NCBI RefSeq assembly: GCF_024266705.1 | Contig: NZ_CP100756.1 | Location: 1,550,001-1,614,000, forward strand | Reading direction: 5' to 3' | DNA: 64,000 nt | Source of the DNA: Natrinema gelatinilyticum | GTDB lineage: Archaea > Halobacteriota > Halobacteria > Halobacteriales > Natrialbaceae | Part shown: in pieces, positions 1 through 64,000 of the stretch | Layout: every line of letters begins with the position of its first letter | Numbering within the stretch: position 1 is the first letter of the stretch | The notes under the pieces: generated by a model | What the model saw: the letters and a program-made list of their open reading frames with translations, nothing else | What the model was told of the DNA's origin: nothing | Database searches by the model: none | Translations under genes and position numbers: made by a program

Positions 1-211
1 CACCCACGTCTTCGGCGTGGTGCGACGGATGCCATCGGGCCGTGGTGGAGCGGCCGACCCTCACGGACACACCGCGTGTTCGGGTGTGAATTCCAGATGA
101 CCCATCTCGGGAAGTCCGAGGGGAAGTACATTCGCCTGCGGCCATCTGGCCCGTTTCTGGGCCTGCCGCCAACACGGTGAAGCCACGGGGCGTGCCCCCG
201 TGGTACTTCAC
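1..211 (+). mobile_element. Possible right end of an IS200/IS605 (IS1341-type) element
   Basis: The segment holds several strong stems. The last is a hairpin at 179-209 whose arms read GAAG-CACGGGG and CCCCGTG-CTTC, followed at once by an end reading GTACTTCAC. Haloarchaeal IS1341-type elements (tnpB-only IS605 relatives) commonly end in a subterminal hairpin followed by TTCAC, and their transcribed 3' end is a structured guide-like RNA. Other stems are visible at about 80-100 and 140-160. No convincing TnpB zinc-finger reading frame can be seen in the 178 bases available, so the identification rests on the end structure only. It could instead be another structured RNA. From 212 to 503 I see no gene. 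Confidence 0.35.
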
Positions 212-503
212 ATCGCAGGCGAACGTCGGTCTGAACTCGAATCAGTTCTTCACCAGAAGATTCCCGCTATCCGTCTCGAGACTGTCGTACGTCTCGAGGG
301 TCGTGATCGCCGGTTCGGTGCACAATACTCTCCTACCATCGCTGGCAAACGTACCCGCGTTCGATTCTCGCTCGGCGCTGTTCGAACAATCGGAATCGGT
401 ATGTCCGTTGCGATGGGTCTCTGTTCCCTCTCGCTCGCCGGAAATCGCTCGTGATCCGTTGCTGTCGCCAACCGAATCAGAGCAGAAACGTGGACTGTGC
501 GAC

Positions 504-1496
504 CTATGCGTCCGCCTCGAGGGCCAGTGACGCCAGCATCGCCTCGAGTTGCAGGCGTTCGTTCGCGCCCTCAGTGATTCGGTAGTCGACTTCGCCGAGG
601 CGCTCGAGCAACTGGACCGTCGCCTGCTCGGGAATGTCGAACTTCCACGCCGAGCGGTGTAGTTGATCGATAACGTCGCCGCCGGCGAGGCCGCGGTCGG
701 TCAACAGGTCCTCGAGGGCAGCGCGGGCGGCGGTGAAGTCGCCGTCGATTGCGTGCTCGACCATCGCTTCGACCTCCTCGGGGCGCGCGGTGGCGGTGAT
801 CGCGAAGACGGTCTCTTCGTCGACGGTCTCGCCCATCACCGCGGCGGCCTGGAGGCCGTTGATCGCCTTTCGCATGTCGCCGTCAGCTGCGTAGACAAGG
901 GCGTCGACGCCGTCGTCGGTCACCTCGATTCCTTCCGTCTCGGCTATCTCTCGAATCTGCGCCTCGATTGCCTCCTCGGAGAGCTCGGTAAACCGGAAGA
1001 CCGCACACCGCGACTGGATCGGATCGATGATCTGGCTCGAGTAGTTACACGAGAGGATGAAGCGGGTGTTGTTCGAGAACTGCTCCATCGTCCGGCGTAG
1101 CGCGGACTGGGCGTCGGAGGTGAGCGCGTCGGCCTCGTCGAGGAAGATGATGCGGTGATCGTACCCACCGAACGAAGAGCGCGCGAAGTCCTTGATCCGG
1201 TCCCGGACGACGTCGATTCCGCGCTGGTCGGAGGCGTTCAACTCGAGGAAATTCTCACGCCAGTCGTCGCCGTAGACTTCGCGGGCGATACCGATGGCCG
1301 CCGTCGTTTTACCCGTTCCGGCCGGCCCCGCGAACATGAGGTTCGGTAGGTCGTCCTGCTCGACGTACCGTTGTAGTCGCGGAACGATGTTCTCGTGGCC
1401 CTTGATTTCGTCGAGCCGTTCCGGACGGTACTTCTCGATCCAGACTTCGGTCCTGCCGGGAGTCGGCTCCGCCGCCTCGGCGTCGGCCTCGCTCAT
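504..1496 (-). CDS. rfcS: Replication factor C small subunit (clamp loader ATPase)
   Basis: A 330-residue AAA+ ATPase that, with the large subunit, loads the PCNA sliding clamp on primer-template junctions. Walker A GPAGTGKT is at residues 57-64, the DEAD-type Walker B (LDEAD) around 119-123, sensor 1 in SCNYSS around 149-154, and the arginine-finger SRC motif at 162-164. The N-terminal EKYRP motif of RFC box II is present. The start is the ATG giving [11 protein letters not shown], because the upstream part of the open frame is low-complexity and unlike RFC; the length then equals that of archaeal RfcS. It is transcribed away from the bactofilin-like gene, with a 211-bp divergent intergenic region. 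No intein is present, although haloarchaeal RFC genes sometimes carry one. Confidence 0.96.
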
Positions 1497-1707
1497 ACCG
1501 GACACAGAGCGGGACGAAAGATAAATCGCCCGAAGGCCGGTCTCGGTCCGGACGTCGCCGTCGACTGGCAGGGGCGTCGAGCCGCTCCCGAACGCTCGGT
1601 CTCCACCGCATCGGCGAGTACGGACCCGTTCGAATTCGGTCAGAAACTGACACGCATCCTGACATATTAGTAACACGTTTTTCTGCGTGCTCGTGGGAGG
1701 ACGACGT

Positions 1708-2802
1708 ATGGAAGGGGAGAACCACCGATCACGACTCGTCGTCGCGATGCTCGTCGTGATTGTGACGTTCGGTATCGGTCCGATGACGGTCGCCGCCCAG
1801 CCAAACCCACAGACGGGCGGTACGGTCGTCGTCGAGGAAGGGGAGACGGTCGACGGACTCGAGTCGTTCGCCGGAACCGTGATCGTTCGGGGAACAGTCA
1901 CCGGCGACGTCAGCGCAGTCGCGGGCGACGTGACGATTGCAAGTACCGGTTCGGTCGAGGGCGACCTCGAGGCCGCTGCCGGGAGCGTGACGATCGAAGG
2001 GGTCGTCGACGGCGACGTCCAGATCGGAGCTGGGAGGGTGACGGTTGCCGAAAACGGCACCGTCAACGGCACGTTCATGGTCGGCGCGGGCAACGTGATC
2101 GTCGACGGGACGATCGATGGCGACGCAGAGATCGGCGCCGAAACGATTCGCCTCGGCGAGACGGCGTCCATCACCGGCGATCTGCGCTACGACGGCGATC
2201 TCGAAGGGAACACTGATGCGGTCGCGGGTTCGGTCGAGGAAGATTCTTCGCTCGGCGTCGACGGCGGACCGACGGTGCAGCCGTTCGCGTCGTGGATCGT
2301 CGCGGTCTACACGCTCGTGGTGAACCTGCTTCTCGGTGCGGTGTTGCTCGCATTGTTCCCGCGGTTCTCCGATAACGTCGCGGCGAGCGTCTCGACGAGT
2401 CCGATCCGCTCGGGGCTCCTCGGGCTCGGCGTTTTCGTCGGCATTCCCGTCCTTCTAATCGCACTCGCGATCACCATCGTCGGGATCCCCCTCTCGATCG
2501 TCGGCGTGATCGCGTTCTCCTTCCTGCTCTGGATCGCCACCGTTTACGGCTGGTTCGCCGTCGCCGCGGCCGTCCTGTCCGCGATCGGTATCGGAAACCG
2601 CTGGCTCGCGCTCGTCGTCGGGTTGGTCGTCGGCGCGGCGATCACCAGAGTGCCCATTGTCGGCGGCCTCATCACCTTCCTCGTTCTTTTGCTCGGACTT
2701 GGTGCCATCGCTCGCGGACTGTACGGCCACCGGCGAACCGTCAGAGAGCGAGAGCGCGGTCACGGCGTCAGGACGGGCTCCGACGAACCGACCACGGACT
2801 GA
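1708..2802 (+). CDS. Bactofilin-like polymer-forming domain fused to membrane helices
   Basis: A 364-residue protein. Residues 1-30 form a signal peptide or signal anchor. Residues about 37-190 are a regular series of short Val/Gly/Asp repeats (VDGDV, VNGTF, IDGDA type), the right-handed beta-helix pattern of bactofilins (polymer-forming cytoskeletal proteins). Residues about 198-345 contain four or five hydrophobic helices, followed by a basic tail. The start is the ATG with GGAGG seven bases upstream, rather than the earlier in-frame ATG. In this family the beta-helix can polymerise without nucleotide. With an N-terminal signal it would probably face outside or stay anchored, so it may be a surface scaffold. 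The function is inferred from domain architecture only. Confidence 0.8.
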
Positions 2803-2868
2803 CCGAACGCGGCGCGAACGGGTGCCACGGAGCGACGCGCTCAAGGCCGTCGCTCCGTAACTGCGCGT

Positions 2869-3132
2869 ATGCACGTCACCGTCGACGTCAAGGGCGAGGA
2901 CACCTACGAATTCGATCTCGAGACGGTGGCGGAACCTCCAGACGACACGGCCGCCGATAGCGCTGAGACGACCGACACGACGCCGACCTACGCGGACCTC
3001 CTCCACAAGGTCGACTTGAGTCCGCACGAGGTGAGCGTCCTCGTCGACGGTCGGCCGGTTCCCGAAGACCAGCCTGTCGAGCACGATCACGTGACGGTGT
3101 TACGGCTCATCAAGGGCGGGTGCGACCGGTGA
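2869..3132 (+). CDS. samp2: Ubiquitin-like small archaeal modifier protein, SAMP2-like
   Basis: An 87-residue beta-grasp protein. Residues 41-84 match the Haloferax SAMP2 pattern closely (YADLL.KVDLSPHEVSVLVDGRPVPEDQ, then VLRLIKGG). SAMPs are conjugated to lysines through their C-terminal Gly-Gly after adenylation by UbaA (E1-like) and also serve as sulfur carriers, for SAMP2 in tRNA thiolation. Two oddities: residues about 21-39 form an acidic Thr/Asp/Ala-rich insert in the first beta-hairpin, and the Gly-Gly (83-84) is followed by three residues, Cys-Asp-Arg, before the stop. Conjugation would therefore need prior cleavage, for example by a JAMM/MPN+ protease, unless this homologue does not conjugate. 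The gene is separated from its neighbours by short gaps. Confidence 0.88.
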   Translation: MHVTVDVKGEDTYEFDLETVAEPPDDTAADSAETTDTTPTYADLLHKVDLSPHEVSVLVDGRPVPEDQPVEHDHVTVLRLIKGGCDR

Positions 3133-3189
3133 CTTGCCCGATCCGAAACCGACACGTCGGCGGCCCACCTCGGTTGTTGTGACCGACGA

Positions 3190-3621
3190 ATGTTCGTCCG
3201 TACTGCTACCCCCGACGACGCACTCGAGGTCCGTCGGATCCTCGACGCGGCCATGCTAGAGCCCGGGAACATCGAGAATCGGATCGACGCCGGCGACGTT
3301 CTGGTGGCAGGTGATCGCCGAGGAGGAACGAGCACGAACGAGAGTGGTGGCGCAGGGAGCGAGCGGATTCTGGGAACGATCGTTCTCGAACCCCGCGAAT
3401 CGGGGGCCGGTGCCCACATCGGCGCAATCGGTGTCCGCCGTCGCCATCGGGGTCGCGGGATCGGCCGGGCGCTGATCGAACGAGCACTCGAACTCGAGGG
3501 GCGACTCACGGCCAGGTTCGACGATGACGTGCGCCCGTTCTACGAGCGCCTCGGATTTTCGATCGAACCGATCGATGAGCACCGAAACCGGGGCGTCACG
3601 GTCACAGCAGATCGAACGTGA
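3190..3621 (+). CDS. GNAT-family N-acetyltransferase
   Basis: A 143-residue acyl-CoA acetyltransferase fold. The acetyl-CoA pyrophosphate-binding motif A is clear: VRRRHRGRGIGRAL around residues 82-95 fits the R/Q-x-x-G-x-G/A signature. FYERLGF near 117-123 matches motif B. Between the two core strands there is a short, polar Gly/Ser/Thr-rich loop (about residues 43-56) typical of haloarchaeal expansions. The substrate cannot be deduced. It follows the SAMP2-like gene by 57 bases on the same strand. Confidence 0.88.
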   Translation: MFVRTATPDDALEVRRILDAAMLEPGNIENRIDAGDVLVAGDRRGGTSTNESGGAGSERILGTIVLEPRESGAGAHIGAIGVRRRHRGRGIGRALIERALELEGRLTARFDDDVRPFYERLGFSIEPIDEHRNRGVTVTADRT

Positions 3622-3735
3622 TCGCCGCTGGCCCGATCGTCGTCCACAGTGTGCCCGCGACAACGACGGCGACCTCTTGAAACCCGTCTCCTGCCGGCGT
3701 ACCTTTTTCTGACAGAACGTGGTAGCACCCTCTGC

Positions 3736-4110
3736 ATGGCGCTCCAACGGATGCTCAGCGGCGATCCGTCGAAGAGTTCGAAGGTCTATCTCGCGATCGG
3801 TGCCCTCTCGCTCGCGAAGGCTGTCGCAGTTCGAAAGGACCGAGAGCGGTTCCGGCGCGAACTGCTCGACGCCGGCCTATTCCTCGGTGCTGGACTGGCC
3901 CTCCGCCGATTTAGCCAGATCAAAACCGAAAAGCGGCAGGAACTCGAAGCACAGCTTCCGGAGTGGGCGGTCGACGCGCTCACGTCCGAACCCGCTTCTC
4001 GAGGGGTCCGAACGATCGCCAGACAGCGACTCGGCGGCCGATCTGAATCGAAGTCCGAACCGAAATCGACGTTCCGGGATCGTGCTCGCACCGTCTTGGC
4101 GAGTTTGTAA
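3736..4110 (+). CDS. Conserved hypothetical protein with a small hydrophobic segment
   Basis: A 124-residue protein I cannot name. It has a weakly hydrophobic stretch (residues 14-30, YLAIGALSLAKAV) and a second one near 48-58 (AGLFLGAGLALR), separated and followed by basic, Arg/Lys-rich segments, an unusual bias in an otherwise acidic proteome. The C-terminal 35 residues are Ser/Lys/Arg-rich. The ATG is preceded by a T-rich stretch (cctttttctg) that could be a promoter element. It may be a peripheral membrane protein; its function is unknown. Confidence 0.65.
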   Translation: MALQRMLSGDPSKSSKVYLAIGALSLAKAVAVRKDRERFRRELLDAGLFLGAGLALRRFSQIKTEKRQELEAQLPEWAVDALTSEPASRGVRTIARQRLGGRSESKSEPKSTFRDRARTVLASL

Positions 4111-4232
4111 CTGACGGATCGGCAGTCACCGGTCCGTCATGTGATTATGTCCCACAGACGGGTACCGAATCGGGTTCCGCGGGGGACCGATCACGGCCTC
4201 GCGACGCTTTCTCGCCGTACACGGGGGTCCGC

Positions 4233-4802
4233 TTAACGGCGTGTTTTGGTCGGGTCAGACTCGGTCCACTGGAACTCAGACGTCTCGTCCATCGAGTCGT
4301 CGGTTCCGAAGGTATCGTTCGAAACGCGGGTCGCGGTCGGGTCGGGACCGACCAGTGACAGCGTCTCGGACGAATTGCGGCCGGTCCTCATCGCCTCGGC
4401 GATGGAATCGGCCGTCTTCCAACCAGCATCCACCGTCCGCTCGTCAGTGTCCGACTGGACTGCGACGCTCAACTCCGAAACGAAGATAGAGTCGAGCGAG
4501 TCGACGGGACTGTCGGAACGGAGCGTAGAATCCGATTTCCCATCTCCAGACGATGGCCCATCGGGGGGTTCTTCTCTCCGACCATTCGCATCCCTCGAGG
4601 GAGTTGCGACCGACTGAAGCCTGGCGAACAACGCCTCCGCGGTCTCGTCGTCAGCATCGATCACTGGATCGGTCGTCGCTTCGTGCTCGCCAGCGCTCTC
4701 GATGAGTTCCTCGGGTGACTCCACGTCGTAGACGTCGAGGATCGCGTCGGGGTCGGCCTCGACCCCTTCGAGTACCTCCGTCACTGTCGAATCGGTGCTC
4801 AT
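4233..4802 (-). CDS. Acidic hypothetical protein
   Basis: A 189-residue, Asp/Ser/Glu-rich protein. The first 75 residues look structured (TEVLEGVEADPDAILDVY, followed by a predicted helix ending in LFARLQ). Residues about 76-110 are a disordered Ser/Asp/Gly linker. A second helical segment (SIFVSELSVAV, then TADSIAEAMRTG) precedes a polar tail. I do not recognise the family. The start giving MSTDSTVTEV was chosen because the upstream extension is not acidic. It lies 215 bp downstream of lysC on the same strand, beyond a tandem repeat. Confidence 0.6.
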   Translation of the reverse strand: MSTDSTVTEVLEGVEADPDAILDVYDVESPEELIESAGEHEATTDPVIDADDETAEALFARLQSVATPSRDANGRREEPPDGPSSGDGKSDSTLRSDSPVDSLDSIFVSELSVAVQSDTDERTVDAGWKTADSIAEAMRTGRNSSETLSLVGPDPTATRVSNDTFGTDDSMDETSEFQWTESDPTKTRR

Positions 4803-4930
4803 AGCTCCGGTTCCACCGTTTTCCCCCTTCGTTACGCTGACACTACCGGGACGGTACTCGGCGGACGTCCTCGAGCTCGAAAGTTTCACGAAATGCAACT
4901 AATTCGTGACAAAGCCGCTCGTACTCGTTT

Positions 4931-4976
4931 TGCGGGAGTAGAGGGATCGATCGTGCGGGAGTAGAGGGATCGATCG
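4931..4976. repeat. Two perfect tandem copies of a 23-bp unit
   Basis: The unit at 4931-4953 is repeated exactly at 4954-4976. Each contains the palindrome ATCGAT next to GGGAGTAGAG. It lies in the gap between lysC and the acidic hypothetical gene. It may be a recent slippage duplication; no protein is encoded. Confidence 0.9.
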
Positions 4977-5017
4977 CTGACGCGCCCCGACGAACCGTCG
5001 GCGCGAACCGCCGGACG

Positions 5018-6196
5018 TTAAAACAGGTCCTGGGTCAACTCGAGCGTTTCCTCGCGGTCGTCCCAGTTCACGAAGAGGGCGACGCTGGTCGCGCTGGTGA
5101 TGATGTCCTGCAGGTGGATTCGGGCCTCGGCGAGGGGGGTGACGATATCGCTGATGATCCCCGGCTGATTGGGGAGTTCGCCGCCGGTAACTCGGACGAC
5201 GGCGATCGGCGAGTCGACGGTGACGCTCGAGAGTTCGTCTCGAGCGATGACCTCGCGGTGGAGGATGTTTTCGGCGCGTTCAGCCTCCTCTTCGTCGATG
5301 TAGAACGTGACTGTGTCCATCCCACTGGCGACGGCGTCGATGTTGACGTCACTCTCGGCCAGCGCTTCAGAGAGGTGGTTGAAGATACCCGGCTGGTTGC
5401 GAATCGCACGACCGGCGACCGTCAGGCAGGCGAGCGGCCGCTCGCGCAGATCGACGAGGTTTCTGAATTCGCCTTCGATGCTCGTGCCACCGGAGAGGAG
5501 ATCGCCGTGCTGGTAGTGAACGACGCGAACGTTGAGTTTTCCGTCCTTATACGACAGTGCCGAGGGTGCGACGACCTCAGCTCCGCGAAACGACAGGTTT
5601 CGGAGTTCGTCGACTGAAATCTCGCCGACGTTGCGAGCCCCCTCGACGACGCGGGGGTCTCCGGTCATGACGCCTTCGACGTCGGTCACGATGACGACCT
5701 CGTCTGCGTCCATGTACTTGCCCATCATGACCGCCGTCGTGTCGCTACCGCCACGACCGAGCGTCGTAATCGATCCGTCGGGCCCTTCCGCAAGGAATCC
5801 GGTGATGACGGGTACCGTTTCGTCAAGGTCTGTGGCGACGTTGTGGGCGCGTTTCTGCGTCTCCTCGACGTTTACTTCACCGTACTCGTCGGTGATGACC
5901 GGCCAGTCGTCGCTTCCCGGCTCGAGAAACGTTGCGTCAATATCACGAGCCGAGAGCGCCGCCTTCAGCATGCGAACCGAGGTCCGCTCGCCCATGCTGA
6001 CGATCTGAGCTCGGTCGGCTTCGTCGGTCTCGAACGTGATTTCGTCGAGCAGCTCGTCGGTCGTCGACCCCATGGCGCTGGCGACGACGGCGATTTCGTG
6101 TCCGTCCTCGACGGCGGCGGCGATCGAATCCGCGGCGCGGTTGATCCGGTCGCCGCTGCCGAGACTCGTCCCGCCGAACTTCGCTACGACGCGCAT
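5018..6196 (-). CDS. lysC: Aspartate kinase
   Basis: A 392-residue aspartokinase catalysing ATP-dependent phosphorylation of aspartate, the first step to threonine, methionine and lysine. The N-terminal KFGGTSLGSG motif is the nucleotide-binding signature, and the TTLGRGGSDTTA segment near residue 150 is the conserved aspartokinase motif. The last 140 residues hold two ACT domains (LSEALAESDVNIDAV and QPGIISDIVTPLAEARI), the usual site of feedback inhibition. Length agrees with archaeal monofunctional enzymes, so it is not a kinase-homoserine dehydrogenase fusion. No other pathway gene adjoins it. Confidence 0.95.
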   Translation of the reverse strand: MRVVAKFGGTSLGSGDRINRAADSIAAAVEDGHEIAVVASAMGSTTDELLDEITFETDEADRAQIVSMGERTSVRMLKAALSARDIDATFLEPGSDDWPVITDEYGEVNVEETQKRAHNVATDLDETVPVITGFLAEGPDGSITTLGRGGSDTTAVMMGKYMDADEVVIVTDVEGVMTGDPRVVEGARNVGEISVDELRNLSFRGAEVVAPSALSYKDGKLNVRVVHYQHGDLLSGGTSIEGEFRNLVDLRERPLACLTVAGRAIRNQPGIFNHLSEALAESDVNIDAVASGMDTVTFYIDEEEAERAENILHREVIARDELSSVTVDSPIAVVRVTGGELPNQPGIISDIVTPLAEARIHLQDIITSATSVALFVNWDDREETLELTQDLF

Positions 6197-6292
6197 ACTG
6201 CCACCTCGTAGGAGGCTCGCATTGCGATCGAATGACTCATACTCGGTCCGTTACCAGAGCGAGCAGATAACTGTGTCCCATCGTTCGCATTT

Positions 6293-6777
6293 TTAGCTGT
6301 AATTGAGGTCGTAAGCCCCCTTCTGCTCACGGCGACGCCGTTCGCATGGTCAGCGGGACCGACGGTCCCGCACTATCCGCAGCGAGCGAAGCGAGTAGGG
6401 AAGGGGTACAGCGCCCGCACGTCTTGTTTTCGTGTGAATCGGCACCCTTCCTCCCCCATCGGTCGAAGGTGGGAGTACGATGCTCACCACGCTTCCGGCG
6501 GTGTTCGAACGCGACAACAAGCGTACATCATCGGTTGTGGCCGAGTGTCGATTCGGGAGGAGTGGGACACTCCGAACCACCCGTGAAGGGAAGCCGCCTG
6601 CGGAGTCTGGAACCGTCCGCAGAACGCCAACAGCGATCTGCCAGGCAGCACGAGACGCGGAGCGTCTTGTAGTCGCTGTGGGACCTGTTCCTGCACGTTC
6701 CGACATAGAAACAAGACGCTCCGTCCGCACCAAGCGAGGGCCGAGGAGGCCGAGCGCGGGAGGGCAGAGTAGTTCAC
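6293..6777 (+). mobile_element. Dispersed 0.49-kb repeat, copy 1 (IS200/IS605-derived, non-autonomous)
   Basis: This segment recurs near-identically at 58749-59237 in the same orientation. Both copies begin TTAGCTGTAATTGAGG and end GTAGTTCAC. Just inside the left end is a perfect 8-bp stem with a 3-nt loop (GCGGGACC/GGTCCCGC, 6353-6371). The right end has a GC-rich stem in the last 60 bases. Terminal hairpins with no inverted repeat and a TTCAC right end are features of IS200/IS605 elements. No transposase frame is conserved between copies, although the right half may derive from the 3' end of a tnpB-like gene. It separates lysC from the next gene. Confidence 0.65.
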
Positions 6778-6908
6778 GCCGCCATTCACCGGCCGTGAGA
6801 CGACTCACAAACGTATCGAAAATGTATCGAAAGTTGATAGACATCAGGCGAGTTACGTACCCACTCGCGACCGGGATTTATTGTCATGCGCAGCATTACC
6901 ACACATCG

Positions 6909-7346
6909 ATGAACGTACGGGATGCACTCGAGGCCGACGCCGACGCACTCGCGTCGATCGCGGACTCCCCGACGGACGTGATGCGAAATCTCGTCCACGA
7001 CCGAACGGTGCGCGTCGCCGAGGACGGGAGCCACGATCCGAACGCCGACGTGTCGGACTCGCAGTACAACGGCTCCGATCCGGAGGATCTGCTCGGATTT
7101 ATTAGCTTCGACGCGCGCGAGGACACCGTTCACGTAACCCAACTTGACGGGACGAGCGACGCCTGCAAGCGGTTACTGGCCGAACCGGTTCGATTCGCCG
7201 AGCGCGAATCGATGGCCGTCGAACTGCTCGCCGCGCAGGATGCCGACTCCATCGAAGCCGCTGCCGAGGAACTGGGGTTCCAGCGTCACGGCCGCGGGCC
7301 CCAGTTCAACGGCGCTCCAACGGTGCGATTTCGACTCGAGCCGTAG
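6909..7346 (+). CDS. GNAT-like acetyltransferase domain protein
   Basis: A 145-residue acidic protein. Its start (VRDALEADADALASIAD) and middle (LLGFISFDAREDTVHVTQLDG, then CKRLLAEPVRFAERE) follow the strand and helix order of GNAT acetyltransferases, and the end (AAAEELGFQRHGRGPQF) resembles the C-terminal beta-bulge. The acetyl-CoA loop is not canonical, so activity is uncertain. The start is the ATG at 6909. The open frame runs upstream into the dispersed repeat, but that part has the repeat's composition and is not the gene. A TATA-like GATTTATTG lies about 30 bases upstream. Confidence 0.7.
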   Translation: MNVRDALEADADALASIADSPTDVMRNLVHDRTVRVAEDGSHDPNADVSDSQYNGSDPEDLLGFISFDAREDTVHVTQLDGTSDACKRLLAEPVRFAERESMAVELLAAQDADSIEAAAEELGFQRHGRGPQFNGAPTVRFRLEP

Positions 7347-7376
7347 GAGGAACCGGACTGTCGATCGCGAGGATCG

Positions 7377-8975
7377 TCACGAGAATTTCTGAACGGTCAC
7401 GTCTAACGTGTCCAGATCCACGATTGGCGCGAAGCCGGCGTCGGGGTCGATGTTGACGCTCTTCTGAAAGTCAGTCTGGGCCTGCCAGCAGCCTGAGTTG
7501 ATCGCGAGGACGTTGTGATATTTTCCGAATCCGAGTTTATGGACGTGGCCCGTATGGAAGATGTCGGGCACCTCGTCGACGATGAGATAATCCTTCTCTT
7601 CGGGTGCGAGTCGGGTGTGGCCGCCGAACTGCGGAGCGACGTGGCGCTTCTTGAGGAGGTGGTACATCGCCTTGTGCGGATCGTCGTAGCTGGCCTTTTC
7701 CTCGGGGAGTTCCGCGATCACCTCGTCCAGCGAGACGCCGTGATACATCAACACGGAGACGCCCTCGAGCGTTATTGTCGACGGGTTGCTCACGATCCGA
7801 GGGTCGTGTACGGACATGATCTCCCGTAACTCCTCGTCGAACCCCGGCTGTGGCTCGGCGAGGCGGACCGCATCGTGGTTCCCCGGGATCATGACGATCT
7901 CGATGTCACCGGGCACTTTCTTCAGGTACTCGCTGAACGCTTCGTACTGTTCGTAAATGTCGACGATGTCGAGTTCCTCGTCCTGATTGGGATACACGCC
8001 GACGCCTTCGACCATATCGCCTGCGAGCAACATGTACTCGACGTGTTGGGCCTGGTCGGTATGGAGCCAGTCGGCGAACGCGTTCCACGCGTCTGCCATG
8101 AATTCCTGGCTGCCGACGTGGACGTCGCTGATCAGCACCGCCTGGACGTGGCGATCCGCGGTCGACGGCTCGTGTGTTCGGGGCACGTCCGGGAAGTACA
8201 TCGAATCGACGAACGCGATCCCTGAATCGTCCGCGAGCGTCCCTTCCAGCGCGAGAGCCTCGTCGCAAAGCAATTCGTCGACGAGGTCGACGTACGCCCG
8301 GTCTTTCATCACCAACCAGGGGAACGTTCCGGTCGCGTCCTCGAGTTCGATCAGCCAGTGGCCGCTCGCGGTCGATCGGATGTCGTTGACCAGGCCGACC
8401 ATCGCAGCCTCACTGCCCCCGGGCATCGCCTGGATTGCCGTCGCCGGCCGATGGTTGACCCGGGATCGAAGCTTCGCTCCCAGTCGATCGAGCCTGTCCC
8501 GAAAAACCGAGACGAAATCGCTATACTCGCCCGTTCCTGTACTTTGGCCGGTCATATCGCCGACGATCTCGACCGACCGTTTCGACCGGTCGGCGGAGCG
8601 GTCGGCGGCGGAAGATCCCTCCGTTTCAACTGGAGGTCGATCGGCCAGTTCTCGTTCCGTCGGGGTGTTTCCAGTTGAAACGGAGGGGGTTCGATCCCCG
8701 GATGGAGACGGGTTTTCCGAACCGGCCGCATCGGTTCGCGATCGATCGGCGGGTTCGGTAGTCGAGAGGGCCGCTTCGACGTGCGCAGTCCGAACGACGA
8801 GTACGTCCTCCGGCACTTCTTCGAGAACGCGTTCGAGTGCGGCGGTCGAATTCGCGGCCGCTGCAAGTTTCGTTACGGCCTCACGCTCTGCGTTGTATCC
8901 GCGGGACGTGAGTTCGCTGACGATTCGAGCGGAGGCCTCGAGTGGCACACGCCACGCATTCACGACGGACGGCAA
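7377..8975 (-). CDS. polD1: DNA polymerase D small subunit (DP1, exonuclease subunit)
   Basis: A 532-residue small subunit of the archaeal replicative polymerase PolD; with DP2 it supplies 3'-5' proofreading. The C-terminal half is an Mre11-like calcineurin phosphoesterase with the metal ligands intact: ISDVHVG, LAGDMVEG, PGNHDA, MYHGVSL and HTGHVHKL. An OB-fold precedes it. Residues about 78-155 are an acidic, Ser/Thr/Arg linker, the usual variable region of haloarchaeal DP1. The true start may be the GTG at 8948 (VPLEASARIVSEL), since homologues begin near there. In haloarchaea this gene commonly lies next to sec11 and orc1 at oriC1, as here. Two ORB-like sequences are embedded in the linker-coding DNA. 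Confidence 0.96.
   Translation of the reverse strand: MPSVVNAWRVPLEASARIVSELTSRGYNAEREAVTKLAAAANSTAALERVLEEVPEDVLVVRTAHVEAALSTTEPADRSRTDAAGSENPSPSGDRTPSVSTGNTPTERELADRPPVETEGSSAADRSADRSKRSVEIVGDMTGQSTGTGEYSDFVSVFRDRLDRLGAKLRSRVNHRPATAIQAMPGGSEAAMVGLVNDIRSTASGHWLIELEDATGTFPWLVMKDRAYVDLVDELLCDEALALEGTLADDSGIAFVDSMYFPDVPRTHEPSTADRHVQAVLISDVHVGSQEFMADAWNAFADWLHTDQAQHVEYMLLAGDMVEGVGVYPNQDEELDIVDIYEQYEAFSEYLKKVPGDIEIVMIPGNHDAVRLAEPQPGFDEELREIMSVHDPRIVSNPSTITLEGVSVLMYHGVSLDEVIAELPEEKASYDDPHKAMYHLLKKRHVAPQFGGHTRLAPEEKDYLIVDEVPDIFHTGHVHKLGFGKYHNVLAINSGCWQAQTDFQKSVNIDPDAGFAPIVDLDTLDVTVQKFS
8615..8689. other. Inverted pair of ORB-like sequences inside polD1
   Basis: The sites at 8615-8636 and 8668-8689 share an identical 18-base core (TCCAGTTGAAACGGAGGG) in opposite orientation, both G-runs pointing outward. 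The core matches the haloarchaeal origin recognition box pattern (TCCAnnTGAAACGnAGGGG) seen at the origin 5 kb away. They fall in the DNA encoding the disordered linker of DP1. Whether Orc1 binds here is unknown. Confidence 0.6.
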
Positions 8976-9198
8976 AAGGGTAGCGGATCCCGCTCACGTG
9001 GAGCGCGTGTCACCGAATTTCCGCCCCGGTGCGAGACGAGATCCGGTCAACCCGGGCGGGACTCGAAATACGCCACAGGATGTGGTCTGTCTGGGCAGGA
9101 TTCGAGACACGTCGTTGAGTCACGTGAACCGGAGAACTCTGAAGTCCCACCGTAAGTCGCCGGAACGGTGATGCCACGGTCCGAGAAACGAGTTGTCG

Positions 9199-9868
9199 AT
9201 GGACGAGCCTGACGATTCGAAATACAGCCGCCAACGGGCCAGCTCTCGGGTCGATCATCACCGGTCCATCGGGGAGCTGTCGGGTGGTCGCGGTGACACC
9301 GATCCGAGCGCGACAACCCGGCCTCGTGACGGCGAGGGCGAACGACCCAGGGTCGTGGCCGGGACCGGTCGGTGGCTGCTCGAGTCGGACACGCTTCCGA
9401 TCGCCGTGAGTCGCACCGTCGATCGGTTATCGTTATCGCGTTCCTTCGTCTCCTTCTGTGCGGGATCAGCAGTCAGCTACCGGTACGTGGCGTCGTCGAA
9501 AGTGAGAGTATGAAGCCGAACATGGAGACGGGCGATTACGTCTATCTCGTCGAAGAAGTCTGATACGCAGGCGACCGACGGTGCCGTGGCAGGCACCGGC
9601 GTCTCACGACGGATTCGTGACGAAAGGTGATGTCGACCGAGCGTACGATCAACTTTGGCGGTCCGGCGCAGAGACGACCGTCGTCCGGCCGGATTAGGTG
9701 ACCGGCAAAGCGATAGCTCGAATTCCATGGATCGGACGGGTTCGGCTCGTGATCGATTCGGTCGGTGTGGCGACTGGCATCGGCTCCGTCAGTATCCTCG
9801 GCACGTCGGGTGTGATCGCGCTCGTTCTCTTCAGAATGGCCGTCGGAACCAACAACGGCGGTTTATAG
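9199..9868 (+). pseudogene. Decayed signal peptidase I (sec11-type) gene
   Basis: Reading across frames, this segment repeats the order of motifs in the intact signal peptidase just downstream. It has the catalytic-serine region as VVESESMKPNMETGDYVYLV, then DGAVAGTGV, then GFVTKGD..RAYDQ, then a segment matching the intact TGKAKYRVPWLGTIRL as TGKAIARIPWIGRVRL, then a hydrophobic C-terminal helix ending at the TAG at 9868. It is broken by a frameshift before the serine motif, a stop after YLVEEV, a deletion removing the histidine region, and a further stop. The active-site ESGSM is changed to ESESM. It therefore looks like a dead tandem duplicate. Confidence 0.75.
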
Positions 9869-9932
9869 TTTGCCACAGTACAGACGCCCGTGAACAGAAA
9901 GTTGATTGTTGGCCCGGGCAAAGCAAGGGACA

Positions 9933-10895
9933 ATGAGCGGTTCTAATTCCGGGAGACCATCTGACGATTCCGGAGACGATCACCTTCGGCAGGATCGAAG
10001 CGGCGGCGACCCTCGATCGACGAGAGAACCACGACAGTCCACATCAGATTCTGATAACGTTTCGATCGAAAACGACGGGGTCGTTCGCTGGTTCCTCAAG
10101 ACCGACGACGAGAACGTGCTGTTGATACGTGATATAGTGAGCAGCGTGGCCATCGTCGCCGTCGTCGGCCTGCTGTTGTTCGGGGTGAGCGGTATCTGGC
10201 CGCCGCTCGTCGCCGTCGAGAGCGGGAGTATGCAACCGCATATGCAAAGAGGCGATCTCATCTTCGTCGTCGAGGAAGGTCGATTCGTCGGCGATGGGGC
10301 CGTTGCGGGCACCGGCGTCGTCACCCTCGAGCAGGGACGAGAGAGTGACTATACGAAGTTCGGGATGGCAGGGGACGTAATCGTCTACCGACCCAACGGA
10401 AATGCAGCAGAGACACCGGTGATCCACCGTGCTCACTTCTGGGTCGAACAGGACGAAAACTGGGTCAATACCAAAGCCAGTGAGGAGATCGTCGGCGACA
10501 AGACGTGCGACGAGGTCGCCAACTGTCCCGCGCCGTACGCAGGCTTCGTCACGAAAGGCGATCACAACGCCGGGTACGATCAACAGATGAACCAAGGCGC
10601 TGATACCGGCGTCGTCAAACCCGAATGGATCACCGGCAAGGCGAAGTACCGTGTTCCGTGGCTAGGTACAATTCGATTGACCTTCGACAGGCTCCTCGGC
10701 GGAATGCTCGTTCCTGGATCGCCCTCGAGTCCAGCGCTCCAGGGAGTCGATCCTGCGACGATTGCGACGACACCATCGCCCGCGAGCCCTGAGATACCCG
10801 GACCGGGACAGGACGTCCACCTCACGGGTGTCGCCGGCATCGCTGGTGTCGGTGGTGTCGGTTCCGCGATTACAATCGACCGGTATCGCCGCTGA
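9933..10895 (+). CDS. sec11: Signal peptidase I (Sec11-type)
   Basis: A 320-residue membrane peptidase that removes signal peptides from exported proteins. The catalytic serine is in VAVESGSMQPHMQRGD, directly after a transmembrane helix (about residues 75-98). The archaeal-type catalytic histidine is in TPVIHRAHFW, and the conserved aspartate is in VTKGDHNAGYD. Further downstream are the conserved TGKAKYRVPWLG and a second hydrophobic segment near the C terminus. The first 45 residues are a polar, Asp/Arg-rich cytoplasmic tail. The ATG giving MSGSNSGRPS was preferred over an earlier frame start because the leader is not tail-like. The gene ends against a triple tandem repeat. Confidence 0.93.
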   Translation: MSGSNSGRPSDDSGDDHLRQDRSGGDPRSTREPRQSTSDSDNVSIENDGVVRWFLKTDDENVLLIRDIVSSVAIVAVVGLLLFGVSGIWPPLVAVESGSMQPHMQRGDLIFVVEEGRFVGDGAVAGTGVVTLEQGRESDYTKFGMAGDVIVYRPNGNAAETPVIHRAHFWVEQDENWVNTKASEEIVGDKTCDEVANCPAPYAGFVTKGDHNAGYDQQMNQGADTGVVKPEWITGKAKYRVPWLGTIRLTFDRLLGGMLVPGSPSSPALQGVDPATIATTPSPASPEIPGPGQDVHLTGVAGIAGVGGVGSAITIDRYRR

Positions 10896-10976
10896 ACCGC
10901 CTTACGTAGTTGATCGTTCCGTCGAACCGCCTTACGTAGTTGATCGTTCCGTCGAACCGCCTTACGTAGTTGATTG
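10894..10976. repeat. Tandem repeat of a 30-bp unit, nearly three copies
   Basis: Units begin at 10894, 10924 and 10954 with GAACCGCCTTACGTAGTTGA. The first two are identical over 30 bases; the third diverges after 21. The first unit overlaps the TGA of sec11. Each unit holds the palindrome TACGTA. It lies on the far side of orc1 from the origin core, 0.4 kb from the orc1 stop, so an iteron-like or regulatory role is possible but unproven. Confidence 0.9.
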
Positions 10977-11141
10977 TCTCCAAGATCGGAACGCTTCTGC
11001 GTTTCTGGGTTATTTCCCGTATCCCGTACCCCGTTCGCTCGATATGAGCGCTTCGTTTCATTTGTTCACGTTTTCGAACGCGTGGTCACAGCCTCTAACC
11101 CCTGTGCTCCGCTGATTGTAAACAGAGATTCCTGTCGGAGA

Positions 11142-11166
11142 TCTGGAGTTGAAACGAAGGAGGCGG
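11142..11166 (+). other. ORB-like sequence downstream of orc1
   Basis: The core GGAGTTGAAACGAAGGAGG fits the origin recognition box pattern with two deviations. It is the only notable feature of the 330-bp gene-free stretch 10977-11306 apart from the orc1 terminator hairpin. Confidence 0.45.
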
Positions 11167-11269
11167 CGTCGGACCAGTTGAACGTCGCTATGCGGGTACG
11201 ATAGTGGATACGACACACCGAGGTGCGCTGTACGTCCAACGTATGGAAAGCAAAAATCGAACGGAAGAT

Positions 11270-11295
11270 CCGGCCAAAAATCGATTATTGGCCGG
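11270..11295 (-). terminator. orc1: Hairpin downstream of orc1
   Basis: A perfect 8-bp stem, CCGGCCAA with TTGGCCGG around a 10-nt AT-rich loop, lies 11 bases beyond the orc1 stop. On the orc1 transcript it carries a T-run in the loop and another (ATTTTTGC) just downstream, which suits archaeal termination. Confidence 0.55.
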
Positions 11296-11306
11296 TACGC
11301 CTTTGC

Positions 11307-13136
11307 CTAGTTTTCGAATCGGGCCTGGACGAACGGCTGGACGTCGTCGATATCGCTCAGTCGAGAGTCGCTCAGCAGCACCGCCTCCGTCTCTTCGAGT
11401 GGAACCGAGAGGCTGATCTCTTTGGTGCGACCGTAGCGCCCCTTCGAGACGACGATCGCGTTGACGATACCGAGCATGTCGAGTTCGCTGATGAGATCCG
11501 TCACGCGACGCTGCGTCAGGACGTCCGCATCGATCTCCTCACAGAGGCGTTTGTAAATGTTGAACACTTCGCCGGTGTTGATGCTGTGAACGCCGTTTTT
11601 CTCGAGCAAAATGATCGCAAAGAGAACGAGTTTACTCTGCGTTGGCAGCGTGCGGACGACTTCGACGACGCGATCGAGTTCGATCTTGTCCTGGGCCTGT
11701 CGGACGTGTTCTTCCACAATCGTCTCGGCCTGGGACCGCTCGGCCAGCTCCCCTGCCGTTCGAAGCAGATCCAAAGCGCGTCTCGCGTCACCGTGTTCCT
11801 GTGCGGCAAACGCCGCACACAGCGGGATCACGTCCTCCGACAGGGCACCTCCCTTGAACGCGACCTCAGAGCGGTGCTCTAAAATATCTCGTAACTGATT
11901 CGCGTCGTATGGCGGAAAAACGATCTCCTCTTCACCGAGAGAGGATTTGACTCGTGGATCGAGAAAGTCGGTGAACTTCAAGTCGTTGCTGATTCCGATG
12001 ATCGACACTCGCGAATTCTCGAGTTCGGAATTCATCCGCGAGAGATTGTAAAGCGTATCGTCGCCGCTTTTCTCGACGAGTTTATCGATTTCGTCGAGCA
12101 TGATGACGACGACCCGCTCGTCGTAATCGACGGCGTCGAAAAAGACGCTATACACACGGTCGGTCGGCCACCCGGTCATCGGAACCTCCTCGAAGGACTC
12201 CTTGTCATCCTCGAGTTCGGCTCTGCGGGCGTCGACGTCGTCACGAGTATCGAACGGCGTGGACTCGAGGGGGTGAGTCGCCGGGGACGTCGCGGAATCG
12301 GTGGCTGCAGCGTCGGAGGGCGCGGAATCGGCTGTGGTGGAATCCGGTGTTGCGGAGTCGGATGGTCTGGAATCGAGGTCGTCCCCATGGACGTCCGTGT
12401 GATCCGATCGGACGCCGGTCGACGCAGCGTGTTCATCCGGTGACCCCTCCATTTCAGGTGGAGAACCGGACGACTCCGTCTCCGTTTCGTCTCCAGACGA
12501 AGCGGTGGGATGTGATCCACGTTCCCCGTCGGAGACGAACTCGAACGGATCTGACGCCGTCCGATCGTTCGGGTCGGGACGCCCGTCAGTCGCGCTACTG
12601 TCGGAATTTGCCTCGTACTCGTCTACGTCGTTGAGCAGCGACTCGAGGTCTGCTATTCGATCGTTGATGCGCCGCTTGTTCTTTTCGATGAATTTGTTCG
12701 CGAGCTGAGCGAGGACACGATACTGTGTATCGGTGACCTCACAGTTGATGTACTCGACATCACACGGAACGCGGTACTTCTGGGAGGTGCTCTCGAGTTC
12801 CTTACTGACGAATTTGGCGCTCGCAGTCTTTCCGGTCCCGGTTTTGCCGTAGATGAGAATGTTTGATGGGGTTTCGCCGCGGAGCGCAGCGACGAGAATT
12901 GTCGCCATTTTGTTGATTTGATCGCTGCGGTGGGGTAATTCGTGCGGTGTATAGGACGGGCGAAGAACCTCCTTGTTCTCGAAAATCGGTTCTCCACTGA
13001 GCAAATCGTCGAACAGTCCCTGGTTCGACTCTTCGCCGGTGTCGATATCAGAGTTCTCCAGGTTCGACGAAAACACGTTCACTCCGTCGACCTCGGACTC
13101 ATCCGATCCTACGATTTTTGAGTTGTCGTCTGACAT
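11307..13136 (-). CDS. orc1: Orc1/Cdc6 origin-recognition and helicase-loading ATPase
   Basis: A 609-residue AAA+ initiator that binds ORBs and starts replication. Walker A GKTGTGKT is at residues 97-104, Walker B VVIMLDEID at about 343-351, sensor 1 at GISNDL (381-386), and the arginine-rich EHGDARRALDLLR follows. The C terminus is a winged helix (QRRVTDLISELDMLGIVNA). Unlike the usual 400-residue protein, about 150 residues (roughly 165-315) of Ser/Asp/Thr-rich, repetitive sequence are inserted between Walker A and Walker B. The first 45 residues are also acidic and probably disordered. It faces the origin, with an ORB just upstream of its start, suggesting autoregulation by Orc1 binding. 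Confidence 0.95.
   Translation of the reverse strand: MSDDNSKIVGSDESEVDGVNVFSSNLENSDIDTGEESNQGLFDDLLSGEPIFENKEVLRPSYTPHELPHRSDQINKMATILVAALRGETPSNILIYGKTGTGKTASAKFVSKELESTSQKYRVPCDVEYINCEVTDTQYRVLAQLANKFIEKNKRRINDRIADLESLLNDVDEYEANSDSSATDGRPDPNDRTASDPFEFVSDGERGSHPTASSGDETETESSGSPPEMEGSPDEHAASTGVRSDHTDVHGDDLDSRPSDSATPDSTTADSAPSDAAATDSATSPATHPLESTPFDTRDDVDARRAELEDDKESFEEVPMTGWPTDRVYSVFFDAVDYDERVVVIMLDEIDKLVEKSGDDTLYNLSRMNSELENSRVSIIGISNDLKFTDFLDPRVKSSLGEEEIVFPPYDANQLRDILEHRSEVAFKGGALSEDVIPLCAAFAAQEHGDARRALDLLRTAGELAERSQAETIVEEHVRQAQDKIELDRVVEVVRTLPTQSKLVLFAIILLEKNGVHSINTGEVFNIYKRLCEEIDADVLTQRRVTDLISELDMLGIVNAIVVSKGRYGRTKEISLSVPLEETEAVLLSDSRLSDIDDVQPFVQARFEN
12443..12466 (-). other. ORB-like sequence inside orc1
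   Basis: Read on the minus strand this is GTTCTCCACCTGAAATGGAG followed by GGGT, close to the right-hand ORB of the origin, which shares TCTCCACCTGAAA. It encodes part of the disordered insert of Orc1 (SPPEMEGS). Confidence 0.5.
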
Positions 13137-13150
13137 TCGTCGTATGCGAA

Positions 13151-13175
13151 CCCCCTTATTTCGAGTGGAAACCCG
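13151..13175 (-). other. ORB next to the orc1 start
   Basis: On the minus strand it reads GGGTTTCCACTCGAAATAAG followed by GGGG, a good match to the ORB pattern, 15 bases upstream of the orc1 start codon. The position fits both origin recognition and repression of orc1 by its product. Confidence 0.65.
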
Positions 13176-13303
13176 AACCAGTAGTGAGGATTTTCACAGT
13201 GTGATGGCCTCCTCCAGAGGATCCACTGATGCCTACTCCCAATTCGGGTCCAGTTGATGCAAACGAAACAGAGGAAAAGCACGCTAATAAATTCTTCCCT
13301 TCC

Positions 13304-13570
13304 TTATTGCCCGTGCATAAGAATTAGAAGGAGTACTTCAAGAAGGAGTACTTCATCAAACTCTTCTCGAGCAGTGCGATCGTCGACGGTAAAATCGTCT
13401 TCTGGATCTCGAAACCGAGAATCGAGCCCGACTAACCACCTGGATTCGAAATCCAGTTCGGTGTCGATTTGCTGCTCGACGTCTGACGTCCGTCTAAGAA
13501 AGCGAGCAGTGCGCGGACAGTGTGACTCACAAAACTGGTGATTGCCGTCCGGTGTTGCTATCCGAGTCAA
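13304..13570 (-). CDS. Possible small acidic protein within the origin region
   Basis: An 88-residue reading frame with halophilic acidic composition (many Asp/Glu, segments such as TELDFESRW and EEFDEVLLLEVLLL) and two cysteines in an FCESHCPRTARFL segment that looks like part of a zinc-binding or HTH protein. I do not recognise it. The DNA is more AT-rich than neighbouring genes, and one 17-base repeat (GAAGGAGTACTTCA type, 13328-13360) runs through its 3' end. It could be a decaying gene remnant. Confidence 0.35.
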   Translation of the reverse strand: MTRIATPDGNHQFCESHCPRTARFLRRTSDVEQQIDTELDFESRWLVGLDSRFRDPEDDFTVDDRTAREEFDEVLLLEVLLLILMHGQ

Positions 13571-13905
13571 ATCAAATATGAATCAAATATGGTGGGTTAC
13601 TCACGATAGGTCGGATCCTGGGTTCGATAACTGACGATGGTTCGATTAGCAGGTCATACCGTGACAACCGTGACAATGGGGTGTTCAATAAGGCTGGTGT
13701 ACTGTGAGAGAGGAGCATCTGCCGAAAGAGATCCAGCTCGGTGAGTTAGATTCGGTTTGGAAGTGGATTCAACTTGCCGAGTTATGTTCGCTCACTGGAC
13801 ATGCTCAGGCCACGAAGAATGCTCCATCGACTGATTCACCGATTGGACCAGTTTGAAAATCTCATCTGATAGTTGTGGAGGTGTGATCAATGGGAGAGGA
13901 ACCTA
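13571..13905. other. Gene-free stretch left of the origin core
   Basis: No supported gene. A GTG-initiated frame at 13704-13856 (50 codons, beginning REEHLPKEIQLG) is protein-like in its first half, but I cannot assign it; it may be a remnant. The rest shows mixed composition and no clear motif. Confidence 0.5.
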
Positions 13906-14276
13906 CCCCCCCACCCCTTCGTTTCAAGTGGAACGGCCGGAGGGGGAGGGGTGGGGTCACGAGGGGCTATAGAATGGGAAGTTTTATTTAGTTAGATGAA
14001 AAACAGTAACCGTAGAACTAGCAAAGTTGATTCACTTACTAGGCTTCATCTTTCGATTGCTAGTCTAAACTAGAATGGTTTTTCTACACAGGTTTAATTG
14101 CTAGAACCTCAATTAAATTGCTAGAACCGCCTTCTCCCTCGGAATCGTGCGGTAAAACGCCTGTATCTTCCTTCCAGTCGAAAGAACGAGGCTGCTGCTC
14201 TGCTATTTCATCCGATCGAGTCTCTCAATCCACCTCTGCCTCACCGGTCTCCACCTGAAACGAAGGGGTGGGGGGC
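13906..14276. other. oriC1: Chromosomal replication origin core (oriC1-type)
   Basis: Two ORBs bracket an AT-rich stretch. The left one (13906-13934, minus) and the right one (14248-14276, plus) agree at 25 of 29 positions in inverted orientation, sharing the core CTGAAACGAAGGGGTGGGGG or its T variant; their G-runs point away from each other. Between them, 13975-14150 is rich in A/T and carries four copies of TTGCTAG (14018-14024 inverted, 14057-14063, 14098-14104, 14118-14124), two within a 13-bp direct repeat. In haloarchaea such a layout next to orc1 and oap genes marks a duplex-unwinding element between ORBs. Confidence 0.85.
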
Positions 14277-14625
14277 ACTCTCTCCACTATCATCTTCGTC
14301 ATCGTGTGACAATATTTCGCTTACCGTCTTTACATCATGTGACAATGTCTCACTTCCTGACTACCTTTGCCAATCAATGGCAATATTACTTTTCTGACGA
14401 TGGCACTCTCATCTCCGGGAGTCGACACTCTCGACTCCCAATTCCAGAACTCCCTTCTTCTTTGGTACGCCGACGATTCATATCATATTGGTACGGACTG
14501 CACGGTACTGTTCCGTTCGAGACTAATCCAAGTTCGTCGAACTATCATTATGTCTGACGTAGTCTTAAGTGAGTTCAGTTTGTAGTGAGTGCAGATGCAC
14601 CCCGCGGTGCTGGAGGCCCCCACAG
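14277..14625. other. Gene-free stretch between the origin core and oapA
   Basis: AT-rich DNA with a 14-bp imperfect direct repeat, CATCGTGTGACAAT at 14300-14313 and CATCATGTGACAAT at 14333-14346. There is also a palindrome-like CCAATCAATGGCAAT near 14380. Reading frames here lack haloarchaeal acidic composition. The promoter of the oap cluster probably lies within it. Confidence 0.6.
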
Positions 14626-15264
14626 ATGGGACTGTTCACAGAACTCAAAGATAGTATCTCTCGGGTGACGGATCGCCTGTTTTCGGAACAGGAACCGAAG
14701 CGTATCGGTATCTACGGTCCACCGAACGCCGGCAAAACGACGCTCGCGAACCGAATCGCACGCGACTGGACTGGTGATGCGATCGGTGCGGAAAGTCACG
14801 TCCCTCACGAAACGCGACGCGCACGACGGAAAGAAAACGTCGAAATCGAACGGGATGGCAAAACGGTGACTATCGACATCGTCGATACACCCGGTGTGAC
14901 GACGAAAGTCGATTACGAGGAGTTCACCGACGACATGGACGAAGAAGACGCCATTCGCCGTTCCCGTGAAGCAACCGAGGGCGTCGCCGAGGCGATGCAC
15001 TGGCTTCGAGAAGACGTCGACGGCGTTATCTATGTCTTGGATAGTGCGGAAGACCCGATCACACAGGTCAACACGATGCTGATCGGCATCATCGAATCCC
15101 GAGATCTCCCAGTTCTTATCTTCGCGAACAAAACCGACCTCGAGGAATCGAGCGTCAAGCGGATCGAAGACGCATTTCCGCAGCACACGACTGTCCCGCT
15201 CTCTGCGAAGGAAGGCACCAACATGGATGAAGTGTACGGCAAGATCGCGGAGTACTTCGGGTGA
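14626..15264 (+). CDS. oapA: Era-like GTP-binding protein, origin-associated (OapA-type)
   Basis: A 212-residue TRAFAC-class GTPase. G1 is GPPNAGKTT (near residue 29), G3 is DTPGV, G4 is NKTDLEE and G5 is PLSAKEGTN, so guanine specificity is intact. The short N-terminal helix and absence of a KH domain separate it from Era. The same gene, followed by a DUF2073 gene and a zinc-ribbon gene, adjoins oriC1 in Haloferax volcanii, where they are called oapA-C. The ATG giving MGLFTELKDS was chosen because the upstream extension is Cys-rich and not conserved. It overlaps or abuts oapB, so they are co-transcribed. Confidence 0.88.
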   Translation: MGLFTELKDSISRVTDRLFSEQEPKRIGIYGPPNAGKTTLANRIARDWTGDAIGAESHVPHETRRARRKENVEIERDGKTVTIDIVDTPGVTTKVDYEEFTDDMDEEDAIRRSREATEGVAEAMHWLREDVDGVIYVLDSAEDPITQVNTMLIGIIESRDLPVLIFANKTDLEESSVKRIEDAFPQHTTVPLSAKEGTNMDEVYGKIAEYFG

Positions 15265-15269
15265 TAACG

Positions 15270-15671
15270 ATGCCGAAAGCTACCAACGCGGACGATTCGG
15301 ACCCATCTGACGGCGTACAGATCGACATGATCAGCGGGGAGCGACTGGACGGTATGGCAACGATGGAGAAGATCAGGATGATCTTAGACGGCGTCCATGA
15401 CGGTAACATCGTGATCCTCGAGGAGGGATTGACTCCCGACGAAGAGAGTCGACTTATCGAGGTGACGATGGCCGAGATCAGTCCCGACGAATTCAACGGC
15501 ATCGAGATCGAAACCTATCCAAAATCCGATACTCGCAACTCATCGCTGCTTAGCCGCCTTATGGGGAGCGATCAGCCGGATACGAAACTGACGGTGATCG
15601 GACCGGCAAACCAGATAGAGACGCTCCACAAGGACGAAACGCTCATCAGTGCGCTCGTGTCCCGTAACTAA
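15270..15671 (+). CDS. oapB: DUF2073 protein, origin-associated (OapB-type)
   Basis: A 133-residue protein typical of DUF2073: VQIDMISGERLDGMATMEKI, then DGNIVILEEGLTPDEESRLIE, then FNGIEIETYP, then KLTVIGPANQIETLHKDE. The biochemical role is unknown; the family always travels with the Era-like GTPase. A GTG at 15261 overlapping the oapA stop is an alternative start, which would couple translation. It ends with TAATG, its stop overlapping the start of the next gene. Confidence 0.85.
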   Translation: MPKATNADDSDPSDGVQIDMISGERLDGMATMEKIRMILDGVHDGNIVILEEGLTPDEESRLIEVTMAEISPDEFNGIEIETYPKSDTRNSSLLSRLMGSDQPDTKLTVIGPANQIETLHKDETLISALVSRN

Positions 15672-16717
15672 TGCCACACCAGTGTACGAACTGCGGCCGG
15701 ACGTTCGCCGACGGCTCCAAGGAGATGCTGTCGGGCTGTCCCGACTGCGGCGGCAACAAATTTCAGTTCGCGCCGACTGCCGCGGCCGCAGCTGAATCGT
15801 TCGACGATGGCGGTGATCCACGGTCGGCTTCGTCAGCCGGTGGGGGCGGACCGACGACCGTCGACTCACCCGATTCGACGGACTCGGCTGACCCATCCGC
15901 GTCCGCGGAGTCGTCGGGTGTGCCGACGCGAGCCGCTAAAACCGTTCGCGATTGGGTATCCACTGACTCGTCGGACAGCCGGAGCGAAGAGTACACTGAT
16001 GCTCCCGAACAAGCACACCGGAACGGATCCGATTCCACCGGACGCCAGCAACCGGGTCGGTCGCACACAGCCTCCCGGTCGGACAACCCCTGGCCCTCGA
16101 GTGCGAAACCCCAGACCGACGAATCGAGTTCACCGACGAACGACGGGTTTGCCGAGTGGCCTGAAACGGCTCGCCGACCCAAAGATCGATCCGACGCTCA
16201 GAGCGAGCCCGAGTCACCGGGCGACGGGCGCGAAGAACGAACCGAACGGAACGCCGGCCAGCCGGATCACTCGTCGGCCACTCCCGCCGAACCGTCTACT
16301 GAAGATGAGAATTCGGCTCAAGCCGACGCCCGCAGCGAAATTTTTCCAGCGAAAGACCTTCCCTCCTACTCAGCGGGTCCCGATCGGCCCACCGTAGAAC
16401 GGAAAGCCGACGGCAGTACTCGGGTGGATGCGCGGGACAGCGCCGAAGATACCGATACCGGGGCAGACGATGGTCACCCACCCGATCACGGTCGTGTTGT
16501 CAGCGAACCGAGCGGCGAGCGCCCGTCCATCGAGGAGCTCCGCGCGGAACTCAACGAACAGTTCGAAAGCATCAAGATCGTTAGCCCGGGCCAGTACGAG
16601 CTCAATTTGATGGAACTGTACAATCGCGAAGAGTACATTATTTCACTCCAGGAAGACGGCCGGTACGTCATCGACGTCCCGGATTCATGGCGCGCTAGCG
16701 ACGACGATGCTGGCTGA
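15671..16717 (+). CDS. oapC: Zinc-ribbon protein, origin-associated (OapC-type)
   Basis: A 348-residue protein in three parts. Residues 1-30 form a zinc ribbon (C5, C8, C23, C26). Residues about 31-275 are a low-complexity Ser/Asp/Pro/Thr/Glu region, surely disordered and much longer than in homologues with short linkers. Residues about 276-345 are the conserved C-terminal domain (RPSIEELRAELNEQFESI, then SPGQYELNLMELY, then YVIDVPDSWR). The domain is found in archaeal proteins linked to the GTPase and DUF2073 genes. The architecture suggests an adaptor with a nucleic-acid-binding ribbon, which is inference. Start overlaps the oapB stop by one base. Confidence 0.85.
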   Translation: MPHQCTNCGRTFADGSKEMLSGCPDCGGNKFQFAPTAAAAAESFDDGGDPRSASSAGGGGPTTVDSPDSTDSADPSASAESSGVPTRAAKTVRDWVSTDSSDSRSEEYTDAPEQAHRNGSDSTGRQQPGRSHTASRSDNPWPSSAKPQTDESSSPTNDGFAEWPETARRPKDRSDAQSEPESPGDGREERTERNAGQPDHSSATPAEPSTEDENSAQADARSEIFPAKDLPSYSAGPDRPTVERKADGSTRVDARDSAEDTDTGADDGHPPDHGRVVSEPSGERPSIEELRAELNEQFESIKIVSPGQYELNLMELYNREEYIISLQEDGRYVIDVPDSWRASDDDAG

Positions 16718-17114
16718 ACGACGCTGTTGAAAGCGACCGAAACCGGAGTCGATGCGCGTCCTGAAGCTGTAGCCGTGGTCTTTCTAACTACCACCGGATT
16801 GTTTCAACTCTACATCCTCCGAAACTCGTTTTAATTCGCCATACTGCGGCTCTTCTATTTCCATCTGAAATGGTGGTTTATTGGGTTCGTTCCAAGAATG
16901 CGGCTTTCCCGTCGGACTACCAGGGAAGACTCGGTCGTTCGATGAGATACGAGAGCCACCGACGTCGTCCTCTTGTGAACGGACGTGTACTTCGCGGTTG
17001 AGCGACCGGAGCTACTCGATAGATGAAGGTGACCGAGTCAATAAGTTCGACGGACTGTGGAGGGACGGATGGAACCCGTGTAGAACGGTTCGACAGACTG
17101 AAGGGAGACAGATG
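16718..17114. other. Gene-free stretch after oapC
   Basis: No supported gene. A weak ORB-like sequence, TTTCCATCTGAAATGGTGG, lies at about 16858-16876. The remainder appears to be leader and spacer for the downstream small gene. Confidence 0.5.
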
Positions 17115-17122
17115 GATTTATG
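17115..17122 (+). promoter_or_regulatory. TATA-like box for the small membrane peptide gene
   Basis: GGATTTATG lies about 25-32 bases before the ATG at 17147, the spacing of a haloarchaeal leaderless promoter. Confidence 0.5.
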
Positions 17123-17146
17123 CGACGCGGATTCGACGTCACGCAC

Positions 17147-17236
17147 ATGAGTACTGCAACCAAGATCGTTCTCACTACGGTCGCCGTATCGGCGCTGCTG
17201 TCGATCCTGCTTGTTTTCCAGAACGCGCTCGCCTGA
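17147..17236 (+). CDS. 29-residue membrane peptide upstream of a conserved gene
   Basis: ATG at 17147 opens a 29-residue frame: a short polar start (MSTATK) and a single hydrophobic helix (IVLTTVAVSALLSILLVF) ending FQNALA. Its TGA overlaps the ATG of the next gene (TGATG), so translation is almost certainly coupled. A TATA-like box lies at leaderless distance, so this peptide, not the next gene, would be first on the transcript. The composition is that of a real membrane anchor rather than chance. The function is unknown; it may anchor or regulate the downstream protein. Confidence 0.7.
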   Translation: MSTATKIVLTTVAVSALLSILLVFQNALA

Positions 17237-18024
17237 TGTTCGAAACCCGTCCGCTCTCGAGTCCGGTCGAGGACGTTCGGGCAGTTCACGCCCCAAGTGC
17301 CTCGATATTCGATTGCGACCGCGATTTCGAGACGCTGCCGCCGGCTCAGGCCGAGGATCTCGGTCTACTCGTCGACGCACTCGAGCCCGCGAGCTATCCT
17401 GCAGCCTGGCTACCCAGCGACGCCCCGGCGTTGCTCGCTCGCTACGCGAGTTCGGATCTCACGATCGGAATGCCCGGCGACGGAAGTATCGTCTGGACAC
17501 GCCAGACCGAACCACCGGTCGTTCTCGTCAAGCCGCGAGTCGAAGGGTCGCCAGCCACGTTTGTCGATTTCCTGCTCGCCGAGGCATTCGTCCAGGTCGG
17601 ACTCGACGTTCCGGAACAGTTCATCGGCTTCTTCGAGGAATCGTACCGCGACCTCGATGCGGCAGTTCCACTCGATCCAAACGCCACCTATCAAATCGCT
17701 GCAGCGCTGTACGATGGCTGGGTGGGTCTTCAGACCCGGGACGTCTTTGCGGAGTGGCACGACGATTATCCCGCACTCGCCGACGCCTGGCAAGATGCCG
17801 GAAGCCGACTCGAGAACCGCGTTGCTGGGTTGCCAAGCGCCGTTTCTCGCGGTGATACCGATTTCGCTGACGCGACCGAACTCGCGTGTGCGGCGATCAA
17901 GCACGCGATCGAACTGCCGGCTCCCTTCGCAGCCCTCGATACCGACGGCTATCGAGATCACGGTCCCGAGTACGCGATTCGCTGGGCCGAGAAGACGTTC
18001 GACTCGCTCGCCGACGAGTCGTAA
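17236..18024 (+). CDS. Conserved haloarchaeal hypothetical protein
   Basis: A 262-residue soluble acidic protein with no signal peptide or recognisable catalytic motif. The middle holds PPVVLVKPRVEGSPATFVDFLLAEAFVQ and the end a helical repeat-like region (FADATELACAAIKHAIELPAPFAALD). It looks like a helical, domain-sized protein common among haloarchaea but uncharacterised. It is translationally coupled to the upstream 29-residue membrane peptide, hinting that the pair forms a membrane-tethered unit. Confidence 0.75.
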   Translation: MFETRPLSSPVEDVRAVHAPSASIFDCDRDFETLPPAQAEDLGLLVDALEPASYPAAWLPSDAPALLARYASSDLTIGMPGDGSIVWTRQTEPPVVLVKPRVEGSPATFVDFLLAEAFVQVGLDVPEQFIGFFEESYRDLDAAVPLDPNATYQIAAALYDGWVGLQTRDVFAEWHDDYPALADAWQDAGSRLENRVAGLPSAVSRGDTDFADATELACAAIKHAIELPAPFAALDTDGYRDHGPEYAIRWAEKTFDSLADES

Positions 18025-18139
18025 TCGACTGGTCGTTTGCTGATGGTTCGTTTTCACGCGGATGCTGTCGTAACCAATCTCCTGTGGATGCTGTCGTCAA
18101 CGAAGTCGTGCGAGACGATCGCGACCAGCAATCAGCTCT

Positions 18140-18718
18140 CTAGAACTCGGCGTCGACGTTGCCGTCCTCGTCGAGGTCGATTACGCCGTCGAACAGCGCG
18201 CGGAATTCGTCGACGGTGTCCGCGTCGTGGGGTTCCTCCGAAAGGTGAAAGAGTCCGACCGCGTCGTATTCGTCGAGTAGATCGAGGATTCGCCTGACAG
18301 CCTCCAGGGCCCGTTCTTCACCAGCGTAGTAGGCCAGTTCGGTGACGGAGTCGAAACTGAGACGGAGTTTTCCGTCGTGTTCGTCGAGAAAGCCGTCGAT
18401 GTGCGCGACGATCCCGTCAATGTCGTCAGGAGCGGCGACGTAATGGACGGTGTCGCTCGAGCGCCGCGAGTATCCCCGTTCGATGCTAAGGGTATCGAGA
18501 ATCTCGGCTCGTTCTTCGTCGACGTCGTAGTACTCGAGTTTCTGACGAACTTCTCGGGCGGTAGTCCGCGTCGAGATGACGAGGAAATTATCGGTGTCTG
18601 CTTTGAGGAAATCAGTGTCGATACGATCCGTCTCACCGGTACTCGGATGCAAAAGGAGTACTCCGGTACCACCGGGTACCGTTTCCGGTGTCCCGTCGAT
18701 TTCGAGCGTATAATCCAT
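18140..18718 (-). CDS. RecA/KaiC-superfamily-like protein without a P-loop
   Basis: A 192-residue protein whose strand and helix order (GTGVLLLHPSTGETD, DNFLVISTRTTAREVRQKLEYYD, HIDGFLDEHDGKLRLSFDSVTELA, VGLFHLSEEPHD) resembles KaiC/RecA-like domains. The Walker A site is absent, however (GGTGVLLLHP lacks GKT), so ATPase activity is unlikely. Haloarchaea have many such degenerate proteins, often near signal transduction genes. The start giving MDYTLEIDG is preferred because CTTAAGGG sits about 25-32 bases upstream, a leaderless arrangement. Confidence 0.7.
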   Translation of the reverse strand: MDYTLEIDGTPETVPGGTGVLLLHPSTGETDRIDTDFLKADTDNFLVISTRTTAREVRQKLEYYDVDEERAEILDTLSIERGYSRRSSDTVHYVAAPDDIDGIVAHIDGFLDEHDGKLRLSFDSVTELAYYAGEERALEAVRRILDLLDEYDAVGLFHLSEEPHDADTVDEFRALFDGVIDLDEDGNVDAEF

Positions 18719-18905
18719 ACTGGCGTGAACAACTTTGGGCAATCCCTTAAGAGTGCGGATGTGGGTCTCGGCGCGCATGAAACTCCAAAATTCGGAGGAA
18801 GGGCCTGAAACGGTTCGAGGGTGGGACAGTGAGTTTCACCGAGTGTCGATACGAAATCCGGATACCCACGGATTTCAGTCAGCGTCGACCCTTCATACAC
18901 CATAC

Positions 18906-18921
18906 TTTAGGTAAGCCTAAA
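18906..18921. promoter_or_regulatory. Palindrome resembling a DtxR/IdeR-family iron box
   Basis: TTTAGGTAAGCCTAAA has perfect 6-bp half-sites around four bases and matches the TTAGGnnnnCCTAA core of DtxR/IdeR (haloarchaeal Idr/SirR) operators. It stands in a 411-bp gene-poor region between two divergent genes but is 188 and 208 bp from their starts. No iron-uptake gene is adjacent, so the site may be orphaned. Confidence 0.5.
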
Positions 18922-19101
18922 AACCTGTCGAAGAGTATCCTGTTACTGATATTCAAGTGCGGCGGTGCCTGGGCTGATGGCTATCGGTGCCTCTGGTATC
19001 CGCTCCACGTTGCGCCGGTACGAATTCGATCGTTCGAAGCGTCCTGTATCGCCCGAAGCGGCCTCCGTCGTCCAATGCAGTAGTTTCTGTATGCGAACTC
19101 G

Positions 19102-19108
19102 TTTATTA
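19102..19108 (+). promoter_or_regulatory. TATA-like box for the methyltransferase gene
   Basis: TTTATTA lies 22-28 bases before the ATG at 19130, the leaderless haloarchaeal spacing, and supports that start. Confidence 0.55.
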
Positions 19109-19129
19109 CTGGCCGTCCATCGTCCGAAC

Positions 19130-19810
19130 ATGATCGTACGCGAGGAATTCGACGACTGGGCGGCGAGTGGCCGGGATAGAGGAATGGAGGAACGCCACTG
19201 GCACACCGCAAAACACGCGCTGGCGCGGATGCCGGTCGAACCCGGCGACACTGTCCTCGACCTGGGCTGCGGGAGCGGCTACGCCGGGCGAGCACTCCGG
19301 GACACCAGCGATGCTGGTCGAGTCTATGGCCTCGACGGGTCGCCGGAGATGGTTCACAACGCGGCCGGATATACCGACGACGAGTCGGTCGGCTACGTCG
19401 TTGGGGATTTCGACACACTCCCGTATACCGACAACTCGATCGACCACTGCTGGTCGATGGAAGCCTTCTATTACGCCTCCGATCCGATGGAAACCCTCCG
19501 CGAAATAGCTCGTGTTCTCCGACCCGGCGGAACGTTCTACTGCGCCGTCAACTATTACGAAGAAAACGTCCACTCTCACGAGTGGGACGAGTTCATCTCG
19601 GTGGGGATGACTCGCTGGAACCGCTCCCAGTATCGGGATGCATTCCGTGAGGCCGGGTTATACGTTGCAGAACAGGACAACGTCCCCGATTACGAAATCA
19701 CGATTCCCGACGAGACCGAGTTTCCACTCGAGGAGTGGGATACCCGTGATGCAATGATCGAACGCTACCGCGAGTTCGGAACGTTGCTCACCGTCGGTGT
19801 CGCTCCGTGA
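19130..19810 (+). CDS. Class I SAM-dependent methyltransferase
   Basis: A 226-residue Rossmann methyltransferase. Motif I is VLDLGCGSGYAGR (around residue 44), followed by an acidic residue in GLDGSPEMV. Motif II lies in DFDTLPYTDNSIDHCWSMEAFYY, and the post-III segment is LREIARVLRPGGTFYCAV. This pattern fits the UbiE/methyltransferase-11 group. The C-terminal third is probably the substrate lid (WDEFISVGMTRWNRSQYRDAF). Substrate unknown. A longer in-frame extension exists, but the promoter position and motif spacing favour the ATG giving MIVREEFDDW. Confidence 0.88.
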   Translation: MIVREEFDDWAASGRDRGMEERHWHTAKHALARMPVEPGDTVLDLGCGSGYAGRALRDTSDAGRVYGLDGSPEMVHNAAGYTDDESVGYVVGDFDTLPYTDNSIDHCWSMEAFYYASDPMETLREIARVLRPGGTFYCAVNYYEENVHSHEWDEFISVGMTRWNRSQYRDAFREAGLYVAEQDNVPDYEITIPDETEFPLEEWDTRDAMIERYREFGTLLTVGVAP

Positions 19811-20071
19811 GTTCTCTCGGTGTCGCACTGGGAGACCTCTATATCGGTATTGCGATCCCGTAGCGGTCGAGTCACTCGGTGGATACCCGTCAGCTCGAAC
19901 CCCCCAATTTCCACTCGAGTTACTCGTTCTTGCCGGTACGATCCGTGACACGTCGGTTGGCTCGAGTTGAAACAGTCCCGTAGAGATATTCAAATTCATA
20001 CATACGTATATTCGGTACTTCCCGAGCGTCGCTTCGTGAGCTGTGCTGAGTCACGATGACCGGAGTGAACG
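19811..20071. other. Gene-free stretch left of the ISH3-family element
   Basis: No gene seen. An AT-rich palindromic patch, CATACATACGTATAT, is at about 19998-20012, the sort of low-melting site insertion sequences often choose, and the insertion sequence begins 60 bp further on. Confidence 0.5.
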
Positions 20072-20186
20072 CTAGTGTGATAGCTGAGTGAAGGAGAAAT
20101 AGAGTCCACAGATGGAGAGAACCGAACCGAGAAAGCTGGGATACGCCGTTCTAAGCGAATGCTGCTGCTCGTCAGGTCCCGCCCAA

Positions 20187-20214
20187 GGCCGCGGGCTGGC
20201 GTCAGCCCGCGGCC
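20187..20214. terminator. Perfect hairpin overlapping the transposase stop codon
   Basis: An 11-bp perfect stem, GGCCGCGGGCT with AGCCCGCGGCC, and a 6-nt loop. It spans the transposase stop at 20202-20204 and should act on the transposase mRNA as a 3' stabiliser or terminator, or impede readthrough from neighbouring genes. Confidence 0.6.
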
Positions 20215-21380
20215 GATGCGTATGTTTCTGGCACACCGACGCCGTTCATCTTAATCTCCCACCTCCGCTCTAACTCTTCCTCTAATGCGTGTCTGATCCA
20301 GTCAGAGAAGGTCTTGAACGTGAATTCCTCGGGCAGGTCGCGCCCGCCCCATCGTGGGCGGGCGACGACCGCCCATCGAAGCACAAGCCAGAGGTTCTCC
20401 AACAAGAATCCAATCAAGACGAACGCAAAGCGGATGACTGGATCCTGTGTCGTTGTTATTACCCGCGCTTGGCGGAATACACGGTAGCTCGTCTCGATCG
20501 CCGATCGTTTCCGATAGAGTCGTTCGACCTGCTTGGGCGTGCGATCGGCCAGATCGCACGCCACATACCCTCGCACAACCTCTCCGCTTTTCCCTCGATT
20601 TCCAGCGTGATAGGACACAGCGACCGCGAGCGGGAATTCCAGTTCCCGCTCGCGGCCTTTGTACATCCGATAGGTCGTCATGTACGAGCAGTGCGTATTC
20701 AGCTTCTTCCTCATGCGCTTGCCCTTCTTTTGGACGGGAACGACAGTCGCAGCAATCTCCCGTGAGCGGCGCAGAATACGTTCGTTGTAGAAGCCACGAT
20801 CAGCCAAGAGCAACTCTATCTCGAAGGGATAGGCTTCGACGCGGTCGAGGACGCGCTCGACCGCGTCGGCCTCTTTCTCATCACTACGGACGTACGTCAT
20901 CGCCAATGTCACTGGCTTTCCGTTCGAGACGAGATACGCCGTGCAGTACCGGTGGCACGTCGTTGTTCCGTCTTTTGCGTGCATGCGGCAGAGTTCACCT
21001 TCTTCATCGGCGTACGTTCCGTGGTAGGGGTTATCGACGAAGTCAATGGAGACGATCCTCGACCGATCAGGGTCGAGGATCGTCATCGCCAACTCCTTGA
21101 GAAGGCGGTTAGCAACCCGCTCAAGCCACTCTCGGTTGAGCGTATGTAGCCAGTCCATGACAGTATCGTCACAGGCAGCGTTGTCGTTGTCCTTGCACGT
21201 CTCCCAGATGGAGGTCTGGTTCACTGCTGCAAGAACCACGACAGCCCAGATATCGCCGGGATCGAGGGGCGAGCCCTCGATCCCTGGCAAAGGGAGCTGG
21301 CAGATGACGTCTTCCGCTAAATCTTTCACGTCCGAGTCCGAAAGAACACCGTCTGGCTGAGGGGTTTTGAACACATTCAC
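20202..21380 (-). CDS. ISH3-family transposase (DDE)
   Basis: A 392-residue transposase, full length, with no internal stop. The acidic catalytic residues are visible in SIDFVDNPYHG, LLLADRGFYNE and KRSAIETSYRVFR, the last being the Y-(2)-R-x(3)-E-x(6)-K type helix shared with IS4 relatives. The N-terminal region (DLAEDVICQLPLPGIEGSPLD) is the family's DNA-binding part. The basic stretch KKGKRMRKKLNTH is less acidic than host proteins. The frame is intact, so the element may still be mobile. Confidence 0.92.
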   Translation of the reverse strand: MNVFKTPQPDGVLSDSDVKDLAEDVICQLPLPGIEGSPLDPGDIWAVVVLAAVNQTSIWETCKDNDNAACDDTVMDWLHTLNREWLERVANRLLKELAMTILDPDRSRIVSIDFVDNPYHGTYADEEGELCRMHAKDGTTTCHRYCTAYLVSNGKPVTLAMTYVRSDEKEADAVERVLDRVEAYPFEIELLLADRGFYNERILRRSREIAATVVPVQKKGKRMRKKLNTHCSYMTTYRMYKGRERELEFPLAVAVSYHAGNRGKSGEVVRGYVACDLADRTPKQVERLYRKRSAIETSYRVFRQARVITTTQDPVIRFAFVLIGFLLENLWLVLRWAVVARPRWGGRDLPEEFTFKTFSDWIRHALEEELERRWEIKMNGVGVPETYASAAG

Positions 21381-21565
21381 TCAACCAGACATCTTCCTCA
21401 TCAGACCCACGCTTTAGCTTCAGCTCTCACACCAGTCGGGAAATACCGATATTCTGCCTGCGGAACAAGACCTCCAAACTGACCCGAGCCGACAGGCGGA
21501 CTCGGATACACGGATGGGGTCGAAGTCGTTGCGCGTGCGAGACGGACTCAACACATCAAAACCGT

Positions 21566-22150
21566 TTACTTCTCGTATCGTTCGCCGGCCGGAATCGCCA
21601 CCTCGAGCCAGTTTTCTTCCGGCGGAAGCGGACAGTCGAAGGTGTCGCTGAAAGCACAGAACGGCGAGTACGCGAGGTTGAAGTCGACGATTATCTCGTC
21701 CCCGTCGGTCAGTTCGTCTTCCGTCGCGAGTTCCATATATCGGCCACCATGGTAGCTCTGTTGACCGGTGGTCTTGTCCCGAAATGGCACGAACAGTGGT
21801 TGTTCGGTCGGGCGTTCCTGTCGGTAGGCTCCCAGTTCGAACGTCCCGTCTTCCAGGTCGTCGTCTGTGCGCGATAGATCGAACGTGAGGGTCGCGGTCC
21901 GACGGTAGCGCACCTCGCGGCCCGCCGTGGTGTCCATCAGAACTGGGTCTGGATTCTCGTGGACCGTCGCGGTTGCGGTTACCCGGTACGTCGGATCCGG
22001 GTCGAAGTAATCGAGCCCGTTGAACGAATCGCGTTCCTCGGGTGGGATCGGCGACTGCGGATGATCAGCGAAAAAATCGTCTTTTTCGGCACGTTTCGAC
22101 TCGAGTTCGTCGCGCCAGCGGTCGACGTCGATGGAACCAGTGTCGCTCAT
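21566..22150 (-). CDS. DUF1684 family protein
   Basis: A 194-residue protein with the DUF1684 pattern. An N-terminal WRDELESKRAEKDDFFADHP is followed by IPPEERDSFNGLDYFDPDP and a beta-rich domain with FVPFRDKTTGQQSYHGGRYM and FNLAYSPFCAFSDTFDCPLPP, then a C-terminal NWLEVAIPAGER. These Pro/Cys/Tyr-rich motifs are diagnostic of the family, whose biochemical role is unknown. The start giving MSDTGSIDVD is at the beginning of the conserved helix; the longer open frame is Arg/Pro-rich and rejected. Confidence 0.88.
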   Translation of the reverse strand: MSDTGSIDVDRWRDELESKRAEKDDFFADHPQSPIPPEERDSFNGLDYFDPDPTYRVTATATVHENPDPVLMDTTAGREVRYRRTATLTFDLSRTDDDLEDGTFELGAYRQERPTEQPLFVPFRDKTTGQQSYHGGRYMELATEDELTDGDEIIVDFNLAYSPFCAFSDTFDCPLPPEENWLEVAIPAGERYEK

Positions 22151-22625
22151 GGGTGACGTAGGTGACCGAGCCTGGAATGCGTTACGTTCCTCACCGCAGG
22201 ATTTGGGCGGTTGTACGATACTGGCCGTTTTTCTCTCCCCTTCCGGTTCGATGTAACGAGGGTCCGCGGGTGACCGTTCGCGATGACACCACTCCCCCTG
22301 CTCATCCTCGCCCCTCGCTTTTTGTTCATGTCGGCTTCCGGGACGTACCACCGCCGGTCTACTCGTTCCCTCGAAGACGTGCGAGTCTGCAGACCGAGGC
22401 GGGACTGGTGACGGAGAGTGGGGGCGGTGAATCGAGACGGGACCGAGAGACGGTCTCGAGCCGTGAACGAAACGGGAGTTACGAACCACGGTTCGGTGTG
22501 GGATCGCTGCTCGTCTGGCAGCGTTCGAGGCAGACGCAGATTCGTTCGTTCTCTCTTCACTATCCCGGTCGTTTAAATACTATCGCGCGACCAACACGGT
22601 TCGTCAACCCTATCACCGACCGACG
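22151..22625. promoter_or_regulatory. Divergent 475-bp intergenic region with a promoter-like box
   Basis: No supported gene on either strand; the frames present are Arg/Ser/Pro-rich shadows. TTTAAATA at 22572-22579 is a strong TATA-like box about 50 bases before the ATG of the downstream helicase, implying a transcript with a leader of roughly 20-25 nt. Confidence 0.5.
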
Positions 22626-25043
22626 ATGAGTACGGCAAGAATGACGAATTGGCGGACGGTATTCGGCCACGACAGCCCCTACAACCCGCAGGTGGACGGC
22701 ATCGAGACGGCCATCGATACCGCCCGGGATGGCGGTTACACCGTGGTCGAAGGTGCCTGTGGCACCGGAAAGACGATGATCGCGCTCACGGCGGGGATCG
22801 ATCTCGTGCGCGATCCGGACACGGGCTACGAGCGCGTCCTCGTCCTCACGAGTGTCAAACAGCAGTTACGCCAGTTCGAGAATGACCTCGAGACGATCAA
22901 CGAAAATTTACCCGTCGACTGGGATCCGGTTTCAGGTCTCACGCTCGTCGGAAAGGCCGACGTCTGTCCGTACAACCGCGAGGGGAAGGCGGGATTCGAC
23001 GACGGGACCGTCTACGACCGCTGTGAAACACTGCGAGACCGGACCCGTGATCTCACCGGCGATGGCGGCGAGACGACGGCACGGAACCTCGCCGGCCAGG
23101 CCCGGAGCCAGCAGGTCGGACTGGCCGACAGCGCCGACCGAGCCACCGGCACCTTCCTCGAGACCGCGGGCGAACCGTCTCCCTATCCGTCCGAGCTGCC
23201 CGAGTATGGCGATGGTGGACCCGTCGGGGCCGAAACCGAGTACTGCCCGTTCTACGCGCAATACCTCGAGGACCTGCCGGACGAGGCGAGCGACGGCGAC
23301 GCCGCAGAAGCGATCCCGTACGATTTCACCGACGCCGGCATGGTCGCCCCCGAAAATTTGGTCGCCAGGTCTGTCGCACACGGAACGTGCCCCCATTCGG
23401 TAATGGGTGCTGCCCTCGGCCACGTCGAGGTCGTCATCGGGAATTATTACCACGCCTTCGATCCGAGAACGGTCGGCTCGTTTACTGGTGCGCTCTTAGA
23501 CGAGTCGACGTTCGTCGTCTGCGATGAGGCACACATGCTGGAGCCGCGCGTTCGCGACCTGGTCAGCGAGAGGGTCGCCGACTCGACACTCCGTGATGCC
23601 GAAACCGAACTCTCGCGAGTGATTCAGCCGGTCAAATTCGAGCACGAGGGTCGCCAGGCCACGGGCGGGTCCAAGACCGCCGACGCCGACCTCGTCCGCG
23701 CGGAACTGGCCGACAGCGACGTGTCCTACGAGGAGCTCAATCGGACCCTCGAATTCGTCGGGGACCTCCGGACCGAACTGGACCGACGAGTGGCCGATTT
23801 TCTCGACCGAAAACACAGGGGGTGGCAGTCGAACCTGACCGACCTCCCCGACGAGGAAATACCCCTCCGCGATCCGGTGGAGCCAGCCGAAGACGAACTC
23901 ACCGAATGGGCTAGAACAGCGGGCTACGGTGACGCGGACTGGGTCCGCGCCGAGGCAGTTGGTGCGGTCGTCGCGCGAATCCTGAACGAAGCCGAAGACG
24001 AAGACCGAACGCGTGCTGCCCCCGCCGTGGGCCGCGTTCTCGGCGAGTGGTACCGCCAGGGTCACACCGACTACTTCAGAGAAATCGAACTCGAGCGAAC
24101 CTGGGACGACACCGAACCGGCAGACTCGTGGCGCCGGGCGTACAACGCCAGGCTCGGCCTTCACAACTGCGTTCCGAGCGACGCGATCGGCTCCCGCCTC
24201 GCTTCGTTCGGCGGCGGCATTTTGATGAGCGCCACACTCGAGCCGATGGACGCCTTCACCGAGGTAACGGGGCTTCGGTACCTCGCGCGTGCCGAGGACC
24301 GACCGGTCGTCGAACGCCGGTACGGTCTCCACTTTCCCGCTGAGAACCGGGAGAGCTTCGCGGTCGCCACGCCGAAGTTCACCTACGACAACCGCGGCAG
24401 TCCGAGTGACGCGAGCGGGGTGAGCGACCAAGAGCAGCGGAATCCGACCAGAACGCACTACGCAGACGCCATCCAGAAGATCGCTCGTCTCCCCGGCAAC
24501 GTCCTCGTCGGAATGCCAAGCTATGCCGAAGCAGAGTGGGTCGCGGGCGTCCTCGAACGTCGGGTGGACAAACCGATCTTGCTCGACGCCGCGAGCGACG
24601 ACGAGACCACCCAGTCTCTCAAGGATGAATTCTTCGCGGGTGACGGAAAGGTACTCGTCACGAGTCTTCGGGGGACGCTGACCGAGGGCGTCGACTACAG
24701 TGGCGATCGGCTCGCAGCTGCGGTCGTTTGTGGCGTCCCGATCGTCAACACCTCGAGTCCCCGGACGAAAGCAGTTCGCCGGGCCTACGATGACGAGTTC
24801 GGCGACGGCTTCACGTACGCGCTGACGATTCCTGCAGTTCGGAAGGCTCGCCAGGCGATCGGTCGCGTCATCCGAAGTCCCGAGGATGTCGGCGTGCGCG
24901 TCCTGCTCGACGAGCGCTACGCTCGCGACAGTTGGGACTCGGTTCGTCCCTATCTGCCCGAGGACAACGAATTTCAGGCGGTGAGTCCCGACATGCTCGA
25001 CGTCGGGCTCGAGCGATTTCGGTCACAGTTCTCGTCGCAGTAG
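22626..25043 (+). CDS. XPD/DinG-type FeS superfamily 2 helicase
   Basis: An 805-residue helicase. Walker A is EGACGTGKTMIAL, the DEAH box is VVCDEAHMLEP, motif III is GGILMSATLEPM, motif V lies in TSLRGTLTEGVDYSG and motif VI is KARQAIGRVIRS. Four cysteines between motifs Ia and II (in ADVCPYN, YDRCETL, EYCPFYA, GTCPHSV) match the 4Fe-4S cluster of XPD, DinG and FancJ, which couples to 5'-3' unwinding. It probably acts in DNA repair or R-loop/G4 processing. The gene is monocistronic. A second ATG five codons later is a possible start. Confidence 0.93.
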   Translation: MSTARMTNWRTVFGHDSPYNPQVDGIETAIDTARDGGYTVVEGACGTGKTMIALTAGIDLVRDPDTGYERVLVLTSVKQQLRQFENDLETINENLPVDWDPVSGLTLVGKADVCPYNREGKAGFDDGTVYDRCETLRDRTRDLTGDGGETTARNLAGQARSQQVGLADSADRATGTFLETAGEPSPYPSELPEYGDGGPVGAETEYCPFYAQYLEDLPDEASDGDAAEAIPYDFTDAGMVAPENLVARSVAHGTCPHSVMGAALGHVEVVIGNYYHAFDPRTVGSFTGALLDESTFVVCDEAHMLEPRVRDLVSERVADSTLRDAETELSRVIQPVKFEHEGRQATGGSKTADADLVRAELADSDVSYEELNRTLEFVGDLRTELDRRVADFLDRKHRGWQSNLTDLPDEEIPLRDPVEPAEDELTEWARTAGYGDADWVRAEAVGAVVARILNEAEDEDRTRAAPAVGRVLGEWYRQGHTDYFREIELERTWDDTEPADSWRRAYNARLGLHNCVPSDAIGSRLASFGGGILMSATLEPMDAFTEVTGLRYLARAEDRPVVERRYGLHFPAENRESFAVATPKFTYDNRGSPSDASGVSDQEQRNPTRTHYADAIQKIARLPGNVLVGMPSYAEAEWVAGVLERRVDKPILLDAASDDETTQSLKDEFFAGDGKVLVTSLRGTLTEGVDYSGDRLAAAVVCGVPIVNTSSPRTKAVRRAYDDEFGDGFTYALTIPAVRKARQAIGRVIRSPEDVGVRVLLDERYARDSWDSVRPYLPEDNEFQAVSPDMLDVGLERFRSQFSSQ

Positions 25044-25161
25044 CCTCTCGAATCGATGGTTCAGCTTGGCCCGTTCGGTGGCCTCCAGCGCCAACCTGAT
25101 CGGATGGTTGGATGATGGTGAACTCGACCACGGTGGTCAGCGCCGACGTGATCGACCTGCA

Positions 25162-25293
25162 GTGTACCAGACGAACCTGTTCGTCTACGGTCCCGGCGGC
25201 TACAAGTTCTCCGTCTTCGTTCGGATCGACGCGCCGCTACAGTTACTGCTGTCCGTGGCGACCGTCCACGGGATCACCTTTTTCTGGGGGCTA
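25162..25293 (+). pseudogene. C-terminal remnant of an SLC13-type anion/sodium symporter
   Basis: An in-frame stretch reading TNLFVYGPGGYKF, then RIDAPLQLLLSVATVHGITFFWGL, strongly resembles the last helix of SLC13/ArsB-NhaD permeases, which end in a VYGPGGYRF..F.R.GAPL pattern. Nothing upstream continues the protein, and the normal stop after the last helix is lost. It is therefore a fossil fragment between the helicase and a small minus-strand gene. Judged by motif only. Confidence 0.45.
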
Positions 25294-25328
25294 TCACCGG
25301 CGGAGGCCCGACTGCCTGCGATTCTCCG

Positions 25329-25529
25329 TTACTCGGTTGCCTCACCGCTTTCAACGATTGATCCATCCGCGTCCACTGCGTCCAGTTCCACGTCGACCGC
25401 TTCCTCCTCGACCTCGAGCGGCGGTTCGGTTTCGTCGCTTCGCTTGAGCGCCTCCGCGAGTTCCCATTCGCGCTGGCGTCGTTCCGCGTTGCGGGCGTGC
25501 TTGTTCCGACCGTCCTTCGTGTCTGCCAT
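25329..25529 (-). CDS. Small charged hypothetical protein
   Basis: A 66-residue protein. The N-terminal half is a charged helix (KDGRNKHARNAERRQREWELAEAL), the C-terminal half a very acidic tail of Glu/Val/Asp. Similar short Arg/Glu helical proteins with acidic tails recur in haloarchaea; the role is unknown. Independent ATG start; 77 bases separate it from the next gene on the same strand. Confidence 0.6.
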   Translation of the reverse strand: MADTKDGRNKHARNAERRQREWELAEALKRSDETEPPLEVEEEAVDVELDAVDADGSIVESGEATE

Positions 25530-25606
25530 AGAGTAACACACCGGGGCGAACGGGATAACGCTATGCCTGGCGGTTCCCGTTGACCGCTTCTTTTGGCCGC
25601 CGACCG

Positions 25607-25918
25607 CTATCGGTAGCCGACCCTGCCGAGTGGACGGAGCGCGGCCTCGTTCGGGAGCACGCGGACGAGTGCGGAAGCCGGCTCGTACGTGACGCGGTCG
25701 GTCGCGGACTTCGCTGCGACGATTTTCCAGAAGCCGGGCGCATCCAGACGCAGTCGACACAGCCCGCGGTCGTCCGTTCGCACGGATTTCGTTTCGGTCG
25801 TGACGAAAGCCCCGGCGACCGGTCGTCGCTGGTCATCGCGAACGCGGACGATGATCGGGGTCCCCACCGCTACCTCCTTTCGATCGACGGTGACCCGGAG
25901 ACGACGAGTAACGCGCAT
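25607..25918 (-). CDS. Hypothetical protein with an Ig-like/carboxypeptidase-regulatory fold
   Basis: A 103-residue beta-rich protein: VRVTRRLRVTVDRKEVAVGTP, then VRVRDDQRRPVAGAFVTTET, then GLCRLRLDAPGFWKIVA. The V-x-D-x-x-x-R-P-V-A-G-A-x-V pattern is typical of small Ig-like domains that present loops (CarboxypepD_reg-like). An upstream in-frame ATG would add a hydrophobic leader, so surface location is possible. Function unknown. It precedes the thiamine-type importer on the same strand. Confidence 0.6.
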   Translation of the reverse strand: MRVTRRLRVTVDRKEVAVGTPIIVRVRDDQRRPVAGAFVTTETKSVRTDDRGLCRLRLDAPGFWKIVAAKSATDRVTYEPASALVRVLPNEAALRPLGRVGYR

Positions 25919-25991
25919 ACCGACTACTATCTCGACTAGGGCGAAAAAGGCCCACTTGCGTGCTCCGGCGCCCACGTCGGTCGTCGCCCGC

Positions 25992-27029
25992 TCACCGCGA
26001 GGCCACGACGTGTGCGTCCTCTGGCGCGAATCCCACGGTCAGGTCGTCGCGCTCGGGCACATTCTCGAGTTGTAACGTGATTTCTCTGCCGTTCCACCGA
26101 CCGTGGACACGGACGGTCTCACCGAGGAATTCGGTCGTTTCGACCGTCACGGGGAGTCGATTGTGGGTGGCAGTCCGCGAGAGTGCGCCCGGTCGCACAC
26201 AGACGGTCGTCCGCTCACTCCCGTCTGGGAGCGCCGGAATATCGAGCTGCCGGCCGCCGACTTCGACTCGAGCCCCGTCCCGGTCGGTCGAGAGCACCGT
26301 CCCCTCGAAAACGTTGTTGTCGCCGACGAACTCCGCGACGAATCGGGTCGCCGGTTCCCGATAGATCTCCTGTGGGCGGCCGATCTGCTCGACGCGACCG
26401 TCGCGTAACACCGCGAGGCGATCCGAGATAGCCAGCGCTTCGGCCTGGTCGTGCGTGACGTAGACGGTCGTGATCTCGAGTTCGGACTGGATTCGCGTAA
26501 TCTGGCGGCGCAGCGATTCTCGGAGCTGGGCGTCGAGTGCGCTCATCGGCTCGTCGAGCAAGAGCAGGTCGGGAGCCGGCGCCAGCGCTCGGGCCAGCGC
26601 GACCCGCTGTTGTTGACCGCCGGATAGCTGTTCGGGGCTGCGATCGCCCATCTCCTCGAGGTCGACCAGTGCGAGCAACTCCGCGATACGTTCGTCGACC
26701 GTCGTCCGGCCGGGCGGATCGCGGAATCGCAGCCCGTAGCCGACGTTTTCGGCGACGTTCATGTGGGGAAACAGTGCGTAGCTCTGGAAGACGACGCCAA
26801 CGTCCCGTCGTTCGGGCGCGACGCTGGCCATCTCCCGCCCGTCGAACCGAACGCGTCCGGCCGTCGGCTCCTCAAACCCGGCGATCATACGAAGCGTGGT
26901 CGTCTTCCCGCAGCCGGACGGCCCGACGAGGGTGAAAAATTCACCGTCGCGGACCGTGAGATCGACGTTTTCGAGCGCGACGGTGTCGTCGTACGCTCTG
27001 GAAACTGCCTCGAGTCGAAGCGTCGTCAT
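25992..27029 (-). CDS. ABC transporter ATP-binding protein, thiamine/iron/spermidine type
   Basis: A 345-residue ATPase. Walker A GPSGCGKTT, Q-loop VFQSYALFPHM, signature LSGGQQQRVALARAL, Walker B LLLLDEPMSALD and H-loop VTHDQAEAL are all intact. The last 100 residues form a TOBE domain (NNVFEGTVLS, then TTVCVRPGAL, and LGETVRVHGRW). It is the last gene of a three-gene importer operon, overlapping the permease by four bases (ATGA). The substrate follows from its partners: thiamine or a related compound is likely, but iron(III) importers have the same architecture. Confidence 0.92.
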   Translation of the reverse strand: MTTLRLEAVSRAYDDTVALENVDLTVRDGEFFTLVGPSGCGKTTTLRMIAGFEEPTAGRVRFDGREMASVAPERRDVGVVFQSYALFPHMNVAENVGYGLRFRDPPGRTTVDERIAELLALVDLEEMGDRSPEQLSGGQQQRVALARALAPAPDLLLLDEPMSALDAQLRESLRRQITRIQSELEITTVYVTHDQAEALAISDRLAVLRDGRVEQIGRPQEIYREPATRFVAEFVGDNNVFEGTVLSTDRDGARVEVGGRQLDIPALPDGSERTTVCVRPGALSRTATHNRLPVTVETTEFLGETVRVHGRWNGREITLQLENVPERDDLTVGFAPEDAHVVASR

Positions 27030-28939
27030 CGCTCGAACCTCCCGCCGACCCGGTCGACGACGGCAAAACTTGCGGCGGTCACGAACAGGAGGACCGTTCC
27101 CATAGCGATCGCGGGGCCGGAGCGGCGGCCGAGATAGCGCTCGACGGCGACGGGCATCGTGTACGTCTCGTTTCCACCCGCCAAAATCACCGTCGAAGAG
27201 AACTCGCCAATCGAGATGGCGAAGGCGAAGGCTGCGCCGGCGACAATGCCGCTTGCGACCAGCGGGAGTTCGACGTCGACGAGCGCGCGATACCGGGGCG
27301 CTCCCAGGGCTCGAGCGGATTCGACCATAGCGGGGTCGAGAGACGCCAGAAGCGGTGAGACGTTGCGCGTGACGAAGGGGTACGCTGCAACGGCGTGGGC
27401 GGCGACGATGGCGACCGCACCCGTCACTTGGAACCGCCAGCCGCCGGGTAGCGGAATTCCGAAGACCAACCCTTGCAGGAGGCCGATGCCGAAGACGACG
27501 CCGCTGACCGCGAGCGGGGCCATCGCCAGCGTGTCGACGAGCTTTCCCCCGCGGCCCGCACGGACCGTTATCGTCGAGATGACCACTCCCATCGGCACGG
27601 CGATGAGCAGCGTGGCGACGCCGAAGACGAGCGAGTTCCGGATGGCGACGGCCGGCAGCGTCTGATAGGACGCACCCTCGAACTGGCGCTCGAGCAGGAA
27701 CGCGAAGTGTCGAAGCGTGAGTCCGTTCCCGTCCGTCACGCTTCCGACGATCAGACTTGCGATCGGCCCGACGAAGACGACCAGCGCGACGAGTCCGTAG
27801 ACGCCGACCGCCACTCGGCGGGGCGACAGCGCGGTCCGAAGATCCGGGAACAGCGGCGTTCGTGTCGGCGGTGAGGTCGTTCGAGCCAGCCCCGCCCGTG
27901 CGGACTCGTACCGAAGGTACGCGTAAGTCAGTCCCAGCGAGAGGACCGTCTCGAGGACGGCGAGTGTAGCGGCCTCGCCGTACGCGAGTCGGCGGACGCG
28001 GTCGTAGATCCAGACTTCGACGGTCGCGAGCTGCAGTCCACCCAGCGCGAGGACGATGGGGAACGTCATAAACGTGAAGATGAAGGTCAGCAACGCGCCG
28101 GTCAGGACAGCTGGCAGGAGCTGTGGGACGACCACGTCGCGGAACGCGCGGCGAGGGCTTGCACCGAGGCTGCGTGCGGTCTCGACTGTTCGAACGTCGA
28201 TCGACTCCCAGGCTGCGACGGTGATGCGCGCGACCAGCGGTGCATTGTAGAACGCGTGGGCGACGATGACGATGGCGAGCGGGTTCCCCTCGATGAACGG
28301 GTACGGCTCGATTCCGACGAGTCCGAGCAGCCCGTTGAGCGTTCCCGAGTGACCGAACATCGCGTAAAAACCGACGGCGACCATGATCCCTGGCAACACG
28401 AACGGAACGATCGTCAGGGAGCGAAGCGTCTTCCGGCCCCGAAACTCGTAGTTCGCGAGTACGTACGCGGCGGGCAGTCCCAATACCACGCTCGCGGCCG
28501 TCGAACAGATTGCCTGATACGTCGTAAATCCGAACAGACCCGTTTGGACGGTGGGCGCGTCGACTCGCAACCATGGAATCGGCAGTTCGAGCCCGGGGAG
28601 TGACGCCTCGAGCGATATCGAAACCGAAACGGCCGCGAGCCAGCCTGCGACCTCCTCGAGGTGCGATCGAATCGAGAGCGGCTCCGCGAAGAGGTCCGCG
28701 AGGACGCCGACGTAGAACGGATCGGTGAGGACGTCGGCGAACGTGGACAACGTGAGGGTTCCTCCGTCGAGGACGGCGTCGGCGAAGACGAGGCCGACTG
28801 GGAGATAGAGCATGATCGCGAGGACGGTCGCCGTCGCGAGCCCCGTCAGCGAAAGCGCATTGCGTTCGAACCATCCATATACGGCTGCGGCTTGCCATCG
28901 AACGCGAGGCCACCACTCGCTCGCTCTCGATCGTCCCAT
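27026..28939 (-). CDS. ABC transporter permease, fused two-domain (ThiP/FbpB type)
   Basis: A 637-residue permease with two homologous halves, each about six transmembrane helices and an EAA loop: ETARSLGASPRRAFRDVVVPQL in the first half and ESARALGAPRYRALVDVELPL in the second. Such duplicated permeases characterise thiamine (ThiP) and iron(III) (FbpB) importers. It begins nine bases after the binding-protein stop and ends overlapping the ATPase start. It forms the membrane channel of the complex. Confidence 0.92.
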   Translation of the reverse strand: MGRSRASEWWPRVRWQAAAVYGWFERNALSLTGLATATVLAIMLYLPVGLVFADAVLDGGTLTLSTFADVLTDPFYVGVLADLFAEPLSIRSHLEEVAGWLAAVSVSISLEASLPGLELPIPWLRVDAPTVQTGLFGFTTYQAICSTAASVVLGLPAAYVLANYEFRGRKTLRSLTIVPFVLPGIMVAVGFYAMFGHSGTLNGLLGLVGIEPYPFIEGNPLAIVIVAHAFYNAPLVARITVAAWESIDVRTVETARSLGASPRRAFRDVVVPQLLPAVLTGALLTFIFTFMTFPIVLALGGLQLATVEVWIYDRVRRLAYGEAATLAVLETVLSLGLTYAYLRYESARAGLARTTSPPTRTPLFPDLRTALSPRRVAVGVYGLVALVVFVGPIASLIVGSVTDGNGLTLRHFAFLLERQFEGASYQTLPAVAIRNSLVFGVATLLIAVPMGVVISTITVRAGRGGKLVDTLAMAPLAVSGVVFGIGLLQGLVFGIPLPGGWRFQVTGAVAIVAAHAVAAYPFVTRNVSPLLASLDPAMVESARALGAPRYRALVDVELPLVASGIVAGAAFAFAISIGEFSSTVILAGGNETYTMPVAVERYLGRRSGPAIAMGTVLLFVTAASFAVVDRVGGRFER

Positions 28940-28948
28940 CGACGTCCT

Positions 28949-30070
28949 CTACTGGCTGGCGAACTCGCGTGCCCAGTCCTCGACCCATCCGTCGAGCTTC
29001 CCCCGGAGGGTCTCGTAGCCGACGGTTACCGCCTCCGGCGGTTCGTGGGCGTACCGGTCGAACTCCTCGTCGAGATCGACGTTTTCGGACGTGACGGCCG
29101 GGAACTGGACGTTGCGCTGGGCGATGACGCCCTGGGCCTCGCTCGAAAGGGCGAAATCGAGGAACGCGTAGGCCAGGTCGAGTTCTGCCGCGTTTTCGAA
29201 GATACCCATTCCCTCGGGGTTCGCATACCCCTGATCGTCCGGGAACGCGACCTGATGGCGGCTCATGTCGTAGCCCTCGGCGCTCGCGTACACCTGGTCG
29301 GTCGAGTACGAGACGACCATCGGCCGGTTCTCGTTCATGTACGACCCGTAGTAGGATTCGGTCCAGTCGTCGAGAATGCGGATCCCGTTGTCTCCGAGTG
29401 CTCGCCAGTAGTCGAGGTAGCCGTCCTCGCCGTAGGCGTCGATAGTCCACAGCAAGAACGCTCGGCCCGGGTCGGACGACTGAGCGTTCTGGGCGAGCAG
29501 CGCGTCTCCGTAGGCCGGCTCAGTCAGGTCGTCGAGGGTTTCCGGGGCGTCGACGACGGTCTCGTCGTACACGAGGCTGATGTATCCCGTGTCGTACGCG
29601 AGCACTCGTCCGTGGGGATCGGCCATGTCGAGGCTGTCGCGGATCCGATCCGACCGGTCGATTCGGTCGACGTTGAGTTCGCGAAAGAGGCCACCCTCGC
29701 CGAGTGTGTCGTCGATTCGAACGAGGTCGTCCACGTTGAGCCCGAGGTAGAGGTCCGCATCGAGACTGGCGCCCTGTTGCTCGCGACTGATATAGTGGTT
29801 GAGTCCCTGGCTCGGCACGGTCCAGGTGAGCGTTGCGTCGGGGTATTCCGCCTCGAACGCATCCTTGAGCCAGGTCCCGGCCGGGTTGTCGCCGTCGACC
29901 ATCGACGTGTAGGACGCGACCGTCAGTTCCCCCTGCAGATCCGGATCCTCCGGCTCTCGGTCGCCGTCTCCGCGTTCCCCAGCATCGTCTTTCCCGTCCC
30001 GCGTCAGGCAGCCGGCGACTCCGGCGACCCCGCTCGTGCCGACCGCGCCGATGAACGTCCGTCGTTTCAT
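28949..30070 (-). CDS. tbpA: Thiamine-type ABC transporter substrate-binding lipoprotein
   Basis: A 373-residue secreted protein. The leader is MKRRTFIGAVGTSGVAGVAGC, with twin arginines and a lipobox cysteine at residue 21, pointing to Tat export and lipid anchoring, usual for haloarchaea. The rest matches TbpA/ThiB: ELTVASYTSMV, then SLDADLYLGLN, then LAYDTGYISLVYDE, and LVQNA-like LLAQNAQSSDPGRAFLLWTI. ThiB closely resembles iron-binding proteins, so thiamine is likely but not proven. First gene of the operon; a TATA-like box lies at leaderless spacing. Confidence 0.88.
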   Translation of the reverse strand: MKRRTFIGAVGTSGVAGVAGCLTRDGKDDAGERGDGDREPEDPDLQGELTVASYTSMVDGDNPAGTWLKDAFEAEYPDATLTWTVPSQGLNHYISREQQGASLDADLYLGLNVDDLVRIDDTLGEGGLFRELNVDRIDRSDRIRDSLDMADPHGRVLAYDTGYISLVYDETVVDAPETLDDLTEPAYGDALLAQNAQSSDPGRAFLLWTIDAYGEDGYLDYWRALGDNGIRILDDWTESYYGSYMNENRPMVVSYSTDQVYASAEGYDMSRHQVAFPDDQGYANPEGMGIFENAAELDLAYAFLDFALSSEAQGVIAQRNVQFPAVTSENVDLDEEFDRYAHEPPEAVTVGYETLRGKLDGWVEDWAREFASQ

Positions 30071-30094
30071 TACGCGGTGGTTGTACCCGGTGGT

Positions 30095-30100
30095 CTTAAA
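30095..30100 (-). promoter_or_regulatory. TATA-like box for the importer operon
   Basis: TTTAAG on the minus strand, 25-30 bases upstream of the binding-protein ATG at 30070, implying a leaderless transcript. No THI-box riboswitch is visible, in keeping with the absence of such leaders when transcripts start at the ATG. Confidence 0.55.
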
Positions 30101-30207
30101 CGCCATGATCGACGTCCGTGGACCCGATTGCGCGACTGCGCGCAGTAGTGCTAATTCTGACACAACCGACCACCGACACTTTTCTCGTTGTCCCTCGTAC
30201 GTCCACT

Positions 30208-30756
30208 ATGGCCCGCAACCGAACCGTCATTAACGCGTTCATCGGTGCTGTCATCGGTGTGGTACTCTCGTTCATCCCGTTATCGCCCATCATCGGGGGT
30301 GTCGTCGCCGGTTTCCTCGAGGGGCCGGACGAACGCGCGGGAACGAAAGTAGGTGCACTGGCCGGCGCGATCGCGTTCTTTCCGGTCGCGTTCGTGGGAT
30401 TTATCATGCTCGGATTCCTCGGGTTCGGCCTCGGATTTGTCGGCGGGGCCCCCGCCGTGGGCGTCTTCTTCCTCCTGCTCGTGATCGTTAGCATGATCCT
30501 GTTTTTCCTTCTCTATACCGTTGGCCTCTCTGCGCTCGGGGGATATCTGGGCGCGTACCTCGCGAACGAGTATCCGACGAAGCAACGGCGAACCCGAGAG
30601 ACCATCGGATTCGAAACGACGTCGGACCGTTCCGTTCGCGCTACCGATATCGCGCCGATTCGGGACCGGGACTCGGATCGGGATCGGGATCGGGACCAGG
30701 ACCTGGAGGAGAATCGGGGTGTGGACTCGGATTCGGATCGGGACCCGAACAGGTAA
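30208..30756 (+). CDS. DUF5518 family membrane protein
   Basis: A 182-residue protein with four hydrophobic helices. The first part is TVINAFIGAVIGVVLSFIPL followed by SPIIGGVVAGFLEG, the typical DUF5518 glycine-rich start, then two Phe/Leu-rich helices around residues 60-115. The tail after residue 145 is an Asp-Arg repeat (DRDSDRDRDRDQD) encoded by tandem GGGATC-type hexamers at about 30660-30700. The role is unknown; the tail may be cytoplasmic. Transcribed divergently from the importer operon. Confidence 0.82.
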   Translation: MARNRTVINAFIGAVIGVVLSFIPLSPIIGGVVAGFLEGPDERAGTKVGALAGAIAFFPVAFVGFIMLGFLGFGLGFVGGAPAVGVFFLLLVIVSMILFFLLYTVGLSALGGYLGAYLANEYPTKQRRTRETIGFETTSDRSVRATDIAPIRDRDSDRDRDRDQDLEENRGVDSDSDRDPNR

Positions 30757-30807
30757 CCTGCCTGACCCTCGAGGGGCCGACCGTCCCCGGTCGAACTGAC
30801 GAGCGGC

Positions 30808-32172
30808 CTACTCGTATCTGAGCGCATCGATCGGGTCCGTCCGCGCGGCCCGCCAGGCCGGATATAGTCCTGCGAGAACGCCGACGAGCATCCCGACGAC
30901 GATCGCGAGCGCGACGTACTGGAGGGGATAGACGAGCGGGATATCGATGTACTGCGCCCCGAGATAGCCGGCGACGAGTCCCAGCCCGGTCCCCAGGACC
31001 GCGCCGATCACGCCGAGGATCACCGCTTCGGTCAGGAACAGCCCGAGGACGTCGCGATTTTGCGCACCGACGGCTTTCATGATGCCGATTTCGCGGGTCC
31101 GCTCGGTGACGCTGACGAGCATGATGTTCGCGATGCCGATCGAGCCGACCAGCAGGGAGATCGCGGCGATTCCCACGATAAAATTCTGCAGGAGATCCAG
31201 CACGTCCTGAAGCTGCTGGAGTAGTTCCGTGCTCGTTCGGAGTTGCACCTCGAGATCGTCGCCCATTAGCTCGCTCGCGTCGGACTGGTCACTCTCGAGG
31301 TAGTCGATGGCCGCCTCGCGGGCGGCGTCGATAGCCGCCTGGTCGTCGGAAGGCGCCTCGACGACGATGGCGAGGAAGCGAGCAGGGCTATCGGTCCCAC
31401 CGTCGCTGCCGTTTCCAGCGCTGGTTTCGTTCCCGGCGCCGGTTTGGTTTCCACTGCCGCCCGCAGTGCCATCACCGTTTCCCGCGTCACCGTCCGTTCC
31501 ACCGCCGAATCCCAGCCTGGCCGCCTGCTCCACGTAGTACGGATCGGTTGGAACGTAGACTCGAGGCGAGGACTCGAACCCCTCGAACGGGCTCAAGCCC
31601 TCGCTCGTGTCGGTTATACCGACTACCTCGATGGTGGTACGCTGGCCGCCGAGGAACGTCACCGTGAGTTCGTCGCCGACGGTAACGTTCTCTTCAAACT
31701 GGCCCGCCGCGGCGGGGTTGATCACCGCTTCCCGTTCGCCCATTCGGAATGGCCTCCCGTCGGCCAGTTGATCCTCGCCGATGTACGACGGCCCCGAGGC
31801 GACCAGTCCGTTACCCAGAGCGACCGTCTCGTTGCCGTCCGAAAGCGCCTGGGTCTGTATCGTCGCGTAGCCGTAGGCCGCCTCGACGTCCGCTAATTCC
31901 TCGACGTTTTCGAAGTCGTCCTGCGTGAAGACGGGTTGGGCACCCGCGAGCGGACCGCCCTCCGCATCGGGTTCGGCCGCCCACCCGTAGAGGCTACGTT
32001 GGTCGTCGGGGCTGATGTCCCCGATGATTCCCGCCTGCAGACTCGCGCCGAGACTGACGAACGCGATTACTGCAGCGATGCCGATCACGATCCCGAGCGT
32101 CGTCAACGACGACCTGAGTTTGTGACCGCGAATGGACCGCCAGGCGAGGCGAAGACTCTCGAGCGGATTCAT
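30808..32172 (-). CDS. MacB/FtsX-family ABC transporter permease
   Basis: A 454-residue permease of the mechanotransmission type. One N-terminal helix (SSLTTLGIVIGIAAVIAFVS) is followed by a large extracellular domain (residues about 45-320, with Ser/Gly/Asn-rich loop near 215-255), and then three C-terminal helices with the FtsX signature (IGIMKAVGAQNRDVLGLFLTEA). MacB-type systems move peptides, lipoproteins or toxins to the outside rather than import nutrients. It overlaps the ATPase gene by four bases. Substrate unknown. Confidence 0.92.
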   Translation of the reverse strand: MNPLESLRLAWRSIRGHKLRSSLTTLGIVIGIAAVIAFVSLGASLQAGIIGDISPDDQRSLYGWAAEPDAEGGPLAGAQPVFTQDDFENVEELADVEAAYGYATIQTQALSDGNETVALGNGLVASGPSYIGEDQLADGRPFRMGEREAVINPAAAGQFEENVTVGDELTVTFLGGQRTTIEVVGITDTSEGLSPFEGFESSPRVYVPTDPYYVEQAARLGFGGGTDGDAGNGDGTAGGSGNQTGAGNETSAGNGSDGGTDSPARFLAIVVEAPSDDQAAIDAAREAAIDYLESDQSDASELMGDDLEVQLRTSTELLQQLQDVLDLLQNFIVGIAAISLLVGSIGIANIMLVSVTERTREIGIMKAVGAQNRDVLGLFLTEAVILGVIGAVLGTGLGLVAGYLGAQYIDIPLVYPLQYVALAIVVGMLVGVLAGLYPAWRAARTDPIDALRYE

Positions 32173-32927
32173 TCGGAATCAGCTCCCGCCTCTCCAGCCG
32201 CCGAGCCCGGCCGCGACGTGCCGTTCGCACCGCTCTCATCGAGTTCTTCGATCCATTCGATTTTCCCGTCGAGGAGGTGAACGATCCGATCGGCTCGCTC
32301 GGCCACGTGCCGCTCGTGGGTGACGACAAGCAACGTCGTTCCGGCGTCGTGAAACTCGTCGAAGAGATCGAGAATTTCGGATTCGGTATCGGTGTCGAGG
32401 TTTCCCGACGGTTCGTCGGCCAGCACGATCGCCGGGTCGTTGATCAGCGCCCGCGCCAGCGCGACACGCTGGCGCTGACCGCCCGACAACTCGTTCGGCA
32501 GGTGATCCGCCCGATCAGCCAGTCCCACGCGCTCGAGGAGATTTCGCGCACGCTCCAGTCTAGTCGTCCGATCGACGTTCTGAAACAGCTGTGGTAGTGC
32601 GACGTTCTCGAGCGCGTTCAGCCGCGGCATAAGGTTGAACGTCTGGAAGACGAAGCCGACCTCCGTCCCTCGGAGGGTGGTGCGCTCGCGGTCACCGAGT
32701 GTGCCGACGTCGCGGCCGCCGACGACTACGGTTCCGTCTGTCGGCGTGTCGAGACAGCCCACGAGGTTCATGAGCGTCGACTTCCCGGAGCCGCTCGGCC
32801 CCATGATCGCTGTGTAGGATCCCTGTGGCACCTCGAGACTGACGCCGTCGAGCGCGTGGACGGGTTCGCCGACGCGGTACGTTTTCCGCACGTTCGAGAG
32901 AGAAACAGCCGTGCCCGAAGTCGCCAT
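32169..32927 (-). CDS. MacB/LolD-family ABC transporter ATP-binding protein
   Basis: A 252-residue ATPase with Walker A GPSGSGKST, Q-loop VFQTFNLMPRL, signature LSGGQRQRVALARALI, Walker B VLADEPSGNLD and the H-loop VTHERHVAE. The NLMPRL and PSGNLD forms are hallmarks of the LolD/MacB/FtsE group. The tail after residue 225 is acidic. It is the first gene of a two-gene exporter operon with the FtsX-type permease. Confidence 0.94.
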   Translation of the reverse strand: MATSGTAVSLSNVRKTYRVGEPVHALDGVSLEVPQGSYTAIMGPSGSGKSTLMNLVGCLDTPTDGTVVVGGRDVGTLGDRERTTLRGTEVGFVFQTFNLMPRLNALENVALPQLFQNVDRTTRLERARNLLERVGLADRADHLPNELSGGQRQRVALARALINDPAIVLADEPSGNLDTDTESEILDLFDEFHDAGTTLLVVTHERHVAERADRIVHLLDGKIEWIEELDESGANGTSRPGSAAGEAGADSE

Positions 32928-33163
32928 GCGGATTCGTCCACGGACTGTTCAAAAAAGGTTCCGCGCGGTCTGTGCCCAGTTCTGTTCGTTTCTCACCGGT
33001 GGTGCGTGGTTCTCATCGGTGCCGTTTCGATCACGTTGCACGCGATTCGTTCGTGTCGGCCCTGGATCGATACCTGTGACCTCGGTTCGTTCGCGCCGAG
33101 AGCGCTCTCGACATTCGCTACAAAGATGCAACGTTTTTCCCGTCGCCCCACACTTGAAGAACC

Positions 33164-33871
33164 ATGAAGACGGAGGGCGGCTCGGAGGCTGCGAAGCGCC
33201 GCGCCGGCGAACGAGCGATCGAGACCATCGAGGACGGATTCGTCGTCGGGCTCGGCACCGGCTCGACGACTGCCCACGCGATCCGAGCGATCGGCCGGGA
33301 CGTCGCCGACGGCCTCGAGATCCGCGGGATACCCACCTCGTTTCAGTCCCGCCAACTGGCCCTCGAGGTCGAGATTCCGCTGACGGACCTCGATGCGGTC
33401 GACGGCGTCGACCTCGCGATCGACGGCGCGGATCAGGTGGTCGACGATCCGGACGCCCCGACTCACGGTGCGCTGATCAAAGGCGGCGGTGGGGCCCACG
33501 CACGCGAAAAACTCGTCGATACGGCGGCCGACCGGTTCGTCGTCGTCGCCGATCCCTCGAAGCTGACCGACCGACTCGAGCGGCCGGTTCCGATCGAAGT
33601 TCTCCCCGACGCCTACTCAGTCGTGGCGGAGCGCGTCCGCTCGTTCGGTGGTGAGCCGACGCTTCGGGACGCCGAGCGAAAGGACGGGCCAATCGTGACC
33701 GACAACGGGAACTTCGTTCTCGATTGTGAATTCGGCACGATCGACGATCCCGACGCGCTGGCAACGCGACTCTCGAGGCTCCCGGGGGTCGTCGAACATG
33801 GGTTGTTCGTCGGGCAGGCAGACGCGACCTACGTCGGCTACGACGACGGCGTCGAGGTCCGTCGGTACTGA
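33164..33871 (+). CDS. rpiA: Ribose-5-phosphate isomerase A
   Basis: A 235-residue enzyme interconverting ribose 5-phosphate and ribulose 5-phosphate, supplying ribose for nucleotides in organisms lacking a complete oxidative pentose pathway. RpiA motifs are present: GLGTGSTTAHAI (phosphate loop), AIDGADQV (catalytic Asp), IKGGGGAHAREKL and DNGNFVLDC. Length is standard. It is monocistronic, with 236 bp upstream shared with the exporter operon. Confidence 0.96.
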   Translation: MKTEGGSEAAKRRAGERAIETIEDGFVVGLGTGSTTAHAIRAIGRDVADGLEIRGIPTSFQSRQLALEVEIPLTDLDAVDGVDLAIDGADQVVDDPDAPTHGALIKGGGGAHAREKLVDTAADRFVVVADPSKLTDRLERPVPIEVLPDAYSVVAERVRSFGGEPTLRDAERKDGPIVTDNGNFVLDCEFGTIDDPDALATRLSRLPGVVEHGLFVGQADATYVGYDDGVEVRRY

Positions 33872-33926
33872 AGCGGAGTCCAACTATCGCGCAGCCGACA
33901 CCGAGTCGCCAAGTTCCGTACACCGC

Positions 33927-34100
33927 TCATCGTTTCATCTCGAACTCGTGAGGAGTCTCGAACGTCAATTCGAGCGCCCGTTCGACGGCTGTTCGTGGAA
34001 CAGGTCCCGTATCGAGTCCGAAACCAGCGAATAGCAGCTTGTGACCCGCCGATAGATCTGCTTCTGGGCCGAGAAGCCAGATGAACGTCAGGCGCTCGAA
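33927..34100 (-). pseudogene. C-terminal fragment of an unidentified protein
   Basis: An open stretch of 57 codons without a start codon reads FERLTFIWLLGPEADL, then GHKLLFAGFGLDTGPVPRTA, and ends HEFEMKR. It has normal haloarchaeal protein composition, with stops upstream in all frames. The strand pattern recalls the C-terminal domain of CobW-type GTPases, but the match is weak. It occupies the 382-bp gap between rpiA and a membrane protein gene, where I see nothing else. Confidence 0.35.
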
Positions 34101-34253
34101 TCAGTCGACGCGAATCGCCCGAGCCGACATCGTCTATCGTCGGAGTTTTCGAGTGCGTGCCGTTCGCCGCCCGACGATGACTCGGCTCGAAGCGATCTCC
34201 GCTAGTAGCGCAGTCCAGACCGCTGGGATACGTTTCATTGCGCGGTGACATCG

Positions 34254-34724
34254 TCACCGCGAACGCAGTCGAAGCCGGCGGTTCGTAGGCGGGCCGCTTT
34301 CATCGTCTCCACCTTCGTCTCCCTCGTTGCTTTCAGCGTCGCGACGGGGACTCCAGGAGAGGAGGGTCACGGTCAGGTAGAGGACACCTAACAGGCGCAC
34401 AGCCGGCACCGCCCACGGCTGGAACTCCAGGTCGTCCCCGTTGGTGTAGCCCACGTTCTGGCAGAGCGCGATAACGGATCGTGGGATCAGAACGAGGATG
34501 AGGCCGGCTACCCCGAGGATCCCGCCGACGAGTGACGGCTCCTTCCGATTGCGTGCGAGCAGCCAAACGAACGCCAGTCCCTCGAGGCGAGCGCCTGCGA
34601 GTGCGACCGGCCGTCGCTGGCAGCGCTCGGGATTTCGCAGGCCGATCCGCTCGCACAGTCCGATGACTGGTTCTGGCTTGACGATTTCGACGAGTCCGAA
34701 GGTGACCAGAAGATTGCGAAGCAT
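34254..34724 (-). CDS. Hypothetical membrane protein
   Basis: A 156-residue protein with three hydrophobic segments (around residues 1-15, 43-55 and 64-85, e.g. VGGILGVAGLILVLIPRSV) and a fourth at VPAVRLLGVLYLTVTLLSW, then a 30-residue polar tail rich in Glu, Gly and Arg. Two repeated motifs, IGLCERIGLRNPERC and IALCQNVGYTNGDD, suggest internal duplication of a short helix-Cys-helix unit. Function unknown. Confidence 0.7.
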   Translation of the reverse strand: MLRNLLVTFGLVEIVKPEPVIGLCERIGLRNPERCQRRPVALAGARLEGLAFVWLLARNRKEPSLVGGILGVAGLILVLIPRSVIALCQNVGYTNGDDLEFQPWAVPAVRLLGVLYLTVTLLSWSPRRDAESNEGDEGGDDESGPPTNRRLRLRSR

Positions 34725-34894
34725 GTCTTCGACGTACGTCGGCGGGCGGCAAAAAGCGCAATCTAGAGCTGACGTGACTATCGAGCATCATAGACGAGTT
34801 ACACGACGGTGTGGTGACTCCGGGCTGATGACACGTAGTCCGACTTGACGCGTCGCTCGTCGACTCGCGGTCGAAAAATATTGGGCGGCGTTCC

Positions 34895-35062
34895 TTACAG
34901 GTCGCGAGGCTGGACCGTCTTTCGGTCGTTGGCCTCAGCACGTCGGGCGGCGTCGTCGAGCAATTCGGAAACTTCCTCGTCGAGCGCGTCGTAGAAATCC
35001 GAGGCAACGTTTTTGTCATCGAGCGCTTCCTTGACGGCGGCTTTGACGATAAGGTCTGCCAT
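34895..35062 (-). CDS. DUF1931 small histone-fold-like protein
   Basis: A 55-residue protein, MADLIVKAAVKEALDDKNVA with the continuation FYDALDEEVSELLDDAARRAE and the end KTVQPRDL. It matches the haloarchaeal DUF1931 family, whose members adopt a histone-like helix-strand-helix fold and are sometimes annotated as DNA-binding or transcription factor-like proteins. The end is shorter than in homologues with a second fold. A TATA-like box at leaderless distance supports expression. Whether it binds DNA is unknown. Confidence 0.85.
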   Translation of the reverse strand: MADLIVKAAVKEALDDKNVASDFYDALDEEVSELLDDAARRAEANDRKTVQPRDL

Positions 35063-35088
35063 ACGATGTATCCGTTTCCCGTTATCAC

Positions 35089-35095
35089 ATATAAA
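35089..35095 (-). promoter_or_regulatory. TATA-like box for the DUF1931 gene
   Basis: TTTATAT on the minus strand within a 19-bp AT-rich run, 27-33 bases before the ATG at 35062. Confidence 0.65.
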
Positions 35096-35334
35096 TATAT
35101 TGGTTAGCAGCGGAAATACGGGGGTTGCAGCGGTTCATTCGGCCGTTTCGACCACCGATATCACCGGAAAGTATATGTTTAATGAGCGGCCGACTCGGAT
35201 TTCGGCACCGACGAATAGCAAAATCTGGCTCGCGCGCGTCTCCGAGGGTTAGCGCGCACCGTTAGTGATGCAGCCGGTCGTCGTTCTGGTGATCGGGTCG
35301 ACGGATTCGAGTATCTCGGCCGCCCAGGTCGAAT

Positions 35335-36093
35335 ATGCGCGAACTTCTCGAGGCCGTCGCCGACGGTTCGCTGTCGCCGGCACAGGCCGAAGCTGAACTC
35401 AACGGGTACGTAACTGGTGATGCGGGTCGATTCGATGCGGCCCGTGAGCAGCGCCGCGGGGTTCCGGAGGCAATTTTTGCCGAGGGCAAGTCGGTCGAAC
35501 AGGTTATCGAACTCACCGAGACCGCGCTCGAGACGACTGACCGTGCCTTGCTCACCAGGGTATCACCTGCGCAGTTCGAGGCACTCGAGACGCACATCGA
35601 CGAGACGGTCCCCGGCGCGACGATCGATCAGCGAGCGACGACGGTTCGGGTAACGGTGCCCGACTACCAGCCGCCGACCGTCGATGCGACGGTCGGGATC
35701 GCAACCGGTGGAACGGTCGACGGGCCGGTTGTCGCCGAAGCGGAAGCCGTCTGTCTAGATGCGGGAGTGACTGTCGATCGGGTCGACGACATCGGGGTCG
35801 CGGCACTTTCACGGACGATCGACCAGCTCGACCGCCTCCGCGACGCGGACGTACTGATCGTCGCCGCCGGCCGCGAGGGTGCACTGCCGACAGTCGTCGC
35901 CGGCCTCGTCGATACACCGGTGATCGGCGTTCCGATCTCGAGTGGCTACGGATACGGTGGCGACGGGAACGGAGCACTCGCCGGCATGCTCCAATCCTGT
36001 ACGGTTCTTTCGGTCGTCAATATTGATGCGGGATTCGTCGCCGGAGCCCAGGCGGTCCTTATCGCACGGGCGATCGACACCGCTCGTGACTAG
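35335..36093 (+). CDS. larB: LarB-type nickel pincer cofactor biosynthesis protein (AIR carboxylase-like)
   Basis: A 252-residue protein. The N-terminal part (LLEAVADGSLSPAQAEAEL, then DAAREQRRGVPEAIFAEGKS) and the PurE-like C-terminal domain (VGIATGGTVDGPVVAEAEA, DVLIVAAGREGALPTVVAGL, GVPISSGYGYGGDGNGALAGML) are diagnostic of LarB, which carboxylates and hydrolyses nicotinic acid adenine dinucleotide in the first step of the nickel-pincer cofactor. PurE itself lacks this N terminus. LarC and LarE are not in this window. The ATG follows the upstream minus-strand gene by about 270 bp. Confidence 0.9.
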   Translation: MRELLEAVADGSLSPAQAEAELNGYVTGDAGRFDAAREQRRGVPEAIFAEGKSVEQVIELTETALETTDRALLTRVSPAQFEALETHIDETVPGATIDQRATTVRVTVPDYQPPTVDATVGIATGGTVDGPVVAEAEAVCLDAGVTVDRVDDIGVAALSRTIDQLDRLRDADVLIVAAGREGALPTVVAGLVDTPVIGVPISSGYGYGGDGNGALAGMLQSCTVLSVVNIDAGFVAGAQAVLIARAIDTARD

Positions 36094-36189
36094 GTGCCAT
36101 ACTTGCTTTCAGAAAATTATTTTCTCCAACCGAAAACCCAGACAGCGTATGGAGAAAGTTACTTATTCAGTCGCCCAATAGATTGACAT

Positions 36190-36205
36190 ACCGGCTTCGG
36201 CCGGT
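36190..36205 (+). promoter_or_regulatory. UUCG-capped hairpin in the leader of a zinc-finger gene
   Basis: ACCGGC-TTCG-GCCGGT is a perfect 6-bp stem closing the exceptionally stable C(UUCG)G tetraloop. It ends eight bases before the ATG at 36213. A TATA-like ACTTATTC lies about 25 bases before the stem, so the hairpin would be in the 5' leader, where it could gate translation. Confidence 0.6.
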
Positions 36206-36212
36206 GTGACCA

Positions 36213-36362
36213 ATGCCCAAGTGTGATCACTGCGGCGCGCACGTTTCCGAACGGTTCGCACGCGTCTTCGCCAACGAGAACGGTGAGATCCACGCGTGTA
36301 TCAGTTGTTCAGCTAACGCTGGAATCGCGGAAGCTGCGAAAGAGCGCGCTCGCGGCACCTGA
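36213..36362 (+). CDS. 49-residue zinc-finger protein
   Basis: A 49-residue protein with two CxxC knuckles, C4-C7 ([18 protein letters not shown]) and C29-C32 ([12 protein letters not shown]), forming one zinc site. Haloarchaea encode dozens of such micro zinc-finger proteins; a few studied in Haloferax affect biofilm, motility and metabolism. The sequence N-terminal to the first knuckle is only three residues. The gene has its own promoter-like box and a leader hairpin. Confidence 0.8.
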
Positions 36363-36435
36363 CGCACCACCTCCGACAACCACGTGCTTCCGACGGACGA
36401 GACGCTTTTTACGCATCCGTCCCTGTTTGCAGTCG

Positions 36436-36684
36436 ATGGCCGATCACGTCGTCTACGTCCTCGAATGCGCCGACGGGTCGCTTTACACCGGCTACACGAC
36501 CGACCTCGAGCGACGCGTGGCCGAACACGACGCAGGCGACGGTGCGAAGTACACCCGAGGCCGGACACCGGTGGAACTTCGATATCACGAGCGATTCCAC
36601 TCGAAGTCGGCCGCGATGGCGCGCGAATACGAAATCAAACAACTGAGCCGATCCCAGAAAGAACGACTCGTTGACCGGAAGTGA
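36436..36684 (+). CDS. GIY-YIG nuclease domain protein (UPF0213-type)
   Basis: An 82-residue single-domain protein. The GIY-YIG signature appears as [17 protein letters not shown], followed by [24 protein letters not shown] and the catalytic-type [17 protein letters not shown] helix. It matches the small UPF0213 (YhbQ) proteins, which are stand-alone nicking nucleases of unclear role. It follows the zinc-finger gene by 73 bases on the same strand. Confidence 0.92.
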
Positions 36685-36854
36685 GTGCGGCGGAGGAGAC
36701 CCATGTTTGGAGTGCGGGTCGACTCGACCGGGCCCGATTCGCACGTACTGATCGGTTTCGCACGTTCTGGTATCCCATCTTTGCCCATCTTCGCTTCATG
36801 TTCTCCCCCTGTCCGTCGACCGATTCTATTATCCTAACCGTGTCCAAAAAATAG

Positions 36855-37859
36855 ATGATTGCTGGGAGTGACGGTAGCAACGAGATGCAACTCGACGTCG
36901 TCGACGATCTCAAACAACCCGAATACATCGGCGAGAATCGGTGTGAACCCTGTACCGTATTGAACCTCGTTATCGCGGCGGTGATCAGTTCAGTCGTCGC
37001 GCGGAAGTCTCGACTCGGCGGCACGGTCGCCGTTGGAGTGTCAATTGTCCTGATCTATCTCCGTGGCTATCTCGTTCCCGGAACGCCGACACTGACCAAG
37101 CGCTACCTTCCGCCCGAAGTCTTGCGTTGGTTCGGCAAGGAACCCGATCCTGCGGTGGCGGGTGGACTCGCCTTCGACGATTCTGCGGAGTCGTCCGGCG
37201 CCGGCGAACTGAGTCGTGACCGTCCCGAAATTGAACCGGACCGCCCCAGCGATGTGTCGACGGTCGATGACGTCGAGAGCACCGCGACCGACGAGATCAG
37301 CGATGGCGGGGCGAGTGCCGACCACGAAGACATGGCGATTGTCGATCTCGAGTCGTTCTTCATCGGAGACGAGATCCTCGAGCCCTGTTCCGACAGGGAT
37401 GACCTCTGTCTCACCGACGATTTCGAGGCCGTCTGGCTCGACGAAATCGACCCGCTCGACGAATCGGGCGTCGACGTCGCGGCGGCCGGCGACGCATTCG
37501 GGTTCGACGCGGATCCCGACGACTTCGATCTCGAGACGCGCGACGAGACGCGTGTCCTGCTTTCCGGCGCACGAGTGGTCGGTCGCTGGCCGTCTCGGGC
37601 TGCGTTGATCGCAGACATCGCTGCAAGCCGGGCACTCGAGTCGTGGGTCGACGACTGGAGCGCGTACGAACCCGAGACGAAAGGCGAGGTCCTCAATAGT
37701 CTCCGGATGTTCCTCGAAATCTGTCCGTCCGGCGGCGACGTGCAGATGGGCGAGGAAGTCGTCGAATCCTGCTGCACGTCCCACGACATCGTCGCAGTCA
37801 CCTGTAAAGAGACCGGCGAACGGCTCTTCGAACAGCGTCTCATCGACGGGGATGTCTGA
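36855..37859 (+). CDS. Unrecognised haloarchaeal membrane-anchored protein
   Basis: A 334-residue protein. After a 32-residue head with one CxxC-like pair (NRCEPCTVLN), two hydrophobic segments (VIAAVISSVVA and VAVGVSIVLIYLRGYLV) lie at residues about 35-75 with a positively charged loop between. The large remainder is acidic. A disordered part (residues 100-160) is followed by a possibly folded domain containing VDLESFFIGDEILEPCSDRD and a C-terminal helix LNSLRMFLEICPSGGDV, then CCTSHDIVAVTCKETGERLF. Five cysteines in the last 60 residues may bind metal. Function unknown. Confidence 0.75.
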   Translation: MIAGSDGSNEMQLDVVDDLKQPEYIGENRCEPCTVLNLVIAAVISSVVARKSRLGGTVAVGVSIVLIYLRGYLVPGTPTLTKRYLPPEVLRWFGKEPDPAVAGGLAFDDSAESSGAGELSRDRPEIEPDRPSDVSTVDDVESTATDEISDGGASADHEDMAIVDLESFFIGDEILEPCSDRDDLCLTDDFEAVWLDEIDPLDESGVDVAAAGDAFGFDADPDDFDLETRDETRVLLSGARVVGRWPSRAALIADIAASRALESWVDDWSAYEPETKGEVLNSLRMFLEICPSGGDVQMGEEVVESCCTSHDIVAVTCKETGERLFEQRLIDGDV

Positions 37860-37997
37860 TCGAGTCGCCGACTGCGCCTGACGTCGATCCGGTCGAGTAG
37901 CTGTTCGGGGTTCGTTTGTCGCGGATCTAGGTTCGTCTCGTCGGAAGCTGACTTGAGGCCCCTCGCTTTTTTCGCATCGGCTAGCAACCACAGGAGC

Positions 37998-39389
37998 ATG
38001 GAGACGATCAGTTTCGGTACCGACGGCTGGCGGGCGACGCTCGAGGAGTTTACGACCCCACGAGTTCGGATGGTGGGACAAGCGGTCGCGACGTATCTCG
38101 CCGACGAGGACGTCGCGGGGCCGGTCGCAATCGGGTACGACGCCCGCGAAACGTCGCGGAGGTTCGCCGAGGAGCTAACGCGTGTGTTGTGCGCGAACGG
38201 TGTCGACGTGGTGCTTTCAGACCGGGACCGGCCAACGCCGCTGATCGCCCACGCTATCGTCGACCGCGATCTCGCCGGCGGACTGGTGATTACCGCGTCA
38301 CACAATCCGCCCGAGTACAACGGCGTCAAATTCATTCCCCACGATGGCGCACCGGCGCTTCCCACCGTCACCGACGCCATCGCCGAGCGCCTCGCCGAGC
38401 CCCAGCCGCTCCCCGAAGACGAGCACGGGACCGCTCGGGAGGTAGACTTCGCCGAGTCACACGCCGACGCCGCCCTCGACCTCGTCGAGGAAATCACCGG
38501 CAGCGCCGACCTCTCGGGGCTGACCGTCGCTTACGATGCCATGCACGGTAGCGGTCGCGGGACCACCGATATCGTGCTCGAGCGCGCCGGTGCTTCCGTG
38601 CAATGCCTGCGCTGTGAACGCGACCCGGACTTCGGTGGCGGCTCCCCCGAACCGGCGGCCGAGAATCTCGCCGCGCTGATCGCGACGGTCACGGACGATG
38701 ACGACGTGGACCTCGGAATCGCGAACGACGGCGACGCCGACCGCATCGCCATCGTCACGCCCGAACGCGGCTACCTCGACGAGAATCTGTTCTTCGCCGC
38801 GCTCTACGACTACCTGCTCGAGGACGACTCGGGCGCGGCCGTCCGATCCGTCTCGACCACCTACCTGATCGACCGGGTCGCCGAGGCTCACAGCGAGACC
38901 GTCCACGAGGTACCGGTCGGGTTCAAATGGGTCGCCGAAGCGATGGCCGAGCGCGACGCGCTGATCGGCGGCGAAGAATCGGGTGGCTTCACCGTTCGAG
39001 GCCACGTTCGCGAAAAAGACGGCGTCCTGATGGCGCTACTCGCCGGTGCGATGCACGTCGAGGAACCGCTGGACGGGCGCGTCGACAGACTGCTCGAGGC
39101 CCACGGCACCGTCGTTCAGGCCAAGAGCAGCGTGGACTGTCCCGACGACGTGAAACCGCGGGTGCTGTCGGACCTCCAGGACGAGATTCCCGAGTCCGTG
39201 GCTGGAACGGCGGTGGAGGATGTAAACACCGCCGACGGGTTCAAACTCCTGCTGGCCGACGGCTCGTGGCTGCTCGTTCGTCCCAGCGGAACCGAGCCCG
39301 TGCTGCGGGTCTATGCCGAGGCGTCCGACGAAGAACGGGTTCAGGAACTGCTCGAGACAGGTCGGGAATTGCTCGAGCCGCTCGTTTGA
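37998..39389 (+). CDS. Phosphoglucomutase/phosphomannomutase family protein
   Basis: A 463-residue alpha-D-phosphohexomutase. The catalytic phosphoserine loop is TASHNPPEYNGVK, the Mg-binding loop ANDGDADRI, the sugar-binding loop GGEESGGF, and the phosphate-binding loop RPSGTEPVLRVY. All four canonical regions are intact. Such enzymes interconvert the 1- and 6-phosphates of glucose, mannose or glucosamine for glycan synthesis. AGGAG is one base upstream of the ATG, too close for a normal Shine-Dalgarno. The 5' start giving METISFGTDGW was chosen because homologues begin there. Confidence 0.95.
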   Translation: METISFGTDGWRATLEEFTTPRVRMVGQAVATYLADEDVAGPVAIGYDARETSRRFAEELTRVLCANGVDVVLSDRDRPTPLIAHAIVDRDLAGGLVITASHNPPEYNGVKFIPHDGAPALPTVTDAIAERLAEPQPLPEDEHGTAREVDFAESHADAALDLVEEITGSADLSGLTVAYDAMHGSGRGTTDIVLERAGASVQCLRCERDPDFGGGSPEPAAENLAALIATVTDDDDVDLGIANDGDADRIAIVTPERGYLDENLFFAALYDYLLEDDSGAAVRSVSTTYLIDRVAEAHSETVHEVPVGFKWVAEAMAERDALIGGEESGGFTVRGHVREKDGVLMALLAGAMHVEEPLDGRVDRLLEAHGTVVQAKSSVDCPDDVKPRVLSDLQDEIPESVAGTAVEDVNTADGFKLLLADGSWLLVRPSGTEPVLRVYAEASDEERVQELLETGRELLEPLV

Positions 39390-39412
39390 ACGGCCGAGTC
39401 GACCGTTCTCCG

Positions 39413-39928
39413 TCACTCGACCCGTTCTGCCGGAACGCCGGCGACCGTCGCGCCAGGGGCGACGTCCCGCGTAACGACAGAGCCGGCACCGACGGCCGCC
39501 CCCTCGCCGATCGTGATGTCGCCCAGCAGCGTCGCGTTGGCACCCAGGTGTGCGCCGTCTTCGACCGTCGGATGGCGCTTGACTGGTTCGTTCGTGTCGC
39601 CGCCGAGGGTAACGCCGTGGTACATGTGGACGTCGTCGCCGATTTCCGCCGTCTCACCGATGACGACACCCATCCCGTGATCGATCGTCACTCGCCGTCC
39701 GATCTCGGCCGCCGGGTGGATCTCCACGCCCGTCAGTAGACGCACGACGTGGGAAATCAACCGCGCGAACAGCCGAGCGCCACCGCCGGCGTTCCAGCAC
39801 CGGTGAGCGAGGCGGTGGGCCCAGACCGCGTGCAGACCCGGGTAACAACACACTACCTCGAGCCACCCCTTCGCGGCAGGGTCGCGCTCGCACATCGCCC
39901 GCACGTCCTCTCTGATGCGCCTAAGCAT
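39413..39928 (-). CDS. cysE: Serine O-acetyltransferase
   Basis: A 171-residue left-handed beta-helix acetyltransferase making O-acetylserine for cysteine synthesis. The hexapeptide repeats run from IHPAAEIGRRVTIDHGMG through GETAEIGDDVHMYHGVTLGG to IGEGAAVGAGSVVTRDV. The catalytic His-Asp (IDHGMG) and MYHGVTLGG are present. The N-terminal helices (REDVRAMCERDPAAKG) are of the short archaeal/plant-like form. The phosphohexomutase gene converges on it, the two stops being 23 bases apart. Confidence 0.94.
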   Translation of the reverse strand: MLRRIREDVRAMCERDPAAKGWLEVVCCYPGLHAVWAHRLAHRCWNAGGGARLFARLISHVVRLLTGVEIHPAAEIGRRVTIDHGMGVVIGETAEIGDDVHMYHGVTLGGDTNEPVKRHPTVEDGAHLGANATLLGDITIGEGAAVGAGSVVTRDVAPGATVAGVPAERVE

Positions 39929-40148
39929 CGTCCCAATCGCCGTCGGCCGCCTCTGCGAAGCAGGCGTCGCGATGGCCGTGACGGTCGCAGCGGTCGCGTG
40001 GGAGCCACGGTTCCCCGGTCGACCGACGACACCAGCTCACGGTGCGACGAGAACGGTTCCTGTCGAAACACGCGACTGAGCCGCTGCGTACCATAGCCGA
40101 ACGTAGCAGTGGAACTGGGTAAAACGATTCGTTCCAACGCTTCCCTGC

Positions 40149-40817
40149 TCACTTACCCCGAACCAACCGCGTTCCGATTCGATCGGGCAGTCCGGCCTCG
40201 TCGACGGCCGCCTGAACCGCCTCTATGTCGTACTCGACACGACGGGTTTCGACGGTCATGGCCTCGAGATCGACGACCGCGTAGCCCGCTCGCGGATCCC
40301 CATCGCGAGGCTGGCCGACGCTCCCCGGATTGACGACGATGCCGTCGGCGAACCGCTCGACCCCCTGCACGTGAGTGTGACCGAGCACCAGCACGTCCTC
40401 GTCGCCCAGCAGTCTGGACGAGAAGTCCCGCGGATACGTGTATCGAGTGTAGCGCTCGGGATCGTCCGGATGGCCGTGGACGAGTTTCACCCGCCCGTCG
40501 CACTCGAGGCGTTCGGTCGGCAGCGAGGCAACCCACTCGAGTTGCTCGTCCGAAAGGCACGTTTTGGCGTGTTCGACGCCGGCGCGGGCCATTCCGTTGA
40601 ATCGGAAGGCGGCTCCCTCGACGACCGCGGCGTCGTGGTTCCCCATCACCGTCGGGACGTCCCACTCTCGGAGTGCGTCGACGCAGTCGGCCGGCCACGG
40701 GTTGTAGCCGACTACGTCGCCCGCACAAAGCACCTCTTCGACCGGGGGCATCTCCTCGAGAACGGCCTCGAGAGCGACCCTGTTGCCGTGGACGTCCGAA
40801 ATGAGCCCGACCTTCAT
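40149..40817 (-). CDS. YfcE/MJ0936-type metallophosphoesterase
   Basis: A 222-residue calcineurin-like phosphoesterase: ISDVHGN (metal ligands), CAGDVVGY, MGNHD, HGHPDD and LGHTHVQ cover all five motifs of the family, with LVHGHP supplying further ligands. Members hydrolyse phosphodiesters or pyrophosphates; the substrate cannot be read from sequence. Monocistronic; shares an upstream region with the methyltransferase remnant. Confidence 0.92.
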   Translation of the reverse strand: MKVGLISDVHGNRVALEAVLEEMPPVEEVLCAGDVVGYNPWPADCVDALREWDVPTVMGNHDAAVVEGAAFRFNGMARAGVEHAKTCLSDEQLEWVASLPTERLECDGRVKLVHGHPDDPERYTRYTYPRDFSSRLLGDEDVLVLGHTHVQGVERFADGIVVNPGSVGQPRDGDPRAGYAVVDLEAMTVETRRVEYDIEAVQAAVDEAGLPDRIGTRLVRGK

Positions 40818-40898
40818 ACTCGAGCATAATCGCCGGAAGGGATTTGTAGGTTATCCGTGACAGTTCTTGGGGCGCCCGTCGGACAGCGCACAGTCTGA

Positions 40899-41174
40899 CC
40901 TGTCCGGCGACCGGCGGCGCCGATTAGCCGTTCGCCGCTTCCAAGCGCCGGCCTCTTCGTCGATCGGGTCACGCCGTTCACGATCGACGAAACCGAACAC
41001 GAGGGCATGTTCGCGGGCTCCATGCGAGGGACGGGCCGTTCATACGCCACGGAACACGACGAGTTCGACACGGAAACGGTACAGGCTTGGGGTGAGGACC
41101 TCCGCGAACGCGACCGGACCGGAGAGATGCTGTTCAGTCAGGCGTTTCTGTACCTCGTACCGAAACCAGCGTAG
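40899..41174 (+). pseudogene. 3' remnant of a methyltransferase-like gene
   Basis: From about 40944 to the TAG at 41172 one frame reads GLFVDRVTPFTIDETEHEGM, then GTGRSYATEHDEFDTETVQ and ends FSQAFLYLVPKPA. The end (FLYLVEKP type) is the usual C terminus of haloarchaeal SAM-dependent methyltransferases, and codon use is normal. An upstream in-frame stop (40896-40898) and no methyltransferase motif I show that the N-terminal two thirds are missing. A remnant by motif only. Confidence 0.5.
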
Positions 41175-41231
41175 CGATCCTCCAGAAATGTGTCTCGGGC
41201 CGTCTCGCCTTCGAACAGAACGCTGCGTCGA

Positions 41232-41822
41232 TCAGGCCCCGTTCTCGAGGGCCATTTCGAATCCGTCGTCGGTTCGGGCGACGCCGGCCGCACAGACCGC
41301 GTGCTCGAACTCGAGGCCGTACGCCTCGCTCGCGGCCGTGTCTGCGCTTCCCACCTCGAAGTCGATTGCTTCCGGAGCGTTCTTCTCGTAGGTCGCGACC
41401 AGTGTCGGCTCATCGACGGTCTCGACGAGCAGGGCGTCGTTTCGAACGGTTCCGATCAGCGCCCTGCCGTCGTCACTGATCGTCGCCGCGATCCGGGGCG
41501 TATCGTAGTCGTCCTTCTCGTAATCCAGCGCCAACAGACTCCCCGCCAAGGCATCGCGTGCGGGGTAACCCAACTGGAGTTTCTCCGCGATTGGATCGAC
41601 GTGCGAGCCGTTCCCGAACGCGACCGTCTCGCCCGTCGGCGTCTCGACTACCCGCAGGCAGTTGTACGAAACGTACGGGTTGTCCGTTGTCGGCGCGTCG
41701 TCCGTGGGACCCACGGTGAGCACTTCGTCTCGAGCGGTGATTTCGCGGTTCGGGAACGACCGCGACGACACGCGGTACGCCCCGAAATCGGGACCGACGA
41801 CGACGAATCGTCCGATGTACAT
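41232..41822 (-). CDS. purO: Archaeal IMP cyclohydrolase
   Basis: A 196-residue enzyme closing the purine ring in the last step of IMP synthesis (FAICAR to IMP), the archaeal PurO fold unrelated to bacterial PurH. Motifs: [49 protein letters not shown] and [12 protein letters not shown]. The start at MYIGRF matches homologues; the longer frame is rejected. Confidence 0.93.
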
Positions 41823-41931
41823 ACTCGAGGATGTGTGAGAGAAGGGAAAAGGGGTATCGGTTCGCGCTCGAACGCCTGTCTTCGTTGGGGTCGTCCGAGA
41901 CTTCATATGCCAGTGGGCGGCCAACGAGGGC

Positions 41932-42705
41932 GTGACGACGGACGACGAGTGCCTCGAGGCCGCCGAGCGACTGGGCGAATCGCCGACGAAAGCGCAGTAC
42001 GAAGAATTGGGGATGAGGCCTGCTTCTGCAACTATCATTCGAACATGCGGGGGATGGAACGATGTGAAAGAGATGGCTGGACTCGAAACCTCGTATTCGA
42101 GAGGACCTCGAGTCGATTCGAAACCGGATACCGTCGAACTTCCGGCTGGAACGTCGTGGGACGAACTTTCGGTCGATCAACGGTGGCATTATCGAAACGT
42201 AGAGTGGAATACGAAACGGACGTTGCGACGCCGCTCTCGTCTTCGTTCCTGAATCAACGATCAAAAGCGAAGCCAAGGCTGTTCATAGTGTGGCATCGAT
42301 ACTGCACCGTGTCTGGACTTTCATCACGTGGACGAATCGACGAAGAAAATGGCAGTCGGACGAATGGTAACATTTGGCTACGGGAAGGATGCACTTCGGA
42401 CTGAGATAGCGAAGTGTGTGGTGTTGTGTGCCAACTGTCACCGGAGGTATCATTCTACGCCACCGAACCAGGACTGCCGTCGATGGGTTTCCGAACGAAA
42501 ACGGGCCACAGGGTGCCAACGGTGTGAAGAGACTGACTCTGCGTGTTTGGACTTCCATCATGTAGATGAGAAAAAGAACGCGACTGTTGCAGAACTCCTC
42601 TCGAACGACCGATCAAAAGCGCGTATTCGAACCGAAATAGAGCTGTGTCGCGTACTCTGTGCGAACTGCCATCGCAAACTACACACTGACTCACCAACGG
42701 GTTGA
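41932..42705 (+). pseudogene. HNH endonuclease gene with two nonsense codons
   Basis: One frame encodes a homing-endonuclease-associated repeat ([18 protein letters not shown], then [13 protein letters not shown]) and then two tandem HNH modules: CLDFHHVDES...LCANCHRRYH and CLDFHHVDEK...LCANCHRKLH. The first module is broken by TGA at 42250-42252 (where homologues have Trp) and TAG at 42286-42288 (between the two cysteines of the first CxxC). Otherwise the frame is continuous, so decay looks recent. The start could be GTG 41932 or slightly upstream. It sits between purO and a tRNA gene, a typical mobile-endonuclease neighbourhood. Confidence 0.7.
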
Positions 42706-42839
42706 TCGATATCCGAATCAGGTCGTCGGATTTGGCCCCGTCGCGGTTCCGTTTCCCGCGCGAGTTCGTAACACTCTAATACGGACGTGGTCTATGAGTT
42801 GGTACGTCGTCGGTAATCGAAACCGGCGAATTAATGTCT

Positions 42840-42912
42840 AGTCCATTAGGGTAGCGGCCAATCCTTCGAGCTTCTGGGGCTCGAGACGCTGGTTCGAATC
42901 CAGCATGGACTA
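42840..42912 (+). tRNA. tRNA-Gln (anticodon CUG)
   Basis: A cloverleaf of 73 nt folds cleanly. Acceptor AGTCCAT pairs with ATGGACT, with discriminator A; the anticodon stem CGAGC/GCTCG encloses TTCTGGG, placing CTG at positions 34-36; the T arm is GCTGG-TTCGAAT-CCAGC. Encodes no CCA. Read by the Glu-tRNA amidotransferase route in archaea. No intron. Confidence 0.9.
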
Positions 42913-42960
42913 CTTCTCTTTCATTTCATCTCGAGCACAGTAACCGACGCAGTCACCCGT

Positions 42961-42982
42961 TTTCCAGTCGAAATGAGGGGGT
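42961..42982 (+). other. ORB-like sequence near the tRNA-Gln gene
   Basis: TTTCCAGTCGAAATGAGGGG followed by GT fits the ORB pattern (TTTCCAnTnGAAAnnAGGGGG) and lies 60 bp before the rhodanese lipoprotein gene. No initiator gene is nearby, so it may be a solitary Orc1 binding site. Confidence 0.4.
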
Positions 42983-43041
42983 AAGTAGTGGCAATCGAGT
43001 CACCAGAAACCATATCTTTCTCTCGTCAGTACACACTGAAC

Positions 43042-43791
43042 ATGAACCGACGGACGTTCCTCGCCGCGAGTGGGACGGGTATACTCGGCGGGGTTGCTGG
43101 TTGTCTTGACGGGAATTCAACCGGCAATGATTCTGACGGATACGGTCCAGAACCGGAGACGGAACCCGATGAGCGATCGATCGACACCAGTTCCTACGAG
43201 ACGCAGACGTTCGAGGGTGTCGAGGTCCCGCTCGCGCCTATCGACGATATTTTTTACTGGTACCAGCGCCAGGAAGCGCGAGTAGTGGACGCACGCGGGT
43301 CCGCCCAGTACAAAAAAGCGCACATCGCCGGTGCACCGCTCAGTACGGCTCCCGATGGCGTTTCGGACGATCCCGTTTCGGACTGGTCGAAAGACGATCG
43401 CATCGTCACGTACTGTGGCTGTCCCCACCACCTCTCTGGCCTGCGTGCAGCGTCGCTGATCGATAACGGCTACGAAGAAGTCTATGCACTCGACGAAGGG
43501 TTCGGTGCGTGGATCGATTCCGGCTATCCCCTCGAAGGGTCGGAGGTCTCGGCCGATCGGGCGACGTACGAGATCCGCGGTCAGTCCGATCCCGCCTACA
43601 CCGGCGAGATGGTCATGCTAGAGCAAGTCGACGCGGACCGTCTCGAAGCAGCGCCGATCGACGACGATGGCTCGTACACCCTGCAACTCCACTTCGACGG
43701 ATCGACGGACTCCCGATTCAGGGTAAAGGCCCCCGATTATACGGTCGAGGGAACGCTCGAGGAACTGACGAGCAGTACTCTCACGGCCTGA
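43042..43791 (+). CDS. Rhodanese-domain lipoprotein
   Basis: A 249-residue exported protein. The leader MNRRTFLAASGTGILGGVAGC has twin arginines and a lipobox cysteine (residue 21). Residues about 60-160 are a rhodanese domain: VVDARGSAQYKKAHIAGAP and the active-site loop VTYCGCPHHLSGLRA, in which the catalytic cysteine is present. The C-terminal 80 residues (residues about 175-249) are a separate, beta-rich domain I do not recognise. It may act on the outside of the membrane as a sulfur-transfer or thiol-handling enzyme. An ORB-like sequence is 60 bp upstream. Confidence 0.88.
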   Translation: MNRRTFLAASGTGILGGVAGCLDGNSTGNDSDGYGPEPETEPDERSIDTSSYETQTFEGVEVPLAPIDDIFYWYQRQEARVVDARGSAQYKKAHIAGAPLSTAPDGVSDDPVSDWSKDDRIVTYCGCPHHLSGLRAASLIDNGYEEVYALDEGFGAWIDSGYPLEGSEVSADRATYEIRGQSDPAYTGEMVMLEQVDADRLEAAPIDDDGSYTLQLHFDGSTDSRFRVKAPDYTVEGTLEELTSSTLTA

Positions 43792-43795
43792 TTTC

Positions 43796-45220
43796 TCACG
43801 GATCGGTGCGCTCGTAGGCACCCGCACGCTCTAGTCCGCCCCGTTTTCGAAGTACGCTGGGCGTTCGACAGATCCCCGGTGCGCCGGTCACTTGCGGGAC
43901 CGTACAGTTGTTGCAGCTTTCGCAAACGACGCGCGGATTGCTCGCGACTCGAGCGTCGGCCCCGTCCTCGGACCTCGGCTCCGACATCGATCCGGTGTCT
44001 GGCTCGAGCAAACGCGCCCCCAGCCGTGGTTCTGCGTAGAACGGTCGGGCCATGCCGACCATGTCGCAGGCCGGTCCATCGTCGGTCGCGCCGACAGCGC
44101 TGCTGGCGTCGTGCCCGTCGCTCGAGCCCAGCAGTCGGTCCATCTCCGCCCGCTCGCGGACCCCTCCCTCGGCGAGGACGGGGATCGACACCCGTTCGCG
44201 AACCCGCCGGCAGAACGTCTCGTTCCACGCGGACTCGAAATCGTACTGCAGCGACTGAATTCGGTTCGCCAGCGCGACGAGTCGTCTGCGAGTCGAGTCG
44301 CCGAACGCCGCGTCGTACTTCTCACGCAGCGCTTCGTTGTCCCACGCTCGCTCGGGGTACGCCCCGCGGACGATGCTCATGTCCCAGACGACCGATGTCT
44401 GGACTGGCACCACCGCGTCGTAGCCGATCCGCTCGAGTCGGCGGGCGATCTCGACCCCGTCGGTGAGCGAGAGCTTCCGTCGGACGACGGGCGCGGGCGG
44501 TGCCGGCGTTTCTGCCGGGACCTTGGTTATGAGCGGGACATCGCCCGCCCGGTTGCGAACCTCGTCGTGAACGACTGCGAGGAACTCGAGGCGGGCCTCG
44601 GGCGAGCCGCCGAACTCATCGTCCCGTCGGTTGTAAAACGGCGACAGGAACTGCTGGATGATCCCCATGTTCGCCCCCGCGAGGTGAACGCCGTCGTAGC
44701 CAGCATCGACGGCCCAGGCCGCCGAGCGGCCGAAATCGGCGGCCAGGTCGTACACCTCCGCGGTCGTGAGGACGTGCGGGTCGTATTCGAGAAATCCCAA
44801 CCGGTCGAACAATCGGAGCTGTCGGGGCGGCCTGGAAACGGCGAGTTGTTCGAGACCGGGATGTTCGTCCCGGTACTCGGCGTGCCAGGTCTCCATGCTC
44901 CTGAGGCCGCCGTGTTCGAGCTGGATGAAAATTCGGCTCCCGTGGGCGTGAATTCGGTCGGTCAGCTGCGAAAGGCGTGCGACGAAATTTGGGTCGTGGA
45001 CGCGGGTCATTCCCGGTGCGGCACAGCCACCGTCGCCGCGGACGATCGTCGCACCCTGACAAACGAGTCCGACCCCCGATTCCGCTGCGGGCTCGAGATC
45101 GTCGATCAGCGTTTCGACCGCGTCAGGACCGGTACCCGCACACTCGAGCAGCGGTGCCCGATAGAGCCGATTCGGAACCTCCACGTCGCCGATCTCGATG
45201 GGATCCTCGAGCGTGGTCAT
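43796..45220 (-). CDS. Old yellow enzyme-type FMN oxidoreductase
   Basis: A 474-residue TIM-barrel flavoprotein: ETLIDDLEPAAESGVGLVCQG, FIQLEHGG (substrate-binding His), AAWAVDAGYDGVHLAGANMG with QQFLSPFYNRRDDEFGGS, and a late FMN-phosphate segment (VLAEGGVRERAEMD). The end has an unusual FGVMG-lacking tail and cysteines in CESCNNCTVPQ, where homologues with a second domain place a 4Fe-4S cluster; here C-terminal flavin and NADH domains of the 2,4-dienoyl-CoA reductase class are missing. NAD(P)H-dependent ene-reductase activity is likely; substrate unknown. Start at MTTLEDPIEIG. Confidence 0.85.
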   Translation of the reverse strand: MTTLEDPIEIGDVEVPNRLYRAPLLECAGTGPDAVETLIDDLEPAAESGVGLVCQGATIVRGDGGCAAPGMTRVHDPNFVARLSQLTDRIHAHGSRIFIQLEHGGLRSMETWHAEYRDEHPGLEQLAVSRPPRQLRLFDRLGFLEYDPHVLTTAEVYDLAADFGRSAAWAVDAGYDGVHLAGANMGIIQQFLSPFYNRRDDEFGGSPEARLEFLAVVHDEVRNRAGDVPLITKVPAETPAPPAPVVRRKLSLTDGVEIARRLERIGYDAVVPVQTSVVWDMSIVRGAYPERAWDNEALREKYDAAFGDSTRRRLVALANRIQSLQYDFESAWNETFCRRVRERVSIPVLAEGGVRERAEMDRLLGSSDGHDASSAVGATDDGPACDMVGMARPFYAEPRLGARLLEPDTGSMSEPRSEDGADARVASNPRVVCESCNNCTVPQVTGAPGICRTPSVLRKRGGLERAGAYERTDP

Positions 45221-45308
45221 AGCGGACGTTCGTTGCGGTCGCACAAGAGCGTGCTGTGGACTTGTTGCTCGAGTGGCCATCGATAACCCAGCCCTCGACC
45301 GGCGCGGT

Positions 45309-45860
45309 TCACTTTTCGACTTCGAGCAGGGCAACTCGCTCCCGAACGAGCGCCGACAGCCCTGCGTCGGTGGCCGCCCGTTCGGCGTCGGTGATTTCGA
45401 AGAAGGCATATAACGTTTCGACGTCCGGTGACTCGAGAGTCGCATCGCGTTCGACGAACGCGTCCGTCCGTTCGATCTCCTCAAGGGCGGCCGCTTCGCC
45501 GCCGTCGGAAACCGCTTCATCCTCGCCGGCCGCCGCTCCCTCGCCGCCGGTCGATTCCGAATCGACGAGGACGACCGCACGGGTGTCGCCGTCGCTGACG
45601 CCCATCTCGAGTGCCTGGTCGATCTGCCGGCGACCGGCGGCGTACAGCAGGATCTCGACGGCGCGATCCCGTGCGACGTTCTCACCGCGCTCGATGGCGC
45701 GGTCTGCGAGTTCCACGGCCCGTTCGAGGTGGCGTCGATCCGCGACGTAGCGGGCATCGAACGCCTGGACCGTCACGTCGTGGCGGTCACCGACCTCGCC
45801 GAGAGTCGCCACGAACGAGTCCAGATCGTCGATCGCGAGGCGACACTCGAGCGTCCGCAC
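45309..45860 (-). CDS. cgi121: Cgi121-like KEOPS complex subunit
   Basis: A 183-residue protein with the Cgi121 core (DVTVQAFDARYVADRRHLERAV, then ARDRAVEILLYAAGRRQIDQAL). An acidic Ala/Glu/Ser-rich insert (residues about 100-130) lies before the last helices. KEOPS makes the universal t6A37 modification of tRNA; Cgi121 binds the tRNA 3' end. The start is a GTG overlapping the hel308 stop by one base, so the two genes form an operon, a pairing conserved in haloarchaea and linking tRNA modification with DNA repair. Confidence 0.88.
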   Translation of the reverse strand: MRTLECRLAIDDLDSFVATLGEVGDRHDVTVQAFDARYVADRRHLERAVELADRAIERGENVARDRAVEILLYAAGRRQIDQALEMGVSDGDTRAVVLVDSESTGGEGAAAGEDEAVSDGGEAAALEEIERTDAFVERDATLESPDVETLYAFFEITDAERAATDAGLSALVRERVALLEVEK

Positions 45861-48241
45861 TAGAAATCACCCAGACTCGACTGGCCGTCGTCCGCTTCGG
45901 TTGGCTTCGGGTCGGTCGGATCGCCGTCGTTCGAACGATCGCTCGAACCCCCCGTCGCACGGCCGGTTCGCCCGCCCGTCGACGTCGGAGTGACGCCGTC
46001 CATCGACGGATCCTCGCGGCCGGCGTTCTCGAGGATGGTCTCGGCTGTTTTCTCGCCTTTGAGCGCGTCGAGGACGACGCCTTTGTCCGCGGTCCGGAGA
46101 TCGGACGGCGTCTCGATCCCGCGTTCGTAGAGGCTTCTGGCGCGCTTGCGGCCGATGCCGCCAACCGAGACGAGTTCGAGGAGTTCTTCGCCGACGCCGT
46201 GTTCGACGCGGGCGCGGGCCTCCCGGACCGCGACGGTCCACTCACTGTCGATTTCGGCGGCCAGCGACTCGGCCGCACCGAGCAGCCACTCTGCAGTGTC
46301 GACCTTCCCGCGCAGGTCGCCCGGGCCGATCTTGTACCGGTCAGTCAGTCGTTCTTCGTCCGTTTCGTCGGCCCAGTCCTCGAGTAATTTGCCGGTCTTG
46401 AGCGCGGCGAGCCAGTCCTCGAAGCGGTCCTCCTCGAACTCGCTCGGCGCGTCACCCAGAAGTTCGGCCTCGCGCTCGTAGTACAGTTCGCCGAATGTCT
46501 CGTCCTCGCCCGACCGCAAGTAGAGTTCGTACATGTCCGGCGTCCGCGAGACGAGCTGATAGAGACCCAGCGCCGTCGGCCGTTCGTCGGCGCGCTCGAG
46601 ACCGTGGACGATCTCGGCCGCGCTCATCGGATCGAGGTAGAGTCGCGAGACGGTGTGGCCAAGGCTGGTCGCTTCGAGTGACTCGTCTTGGCTGCTTCGG
46701 TCGGCGAGATCGTCGGCCGAGGTAAACGCGCCGACGTCGTTCCCTCCCTCTGTGCCGTCGTCACCACCACCGTCGCCGCCGTCGCGTTCGATGAAATCGT
46801 TCGACTCGAGATACGCTAGAACCGTATCGGTCACCGTCTCGAGCCTGCCGGCTTCGGTCGATTGACTTGCGTACAGCGTCGCCTCGAGGAACTCGAGGAG
46901 CCCGTTTCGCGTCCGAGCGAACCCGGAGGCGATCGTCGCGAGGACGTGGGTTCGCAACGCGGGCTCGGCCGCAAGCTTCGACCGGACCGGTTCTGGATCG
47001 GCCCAGACGTACCGATCGAACAGTTCGTCGCTCTCATCGTGGCTTTTGGCGAGCAAGACGGCCTCGCCGTAGGGGTCAAGACCCGGACGACCGGCTCGTC
47101 CCATCATCTGGTGGACCTCGAGAACGTCGAGCGGGGTCATTCCGCCGGCGCTCGGGTCGAAGCGCCGCCAGTCGCGGACGATCACGCGGCGGGCGGGCGT
47201 ATTGACGCCCGCTGCGAGCGTCGGCGTGGCCGAGATAACCTTCAGGAGGCGGTCACGGAAGGCGTCTTCGACGAGACTCCGTTGTGTGCTCGAGAGGCCT
47301 GCATGGTGGAAGGCCGCACCGCGCTCGACGCAGCCGGCCAGATCTGCGCTCGTCTCGGTGTCGCTGTCCGCTCGGATTTTGTCGGCCAGCTCGGCCAATT
47401 CGGTTCGTTCATCGGCCGATAGCTCGGGTCTCGAGACCGCACCCAACCGTCTCGCTGCGGCCTCGGCGTTTCGACGTGAGTTGACGAAGACGAGCGACGA
47501 GCCGCCTTCCGTCAGGATGTCGCGGACGAGTGCGGCCTCCTGCGTTTCCGAGCCGTCGACTGGCACCTCGCGTGTCGAGCCGTCGTCGAAGTTCAGGGCG
47601 TTCCCATAGTGGACACCCATCTGCAGGTCGATCGGCCGCCAGTCGGTCTCGACGAGCGCGGCGTCCAGCCAGTCGGCGATCTCGTCGGCATTTCCGACCG
47701 TCGCCGAAAGTGCGACGACCTGAAGCTGGGGGGACAGCCGGCGGAGTTTCGCGAGCGTTACCTCGAGCGTCGGACCCCGATTCCGATCGTCGATGAGGTG
47801 AACCTCGTCGCTGACGACGCAGGTGAGGTCGGAGAGCCAGTCTGCGCCGTTGCGCACCAGCGAATCGACCTTCTCGCTGGTCGCGACGATGATGTCTTTC
47901 GTCGCGAGCCAATCGCTGGTACTCTCGTAGTTGCCAGTCGTCACCCCGACAGTGACGCCGAACGCTTCGTATGCCTCGAAGTCGTCTTTTTTTTCGCTGG
48001 CGAGCGCTCGCAGAGGGACGATGTACAGCGCTTTCCCGCCGCGTTCGATCGCCGATAGCATCGACAGTGCGGCGATCATCGTCTTTCCGCTCGCAGTGGG
48101 GACGGCGGCGACAAGGCTTTCGCCCTCCGTCGAACCGGCCTCGACGGCGTCGGCCTGTGGCGGGTACAGTTCCTCGATCCCCTCGCGTCGGAAATGGTCG
48201 ATGGCGCCGGCCGGGAGCCCCGAGAGCTCCTCGATGTTCAT
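45860..48241 (-). CDS. hel308: Hel308/Hjm superfamily 2 DNA helicase
   Basis: A 793-residue 3'-5' helicase acting at stalled forks. Walker [16 protein letters not shown] box [10 protein letters not shown], motif III SATVGN, motif [15 protein letters not shown], motif [17 protein letters not shown] and motif [13 protein letters not shown] winged-helix and ratchet domain follow, and a C-terminal helix-hairpin-helix domain ([21 protein letters not shown]). The tail is acidic and ends QSSLGDF, resembling a PIP box (QxxLxxF) for PCNA binding. The start at [10 protein letters not shown] is supported by a TATA-like box at leaderless spacing. Confidence 0.95.
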
Positions 48242-48266
48242 TACCCGTCGTTGGTGCGTCCGGTGG

Positions 48267-48272
48267 TTTAAA
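48267..48272 (-). promoter_or_regulatory. TATA-like box for hel308
   Basis: TTTAAA on the minus strand, 26-31 bases before the ATG at 48241, implying a leaderless transcript for the hel308-cgi121 operon. Confidence 0.6.
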
Positions 48273-48373
48273 CTGTCGTCTCTCGAGTCCCGTGCAGTGT
48301 CCGGTCGTCCGTTCGACTGGCGCCGGAACGACTCCGCGTTAGATCGATACCCGTGGCCGTCGAACGTTGTCCT

Positions 48374-48802
48374 ATGCCCGATCGCGTCCTGGTTCCGGAA
48401 CTCGGCCGTCCGCGAGCAGACGAGGCGCTGTCGTACGCCCTCGAGACGTTTCCTGACGCCGAAATAACCCTGTTGACTGTCGTGACGCCGCTGGACGCTC
48501 CGCTCAGCGAAGGCGGTGTCCTCGAGCGAGGCGACGAACGGACCGCACAGGCCAGATCCCGCGCGAACGAGTTGCTGGAGTCGGTCGCCGATTCTGCGGC
48601 GGCGGATCGCGTTCGGTTCGAGGTGATCGAGGGACGCCCCGGCTCCGTCGTTCCCCGGTACGCCGCTGACGAGGGGATCGACCACGTGGTGATGGTCGGC
48701 TCCGGCGCCGGCATCGACGGGTTCCTCAGACGGTTTCTCGGCCGCGGTATCGCAGCAACTGTCGTCGAACGGACGACGCGGCCGGTGACTGTCCTCGAGT
48801 GA
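48374..48802 (+). CDS. Universal stress protein (UspA family)
   Basis: A 142-residue UspA domain with the ATP-binding fingerprint [17 protein letters not shown] and the N-terminal strand [15 protein letters not shown]. Family members in haloarchaea respond to osmotic, oxidative and starvation stress; the role of this one is unknown. Divergent from hel308. Confidence 0.9.
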
Positions 48803-48819
48803 GGTCCGTGCCCGCTCGG

Positions 48820-50025
48820 TCAGCCGATGACGGTCGTGAACAGCTGATACAGGCCATAGCCGACGACGACGGAGCTCATGAGCGTGAGTAGCCAGAAGCC
48901 GATCGTGACGGCGATCTTTCGTCGCGAAACGCCGGCGGAACCGCCCGCGAGCCCGCCGCCGATGACCCCCGAAAGGACGATGTTGTTGAGCGAAATTGGG
49001 ATCCCGAGCGCGATAGCCAACTGCGCGACGATGAATCCTGGAACGAGGGCGGCGATCGACCGACGGACACCGAGTTGTGCGTACTCGCGCGAGGTCGCCT
49101 GCAACAGCCGCGGCGCGCCCATCCAGGCACCGGCGAGAATGCCCGCGGCACCGATCGCTAATAGCGCGATTCCTGGCAGCCCGAGTTCGACGCGGAAGAG
49201 ATTCTCGAGGGGGCCCGTCGCGAGTCCGACCTGCGAGCCGCCCGACGAGAATGCGACGATACCGCCGAGGACGAGCAGGAATACGCGGATTCCGTCCTCA
49301 GCTGAGACGAGGACGCGCTGACGTATCCAGTAGAACGAGAGCGCGCCGACGCCGATCGTCGCGAGAATCGTTCCGAGGTCGGCACCCGCGACGAGCGTCG
49401 GTCCGCCGCCGAGCTGACGCCCGACGAACCTCGCGAGGCTCCCCTGCTCGGCAGTCGGATCCGGGATCACGCCGAGCTGGACGTTCGCGACGATCGCGCC
49501 GACGATTCCGGCCAGCAGCGGGACCGCGATCGGCTCGGGGATGTCCTCGCGCCGCAGCGCGACCGCCGTCACGTAGGCCAGCCCGCCGGACATGATCGGA
49601 ACGAGCAGCCAGAAGGTGCCGAGCCGTTGGTAGGTGGCCATCGCCGGATCACCGCCGAGCGACAGCCCGACGCCGACCATAGCGCCCGTCGTTGCGAATG
49701 CTGCAGGAATCGGATATCGCGTGTAAATTCCGACCGCCATAAACGTTGCCGCTGTCAGCAGGCCCGCAGTAGCTGCCAGTGGTGTAATCGCGACGCCGTC
49801 GATGAGCGCCGCGCCGACCGTTTCGGAGATGCTCCCTCCTTGCATGAGCGCACCGGCGGCCGCGAGCAGCCCGATGACGAACGCAGCACGCATCGTCGAT
49901 ATCGCGTTCGCGCCGATCGCCGGTGCGAACGGTGGCGAGTTGCTGTTCGCTCCGAGCACCCACGCCATGAACAGACACGTGAGGATAGCGGTCCCGACGA
50001 GTATCGTAAAGGAGAGTACAACCAT
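48820..50025 (-). CDS. pitA: PiT-family inorganic phosphate transporter
   Basis: A 401-residue transporter with ten or more hydrophobic helices. The two duplicated family signatures appear as [20 protein letters not shown] near the N terminus and as the GxxxGG segment [20 protein letters not shown] near the C terminus. The first has GANSNS where many PiT proteins have GAND. PiT proteins move phosphate with Na+ or H+; sodium is expected in a halophile. The 161-bp divergent region upstream leads to a ferredoxin gene. Confidence 0.9.
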
Positions 50026-50186
50026 TCCGTCTCTCGTCTCGTTCCGTTCGCCGACCGACTGGAAAAGCGTTCCCTCGGCATTGATTCGCTGGTCGCACGC
50101 TTTCGATAGAGTGACAGAGGTCGCAGGTCTCGACTCGCGTCCCGGTGACCGCTAACGATTTACGGGGATCGATCTAACCCTCGCCT

Positions 50187-50432
50187 ATGAGGGTCGAATA
50201 CGACGAGGATACCTGTATCGGGATGTTTCAATGCGTCGCCGAGTGGGACGCCTTCGAGAAGGATAAATCGAAAGGGAAGGCAGTTCTCGAGGGCGGCGAG
50301 GAGGTTGAGGACGGAGTCTTTGTTCGCGAGGTGCCCGAAGACGCGGAACTCGACGCGAAATTCGCCGCCCGGTCCTGTCCCGTCGACGCGATCACGATTT
50401 ACAACGACGACGGCGAACAGTTGATCCCCTGA
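50187..50432 (+). CDS. Small [3Fe-4S]-type ferredoxin
   Basis: An 81-residue ferredoxin. Cysteines 10 and 16 (CIGMFQC) and 64 (SCPVDAI) form the C-x5-C...C-P pattern of three-cysteine [3Fe-4S] clusters; no second cluster motif is present. The domain ends DDGEQLIP. It is very acidic, as expected. It resembles ferredoxins paired with oxidoreductases, but no such gene adjoins it, so its redox partner is unknown. Confidence 0.88.
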   Translation: MRVEYDEDTCIGMFQCVAEWDAFEKDKSKGKAVLEGGEEVEDGVFVREVPEDAELDAKFAARSCPVDAITIYNDDGEQLIP

Positions 50433-50619
50433 CTAGGAGCGGTCTCAGTTGGCGGTCGAAAAGGGCTGTTTCACCGTTTCCTGGCGGCGCATCGACGAGA
50501 GCGCTCACGTCTCACACCGAAGGGACAGACGGGGCCTCAGCCGACCGCTCGCTCCCCGTCTTTTCAGTAGGTCATCGGATATCGTGGCAAGAGAGCCGGT
50601 CGCGACGGCCTCGGCGCGG

Positions 50620-51534
50620 TTACGAGATCTTGTCGTACTGCTCCGAGAGCTTCTCGGCGGCTTCGCCGAGCTGATTCCGCTCGAACTCGGTGAGATTCCA
50701 CTCGACGATCTCTTCGACGCCATTGGAGCCGAGCTTGACCGGCACACCGAACGCGGTGTCCCTGTGGCCGAACTCGCCCTCGAGTTTGACGCTGCCAGGG
50801 AGAACCTCGCCGGTGTCGCGAAGGATGGCCTCGACCATGTGGCCGACGCCGGTAGCCGGGCCCCACTCTGTGGCACCTTTCTTCTCGATGACGTTCATCG
50901 CGGAGGTCTGGAGTTCGGAGAGCAGTCCTTCTTTTTCGTCCTCGTCGAACTCGAGGTCCCGGCCGTCGACGCGGACCTTCGAGAAGACGGGAACCTGAGC
51001 GTCGCCGTGTTCGCCGAGGATGGTCGCGTCGACGTTTTGGACGGGTGCGTCGAAGCGCTGTGAGATGACGTAGCGGAACCGGGCCGAGTCGAGCCGGCCG
51101 CCGAAGCCGATCACTTGCTCGCGTGGCCGGTCACCGGCCTCGTAGAGGTGGCGGTTCAGCAGGTCAACGGGGTTCGACGTGGTAACGGTGATGAAGTCGT
51201 CGTTGTACTCTGCGAGCGAGGAGCCGATGTCCTCCATGATCGGCGCGTTGTCGCCCGCCAGATCGATCCGCGTCTGGCCTGGCTGGCGCGGAATGCCTGC
51301 CGTGATGACGACGATGTCCGATCCCTCGGTGTCCTCGTAGCCGCCCTGTCGGATCGTCGTGTTCGAATCGTAGGCTGCGCCGTGGTTGGCGTCGGCGGCC
51401 TGGCCGATCGTGTCGTCTTCCTTGTCGGGGATGTCAACGAAGACGAGTTCGTCCGCGATGTCCCGAAGCGCGATGTTGTAGCCTGCTGCGGCCCCGACCG
51501 TCCCAGCCGCGCCGACTACGCTAACTTTCGTCAT
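50620..51534 (-). CDS. mdh: Malate dehydrogenase (LDH-like, halophilic)
   Basis: A 304-residue NAD-dependent tetrameric enzyme of the tricarboxylic acid cycle. The start [20 protein letters not shown], the catalytic [15 protein letters not shown] and the substrate arginines (PRQPGQTR) match the well-studied Haloarcula marismortui enzyme closely. The surface is acidic. GxGxxG-type cofactor loop GAAGTVGAA is present. The ATG start lacks an SD; the gene is monocistronic. Confidence 0.97.
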
Positions 51535-51763
51535 ACCACGTAAACCTCCACTTGCCCGCGCGTTAAATCCGTCGAAACCCGCCGCTTCGAACGATTTGAC
51601 GATATATGTATCGACACCTGTCGAACGCAGTCGCACACTACATCACACCGATTCCTCACCGCGTGGGGTAATCGTCTCGAGATCCGAACCTGCGTGATTC
51701 ACCTCGAGACCGGACGATATCCGAACCGAGCAACGTACAGTACTCCGTCCCCGTCACACGGGT

Positions 51764-52234
51764 ATGCGAGTGAGCGTTATCGGCGGCGGATCGATTACCG
51801 ACGCACAGGCGAATCAAGCGGAGGCAGTCGGTCGGGAACTCGCCGACCACGGTCACACGGTAGTCTGTGGCGGCCGCGGCGGCACGATGGAAGCGGTCTG
51901 TCGCGGTGCAAAGGCCGAAGGCGGGACGACGATCGGTATCCTTCCTGATGTGAACCGCGACGACGCGAACGAGTACGTCGACATCCCTATCGTAACCGGA
52001 CTCGGCCACGCCAGAAACGCGCTCGTCCCGATGAACGGTGATGCCGTCATCGCGCCCACTGGCGGCGTCGGGACGCTCTCCGAGATCGGCTTCGCCGGAA
52101 TCTACGATCGACCCACCGTCGGACTCGATACCCACGACGTCTCAGCTCTCGAAATCGACCTCGAGATCGTCGCGACCCCGGCTGAAGCGGTTGTCGCCGT
52201 CGAAACGGCCCGCGATGAGATCCCGAATTCGTAG
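51764..52234 (+). CDS. TIGR00725/LOG-family protein
   Basis: A 156-residue Rossmann-like protein: SVIGGGSITDAQANQAEAVG, CGGRGGTMEAVCRGA and the PGGVGTL-type TGGVGTLSEIGFA motif (here GGVGTLSE). TIGR00725 members resemble lysine decarboxylase-like LOG proteins but are uncharacterised; nucleotide binding is probable. The gene directly precedes the zinc-ribbon gene by 59 bases on the same strand. Confidence 0.85.
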   Translation: MRVSVIGGGSITDAQANQAEAVGRELADHGHTVVCGGRGGTMEAVCRGAKAEGGTTIGILPDVNRDDANEYVDIPIVTGLGHARNALVPMNGDAVIAPTGGVGTLSEIGFAGIYDRPTVGLDTHDVSALEIDLEIVATPAEAVVAVETARDEIPNS

Positions 52235-52293
52235 CGGTTCGGTGCGTGTCGTTTGTCGCAGCTTTTTCGACGCTTCGGTCCATCTAGACGGAC

Positions 52294-52995
52294 ATGAGCG
52301 ACTTCGACAAGGAAGCCGAACGTGAAAAACTTCGGAAGAAGTACGAACGAGACAAAGAAGAACGAAAGGCCACGCAACGGATGAGCGACCTGTTGCTCAA
52401 GGGTGCGACGATGACCAACGCCCACTGTGGGACCTGCGGCGACCCGCTCTTCGAGCAGGACGGCATCACGTTCTGTCCGAGTTGTCACGGTAATCCGGAC
52501 GCCGTTCGGGGAACGGAACTCGACGCCCAGTCGGCCGAGACACACAGGACCGAGGAACGATCGACCGACGATGAGAGCGTCGACCAGGCCGTCGAATCCG
52601 ACCAGTCCGAGGTGATGACAGAGCCCACAACGCCGACCGCCGCTGGCGATACCGGGTCGGCTACCTCCCGGAACGACGCCGCGACCGACACCAGCGCTGT
52701 GGCGACCGAACCGACCGCAGAAAAACGGACACGGAGTGACGAGCACGCTCGAGAACGCGAACCCGAGACGACCCCGTCACCGAACGACCAACTTCCCCGA
52801 CCGACGCCGTCGGGTCGACACGGTCCGTCGACTTCCTCAGCGATCGACGGCGACCTCGAGGTTGCCCACGACGCACTCGTTCGCACACTCGAGAAGTTCG
52901 CCCGGGAGGCTGCTGCGACGGACGATCCCAGGTACGCGAGGGAGTGTCTCGAGGCGGCTCGTGAGGCGAGCGAAACGTTGGTGACGTTGCGCTGA
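52294..52995 (+). CDS. Zinc-ribbon protein of the autoantigen p27/UPF0148 family
   Basis: A 233-residue protein. A charged N-terminal helix (EREKLRKKYERDKEERKAT) precedes a zinc ribbon, C45-C48 and C61-C64 (CGTCGDPLFEQDGITFCPSC), the pattern of Sjogren/scleroderma autoantigen 1 proteins. Residues about 75-185 are a disordered Thr/Ser/Asp/Glu linker, followed by a C-terminal helical domain (HDALVRTLEKFAREAAATDD). Function unknown; the family is widespread in archaea. Confidence 0.85.
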   Translation: MSDFDKEAEREKLRKKYERDKEERKATQRMSDLLLKGATMTNAHCGTCGDPLFEQDGITFCPSCHGNPDAVRGTELDAQSAETHRTEERSTDDESVDQAVESDQSEVMTEPTTPTAAGDTGSATSRNDAATDTSAVATEPTAEKRTRSDEHAREREPETTPSPNDQLPRPTPSGRHGPSTSSAIDGDLEVAHDALVRTLEKFAREAAATDDPRYARECLEAAREASETLVTLR

Positions 52996-53328
52996 TGGGA
53001 CCCGCAATGGTGACGACAGCTGTCCCTCGTCGGTCGCCCCGCTGATCAGTTTTGCAAGAGGGTGGGTTCTTTGCCCCACATCTATCGTGATAGTCAATCC
53101 GTATAATAGACATTTTAGAATCAGTAAAATTATATGAGTTCGTATGAAACACCACTTGACGGACCGCGGTGTTGGGGAAGAACGAAAACGCGACCGACTC
53201 GCCAGAAGGGTGCCTTGATCGGTGGGTTCCCGCACCACGTCGTGCGGGTACTGCTTCCGTTTGCCCTCTGTAGCTGTTGGCTCTGACACGGCGGTAACTC
53301 GACTTACAAACTCACGAGGAACGTAACG
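52996..53328. other. Gene-free 333-bp stretch
   Basis: No supported gene. An AT-rich patch (53097-53140, containing AAAATTATATGAG) offers promoter elements. A 7-bp stem (CCCGCAC/GTGCGGG) is at about 53228-53247. A minus-strand frame beginning MSEPTATEGKRKQ (53289) has some protein-like character but runs into the zinc-ribbon gene and is not supported. Confidence 0.5.
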
Positions 53329-54192
53329 ATGGCACTTGGATACATGGTGATGCTCACGATTATCGCCGTTTGCATCGGACTCGTTGGAACCAGCACGATC
53401 TGTCTCGATCGAACCGCAATCCGTCGGACGGCCGCCGAACTCGACGACCGCCTCCTCGAGATCGCACCGTATCTCGGTGTTACGGCGCTGTTTTTCTTAG
53501 CCAAACGGGCGACACACGGACTCAGCCTCCGGATTTCCGAATCTATCGGCTGGGACATCACCGCCGAGATATACGCCATCGAAGGGGAGTTCGTCACGGT
53601 TCTTCAGAACGTCATCCCCGAAGCGACGATAGAATTCTTCTCGGTGATGTATATGTTCGGATTCCCGTTCCTGCTGGTGACCGCACCGATCCTCTACTTT
53701 GCGTTGCCGACCCAGCGCCACCTCAAGGAACTGCTCATCGCGTACGTGTTGAACTACCTGGTCGGCTCGATTTGCTACACGTTGTTCATCGTCTATGGCC
53801 CTCGCAACCACCTCTCGTCCGTCTCTGGGCTGATGTACGACTTCTATCCGCAAACGCAGACCATGACGGCAGCCGTTTCGGCGAACACGAACGTGTTCCC
53901 CTCGTTGCACGCGTCGCTGGCGGTCGTCGTCCTGCTGTTTGCATGGCGGTCACGCGACGAGTATCCCCGATGGTTCCTGATTTCGGCGTTCGTCGTCTCG
54001 GGCGTCGTCCTCTCGACGATGTATCTGGGAATTCACTGGTTGATCGATATCATAGCGGGTATCGCACTCGCCGTGTTCAGCATCTACGCCGCGGAGCGAC
54101 TCGTCGAACGTGCCGAGGGTGGTCTCGGCCCGCTTTCTGCATCCGACAAGAGCGAGGATGGCATAACGACGGATACAGACCTCAACGACTGA
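53329..54192 (+). CDS. PAP2-superfamily membrane protein (Aur1/inositol-phosphotransferase-like)
   Basis: A 287-residue integral membrane protein with six hydrophobic segments. The acid-phosphatase motifs are present: YGPRNH (motif near C1), FPSLHAS (C2) and YLGIHWLIDIIAG (C3 with the catalytic His). It resembles haloarchaeal Aur1/Ipt1-like proteins that transfer or hydrolyse lipid phosphates, possibly in glycolipid or polyprenyl-phosphate metabolism. Substrate unknown. Its tail is Asp-rich. Confidence 0.85.
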   Translation: MALGYMVMLTIIAVCIGLVGTSTICLDRTAIRRTAAELDDRLLEIAPYLGVTALFFLAKRATHGLSLRISESIGWDITAEIYAIEGEFVTVLQNVIPEATIEFFSVMYMFGFPFLLVTAPILYFALPTQRHLKELLIAYVLNYLVGSICYTLFIVYGPRNHLSSVSGLMYDFYPQTQTMTAAVSANTNVFPSLHASLAVVVLLFAWRSRDEYPRWFLISAFVVSGVVLSTMYLGIHWLIDIIAGIALAVFSIYAAERLVERAEGGLGPLSASDKSEDGITTDTDLND

Positions 54193-54253
54193 TCACTGTC
54201 CGAACGGACTCACGAAAAACGAGCATCGTCCACCATCGACCACGACCGCCGAG

Positions 54254-56719
54254 CTAGCTCGAATAGTCGCTTCCGATGACTTCTCGGATCCGCTCTGCGG
54301 TCACCGACCCGACGCCGTCTGCCTCCTGTAACTCGTCTTCGGTCGCGATCATCACGTCCTCGACTGTGCCGAACGCTTCGAGCAGCGACCTAGCCGTGAC
54401 GGGGCCGATTTCGGCGATGGAGGCCACGACGTACTCCTGCTGTTCGGACAGGGTCTTGCTGCCCTTCTCGCCGTGGACTGATACCTCTCGGTCGGCGGTC
54501 GTCTGTTCGCGCCCGGCGATCACCGCGAGCAGTTCGGTGGTATCGGTTTCGCCCTCGGTTCGCAGGACGCTCACGCCGAAGTCGACGGCGAGACTCGAGA
54601 GCGCTCCCCGGACCGCATTCGGGTGTACGTCCCGCTGCTCGTATAGCCCGTCACCCTCGACGACGATGATCGGCCGCGAGTAGTGGCGGGCCATCGCGCC
54701 GGCCTGCTCGAAGACCGACCGGTCACCACCAACCAGCGAATCCACGAAATCCCCGACGGACTTACGTTCGACGATCACTCGATCCGACAAGACGTAGTCG
54801 CCGACGTCGAGCGTCTCGAGGCGCACCTCGATTTCGTCGCGTCGAGAGAGGTCTCGGGCGATGTTCGCGTCCATCTCGCGCTGGTCGGCGACGACCTCGA
54901 CAGTCTCGCCCTCGGCGTGTGGCTCGTGGGTTTCGACGGACTCCTCGTCTGGCCTCTCCGCAGCGTCGGCCCGGTCGGCGAATTCCTGTAGTCCCGGCTG
55001 TTCTCGACCCCCTTCGTTTCCACTGGAAAAACCGCCGACAGCATCGGGGTCGGCGCGCTTTTCGACGGCTTCTGACTCAGTGGGTGCTCCGTCGGCGACC
55101 CCCGTTGCCATGTGTTCCTCGTCGCCCTCGAAATCCGAAAGCGATTGCTGGGAGTCGTCGAGTTCGCTCTCGAGGTCGGTAGCCATTCCCTTCAGTTCGC
55201 GTAGCTCCGACTCCATCTCCTTTTCGCGCCGCCTCGAGATCCAGAAGTAGGCCTCGTCGCGGGTGTCCTCGGCCATGAGGACGACGACCCGCCCCTCGGA
55301 CTGGCGACCGGTTCGCCCCTTCCGCTGGATCGAACGGATGGCGGTCGGAACGGGCTCGTAAAAGAGAACCAGGTCGACTTCCGGAACGTCGAGCCCTTCC
55401 TCGGCGACCGACGTCGAAACCAGCACTTCGAACTCGCCTGCCCGGAACTCGTCTAGAACTTCCTGTTGTTGCTTCTGGGTCATTCCGTCCGAACCCTCGC
55501 GGTCGCCCTGTCCGACGAACCGCTTCGCGTCGAAGCTCTCCCCGAGAAAGTCCGTCAGGGCCTCGGCAGTATCGCGAGACTCGGTGAAGACGATGACGCG
55601 TTCGCCACCTTCGAGTCCCAGGGTTTCGGCGAGCAACATACGGGCCTTGCGGTACTTGGGGTGGATCTCGTCGAACCGTTCGGCCTTCCGCATCGCCTCG
55701 CGAACGCCCGGGTCCGAAATCATTCGCTGGCTCGCTTTCGACGCCCCAGACGAGCGAGCCTGGTTTCGCTGGCGCTCGAAGTACCGACGGAGCGCCTCAA
55801 CGCTCTGGGTTTCGACCAGCGTGACGGCCTGGCGGAGCTTCATCACCTCCGCGTGGACTGACATCCCCTCGAACCCCTTCGATTGATCGTTGTTGATCAA
55901 CTGCTGCAGTTCAGCTCGCATCCGATTCAAGTCCTTCTGTGACTGGTCGGGCTGCGTCGAGCGCGCGATTCCGAGTTCCTTGAGTTTCTCGAGGCGATCC
56001 GTGATGACCTCGTTCAGCGCGTCCCGTATCTCGAGGACTTCGTCCGGGAGGTCGATCCGCTCCCATTCGACGTCGGTATCGTGAGTGAACTCGTCCACGT
56101 CGGCGTCTTCTTCGGTCATCACTTCGACCTCCCGGAGGCCGAGGTTCTCACAGACGTCGAGGATCGCCTCTTCGTCGCCGCCGGGTGACGCCGACATGCC
56201 GGTTACGAGCGGATCGTGGGCGTCGGCGTGGTACCGCTCTGCGATGTAGTTGTACGCGTAGTCGCCGGTTGCGCGGTGGCACTCGTCGAAGGTGGCGTGG
56301 GTGACGTCGGCAAGCGAGATGCGCGACCCGACGAGGTCGTTTTCGATCACCTGCGGCGTCGCCATCACGACCGTGGCCGTCTCCCATATCGCGGCCCGGT
56401 CGTCGGGGCTGACGTCGCCAGTAAAGACGACGACCTCGTCGTCGGGAATGCGAAGAGCCTCCCGGTAGAAATCTGCGTGCTGCTGGACGAGGGGTTTCGT
56501 CGGTGCGAGCATCAGCGATTTCCCGCCGACCTCCTCGAGCCTGCGCGCCGTGACCAGCAGACTGACCGTCGTCTTCCCGAGGCCGGTCGGGAGACAGACG
56601 AGCGTGTGGTGGTTCGCGGCCGTGCCCGCGAGTTTTAGCTGGTACAGTCGGCGCTCGAGGAAGTCGGGCTGGAGGAGCGGATGGTCGATTGATGGCGGTC
56701 CCTCGTCCTGTGCTGCCAT
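54254..56719 (-). CDS. hef: Hef-type helicase/nuclease (FANCM/XPF family)
   Basis: An 821-residue enzyme that processes stalled forks. The N-terminal SF2 helicase has PTGLGKTTVS (Walker A), FDECHRA (DEAH-type), MSASPGG and the C-terminal motif RSIQRKGRTGRQ. After an acidic Ser/Glu-rich linker (residues about 520-640), the XPF-like nuclease carries ERKSVGDFVDSL (the catalytic ERK-x-x-x-D) and a C-terminal helix-hairpin-helix domain (ADGVGSVTAERIREVI). Both active sites look intact. Convergent with the PAP2 gene, 61 bases apart. Confidence 0.94.
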   Translation of the reverse strand: MAAQDEGPPSIDHPLLQPDFLERRLYQLKLAGTAANHHTLVCLPTGLGKTTVSLLVTARRLEEVGGKSLMLAPTKPLVQQHADFYREALRIPDDEVVVFTGDVSPDDRAAIWETATVVMATPQVIENDLVGSRISLADVTHATFDECHRATGDYAYNYIAERYHADAHDPLVTGMSASPGGDEEAILDVCENLGLREVEVMTEEDADVDEFTHDTDVEWERIDLPDEVLEIRDALNEVITDRLEKLKELGIARSTQPDQSQKDLNRMRAELQQLINNDQSKGFEGMSVHAEVMKLRQAVTLVETQSVEALRRYFERQRNQARSSGASKASQRMISDPGVREAMRKAERFDEIHPKYRKARMLLAETLGLEGGERVIVFTESRDTAEALTDFLGESFDAKRFVGQGDREGSDGMTQKQQQEVLDEFRAGEFEVLVSTSVAEEGLDVPEVDLVLFYEPVPTAIRSIQRKGRTGRQSEGRVVVLMAEDTRDEAYFWISRRREKEMESELRELKGMATDLESELDDSQQSLSDFEGDEEHMATGVADGAPTESEAVEKRADPDAVGGFSSGNEGGREQPGLQEFADRADAAERPDEESVETHEPHAEGETVEVVADQREMDANIARDLSRRDEIEVRLETLDVGDYVLSDRVIVERKSVGDFVDSLVGGDRSVFEQAGAMARHYSRPIIVVEGDGLYEQRDVHPNAVRGALSSLAVDFGVSVLRTEGETDTTELLAVIAGREQTTADREVSVHGEKGSKTLSEQQEYVVASIAEIGPVTARSLLEAFGTVEDVMIATEDELQEADGVGSVTAERIREVIGSDYSS
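55007..55030 (-). other. ORB-like sequence inside hef
   Basis: On the minus strand it reads TTTTCCAGTGGAAACGAAGG followed by GGGT, a very good match to the ORB pattern. It encodes part of the linker between the helicase and nuclease domains (FSSGNEGG). Confidence 0.6.
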
Positions 56720-57079
56720 TGCCGGCGATTCGGTTCGGCCGTGGATAAGCGTTGAGAAAGCGGGGTGGAAGTGAACGGGTGGTCGGGACTGCTGTCCGCC
56801 GACGGTCCGCGTATCGATTCAGGACAGCGAACCATCGGCGAGCGAATTGATCTGGTGTGAGCCGCGGCGGTGAGACGCCCTCGGCCTTCCACCGACGGGA
56901 GGTCCGTCGATCGGACTGTTTCATTCTGTAAATTGTCATATCGGTTATGGAAACGCATCCCGCAGGACACCGTCCTCGACCTCTCTATGGGCGCTTTATT
57001 ACCTTTTTATGTGGTTGTAGGAAAAATAAGGAAATGTACCAACCAGATAGTAATAACCATTACCGCGAACGACGACGGT
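56720..57079. other. Gene-free 360-bp stretch upstream of the PQQ-repeat gene
   Basis: No gene seen. It is divergent between hef and the PQQ-repeat gene. The last 100 bases are AT-rich (TTTATTACCTTTTTATG and GGAAAAATAAGGAAATG), giving several TATA-like elements for the downstream gene. Confidence 0.5.
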
Positions 57080-58693
57080 ATGACAGATTGGCATCGCCGT
57101 TCGGTACTAGCGACCGGCGTAGCGCTTTCGGTCGGGAGTGGGCTCGCATCGACTGGGGTAGGGGAGCCCGGTTCTGCGGGAGACGGGGTCGACAATCTTC
57201 CAGACTCAACATTGAAGCCTAATCCAGGGATGGACGAAGACTGGCCGTCGTACGCCGGGAACGCCGGCCATTCCAGATACATCAAAGACGGATACGAATT
57301 CGACGGTGACGCGCTCGAGGTGGCCTGGTCCGTCGATTACAGTGGTTCGGTCGCCATCAGCGACGAGACCGTATATCTGGGGACTGTGGCGCTCGACGCA
57401 ACCGACGGCTCTGTGGTGTGGGAGAACACCGACGTCGACGCGTGGAACCCCTCCGTCGTCGGCGACACCGTTTACCTCCGCGGCGAGCAGGTAGTCGCGC
57501 TCGACCGATCGGACGGCAGCGTCCGCTGGGAGAGCGACTTCGATACTGACGGATCCATAACCGATCACACGGTGGCATACGACGCCGTCTTCGTCGTCGT
57601 CGACGGGACGCTGTACGCTCTCGAGGCGACCGACGGATCGGTTCGGTGGTCTATCGAATCGGTCACGGTCGAATCGCCCGACCACAAGGATGCAGACGAA
57701 TACGAGTTTGTCACGTCCGCCGCCGCGGCGAACGGTGTGATCTACGCCGGAACGCCGGGAGCTGCCCTCGCCGTAGAGCCCGAGTCCGGGGACGAAGTCT
57801 GGCGGAACGCACTGGACTTCATGCCCACGGGAATGCGGGCTCAAGCGACGTCGACGGGGGCCGTTCTCGGCAGATATTCCTCGGCCGAGGCGGGTATCAT
57901 GGACGCGCAAACGGGCAACGCACTCACACTCGGGGTCTCGGCGGGTGTCGACATCGCGCTCGGCGAATCGGTCTTCGTCAGCGGGGACGATTACATGTTC
58001 TCCGGTCTCTCGCTCGACAAGCCGTTTGATCAGCTCTGGGAAAAATCCCTTCTCCATACCGGTGCCAGGCCCGTTATCAGCGGCGAGACCGTGTACGTCT
58101 ATTTCCCCGATGACACGCGCCCGGACGGAACGGAGCCATACGCGAACTACAGTGACGCACTCGTGGCCCTGAACAAACGCGACGGGACCGAAAAGTGGTC
58201 ACTGTCGGCCGATGATACTTCAGTCGGAACGATTCAGGCCATCAGCGGCGAGACCATCTACGTCAATCGTGACCGCAAACTCATCGCGCTTCGAGCGCCG
58301 GCAGACAGATCCGACGATAGCGATGGAGACGGTGACGAAGGGGACCGAGACGACGGCGATGGCAACGCGGGGAACGGAAGCGAGGGCGGTGGCTCGAGTG
58401 ACGGAGGCAGTAGTAGCGGCGAAACGTCCGGTGGCGGAGGCGACGACGGTGGGTCCGGAAATACCGGTGACGGGAGCGACACGGGGAACGAGCCATCCGG
58501 CTCCGAGACCGACACCGACGGCGGTTCCAATGGTCAGGACGGCTCCGATTCCGGATCGTCCGACACCGAGGACGCGTCAAGTGCCGACAACGTGCCGGGC
58601 TTTACGACCGGTGCGGGGATCGTCGGGGGCGCCCTCGGTCTCGAGTGGCTGCGCCGGCGGACCGGCGCGGAAGACGCAGAAGAGTACCGATGA
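57080..58693 (+). CDS. Exported PQQ-like beta-propeller protein with a C-terminal anchor
   Basis: A 537-residue secreted protein. The leader MTDWHRRSVLATGVALSVGSG has a twin-arginine core. Residues about 45-400 contain at least six beta-propeller repeats (ALDATDGSVVWENTD, ALDRSDGSVRWES, ALEATDGSVRWS, AVEPESGDEVWRN, ALNKRDGTEKWS), the PQQ/YncE-like blades. Residues about 415-510 are a Gly/Ser/Asp linker. The end, VPGFTTGAGIVGGALGLEW followed by RRRTG, has the PGF motif, hydrophobic helix and basic residues of archaeosortase substrates, with an extra acidic tail after the arginines. Probably a cell-surface protein. Confidence 0.85.
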   Translation: MTDWHRRSVLATGVALSVGSGLASTGVGEPGSAGDGVDNLPDSTLKPNPGMDEDWPSYAGNAGHSRYIKDGYEFDGDALEVAWSVDYSGSVAISDETVYLGTVALDATDGSVVWENTDVDAWNPSVVGDTVYLRGEQVVALDRSDGSVRWESDFDTDGSITDHTVAYDAVFVVVDGTLYALEATDGSVRWSIESVTVESPDHKDADEYEFVTSAAAANGVIYAGTPGAALAVEPESGDEVWRNALDFMPTGMRAQATSTGAVLGRYSSAEAGIMDAQTGNALTLGVSAGVDIALGESVFVSGDDYMFSGLSLDKPFDQLWEKSLLHTGARPVISGETVYVYFPDDTRPDGTEPYANYSDALVALNKRDGTEKWSLSADDTSVGTIQAISGETIYVNRDRKLIALRAPADRSDDSDGDGDEGDRDDGDGNAGNGSEGGGSSDGGSSSGETSGGGGDDGGSGNTGDGSDTGNEPSGSETDTDGGSNGQDGSDSGSSDTEDASSADNVPGFTTGAGIVGGALGLEWLRRRTGAEDAEEYR

Positions 58694-58748
58694 CGAACTG
58701 AGATATCATCGGGAGTCCCTCGCTCCGGTGGATGGATCGAATCGGTGG

Positions 58749-59237
58749 TTAGCTGTAATTGAGGACGCTAACCCCACCTTCTTGTTCACGGCGACGCCGT
58801 TCGCATGGTCAGCGGGACCGACGGTCCCGCACTATCCGCAGCGAGCGAAGCGAGCAGGGAAGGGAGACAACGCCCGTACGTCTTGTTTTCGTGTGAATCG
58901 GCACCCTTATTATACCTTCGGTCGAAGGTAAGAATAAGATGCTCACCACGCTTCCGGCGGTGTTCAAACGCGACAACAAGCGTGCATCGTCGATTGTGGC
59001 CGAGTGTCGATTCGGTAGGAGCGGGACACTCCGAACCGCCCGTAACGGGAAGTCGCCTGCGGAGTCTGGAACCGTCCGCAGAACGCCAACGGCGTTCTGA
59101 CGGGCCGCACGAGACGCTCCGCGTCTTGTGGACGCTGTGGGATCTGTTCCTGCACGTTCCGACACAGAAACAGGACGCTCCGTCCGCACCAAGCGAGGGC
59201 CGGGGAGGCCCGAGCGCGGGAGGGCGGAGTAGTTCAC
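58749..59237 (+). mobile_element. Dispersed 0.49-kb repeat, copy 2
   Basis: Same boundaries, order and orientation as the copy at 6293-6777: TTAGCTGTAATTGAGG at the left, the GCGGGACC/GGTCCCGC hairpin at 58812-58830, and GTAGTTCAC at the right. Differences are scattered substitutions and small indels, the largest near positions 58890-58960 and 59095-59120. It separates the PQQ-repeat gene from tspO; the tspO start is 100 bp from its end. Confidence 0.65.
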
Positions 59238-59337
59238 CACCCGACCGTCTTCTAGCTGACCGACACGTTACTCCCACTTGGACCGACACGCCGCTGTCGT
59301 CTGTGAGCTATAAATCCGCGCGCGGCCTAGACCTTGT

Positions 59338-59838
59338 ATGGACACTCGAGTGAGAACTCGCCGACTCCCGGACGTGGAGTCGGTCCTCGTCGCGGTCGGG
59401 TTCGTCCTTCTGGTGAACGTCGTCGGTGGGCTCCCGGGAATTCTCTCGGACCCCGACAGCGCCTGGTTCAGGAGTCTCGCAAAGCCCTGGTTCTACCCGC
59501 CGACGATCGCGTTCCCGGTCGTCTGGACGACGCTGTTCACGCTCCTCGGCCTCGCGCTGTGGCTCGTCTGGCGCAGCGACGCCGACGGTCGCGGCCTCGC
59601 GCTGGGCCTGTTCGCCCTTCAGATGCTCTTCAACGTCGTCTGGACGCCCGCGTTCTTCACGTTCGAGGCGTTGTTGCTCGCCTTCGGAATTATCGTCGTC
59701 CTCTGGGTGCTCATCGCCGCCACGATTCTCGCGTTCCGACGCGTCGATCGGCGCGCGGCGGCGTTTCTCGTCCCGTACATCGTGTGGGTAACCTTCGCAG
59801 CCGTCCTCAACTTCGAACTCTGGCGGTTGAACACGTAG
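59338..59838 (+). CDS. tspO: TspO/MBR family protein
   Basis: A 166-residue membrane protein with five transmembrane helices and the TspO signature: SLAKPWFYPPTIAFPVVW near the first loop, FALQMLFNVVWTPAFF and a C-terminal YIVWVTFAAVLNFELWRLN. TspO proteins bind porphyrins and act in oxidative or porphyrin homeostasis. The dispersed repeat lies directly upstream, so the promoter may be affected by it. Confidence 0.93.
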   Translation: MDTRVRTRRLPDVESVLVAVGFVLLVNVVGGLPGILSDPDSAWFRSLAKPWFYPPTIAFPVVWTTLFTLLGLALWLVWRSDADGRGLALGLFALQMLFNVVWTPAFFTFEALLLAFGIIVVLWVLIAATILAFRRVDRRAAAFLVPYIVWVTFAAVLNFELWRLNT

Positions 59839-59865
59839 TATGCCGCCCTCGGCGACGGCAGAGGC

Positions 59866-61077
59866 TCACTGTTCGGGTAACCACCACGTCAACACGACGG
59901 CGACGGCCACGAACCCGGCTAGCACGAGGTACGCCTCGTCGAAGTAGCCCCGTTCTGCGAGCGCGCCGACCATGACCGGACTCAGCGCGCCGATAGTCAT
60001 GTAGATACTTCTCAGGAAGCCGAGTCCGGTCCCTCGCATGTCCGCCGGAAACGCCGCGGTCATGTACGGTAACGTAATCGTCCCGTAGCCGAGGATACTG
60101 CTCAGGAGGACCGTTCCGCCGACGATGGACCAAAATCCCTCGAGAAACGGGAGCGCGACCAGCGAGAGGACGACGATGCCGAGAACGGGCGGGAGCGATT
60201 TCCGGATTCCGTATCGGTCGTACAAGCCGCCCGTCAGCGGCTGGACGACGATTCCGAGCGCGAAGAACGTCCCGAAGAGACCGGTCGCCATCGGCTGCGA
60301 GAATCCTTTGATCTGGATGAGGTACGTCGGATAGAACCCCGTAAACGCCTGCCAGACGCAGTAGGTGAGGGTCTGAATCACCGCCACGGTGACGATTTCC
60401 GGGCGGCGCAGTTCGGAGACCACGTAGCGGACCGTCTCGAGGGAGACGCTGTCGACGGCACTGGTCGGACTCGAGGTGCGCGACGGAACGGCGAGTCGAA
60501 GGCCCACCGCGACGGCGGCGAACGCCGGGACCACGAGACTGAAGCCGTACTGCCAGGCGAACGCCGATGCGATTCCGCCGACCGCGAGCGGCAGGAGCGT
60601 GTTGCCGACCTGCCCCGCCGCCATGGTGATCCCGATAGCGGTGCCGTCGTTGTCCGGATAGACGTCGGACAGTGCCGTAAACCGGGCGACCCCGTACAGC
60701 GCCGTCCCGAATCCGAACGCAGCGGTCGCGAGGTACACGACCGGCGCGGAGCCGGCGACGGCGACGAGTCCAAGCGTGATCGCGGAGATCACGGAACTCG
60801 CGACGAGAATGTTTCCCTCACCGAATCGGTCGGCGAGCAGCCCACCGGGAAGTTGCCCCAGCGCGTAACAGATCCAGAGGACGGTCAACAGGAACCCGGC
60901 CGTCGTCAGGTCGAGGTCGTACGTATCGCGAAGATATGGAAGGAGGACCGGGTACGCGAGTCTAATACCGATCGAGAGACACCAGCCGGCAGCAACGGCG
61001 GAGAGAATAGTGCCACGGCCGTCGGCGAGAAATGCTCGGACGTCCGAGAGGCGGCCGACCACTCCCTGTTCAGACAC
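59866..61077 (-). CDS. Major facilitator superfamily transporter
   Basis: A 403-residue MFS protein with twelve hydrophobic helices. The first cytoplasmic loop reads PGGLLADRFGEGN, the G-x-L-x-D-R-x-G-x-x signature of MFS, and the second half repeats it as LTGGLYDRYGIRKS. Without further motifs the substrate (drug, sugar or organic anion) is unknown. It converges with the tspO gene, stops 27 bases apart. Confidence 0.9.
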   Translation of the reverse strand: MSEQGVVGRLSDVRAFLADGRGTILSAVAAGWCLSIGIRLAYPVLLPYLRDTYDLDLTTAGFLLTVLWICYALGQLPGGLLADRFGEGNILVASSVISAITLGLVAVAGSAPVVYLATAAFGFGTALYGVARFTALSDVYPDNDGTAIGITMAAGQVGNTLLPLAVGGIASAFAWQYGFSLVVPAFAAVAVGLRLAVPSRTSSPTSAVDSVSLETVRYVVSELRRPEIVTVAVIQTLTYCVWQAFTGFYPTYLIQIKGFSQPMATGLFGTFFALGIVVQPLTGGLYDRYGIRKSLPPVLGIVVLSLVALPFLEGFWSIVGGTVLLSSILGYGTITLPYMTAAFPADMRGTGLGFLRSIYMTIGALSPVMVGALAERGYFDEAYLVLAGFVAVAVVLTWWLPEQ

Positions 61078-61239
61078 GATAGCTAGTCACGTTCTGCAGC
61101 GACGGTCTTGATAGCTCCAGAACGATACGACCTTGCCGGGTTCGGACTGAACGATTGTCCCGCTCGAGACAGTTGGGACGGATCGCCTTGCCGGCCCATC
61201 CGACGGCGTGGATCGATCGGTCCGCCGTTCTCGAGCCCA

Positions 61240-61824
61240 CTAGAGCGGGACGAATCTGAGCGCGAGAAACGCGAGACAGGCAGCGTAGATGGGGATCGTC
61301 AGGTTGTCGTCGATGATGTACGTGCGGATCTCGAGAGTCACACCGTCGGCGATCGTTGCGCCGAGTGCCGCCACCACGGCCGCGCCGAGGGGGAGAAACG
61401 GGATGGCGATAACCGTCGAGACGAGAAACATCGTAATGAGGACCTTCGGGGGTTTGATTCGCTGGAGACTGTTGTCCGAGACCGCGCCACTGATCGGGTC
61501 GCCGAGCGAGAGCATCAACATCGCGGGGAGGGCGATATCCGACTCGAAGACCACCACGACGGCCGCCATGCTGATCATGTACAGCGCGTAGCCCGCGGGG
61601 TTGTTCTGTTCGTACTCGCGCGTGAGTACCTCGTAGAGTCGCCAATCCAGTCCGATCCAGAGCCGAAAGAACTCGAGGACGAGCGTCCCGCTCGCGAGGA
61701 CTATCATGAGGAATTGAAACCGAGTCCACGTCAGCCCCACCTCGAGAGACGTGCCGAGCAGGTAGAGAGCTACCAGGCCCGAGCCACTGGCGTGGACGAG
61801 TCGACGCTTCAGTTCGTCGGCCAT
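61240..61824 (-). CDS. CTP-dependent lipid kinase-like membrane protein (dolichol/DGK1/VTE5 type)
   Basis: A 194-residue protein with about six hydrophobic helices. The motif SLGDPISGAVSDNSLQRIK matches the LGD.....G..G....K pattern of the SEC59/DGK1/VTE5 family, which phosphorylates polyprenols, diacylglycerol or phytol with CTP. A role in polyprenol recycling for glycan assembly or isoprenoid lipid metabolism is possible. The start MADELKRRLVHASGSG is typical of the family. Confidence 0.8.
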   Translation of the reverse strand: MADELKRRLVHASGSGLVALYLLGTSLEVGLTWTRFQFLMIVLASGTLVLEFFRLWIGLDWRLYEVLTREYEQNNPAGYALYMISMAAVVVVFESDIALPAMLMLSLGDPISGAVSDNSLQRIKPPKVLITMFLVSTVIAIPFLPLGAAVVAALGATIADGVTLEIRTYIIDDNLTIPIYAACLAFLALRFVPL

Positions 61825-61928
61825 CGTTTGTGCCTTAGTGGAGGTGACCTTCAGTCCGTCGGTTAGGTCTCCAGAGCTCTATATATAAAAGGGCGGCCGT
61901 CAGACCGACGACGTCGGCGGTCGAACCG

Positions 61929-63701
61929 CTATCCCTCGAGGTCTTCGAACTCGAGGTCGCCCGCTCGGATCGCCGGTAGTGCCGTGGGAAGGTCCTCTAT
62001 CGGCAGTCGCTTCTGGGCGGTTGTGTCTCGCTCGCGGACCGTGACGGCCTCGTCTTCGAGGCTCTCGTAGTCGACGGTCACGCAGAACGGCGTCCCGACC
62101 TCGTCCTGGCGGCGGTAGCGACGACCGATATTCCCGGAGTCGTCGTACGTGACCGATAGACCTGCTTCCCGCAAGGCTGCAGCGACCTCCCGGGCTTCGG
62201 TCTCGAGTTCGTCGTCGTTTTGCAGCGGGAAGACGCCGACGAACGTGGGTGCGACCTCGGGTTCGAGGTCGAGGTACGTGCGTTCCTCGCCGTCGACCTC
62301 GTCCTCACGGTAGGCGTGATGCAACACGGTGTAGACGACCCGGTCGACGCCGAAGGACGGTTCGACGACGTGGGGCGTGATGTGTTCGCCGGCCTCCGTT
62401 TTCGCTTCGAGAGAGAACCCCGTCGTTTCGACTGGAATCTCGCGCGTTTCGCCGTCGAGGTCGATCTCCACGGTTTCCCCGTCGAACGCACTGCGATTGC
62501 GCGCAGCTAACTCCTCGAGTTTCTCGACGACGGTCTCGGCGTCACCGCCGAATTCCGGCCCGAGGTAGCTCATGTCGGGGTCGACGGTGGCGCGCTCGAC
62601 GGTCCTGGGTTCGTCGTACTGTTTGAAGATCGTGAACCGATCGCCGGAATGGTCGCCGTGTTTCGAGAGGTCGTAGTTCCCGCGGTGGGCGAAGCCGGCC
62701 ATCTCGATCCAGTTTCCGTCGATTTCGCTTTCGGCGTCCCAGCAGTCGCTAGCGTAGTGGGCACGCTCGCCCGGGAGGTGCTGGCGATAACGGAATCGAT
62801 CCATGTCGACGCCGACCGCCTCGTACCACGGTTTCGCGACGCCGAGGAAATACGCGACCCACTGATCGGTGATGATCCCCGCCGCGACGGCCTCGCCGAT
62901 CGTCGTCTCGATCTCCGTACCCCCCTCCGCATCCTGCTCGCTGGCCGGATACAGGGTCACGGTAACGTCTTCGACGCTCGAGAGGTCCGGCTCGTCAGCC
63001 TCGGGATCGATGAAGTATTCGAGTTCGGCCTGCGTGAACTCGCGCGTACGGATGATCGAACGTCGAGGGCTAATCTCGTTGCGGTAGGCGCGCCCGATTT
63101 GCGTGACGCCGAAGGGAAGCTGATTGCGCGCGTACTCCTTCAGTCGAGGGAACTCCACGAAGATGCCCTGTGCCGTCTCGGGACGCAGATATCCCGGCTG
63201 GGAGTCGCCGGGGCCGATGTTCGTTTTGAACATGAGGTTGAAGGCTTCGACGGCCTGACCCGCGAGTCCCGCGCCGCAGTTCGGGCAGACGAGTTCGTAC
63301 TCGGCGATGACCTCTTCGACCTCAGGGATCGGGAGACTTTCGGCGTCTTCGTACTCCGTGTTGTCCTCGACGACGTGATCCGCCCGGTGGCTCTCGCCAC
63401 ACTCCGGGCACTCGACGAGCATGTCGTCGAACCCCTCGAGATGGCCGGAGGCCTCGAAGACGGGTTCGGGCATAATCGTCGGCGCGTCTATCTCCATGTT
63501 TCCTTCGGCGACTGCGAAGCGGTCGCGCCAGGCGTCTTCGATATTCCCTTTCAGTGCCGCACCCTGGGGCCCAAAGGTGTAGAAGCCACCGACGCCGCCG
63601 TAGGCCCCCGCGGACTGGAAGAAGTACCCCCGCCGTTTCGCCAGTTCGACCAGTTTTTCGCTCGTCGTGTCGGGAGTCTCCGCGTGTTCTTGCTCACTCA
63701 T
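61929..63701 (-). CDS. glyS: Glycyl-tRNA synthetase
   Basis: A 590-residue class II synthetase of the archaeal/eukaryotic type. Motif 1 and the FNLMFKTNIGPG region, motif 2 (FREISPRRSIIRTREFTQAEL read as RNEISPRRSIIRTREFTQAE) and motif 3 (PSFGVDRVVYTVL) are intact. A zinc-binding insertion (CPECGESHRADHV and CPNCGAGL) is present. The anticodon-binding domain (VAPTFVGVFPL) follows. The start MSEQEHAETPD overlaps the upstream CBS-gene stop by eight bases. Confidence 0.95.
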   Translation of the reverse strand: MSEQEHAETPDTTSEKLVELAKRRGYFFQSAGAYGGVGGFYTFGPQGAALKGNIEDAWRDRFAVAEGNMEIDAPTIMPEPVFEASGHLEGFDDMLVECPECGESHRADHVVEDNTEYEDAESLPIPEVEEVIAEYELVCPNCGAGLAGQAVEAFNLMFKTNIGPGDSQPGYLRPETAQGIFVEFPRLKEYARNQLPFGVTQIGRAYRNEISPRRSIIRTREFTQAELEYFIDPEADEPDLSSVEDVTVTLYPASEQDAEGGTEIETTIGEAVAAGIITDQWVAYFLGVAKPWYEAVGVDMDRFRYRQHLPGERAHYASDCWDAESEIDGNWIEMAGFAHRGNYDLSKHGDHSGDRFTIFKQYDEPRTVERATVDPDMSYLGPEFGGDAETVVEKLEELAARNRSAFDGETVEIDLDGETREIPVETTGFSLEAKTEAGEHITPHVVEPSFGVDRVVYTVLHHAYREDEVDGEERTYLDLEPEVAPTFVGVFPLQNDDELETEAREVAAALREAGLSVTYDDSGNIGRRYRRQDEVGTPFCVTVDYESLEDEAVTVRERDTTAQKRLPIEDLPTALPAIRAGDLEFEDLEG

Positions 63702-64000
63702 AGAGTGCCTCCAGCAGGTCGATGTCACAGACGATGCCGACCAGTTGCTCGCCTGTGAGTATCGGAATCTGTTCGATGTCGTTGCTGATCATCCGCTGTG
63801 CCGCCTCCTGGATCGACGTCCCGGCCGAGACCGTGACGACATCGTCGCTCATGAATTCCCGTACCGGTTTCGCCGGGATCTCGATGTCACGCGTGGGAAG
63901 ATAGCGGCTGCCGACGGCTTTGATGCCCTCCCACGACCACTCGTCGTCCTGATCACCGAAGTTGTCGCCTGTCGCCTCTTCCCCCTCGACGATCCTGGCG
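63694..64000 (-). CDS. CBS-domain protein, 5' end outside the window
   Basis: The last 101 residues of a protein running off the window edge. The visible part has VREFMSDDVVTVSAGTSIQE, then AAQRMISNDIEQIPILTGEQ and GIVCDIDLLEAL, one complete CBS-type repeat. Upstream of it is GIKAVGSRYLPTRDIEIP, a connector typical of paired CBS motifs in nucleotide-sensing proteins. Adenosine ligands are likely. The stop overlaps glyS by eight bases, suggesting an operon in which CBS is first. Confidence 0.85.
   Translation of the reverse strand, partial: ARIVEGEEATGDNFGDQDDEWSWEGIKAVGSRYLPTRDIEIPAKPVREFMSDDVVTVSAGTSIQEAAQRMISNDIEQIPILTGEQLVGIVCDIDLLEALYE

Follow-up and report, generated by a model that had tools for sequence, protein, structure and literature searches.

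The oriC1 core and its surroundings

The 64-kb stretch of Natrinema gelatinilyticum DNA analysed here (the window) holds an inverted pair of ORBs between an orc1/cdc6 gene and an oapABC gene run. The features of the pair and of the genes around it are as follows:

7377–8975, minus strand: dp1, the gene of the PolD small subunit DP1 (NF003116, 979 bits; PF04042)
11307–13136, minus strand: orc1/cdc6 of the oriC1 type (NF001625, TIGR02928, PF09079, PF22703; PDB 2qby, 2v1u)
13905–13934, minus strand: left ORB of oriC1, GTTCCACTTGAAACGAAGGGGTGGGGGGGT; G-string outward (leftward); PWM score 50.9, the top of the window
13939–13956, plus strand: inner G-rich element beside the left ORB, counterpart of H. 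hispanica oriC1 element III
13982–14081, no strand: putative duplex-unwinding region, the least stable 100 nt of the core
14018–14124, no strand: six CTAG sites (14018, 14039, 14060, 14070, 14101 and 14121), several alignable across Natrialbaceae
14172–14191, plus strand: weak ORB-like site within the core; core score 10.8; partly conserved in the alignment
14248–14277, plus strand: right ORB of oriC1, TCTCCACCTGAAACGAAGGGGTGGGGGGCA; G-string outward (rightward); PWM score 46.6
14629–15264, plus strand: oapA, Era-like GTPase gene (profile matches), the first gene right of the origin
15270–15671, plus strand: oapB (PF09846)
15671–16717, plus strand: oapC (PF09845)

The original prediction had placed orc1 on the left and oapABC on the right, and the profile matches (NF001625 on the left; the GTPase gene, OapB and OapC on the right) bear this out. 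The orc1 product matches NF001625 at 651 bits (cut-off, 501), contains Cdc6_C and Cdc6_lid domains as well as a low-complexity insert at about aa 170–300, and has Sulfolobus Cdc6-1 (2qby_A) as its best PDB match. Roughly ten Orc paralogues are present in the genome. An ISH3-family transposase gene lies at 20202–21380, approximately 6 kb right of the origin.

Direct comparison of 13906–13934 (CCCCCCCACCCCTTCGTTTCAAGTGGAAC) with the reverse complement of 14248–14276 (GCCCCCCACCCCTTCGTTTCAGGTGGAGA) gave 25 matches out of 29, the figure originally reported, and nowhere else in the 64-kb window do two inverted 29-mers lying within 371 bp agree at 25 or more positions. The arms were also recovered by a repeat search (26 nt at 96%), and the G-runs of both sites do point outward, as had been claimed. 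The description of the 371-bp stretch as AT-rich holds relative to the window (51% versus 38% AT); the interior between the ORBs reaches 54%. That the two sites flank low-melting DNA is well founded. The AT-richest 100 nt (13984–14083; 68% AT) is exceeded by no other 100-mer sampled, and nearest-neighbour energies place 13982–14081 within the weakest 0.003% of the window. The GC skew over 264 kb has no switch at the origin and was uninformative, and no plasmid record matched the origin by BLAST.

With the OapA protein as query, 80 named haloarchaeal loci were retrieved, the nearest being from Natrinema (95–97% identity). The inverted ORB pair with outward G-strings was found at 76 of the 81 haloarchaeal loci (window included), with the consensus TTCCAnnnGAAACGAAGGGGTGGGGG on both sides and a core ORB spacing of 245–358 bp in Natrialbaceae. 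Helical phasing of this spacing was considered and rejected: steps of about 10–11 bp hint at it, but R reached at most 0.56 over the scanned periods, which is unconvincing.

According to the literature, oriC1m of H. hispanica consists of inverted ORBs, extended G-strings I and II, an inner G-rich repeat (elements III and IV) and an AT-rich centre; autonomous replication requires the G-strings, the inner repeat acts as an enhancer, and a minimal oriC1 of the same architecture as here replicates autonomously (PMC3936714). The oriC1 regions of H. hispanica, H. volcanii and Haloferax mediterranei share with the present locus the orc1/cdc6A neighbour, the inverted ORBs with outward G-strings, the AT-rich unwinding region and the left inner G-rich element (PMC3936714, PMC3528665). 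Unlike H. hispanica oriC1m, the Natrinema gelatinilyticum core yielded no right inner partner (element IV) in an inner-flank scan, which leaves its inner G-rich inverted repeat incomplete; the same scan found element IV absent in most Natrialbaceae. Since this repeat is not universal, it was not taken as defining oriC1. The adjacent oriC1-type orc1, the inverted ORBs with halophile-specific G-strings, the AT-rich unwinding region and the synteny with oapABC were all found, in agreement with the original reading of the locus as a chromosomal origin. Based on these sequence features, 13906–14276 is almost certainly the core of the main chromosomal origin, oriC1, and as such it is a typical example of an already known type.

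It has been reported that one Orc1 binds each ORB with a defined polarity, and that MCM is recruited to the DUE between inverted ORBs (PMC12141716); the earlier remark that the outward G-runs reflect the polarity in which Orc1 orients helicase loading is compatible with that work. By homology, two Orc1 monomers would bind the inverted core ORBs, and MCM would be loaded onto the low-melting stretch that separates them. In Sulfolobus oriC1 (ORB1–3, ucm/UBP) an inverted ORB pair likewise flanks the DUE, which contains an essential motif (PMC12141716), whereas the recurring element of the DUE here is CTAG.

The core harbors six CTAG sites where 0.16–0.19 are expected, as compared to 32 in the other 63.7 kb of the window. 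Similar excesses were observed in the cores of 48 Natrialbaceae (297 sites versus 5.5 expected) and in 28 other cores (57 versus 1.7). Blow et al. (2016) described CTAG density at haloarchaeal orc1/cdc6 starts and an orphan methylase (PMC4752239). The cluster reported here is likewise upstream of orc1/cdc6, but is pinned down to the DNA between the two ORBs and is accompanied by a candidate methylase only, a PF01555 protein with an SPPY motif at C1:3338424, to which no curated model assigns CTAG specificity. A later study of H. volcanii found CTAG enrichment at oriC2 only (PMC5867850), and in Natrinema CTAG is m4C-methylated (PMC6696651). Judging from site counts, the cluster appears to support the older proposal of m4C methylation control at haloarchaeal origins and is not new in kind.

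Several minor repeats were seen around the core. Two imperfect 30-nt direct repeats containing TGTGACAAT are located right of the right ORB (14300–14362), and GTGACAA words resembling them occur at 13660–13680 too. A perfect tandem duplication of AGAAGGAGTACTTCA is found at 13326–13355. The gap from orc1 to the left ORB is longer than in most relatives; its 13600–13880 portion resembles, by eye, a degraded transposase, and had no match in the loci searched.

Satellite ORBs around the origin

The one-sided inner G-rich element, the CTAG cluster and a set of ORBs outside the core (satellites) go beyond the original prediction. The satellites were first seen when the window was scanned with the ORB PWM, and the window contains the following sites:

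8616–8635, minus strand: satellite ORB in the dp1 linker, coding-strand orientation (PPVETEGS); core score 23.2
8669–8688, plus strand: satellite ORB in the dp1 linker, opposite orientation (TPSVSTGN); core score 30.9; forms an outward-facing pair with 8616–8635
11143–11162, plus strand: weaker ORB-like site downstream of orc1; core score 13.9 (15.7–21.1 in the same interval of several relatives)
12444–12463, minus strand: satellite ORB within the orc1 coding sequence (SPPEMEGS), in the low-complexity insert; orthologous in 41 Natrialbaceae
13151–13170, minus strand: satellite ORB at the orc1 start; 3' end 14 bp before the start codon
42962–42981, plus strand: satellite ORB upstream of the gene of a rhodanese-domain protein; ORBs beside the same gene in six relatives
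55009–55028, minus strand: satellite ORB inside hef, in a reading frame differing from orc1/dp1; hef-internal ORBs in three relatives
62418–62437, minus strand: ORB-like site inside glyS (glycyl-tRNA synthetase), from the PWM scan of this genome

The pattern TTCCANNNGAAANNNNGGGG, allowing up to one mismatch, has nine matches in the window, whereas dinucleotide shuffles give 0.01 on average and never more than 1. Genome-wide scans were done with a fixed pattern, and PWM scans were regional. In the entire genome (5.44 Mb, three contigs), TCCANNNGAAANNNNGGGG has ten matches, eight of them inside the window: two are the core ORBs, six lie elsewhere in the window, one is 105 kb to the right and one is a stray; the reversed control pattern has none genome-wide. 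At a PWM score of at least 10, 15 sites were found in 264 kb around oriC1, whereas 200 kb of control regions from this genome contained none. Each of 20 other haloarchaeal genomes has 5–12 matches, nearly always near oriC1, and 0–1 control matches. On 12 closed haloarchaeal chromosomes, 59 of the 77 non-core ORBs fall within 110 kb of oriC1 (3.7 expected if uniform) and 45 within 25 kb. Some satellites lie 100–260 kb away. In 14 further genomes, drawn from seven other families, the ORBs cluster likewise wherever contigs permit, and most of these genomes have a strict ORB in dp1. The genomes are akin, and P values are therefore nominal, not independent. The genes at the satellites were identified by comparison with the window neighbourhood and with HMM libraries. 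A genome carries about 3–9 strict satellites, mostly without the extended G-string GGGGTGGGGG of the core ORBs. Taken together, the oriC1 core is the centre of a conserved ORB set, mostly within about 110 kb, and the satellites are very likely real initiator-type sites under selection.

It is known that parS sites cluster around bacterial origins, and clustering of this type is present for the satellites. They might accordingly be read as sites for origin-region organisation or segregation, where a protein nucleates and gathers or partitions sister origins. The spread within about 110 kb of the origin resembles that of parS clusters, and no dedicated haloarchaeal centromere was found in the literature searched; the ORB PWM is, however, not palindromic, unlike a ParB site, and the sites are in or beside replication and repair genes (orc1, dp1, hef), which renders a parS-like role improbable.

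The ORB at the orc1 start was detected in 57 of 73 loci, and in 49 of the 57 it ends 13–14 bp before the start codon; no position in 200 kb of control sequence, both strands included, equals its score in the window. This constancy, together with the ORBs that relatives carry upstream of their rhodanese gene, would fit purely local regulation, with Orc1 controlling orc1, dp1 and hef as DnaA does dnaA and further genes, and no role in dosage. The strongest sites, however, lie deep in the coding sequences of orc1, dp1 and hef, away from promoters. An overlap of the start-codon ORB with the orc1 promoter was considered as well and dropped, the likelier promoter being a block about 75 bp further upstream (13243–13303), with roughly 85–95% identity across many Natrialbaceae. 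Given this conservation, the block is probably the orc1 core promoter, and the start-codon ORB would thus belong to the orc1 5' leader. Gene regulation as the whole role of the satellites is therefore rather unlikely.

Selection on the intragenic boxes and the dp1 pair

The codons used at the intragenic sites are those that the ORB needs, rare ones included, and are far from gene-wide usage. At the dp1 ORBs (51 genes), Ser is TCT in 24 of 25 cases (background, 0.07), Pro is CCA in 46 of 47 (0.13), Thr is ACT in 43 of 43 (0.09), Gly is GGA in 48 of 48 (0.15), and Val is GTT in 34 of 34 (0.12). The orc1-internal ORB is similarly uniform (Ser TCT, 32/33; Pro CCA, 34/34; Glu GAA, 41/41; Gly GGG, 41/41). 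Sites for the codon test were chosen by score; the anchored test described below and the class-wide count are less dependent on this choice.

Such motifs could in principle represent a conserved peptide (P-V-E-T-x-G; P-S-V-S-T-G) and no DNA site, since the sense sites of orc1 and dp1 are read in the same frame, and the peptide they encode is rather well conserved. This reading is contradicted by the codon evidence and is extremely improbable: rare synonymous codons are fixed, and the ORB-fitting bases persist where the residues vary (E/G/K at one codon; S/A/T/V, all T-ending). Moreover, the partner box in dp1 runs on the opposite strand, the hef site is read in another frame, and ORBs are found outside genes too. 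Selection at the intragenic ORBs is thus acting on the DNA, because the codons are rare and ORB-fitting, the amino acids vary, one dp1 box is on the opposite strand and the hef box is in a different frame.

The two dp1 boxes keep a nearly invariant spacing. The offset between the antisense and sense ORBs is 56 nt in 47 of 51 genes and 53 nt in the other four; in the window it is 53 nt. When the sense ORB was fixed, the antisense score peaked only at −56 (mean, 13.4), as compared to −57.3 (sd, 9.5) over all offsets and −29.7 for the next best. A strict pair pattern, allowing a spacer of 32–44 nt, is present in 142 of 391 genomes and 41 of 86 genera; among the matches listed, the spacer is 38 (76-bp footprint) or 35 (73-bp footprint), and the reversed-pattern control has none among the rows listed. 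The pair of the window, with a footprint of 73 bp, differs from the strict pattern at one base (GGGA). The spacer shares 15% amino acid and 35% nucleotide identity, whereas the flanking ORBs keep 79–83% nucleotide identity.

The outward polarity of this pair, the same as in the core pair, would suit an auxiliary initiation or helicase-loading site. Its ORBs, however, are separated by just 38 bp of variable coding DNA with no AT-rich unwinding region, and they are devoid of the extended G-string that is essential in H. hispanica (PMC3936714), making such a function very unlikely.

Possible role of the satellites and known systems

Titration of the initiator and feedback at orc1 may offer a more fitting account of the satellites. 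The same Orc1 would bind them, and, being copied just after the origin fires, they would absorb or re-set Orc1, which would limit re-initiation. An oriC1 core with a conserved satellite set acting through Orc1 titration and feedback is, as a whole explanation, likely to be right; titration and feedback as the main role of the satellites are put forward more tentatively. About 3–9 strict sites per genome are few for titration in polyploid cells, which counts against it. The affinity of the satellites for the initiator, in the lack of the extended G-string, may differ from that of the core ORBs, and another factor or another Orc paralogue could be reading them.

DARS and the DnaA-box clusters of B. 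subtilis are initiator boxes outside oriC that have been proposed to set initiator availability. As with these and datA, the satellites are initiator boxes outside the origin, but, unlike bacterial DnaA-box clusters, they belong to the Orc1/ORB system, are largely intragenic, are paired at fixed spacing and are clustered round the origin. The closest archaeal counterpart is H. hispanica oriC2D, proposed to titrate Cdc6E, with extra ORBs outside the minimal origin and near the initiator gene (PMC3936714); the analogy of an ORB-rich region with datA has been drawn as well (PMC4010727). Both comparisons provide a precedent for titration by satellites. Several initiator boxes outside a minimal origin are a trait shared with datA and oriC2D, whereas a compact non-coding cluster is absent: the oriC2D ORBs are packed in one 722-bp intergenic region, and those of oriC1 are dispersed over up to 110 kb, many of them embedded in coding genes.

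Earlier ORB predictions were confined to intergenic regions beside orc/cdc6 genes (PMC3528665, PMC4595724), and intragenic satellites would be missed by such searches. No report of intragenic or dispersed oriC1 ORBs was found in the open-access papers searched. We know of no account of origin-centred satellite ORBs, and their novelty is probable. A haloarchaea-wide, origin-centred array of Orc1 boxes in replication-gene coding sequence, including the dp1 pair, probably represents a previously undescribed datA-like or parS-like system of initiator control or origin marking. The satellites bear on how initiation is restrained in haloarchaea, which have several origins and are polyploid. The few conserved intragenic boxes could be removed by synonymous recoding, a direct test of titration, autoregulation or origin tethering in archaea. 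They also provide an example of codon choice in an essential polymerase gene being limited by a regulatory DNA site, and ORB clustering offers a sequence-only route to oriC1 in draft genomes.

In Natrinema ejinorense (C1:3308348–3469945), orc1 and dp1, with their ORBs, are approximately 156–161 kb from the core pair. A rearrangement has split the origin from the initiator gene in this species, and the core ORB pair stayed beside oapA; thus, proximity of the satellites to the origin is not absolute.

Approximately 105 kb right of the origin of the genome studied here, tandem TCTATACGAAACGAAGGGG / TCCATGCGAAACGAAGGGG boxes (C1:1668720 and 1668819) are located between an nmd3-like gene and htpX. 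These boxes, possibly an ORB subtype, are found next to the same two genes in two relatives.
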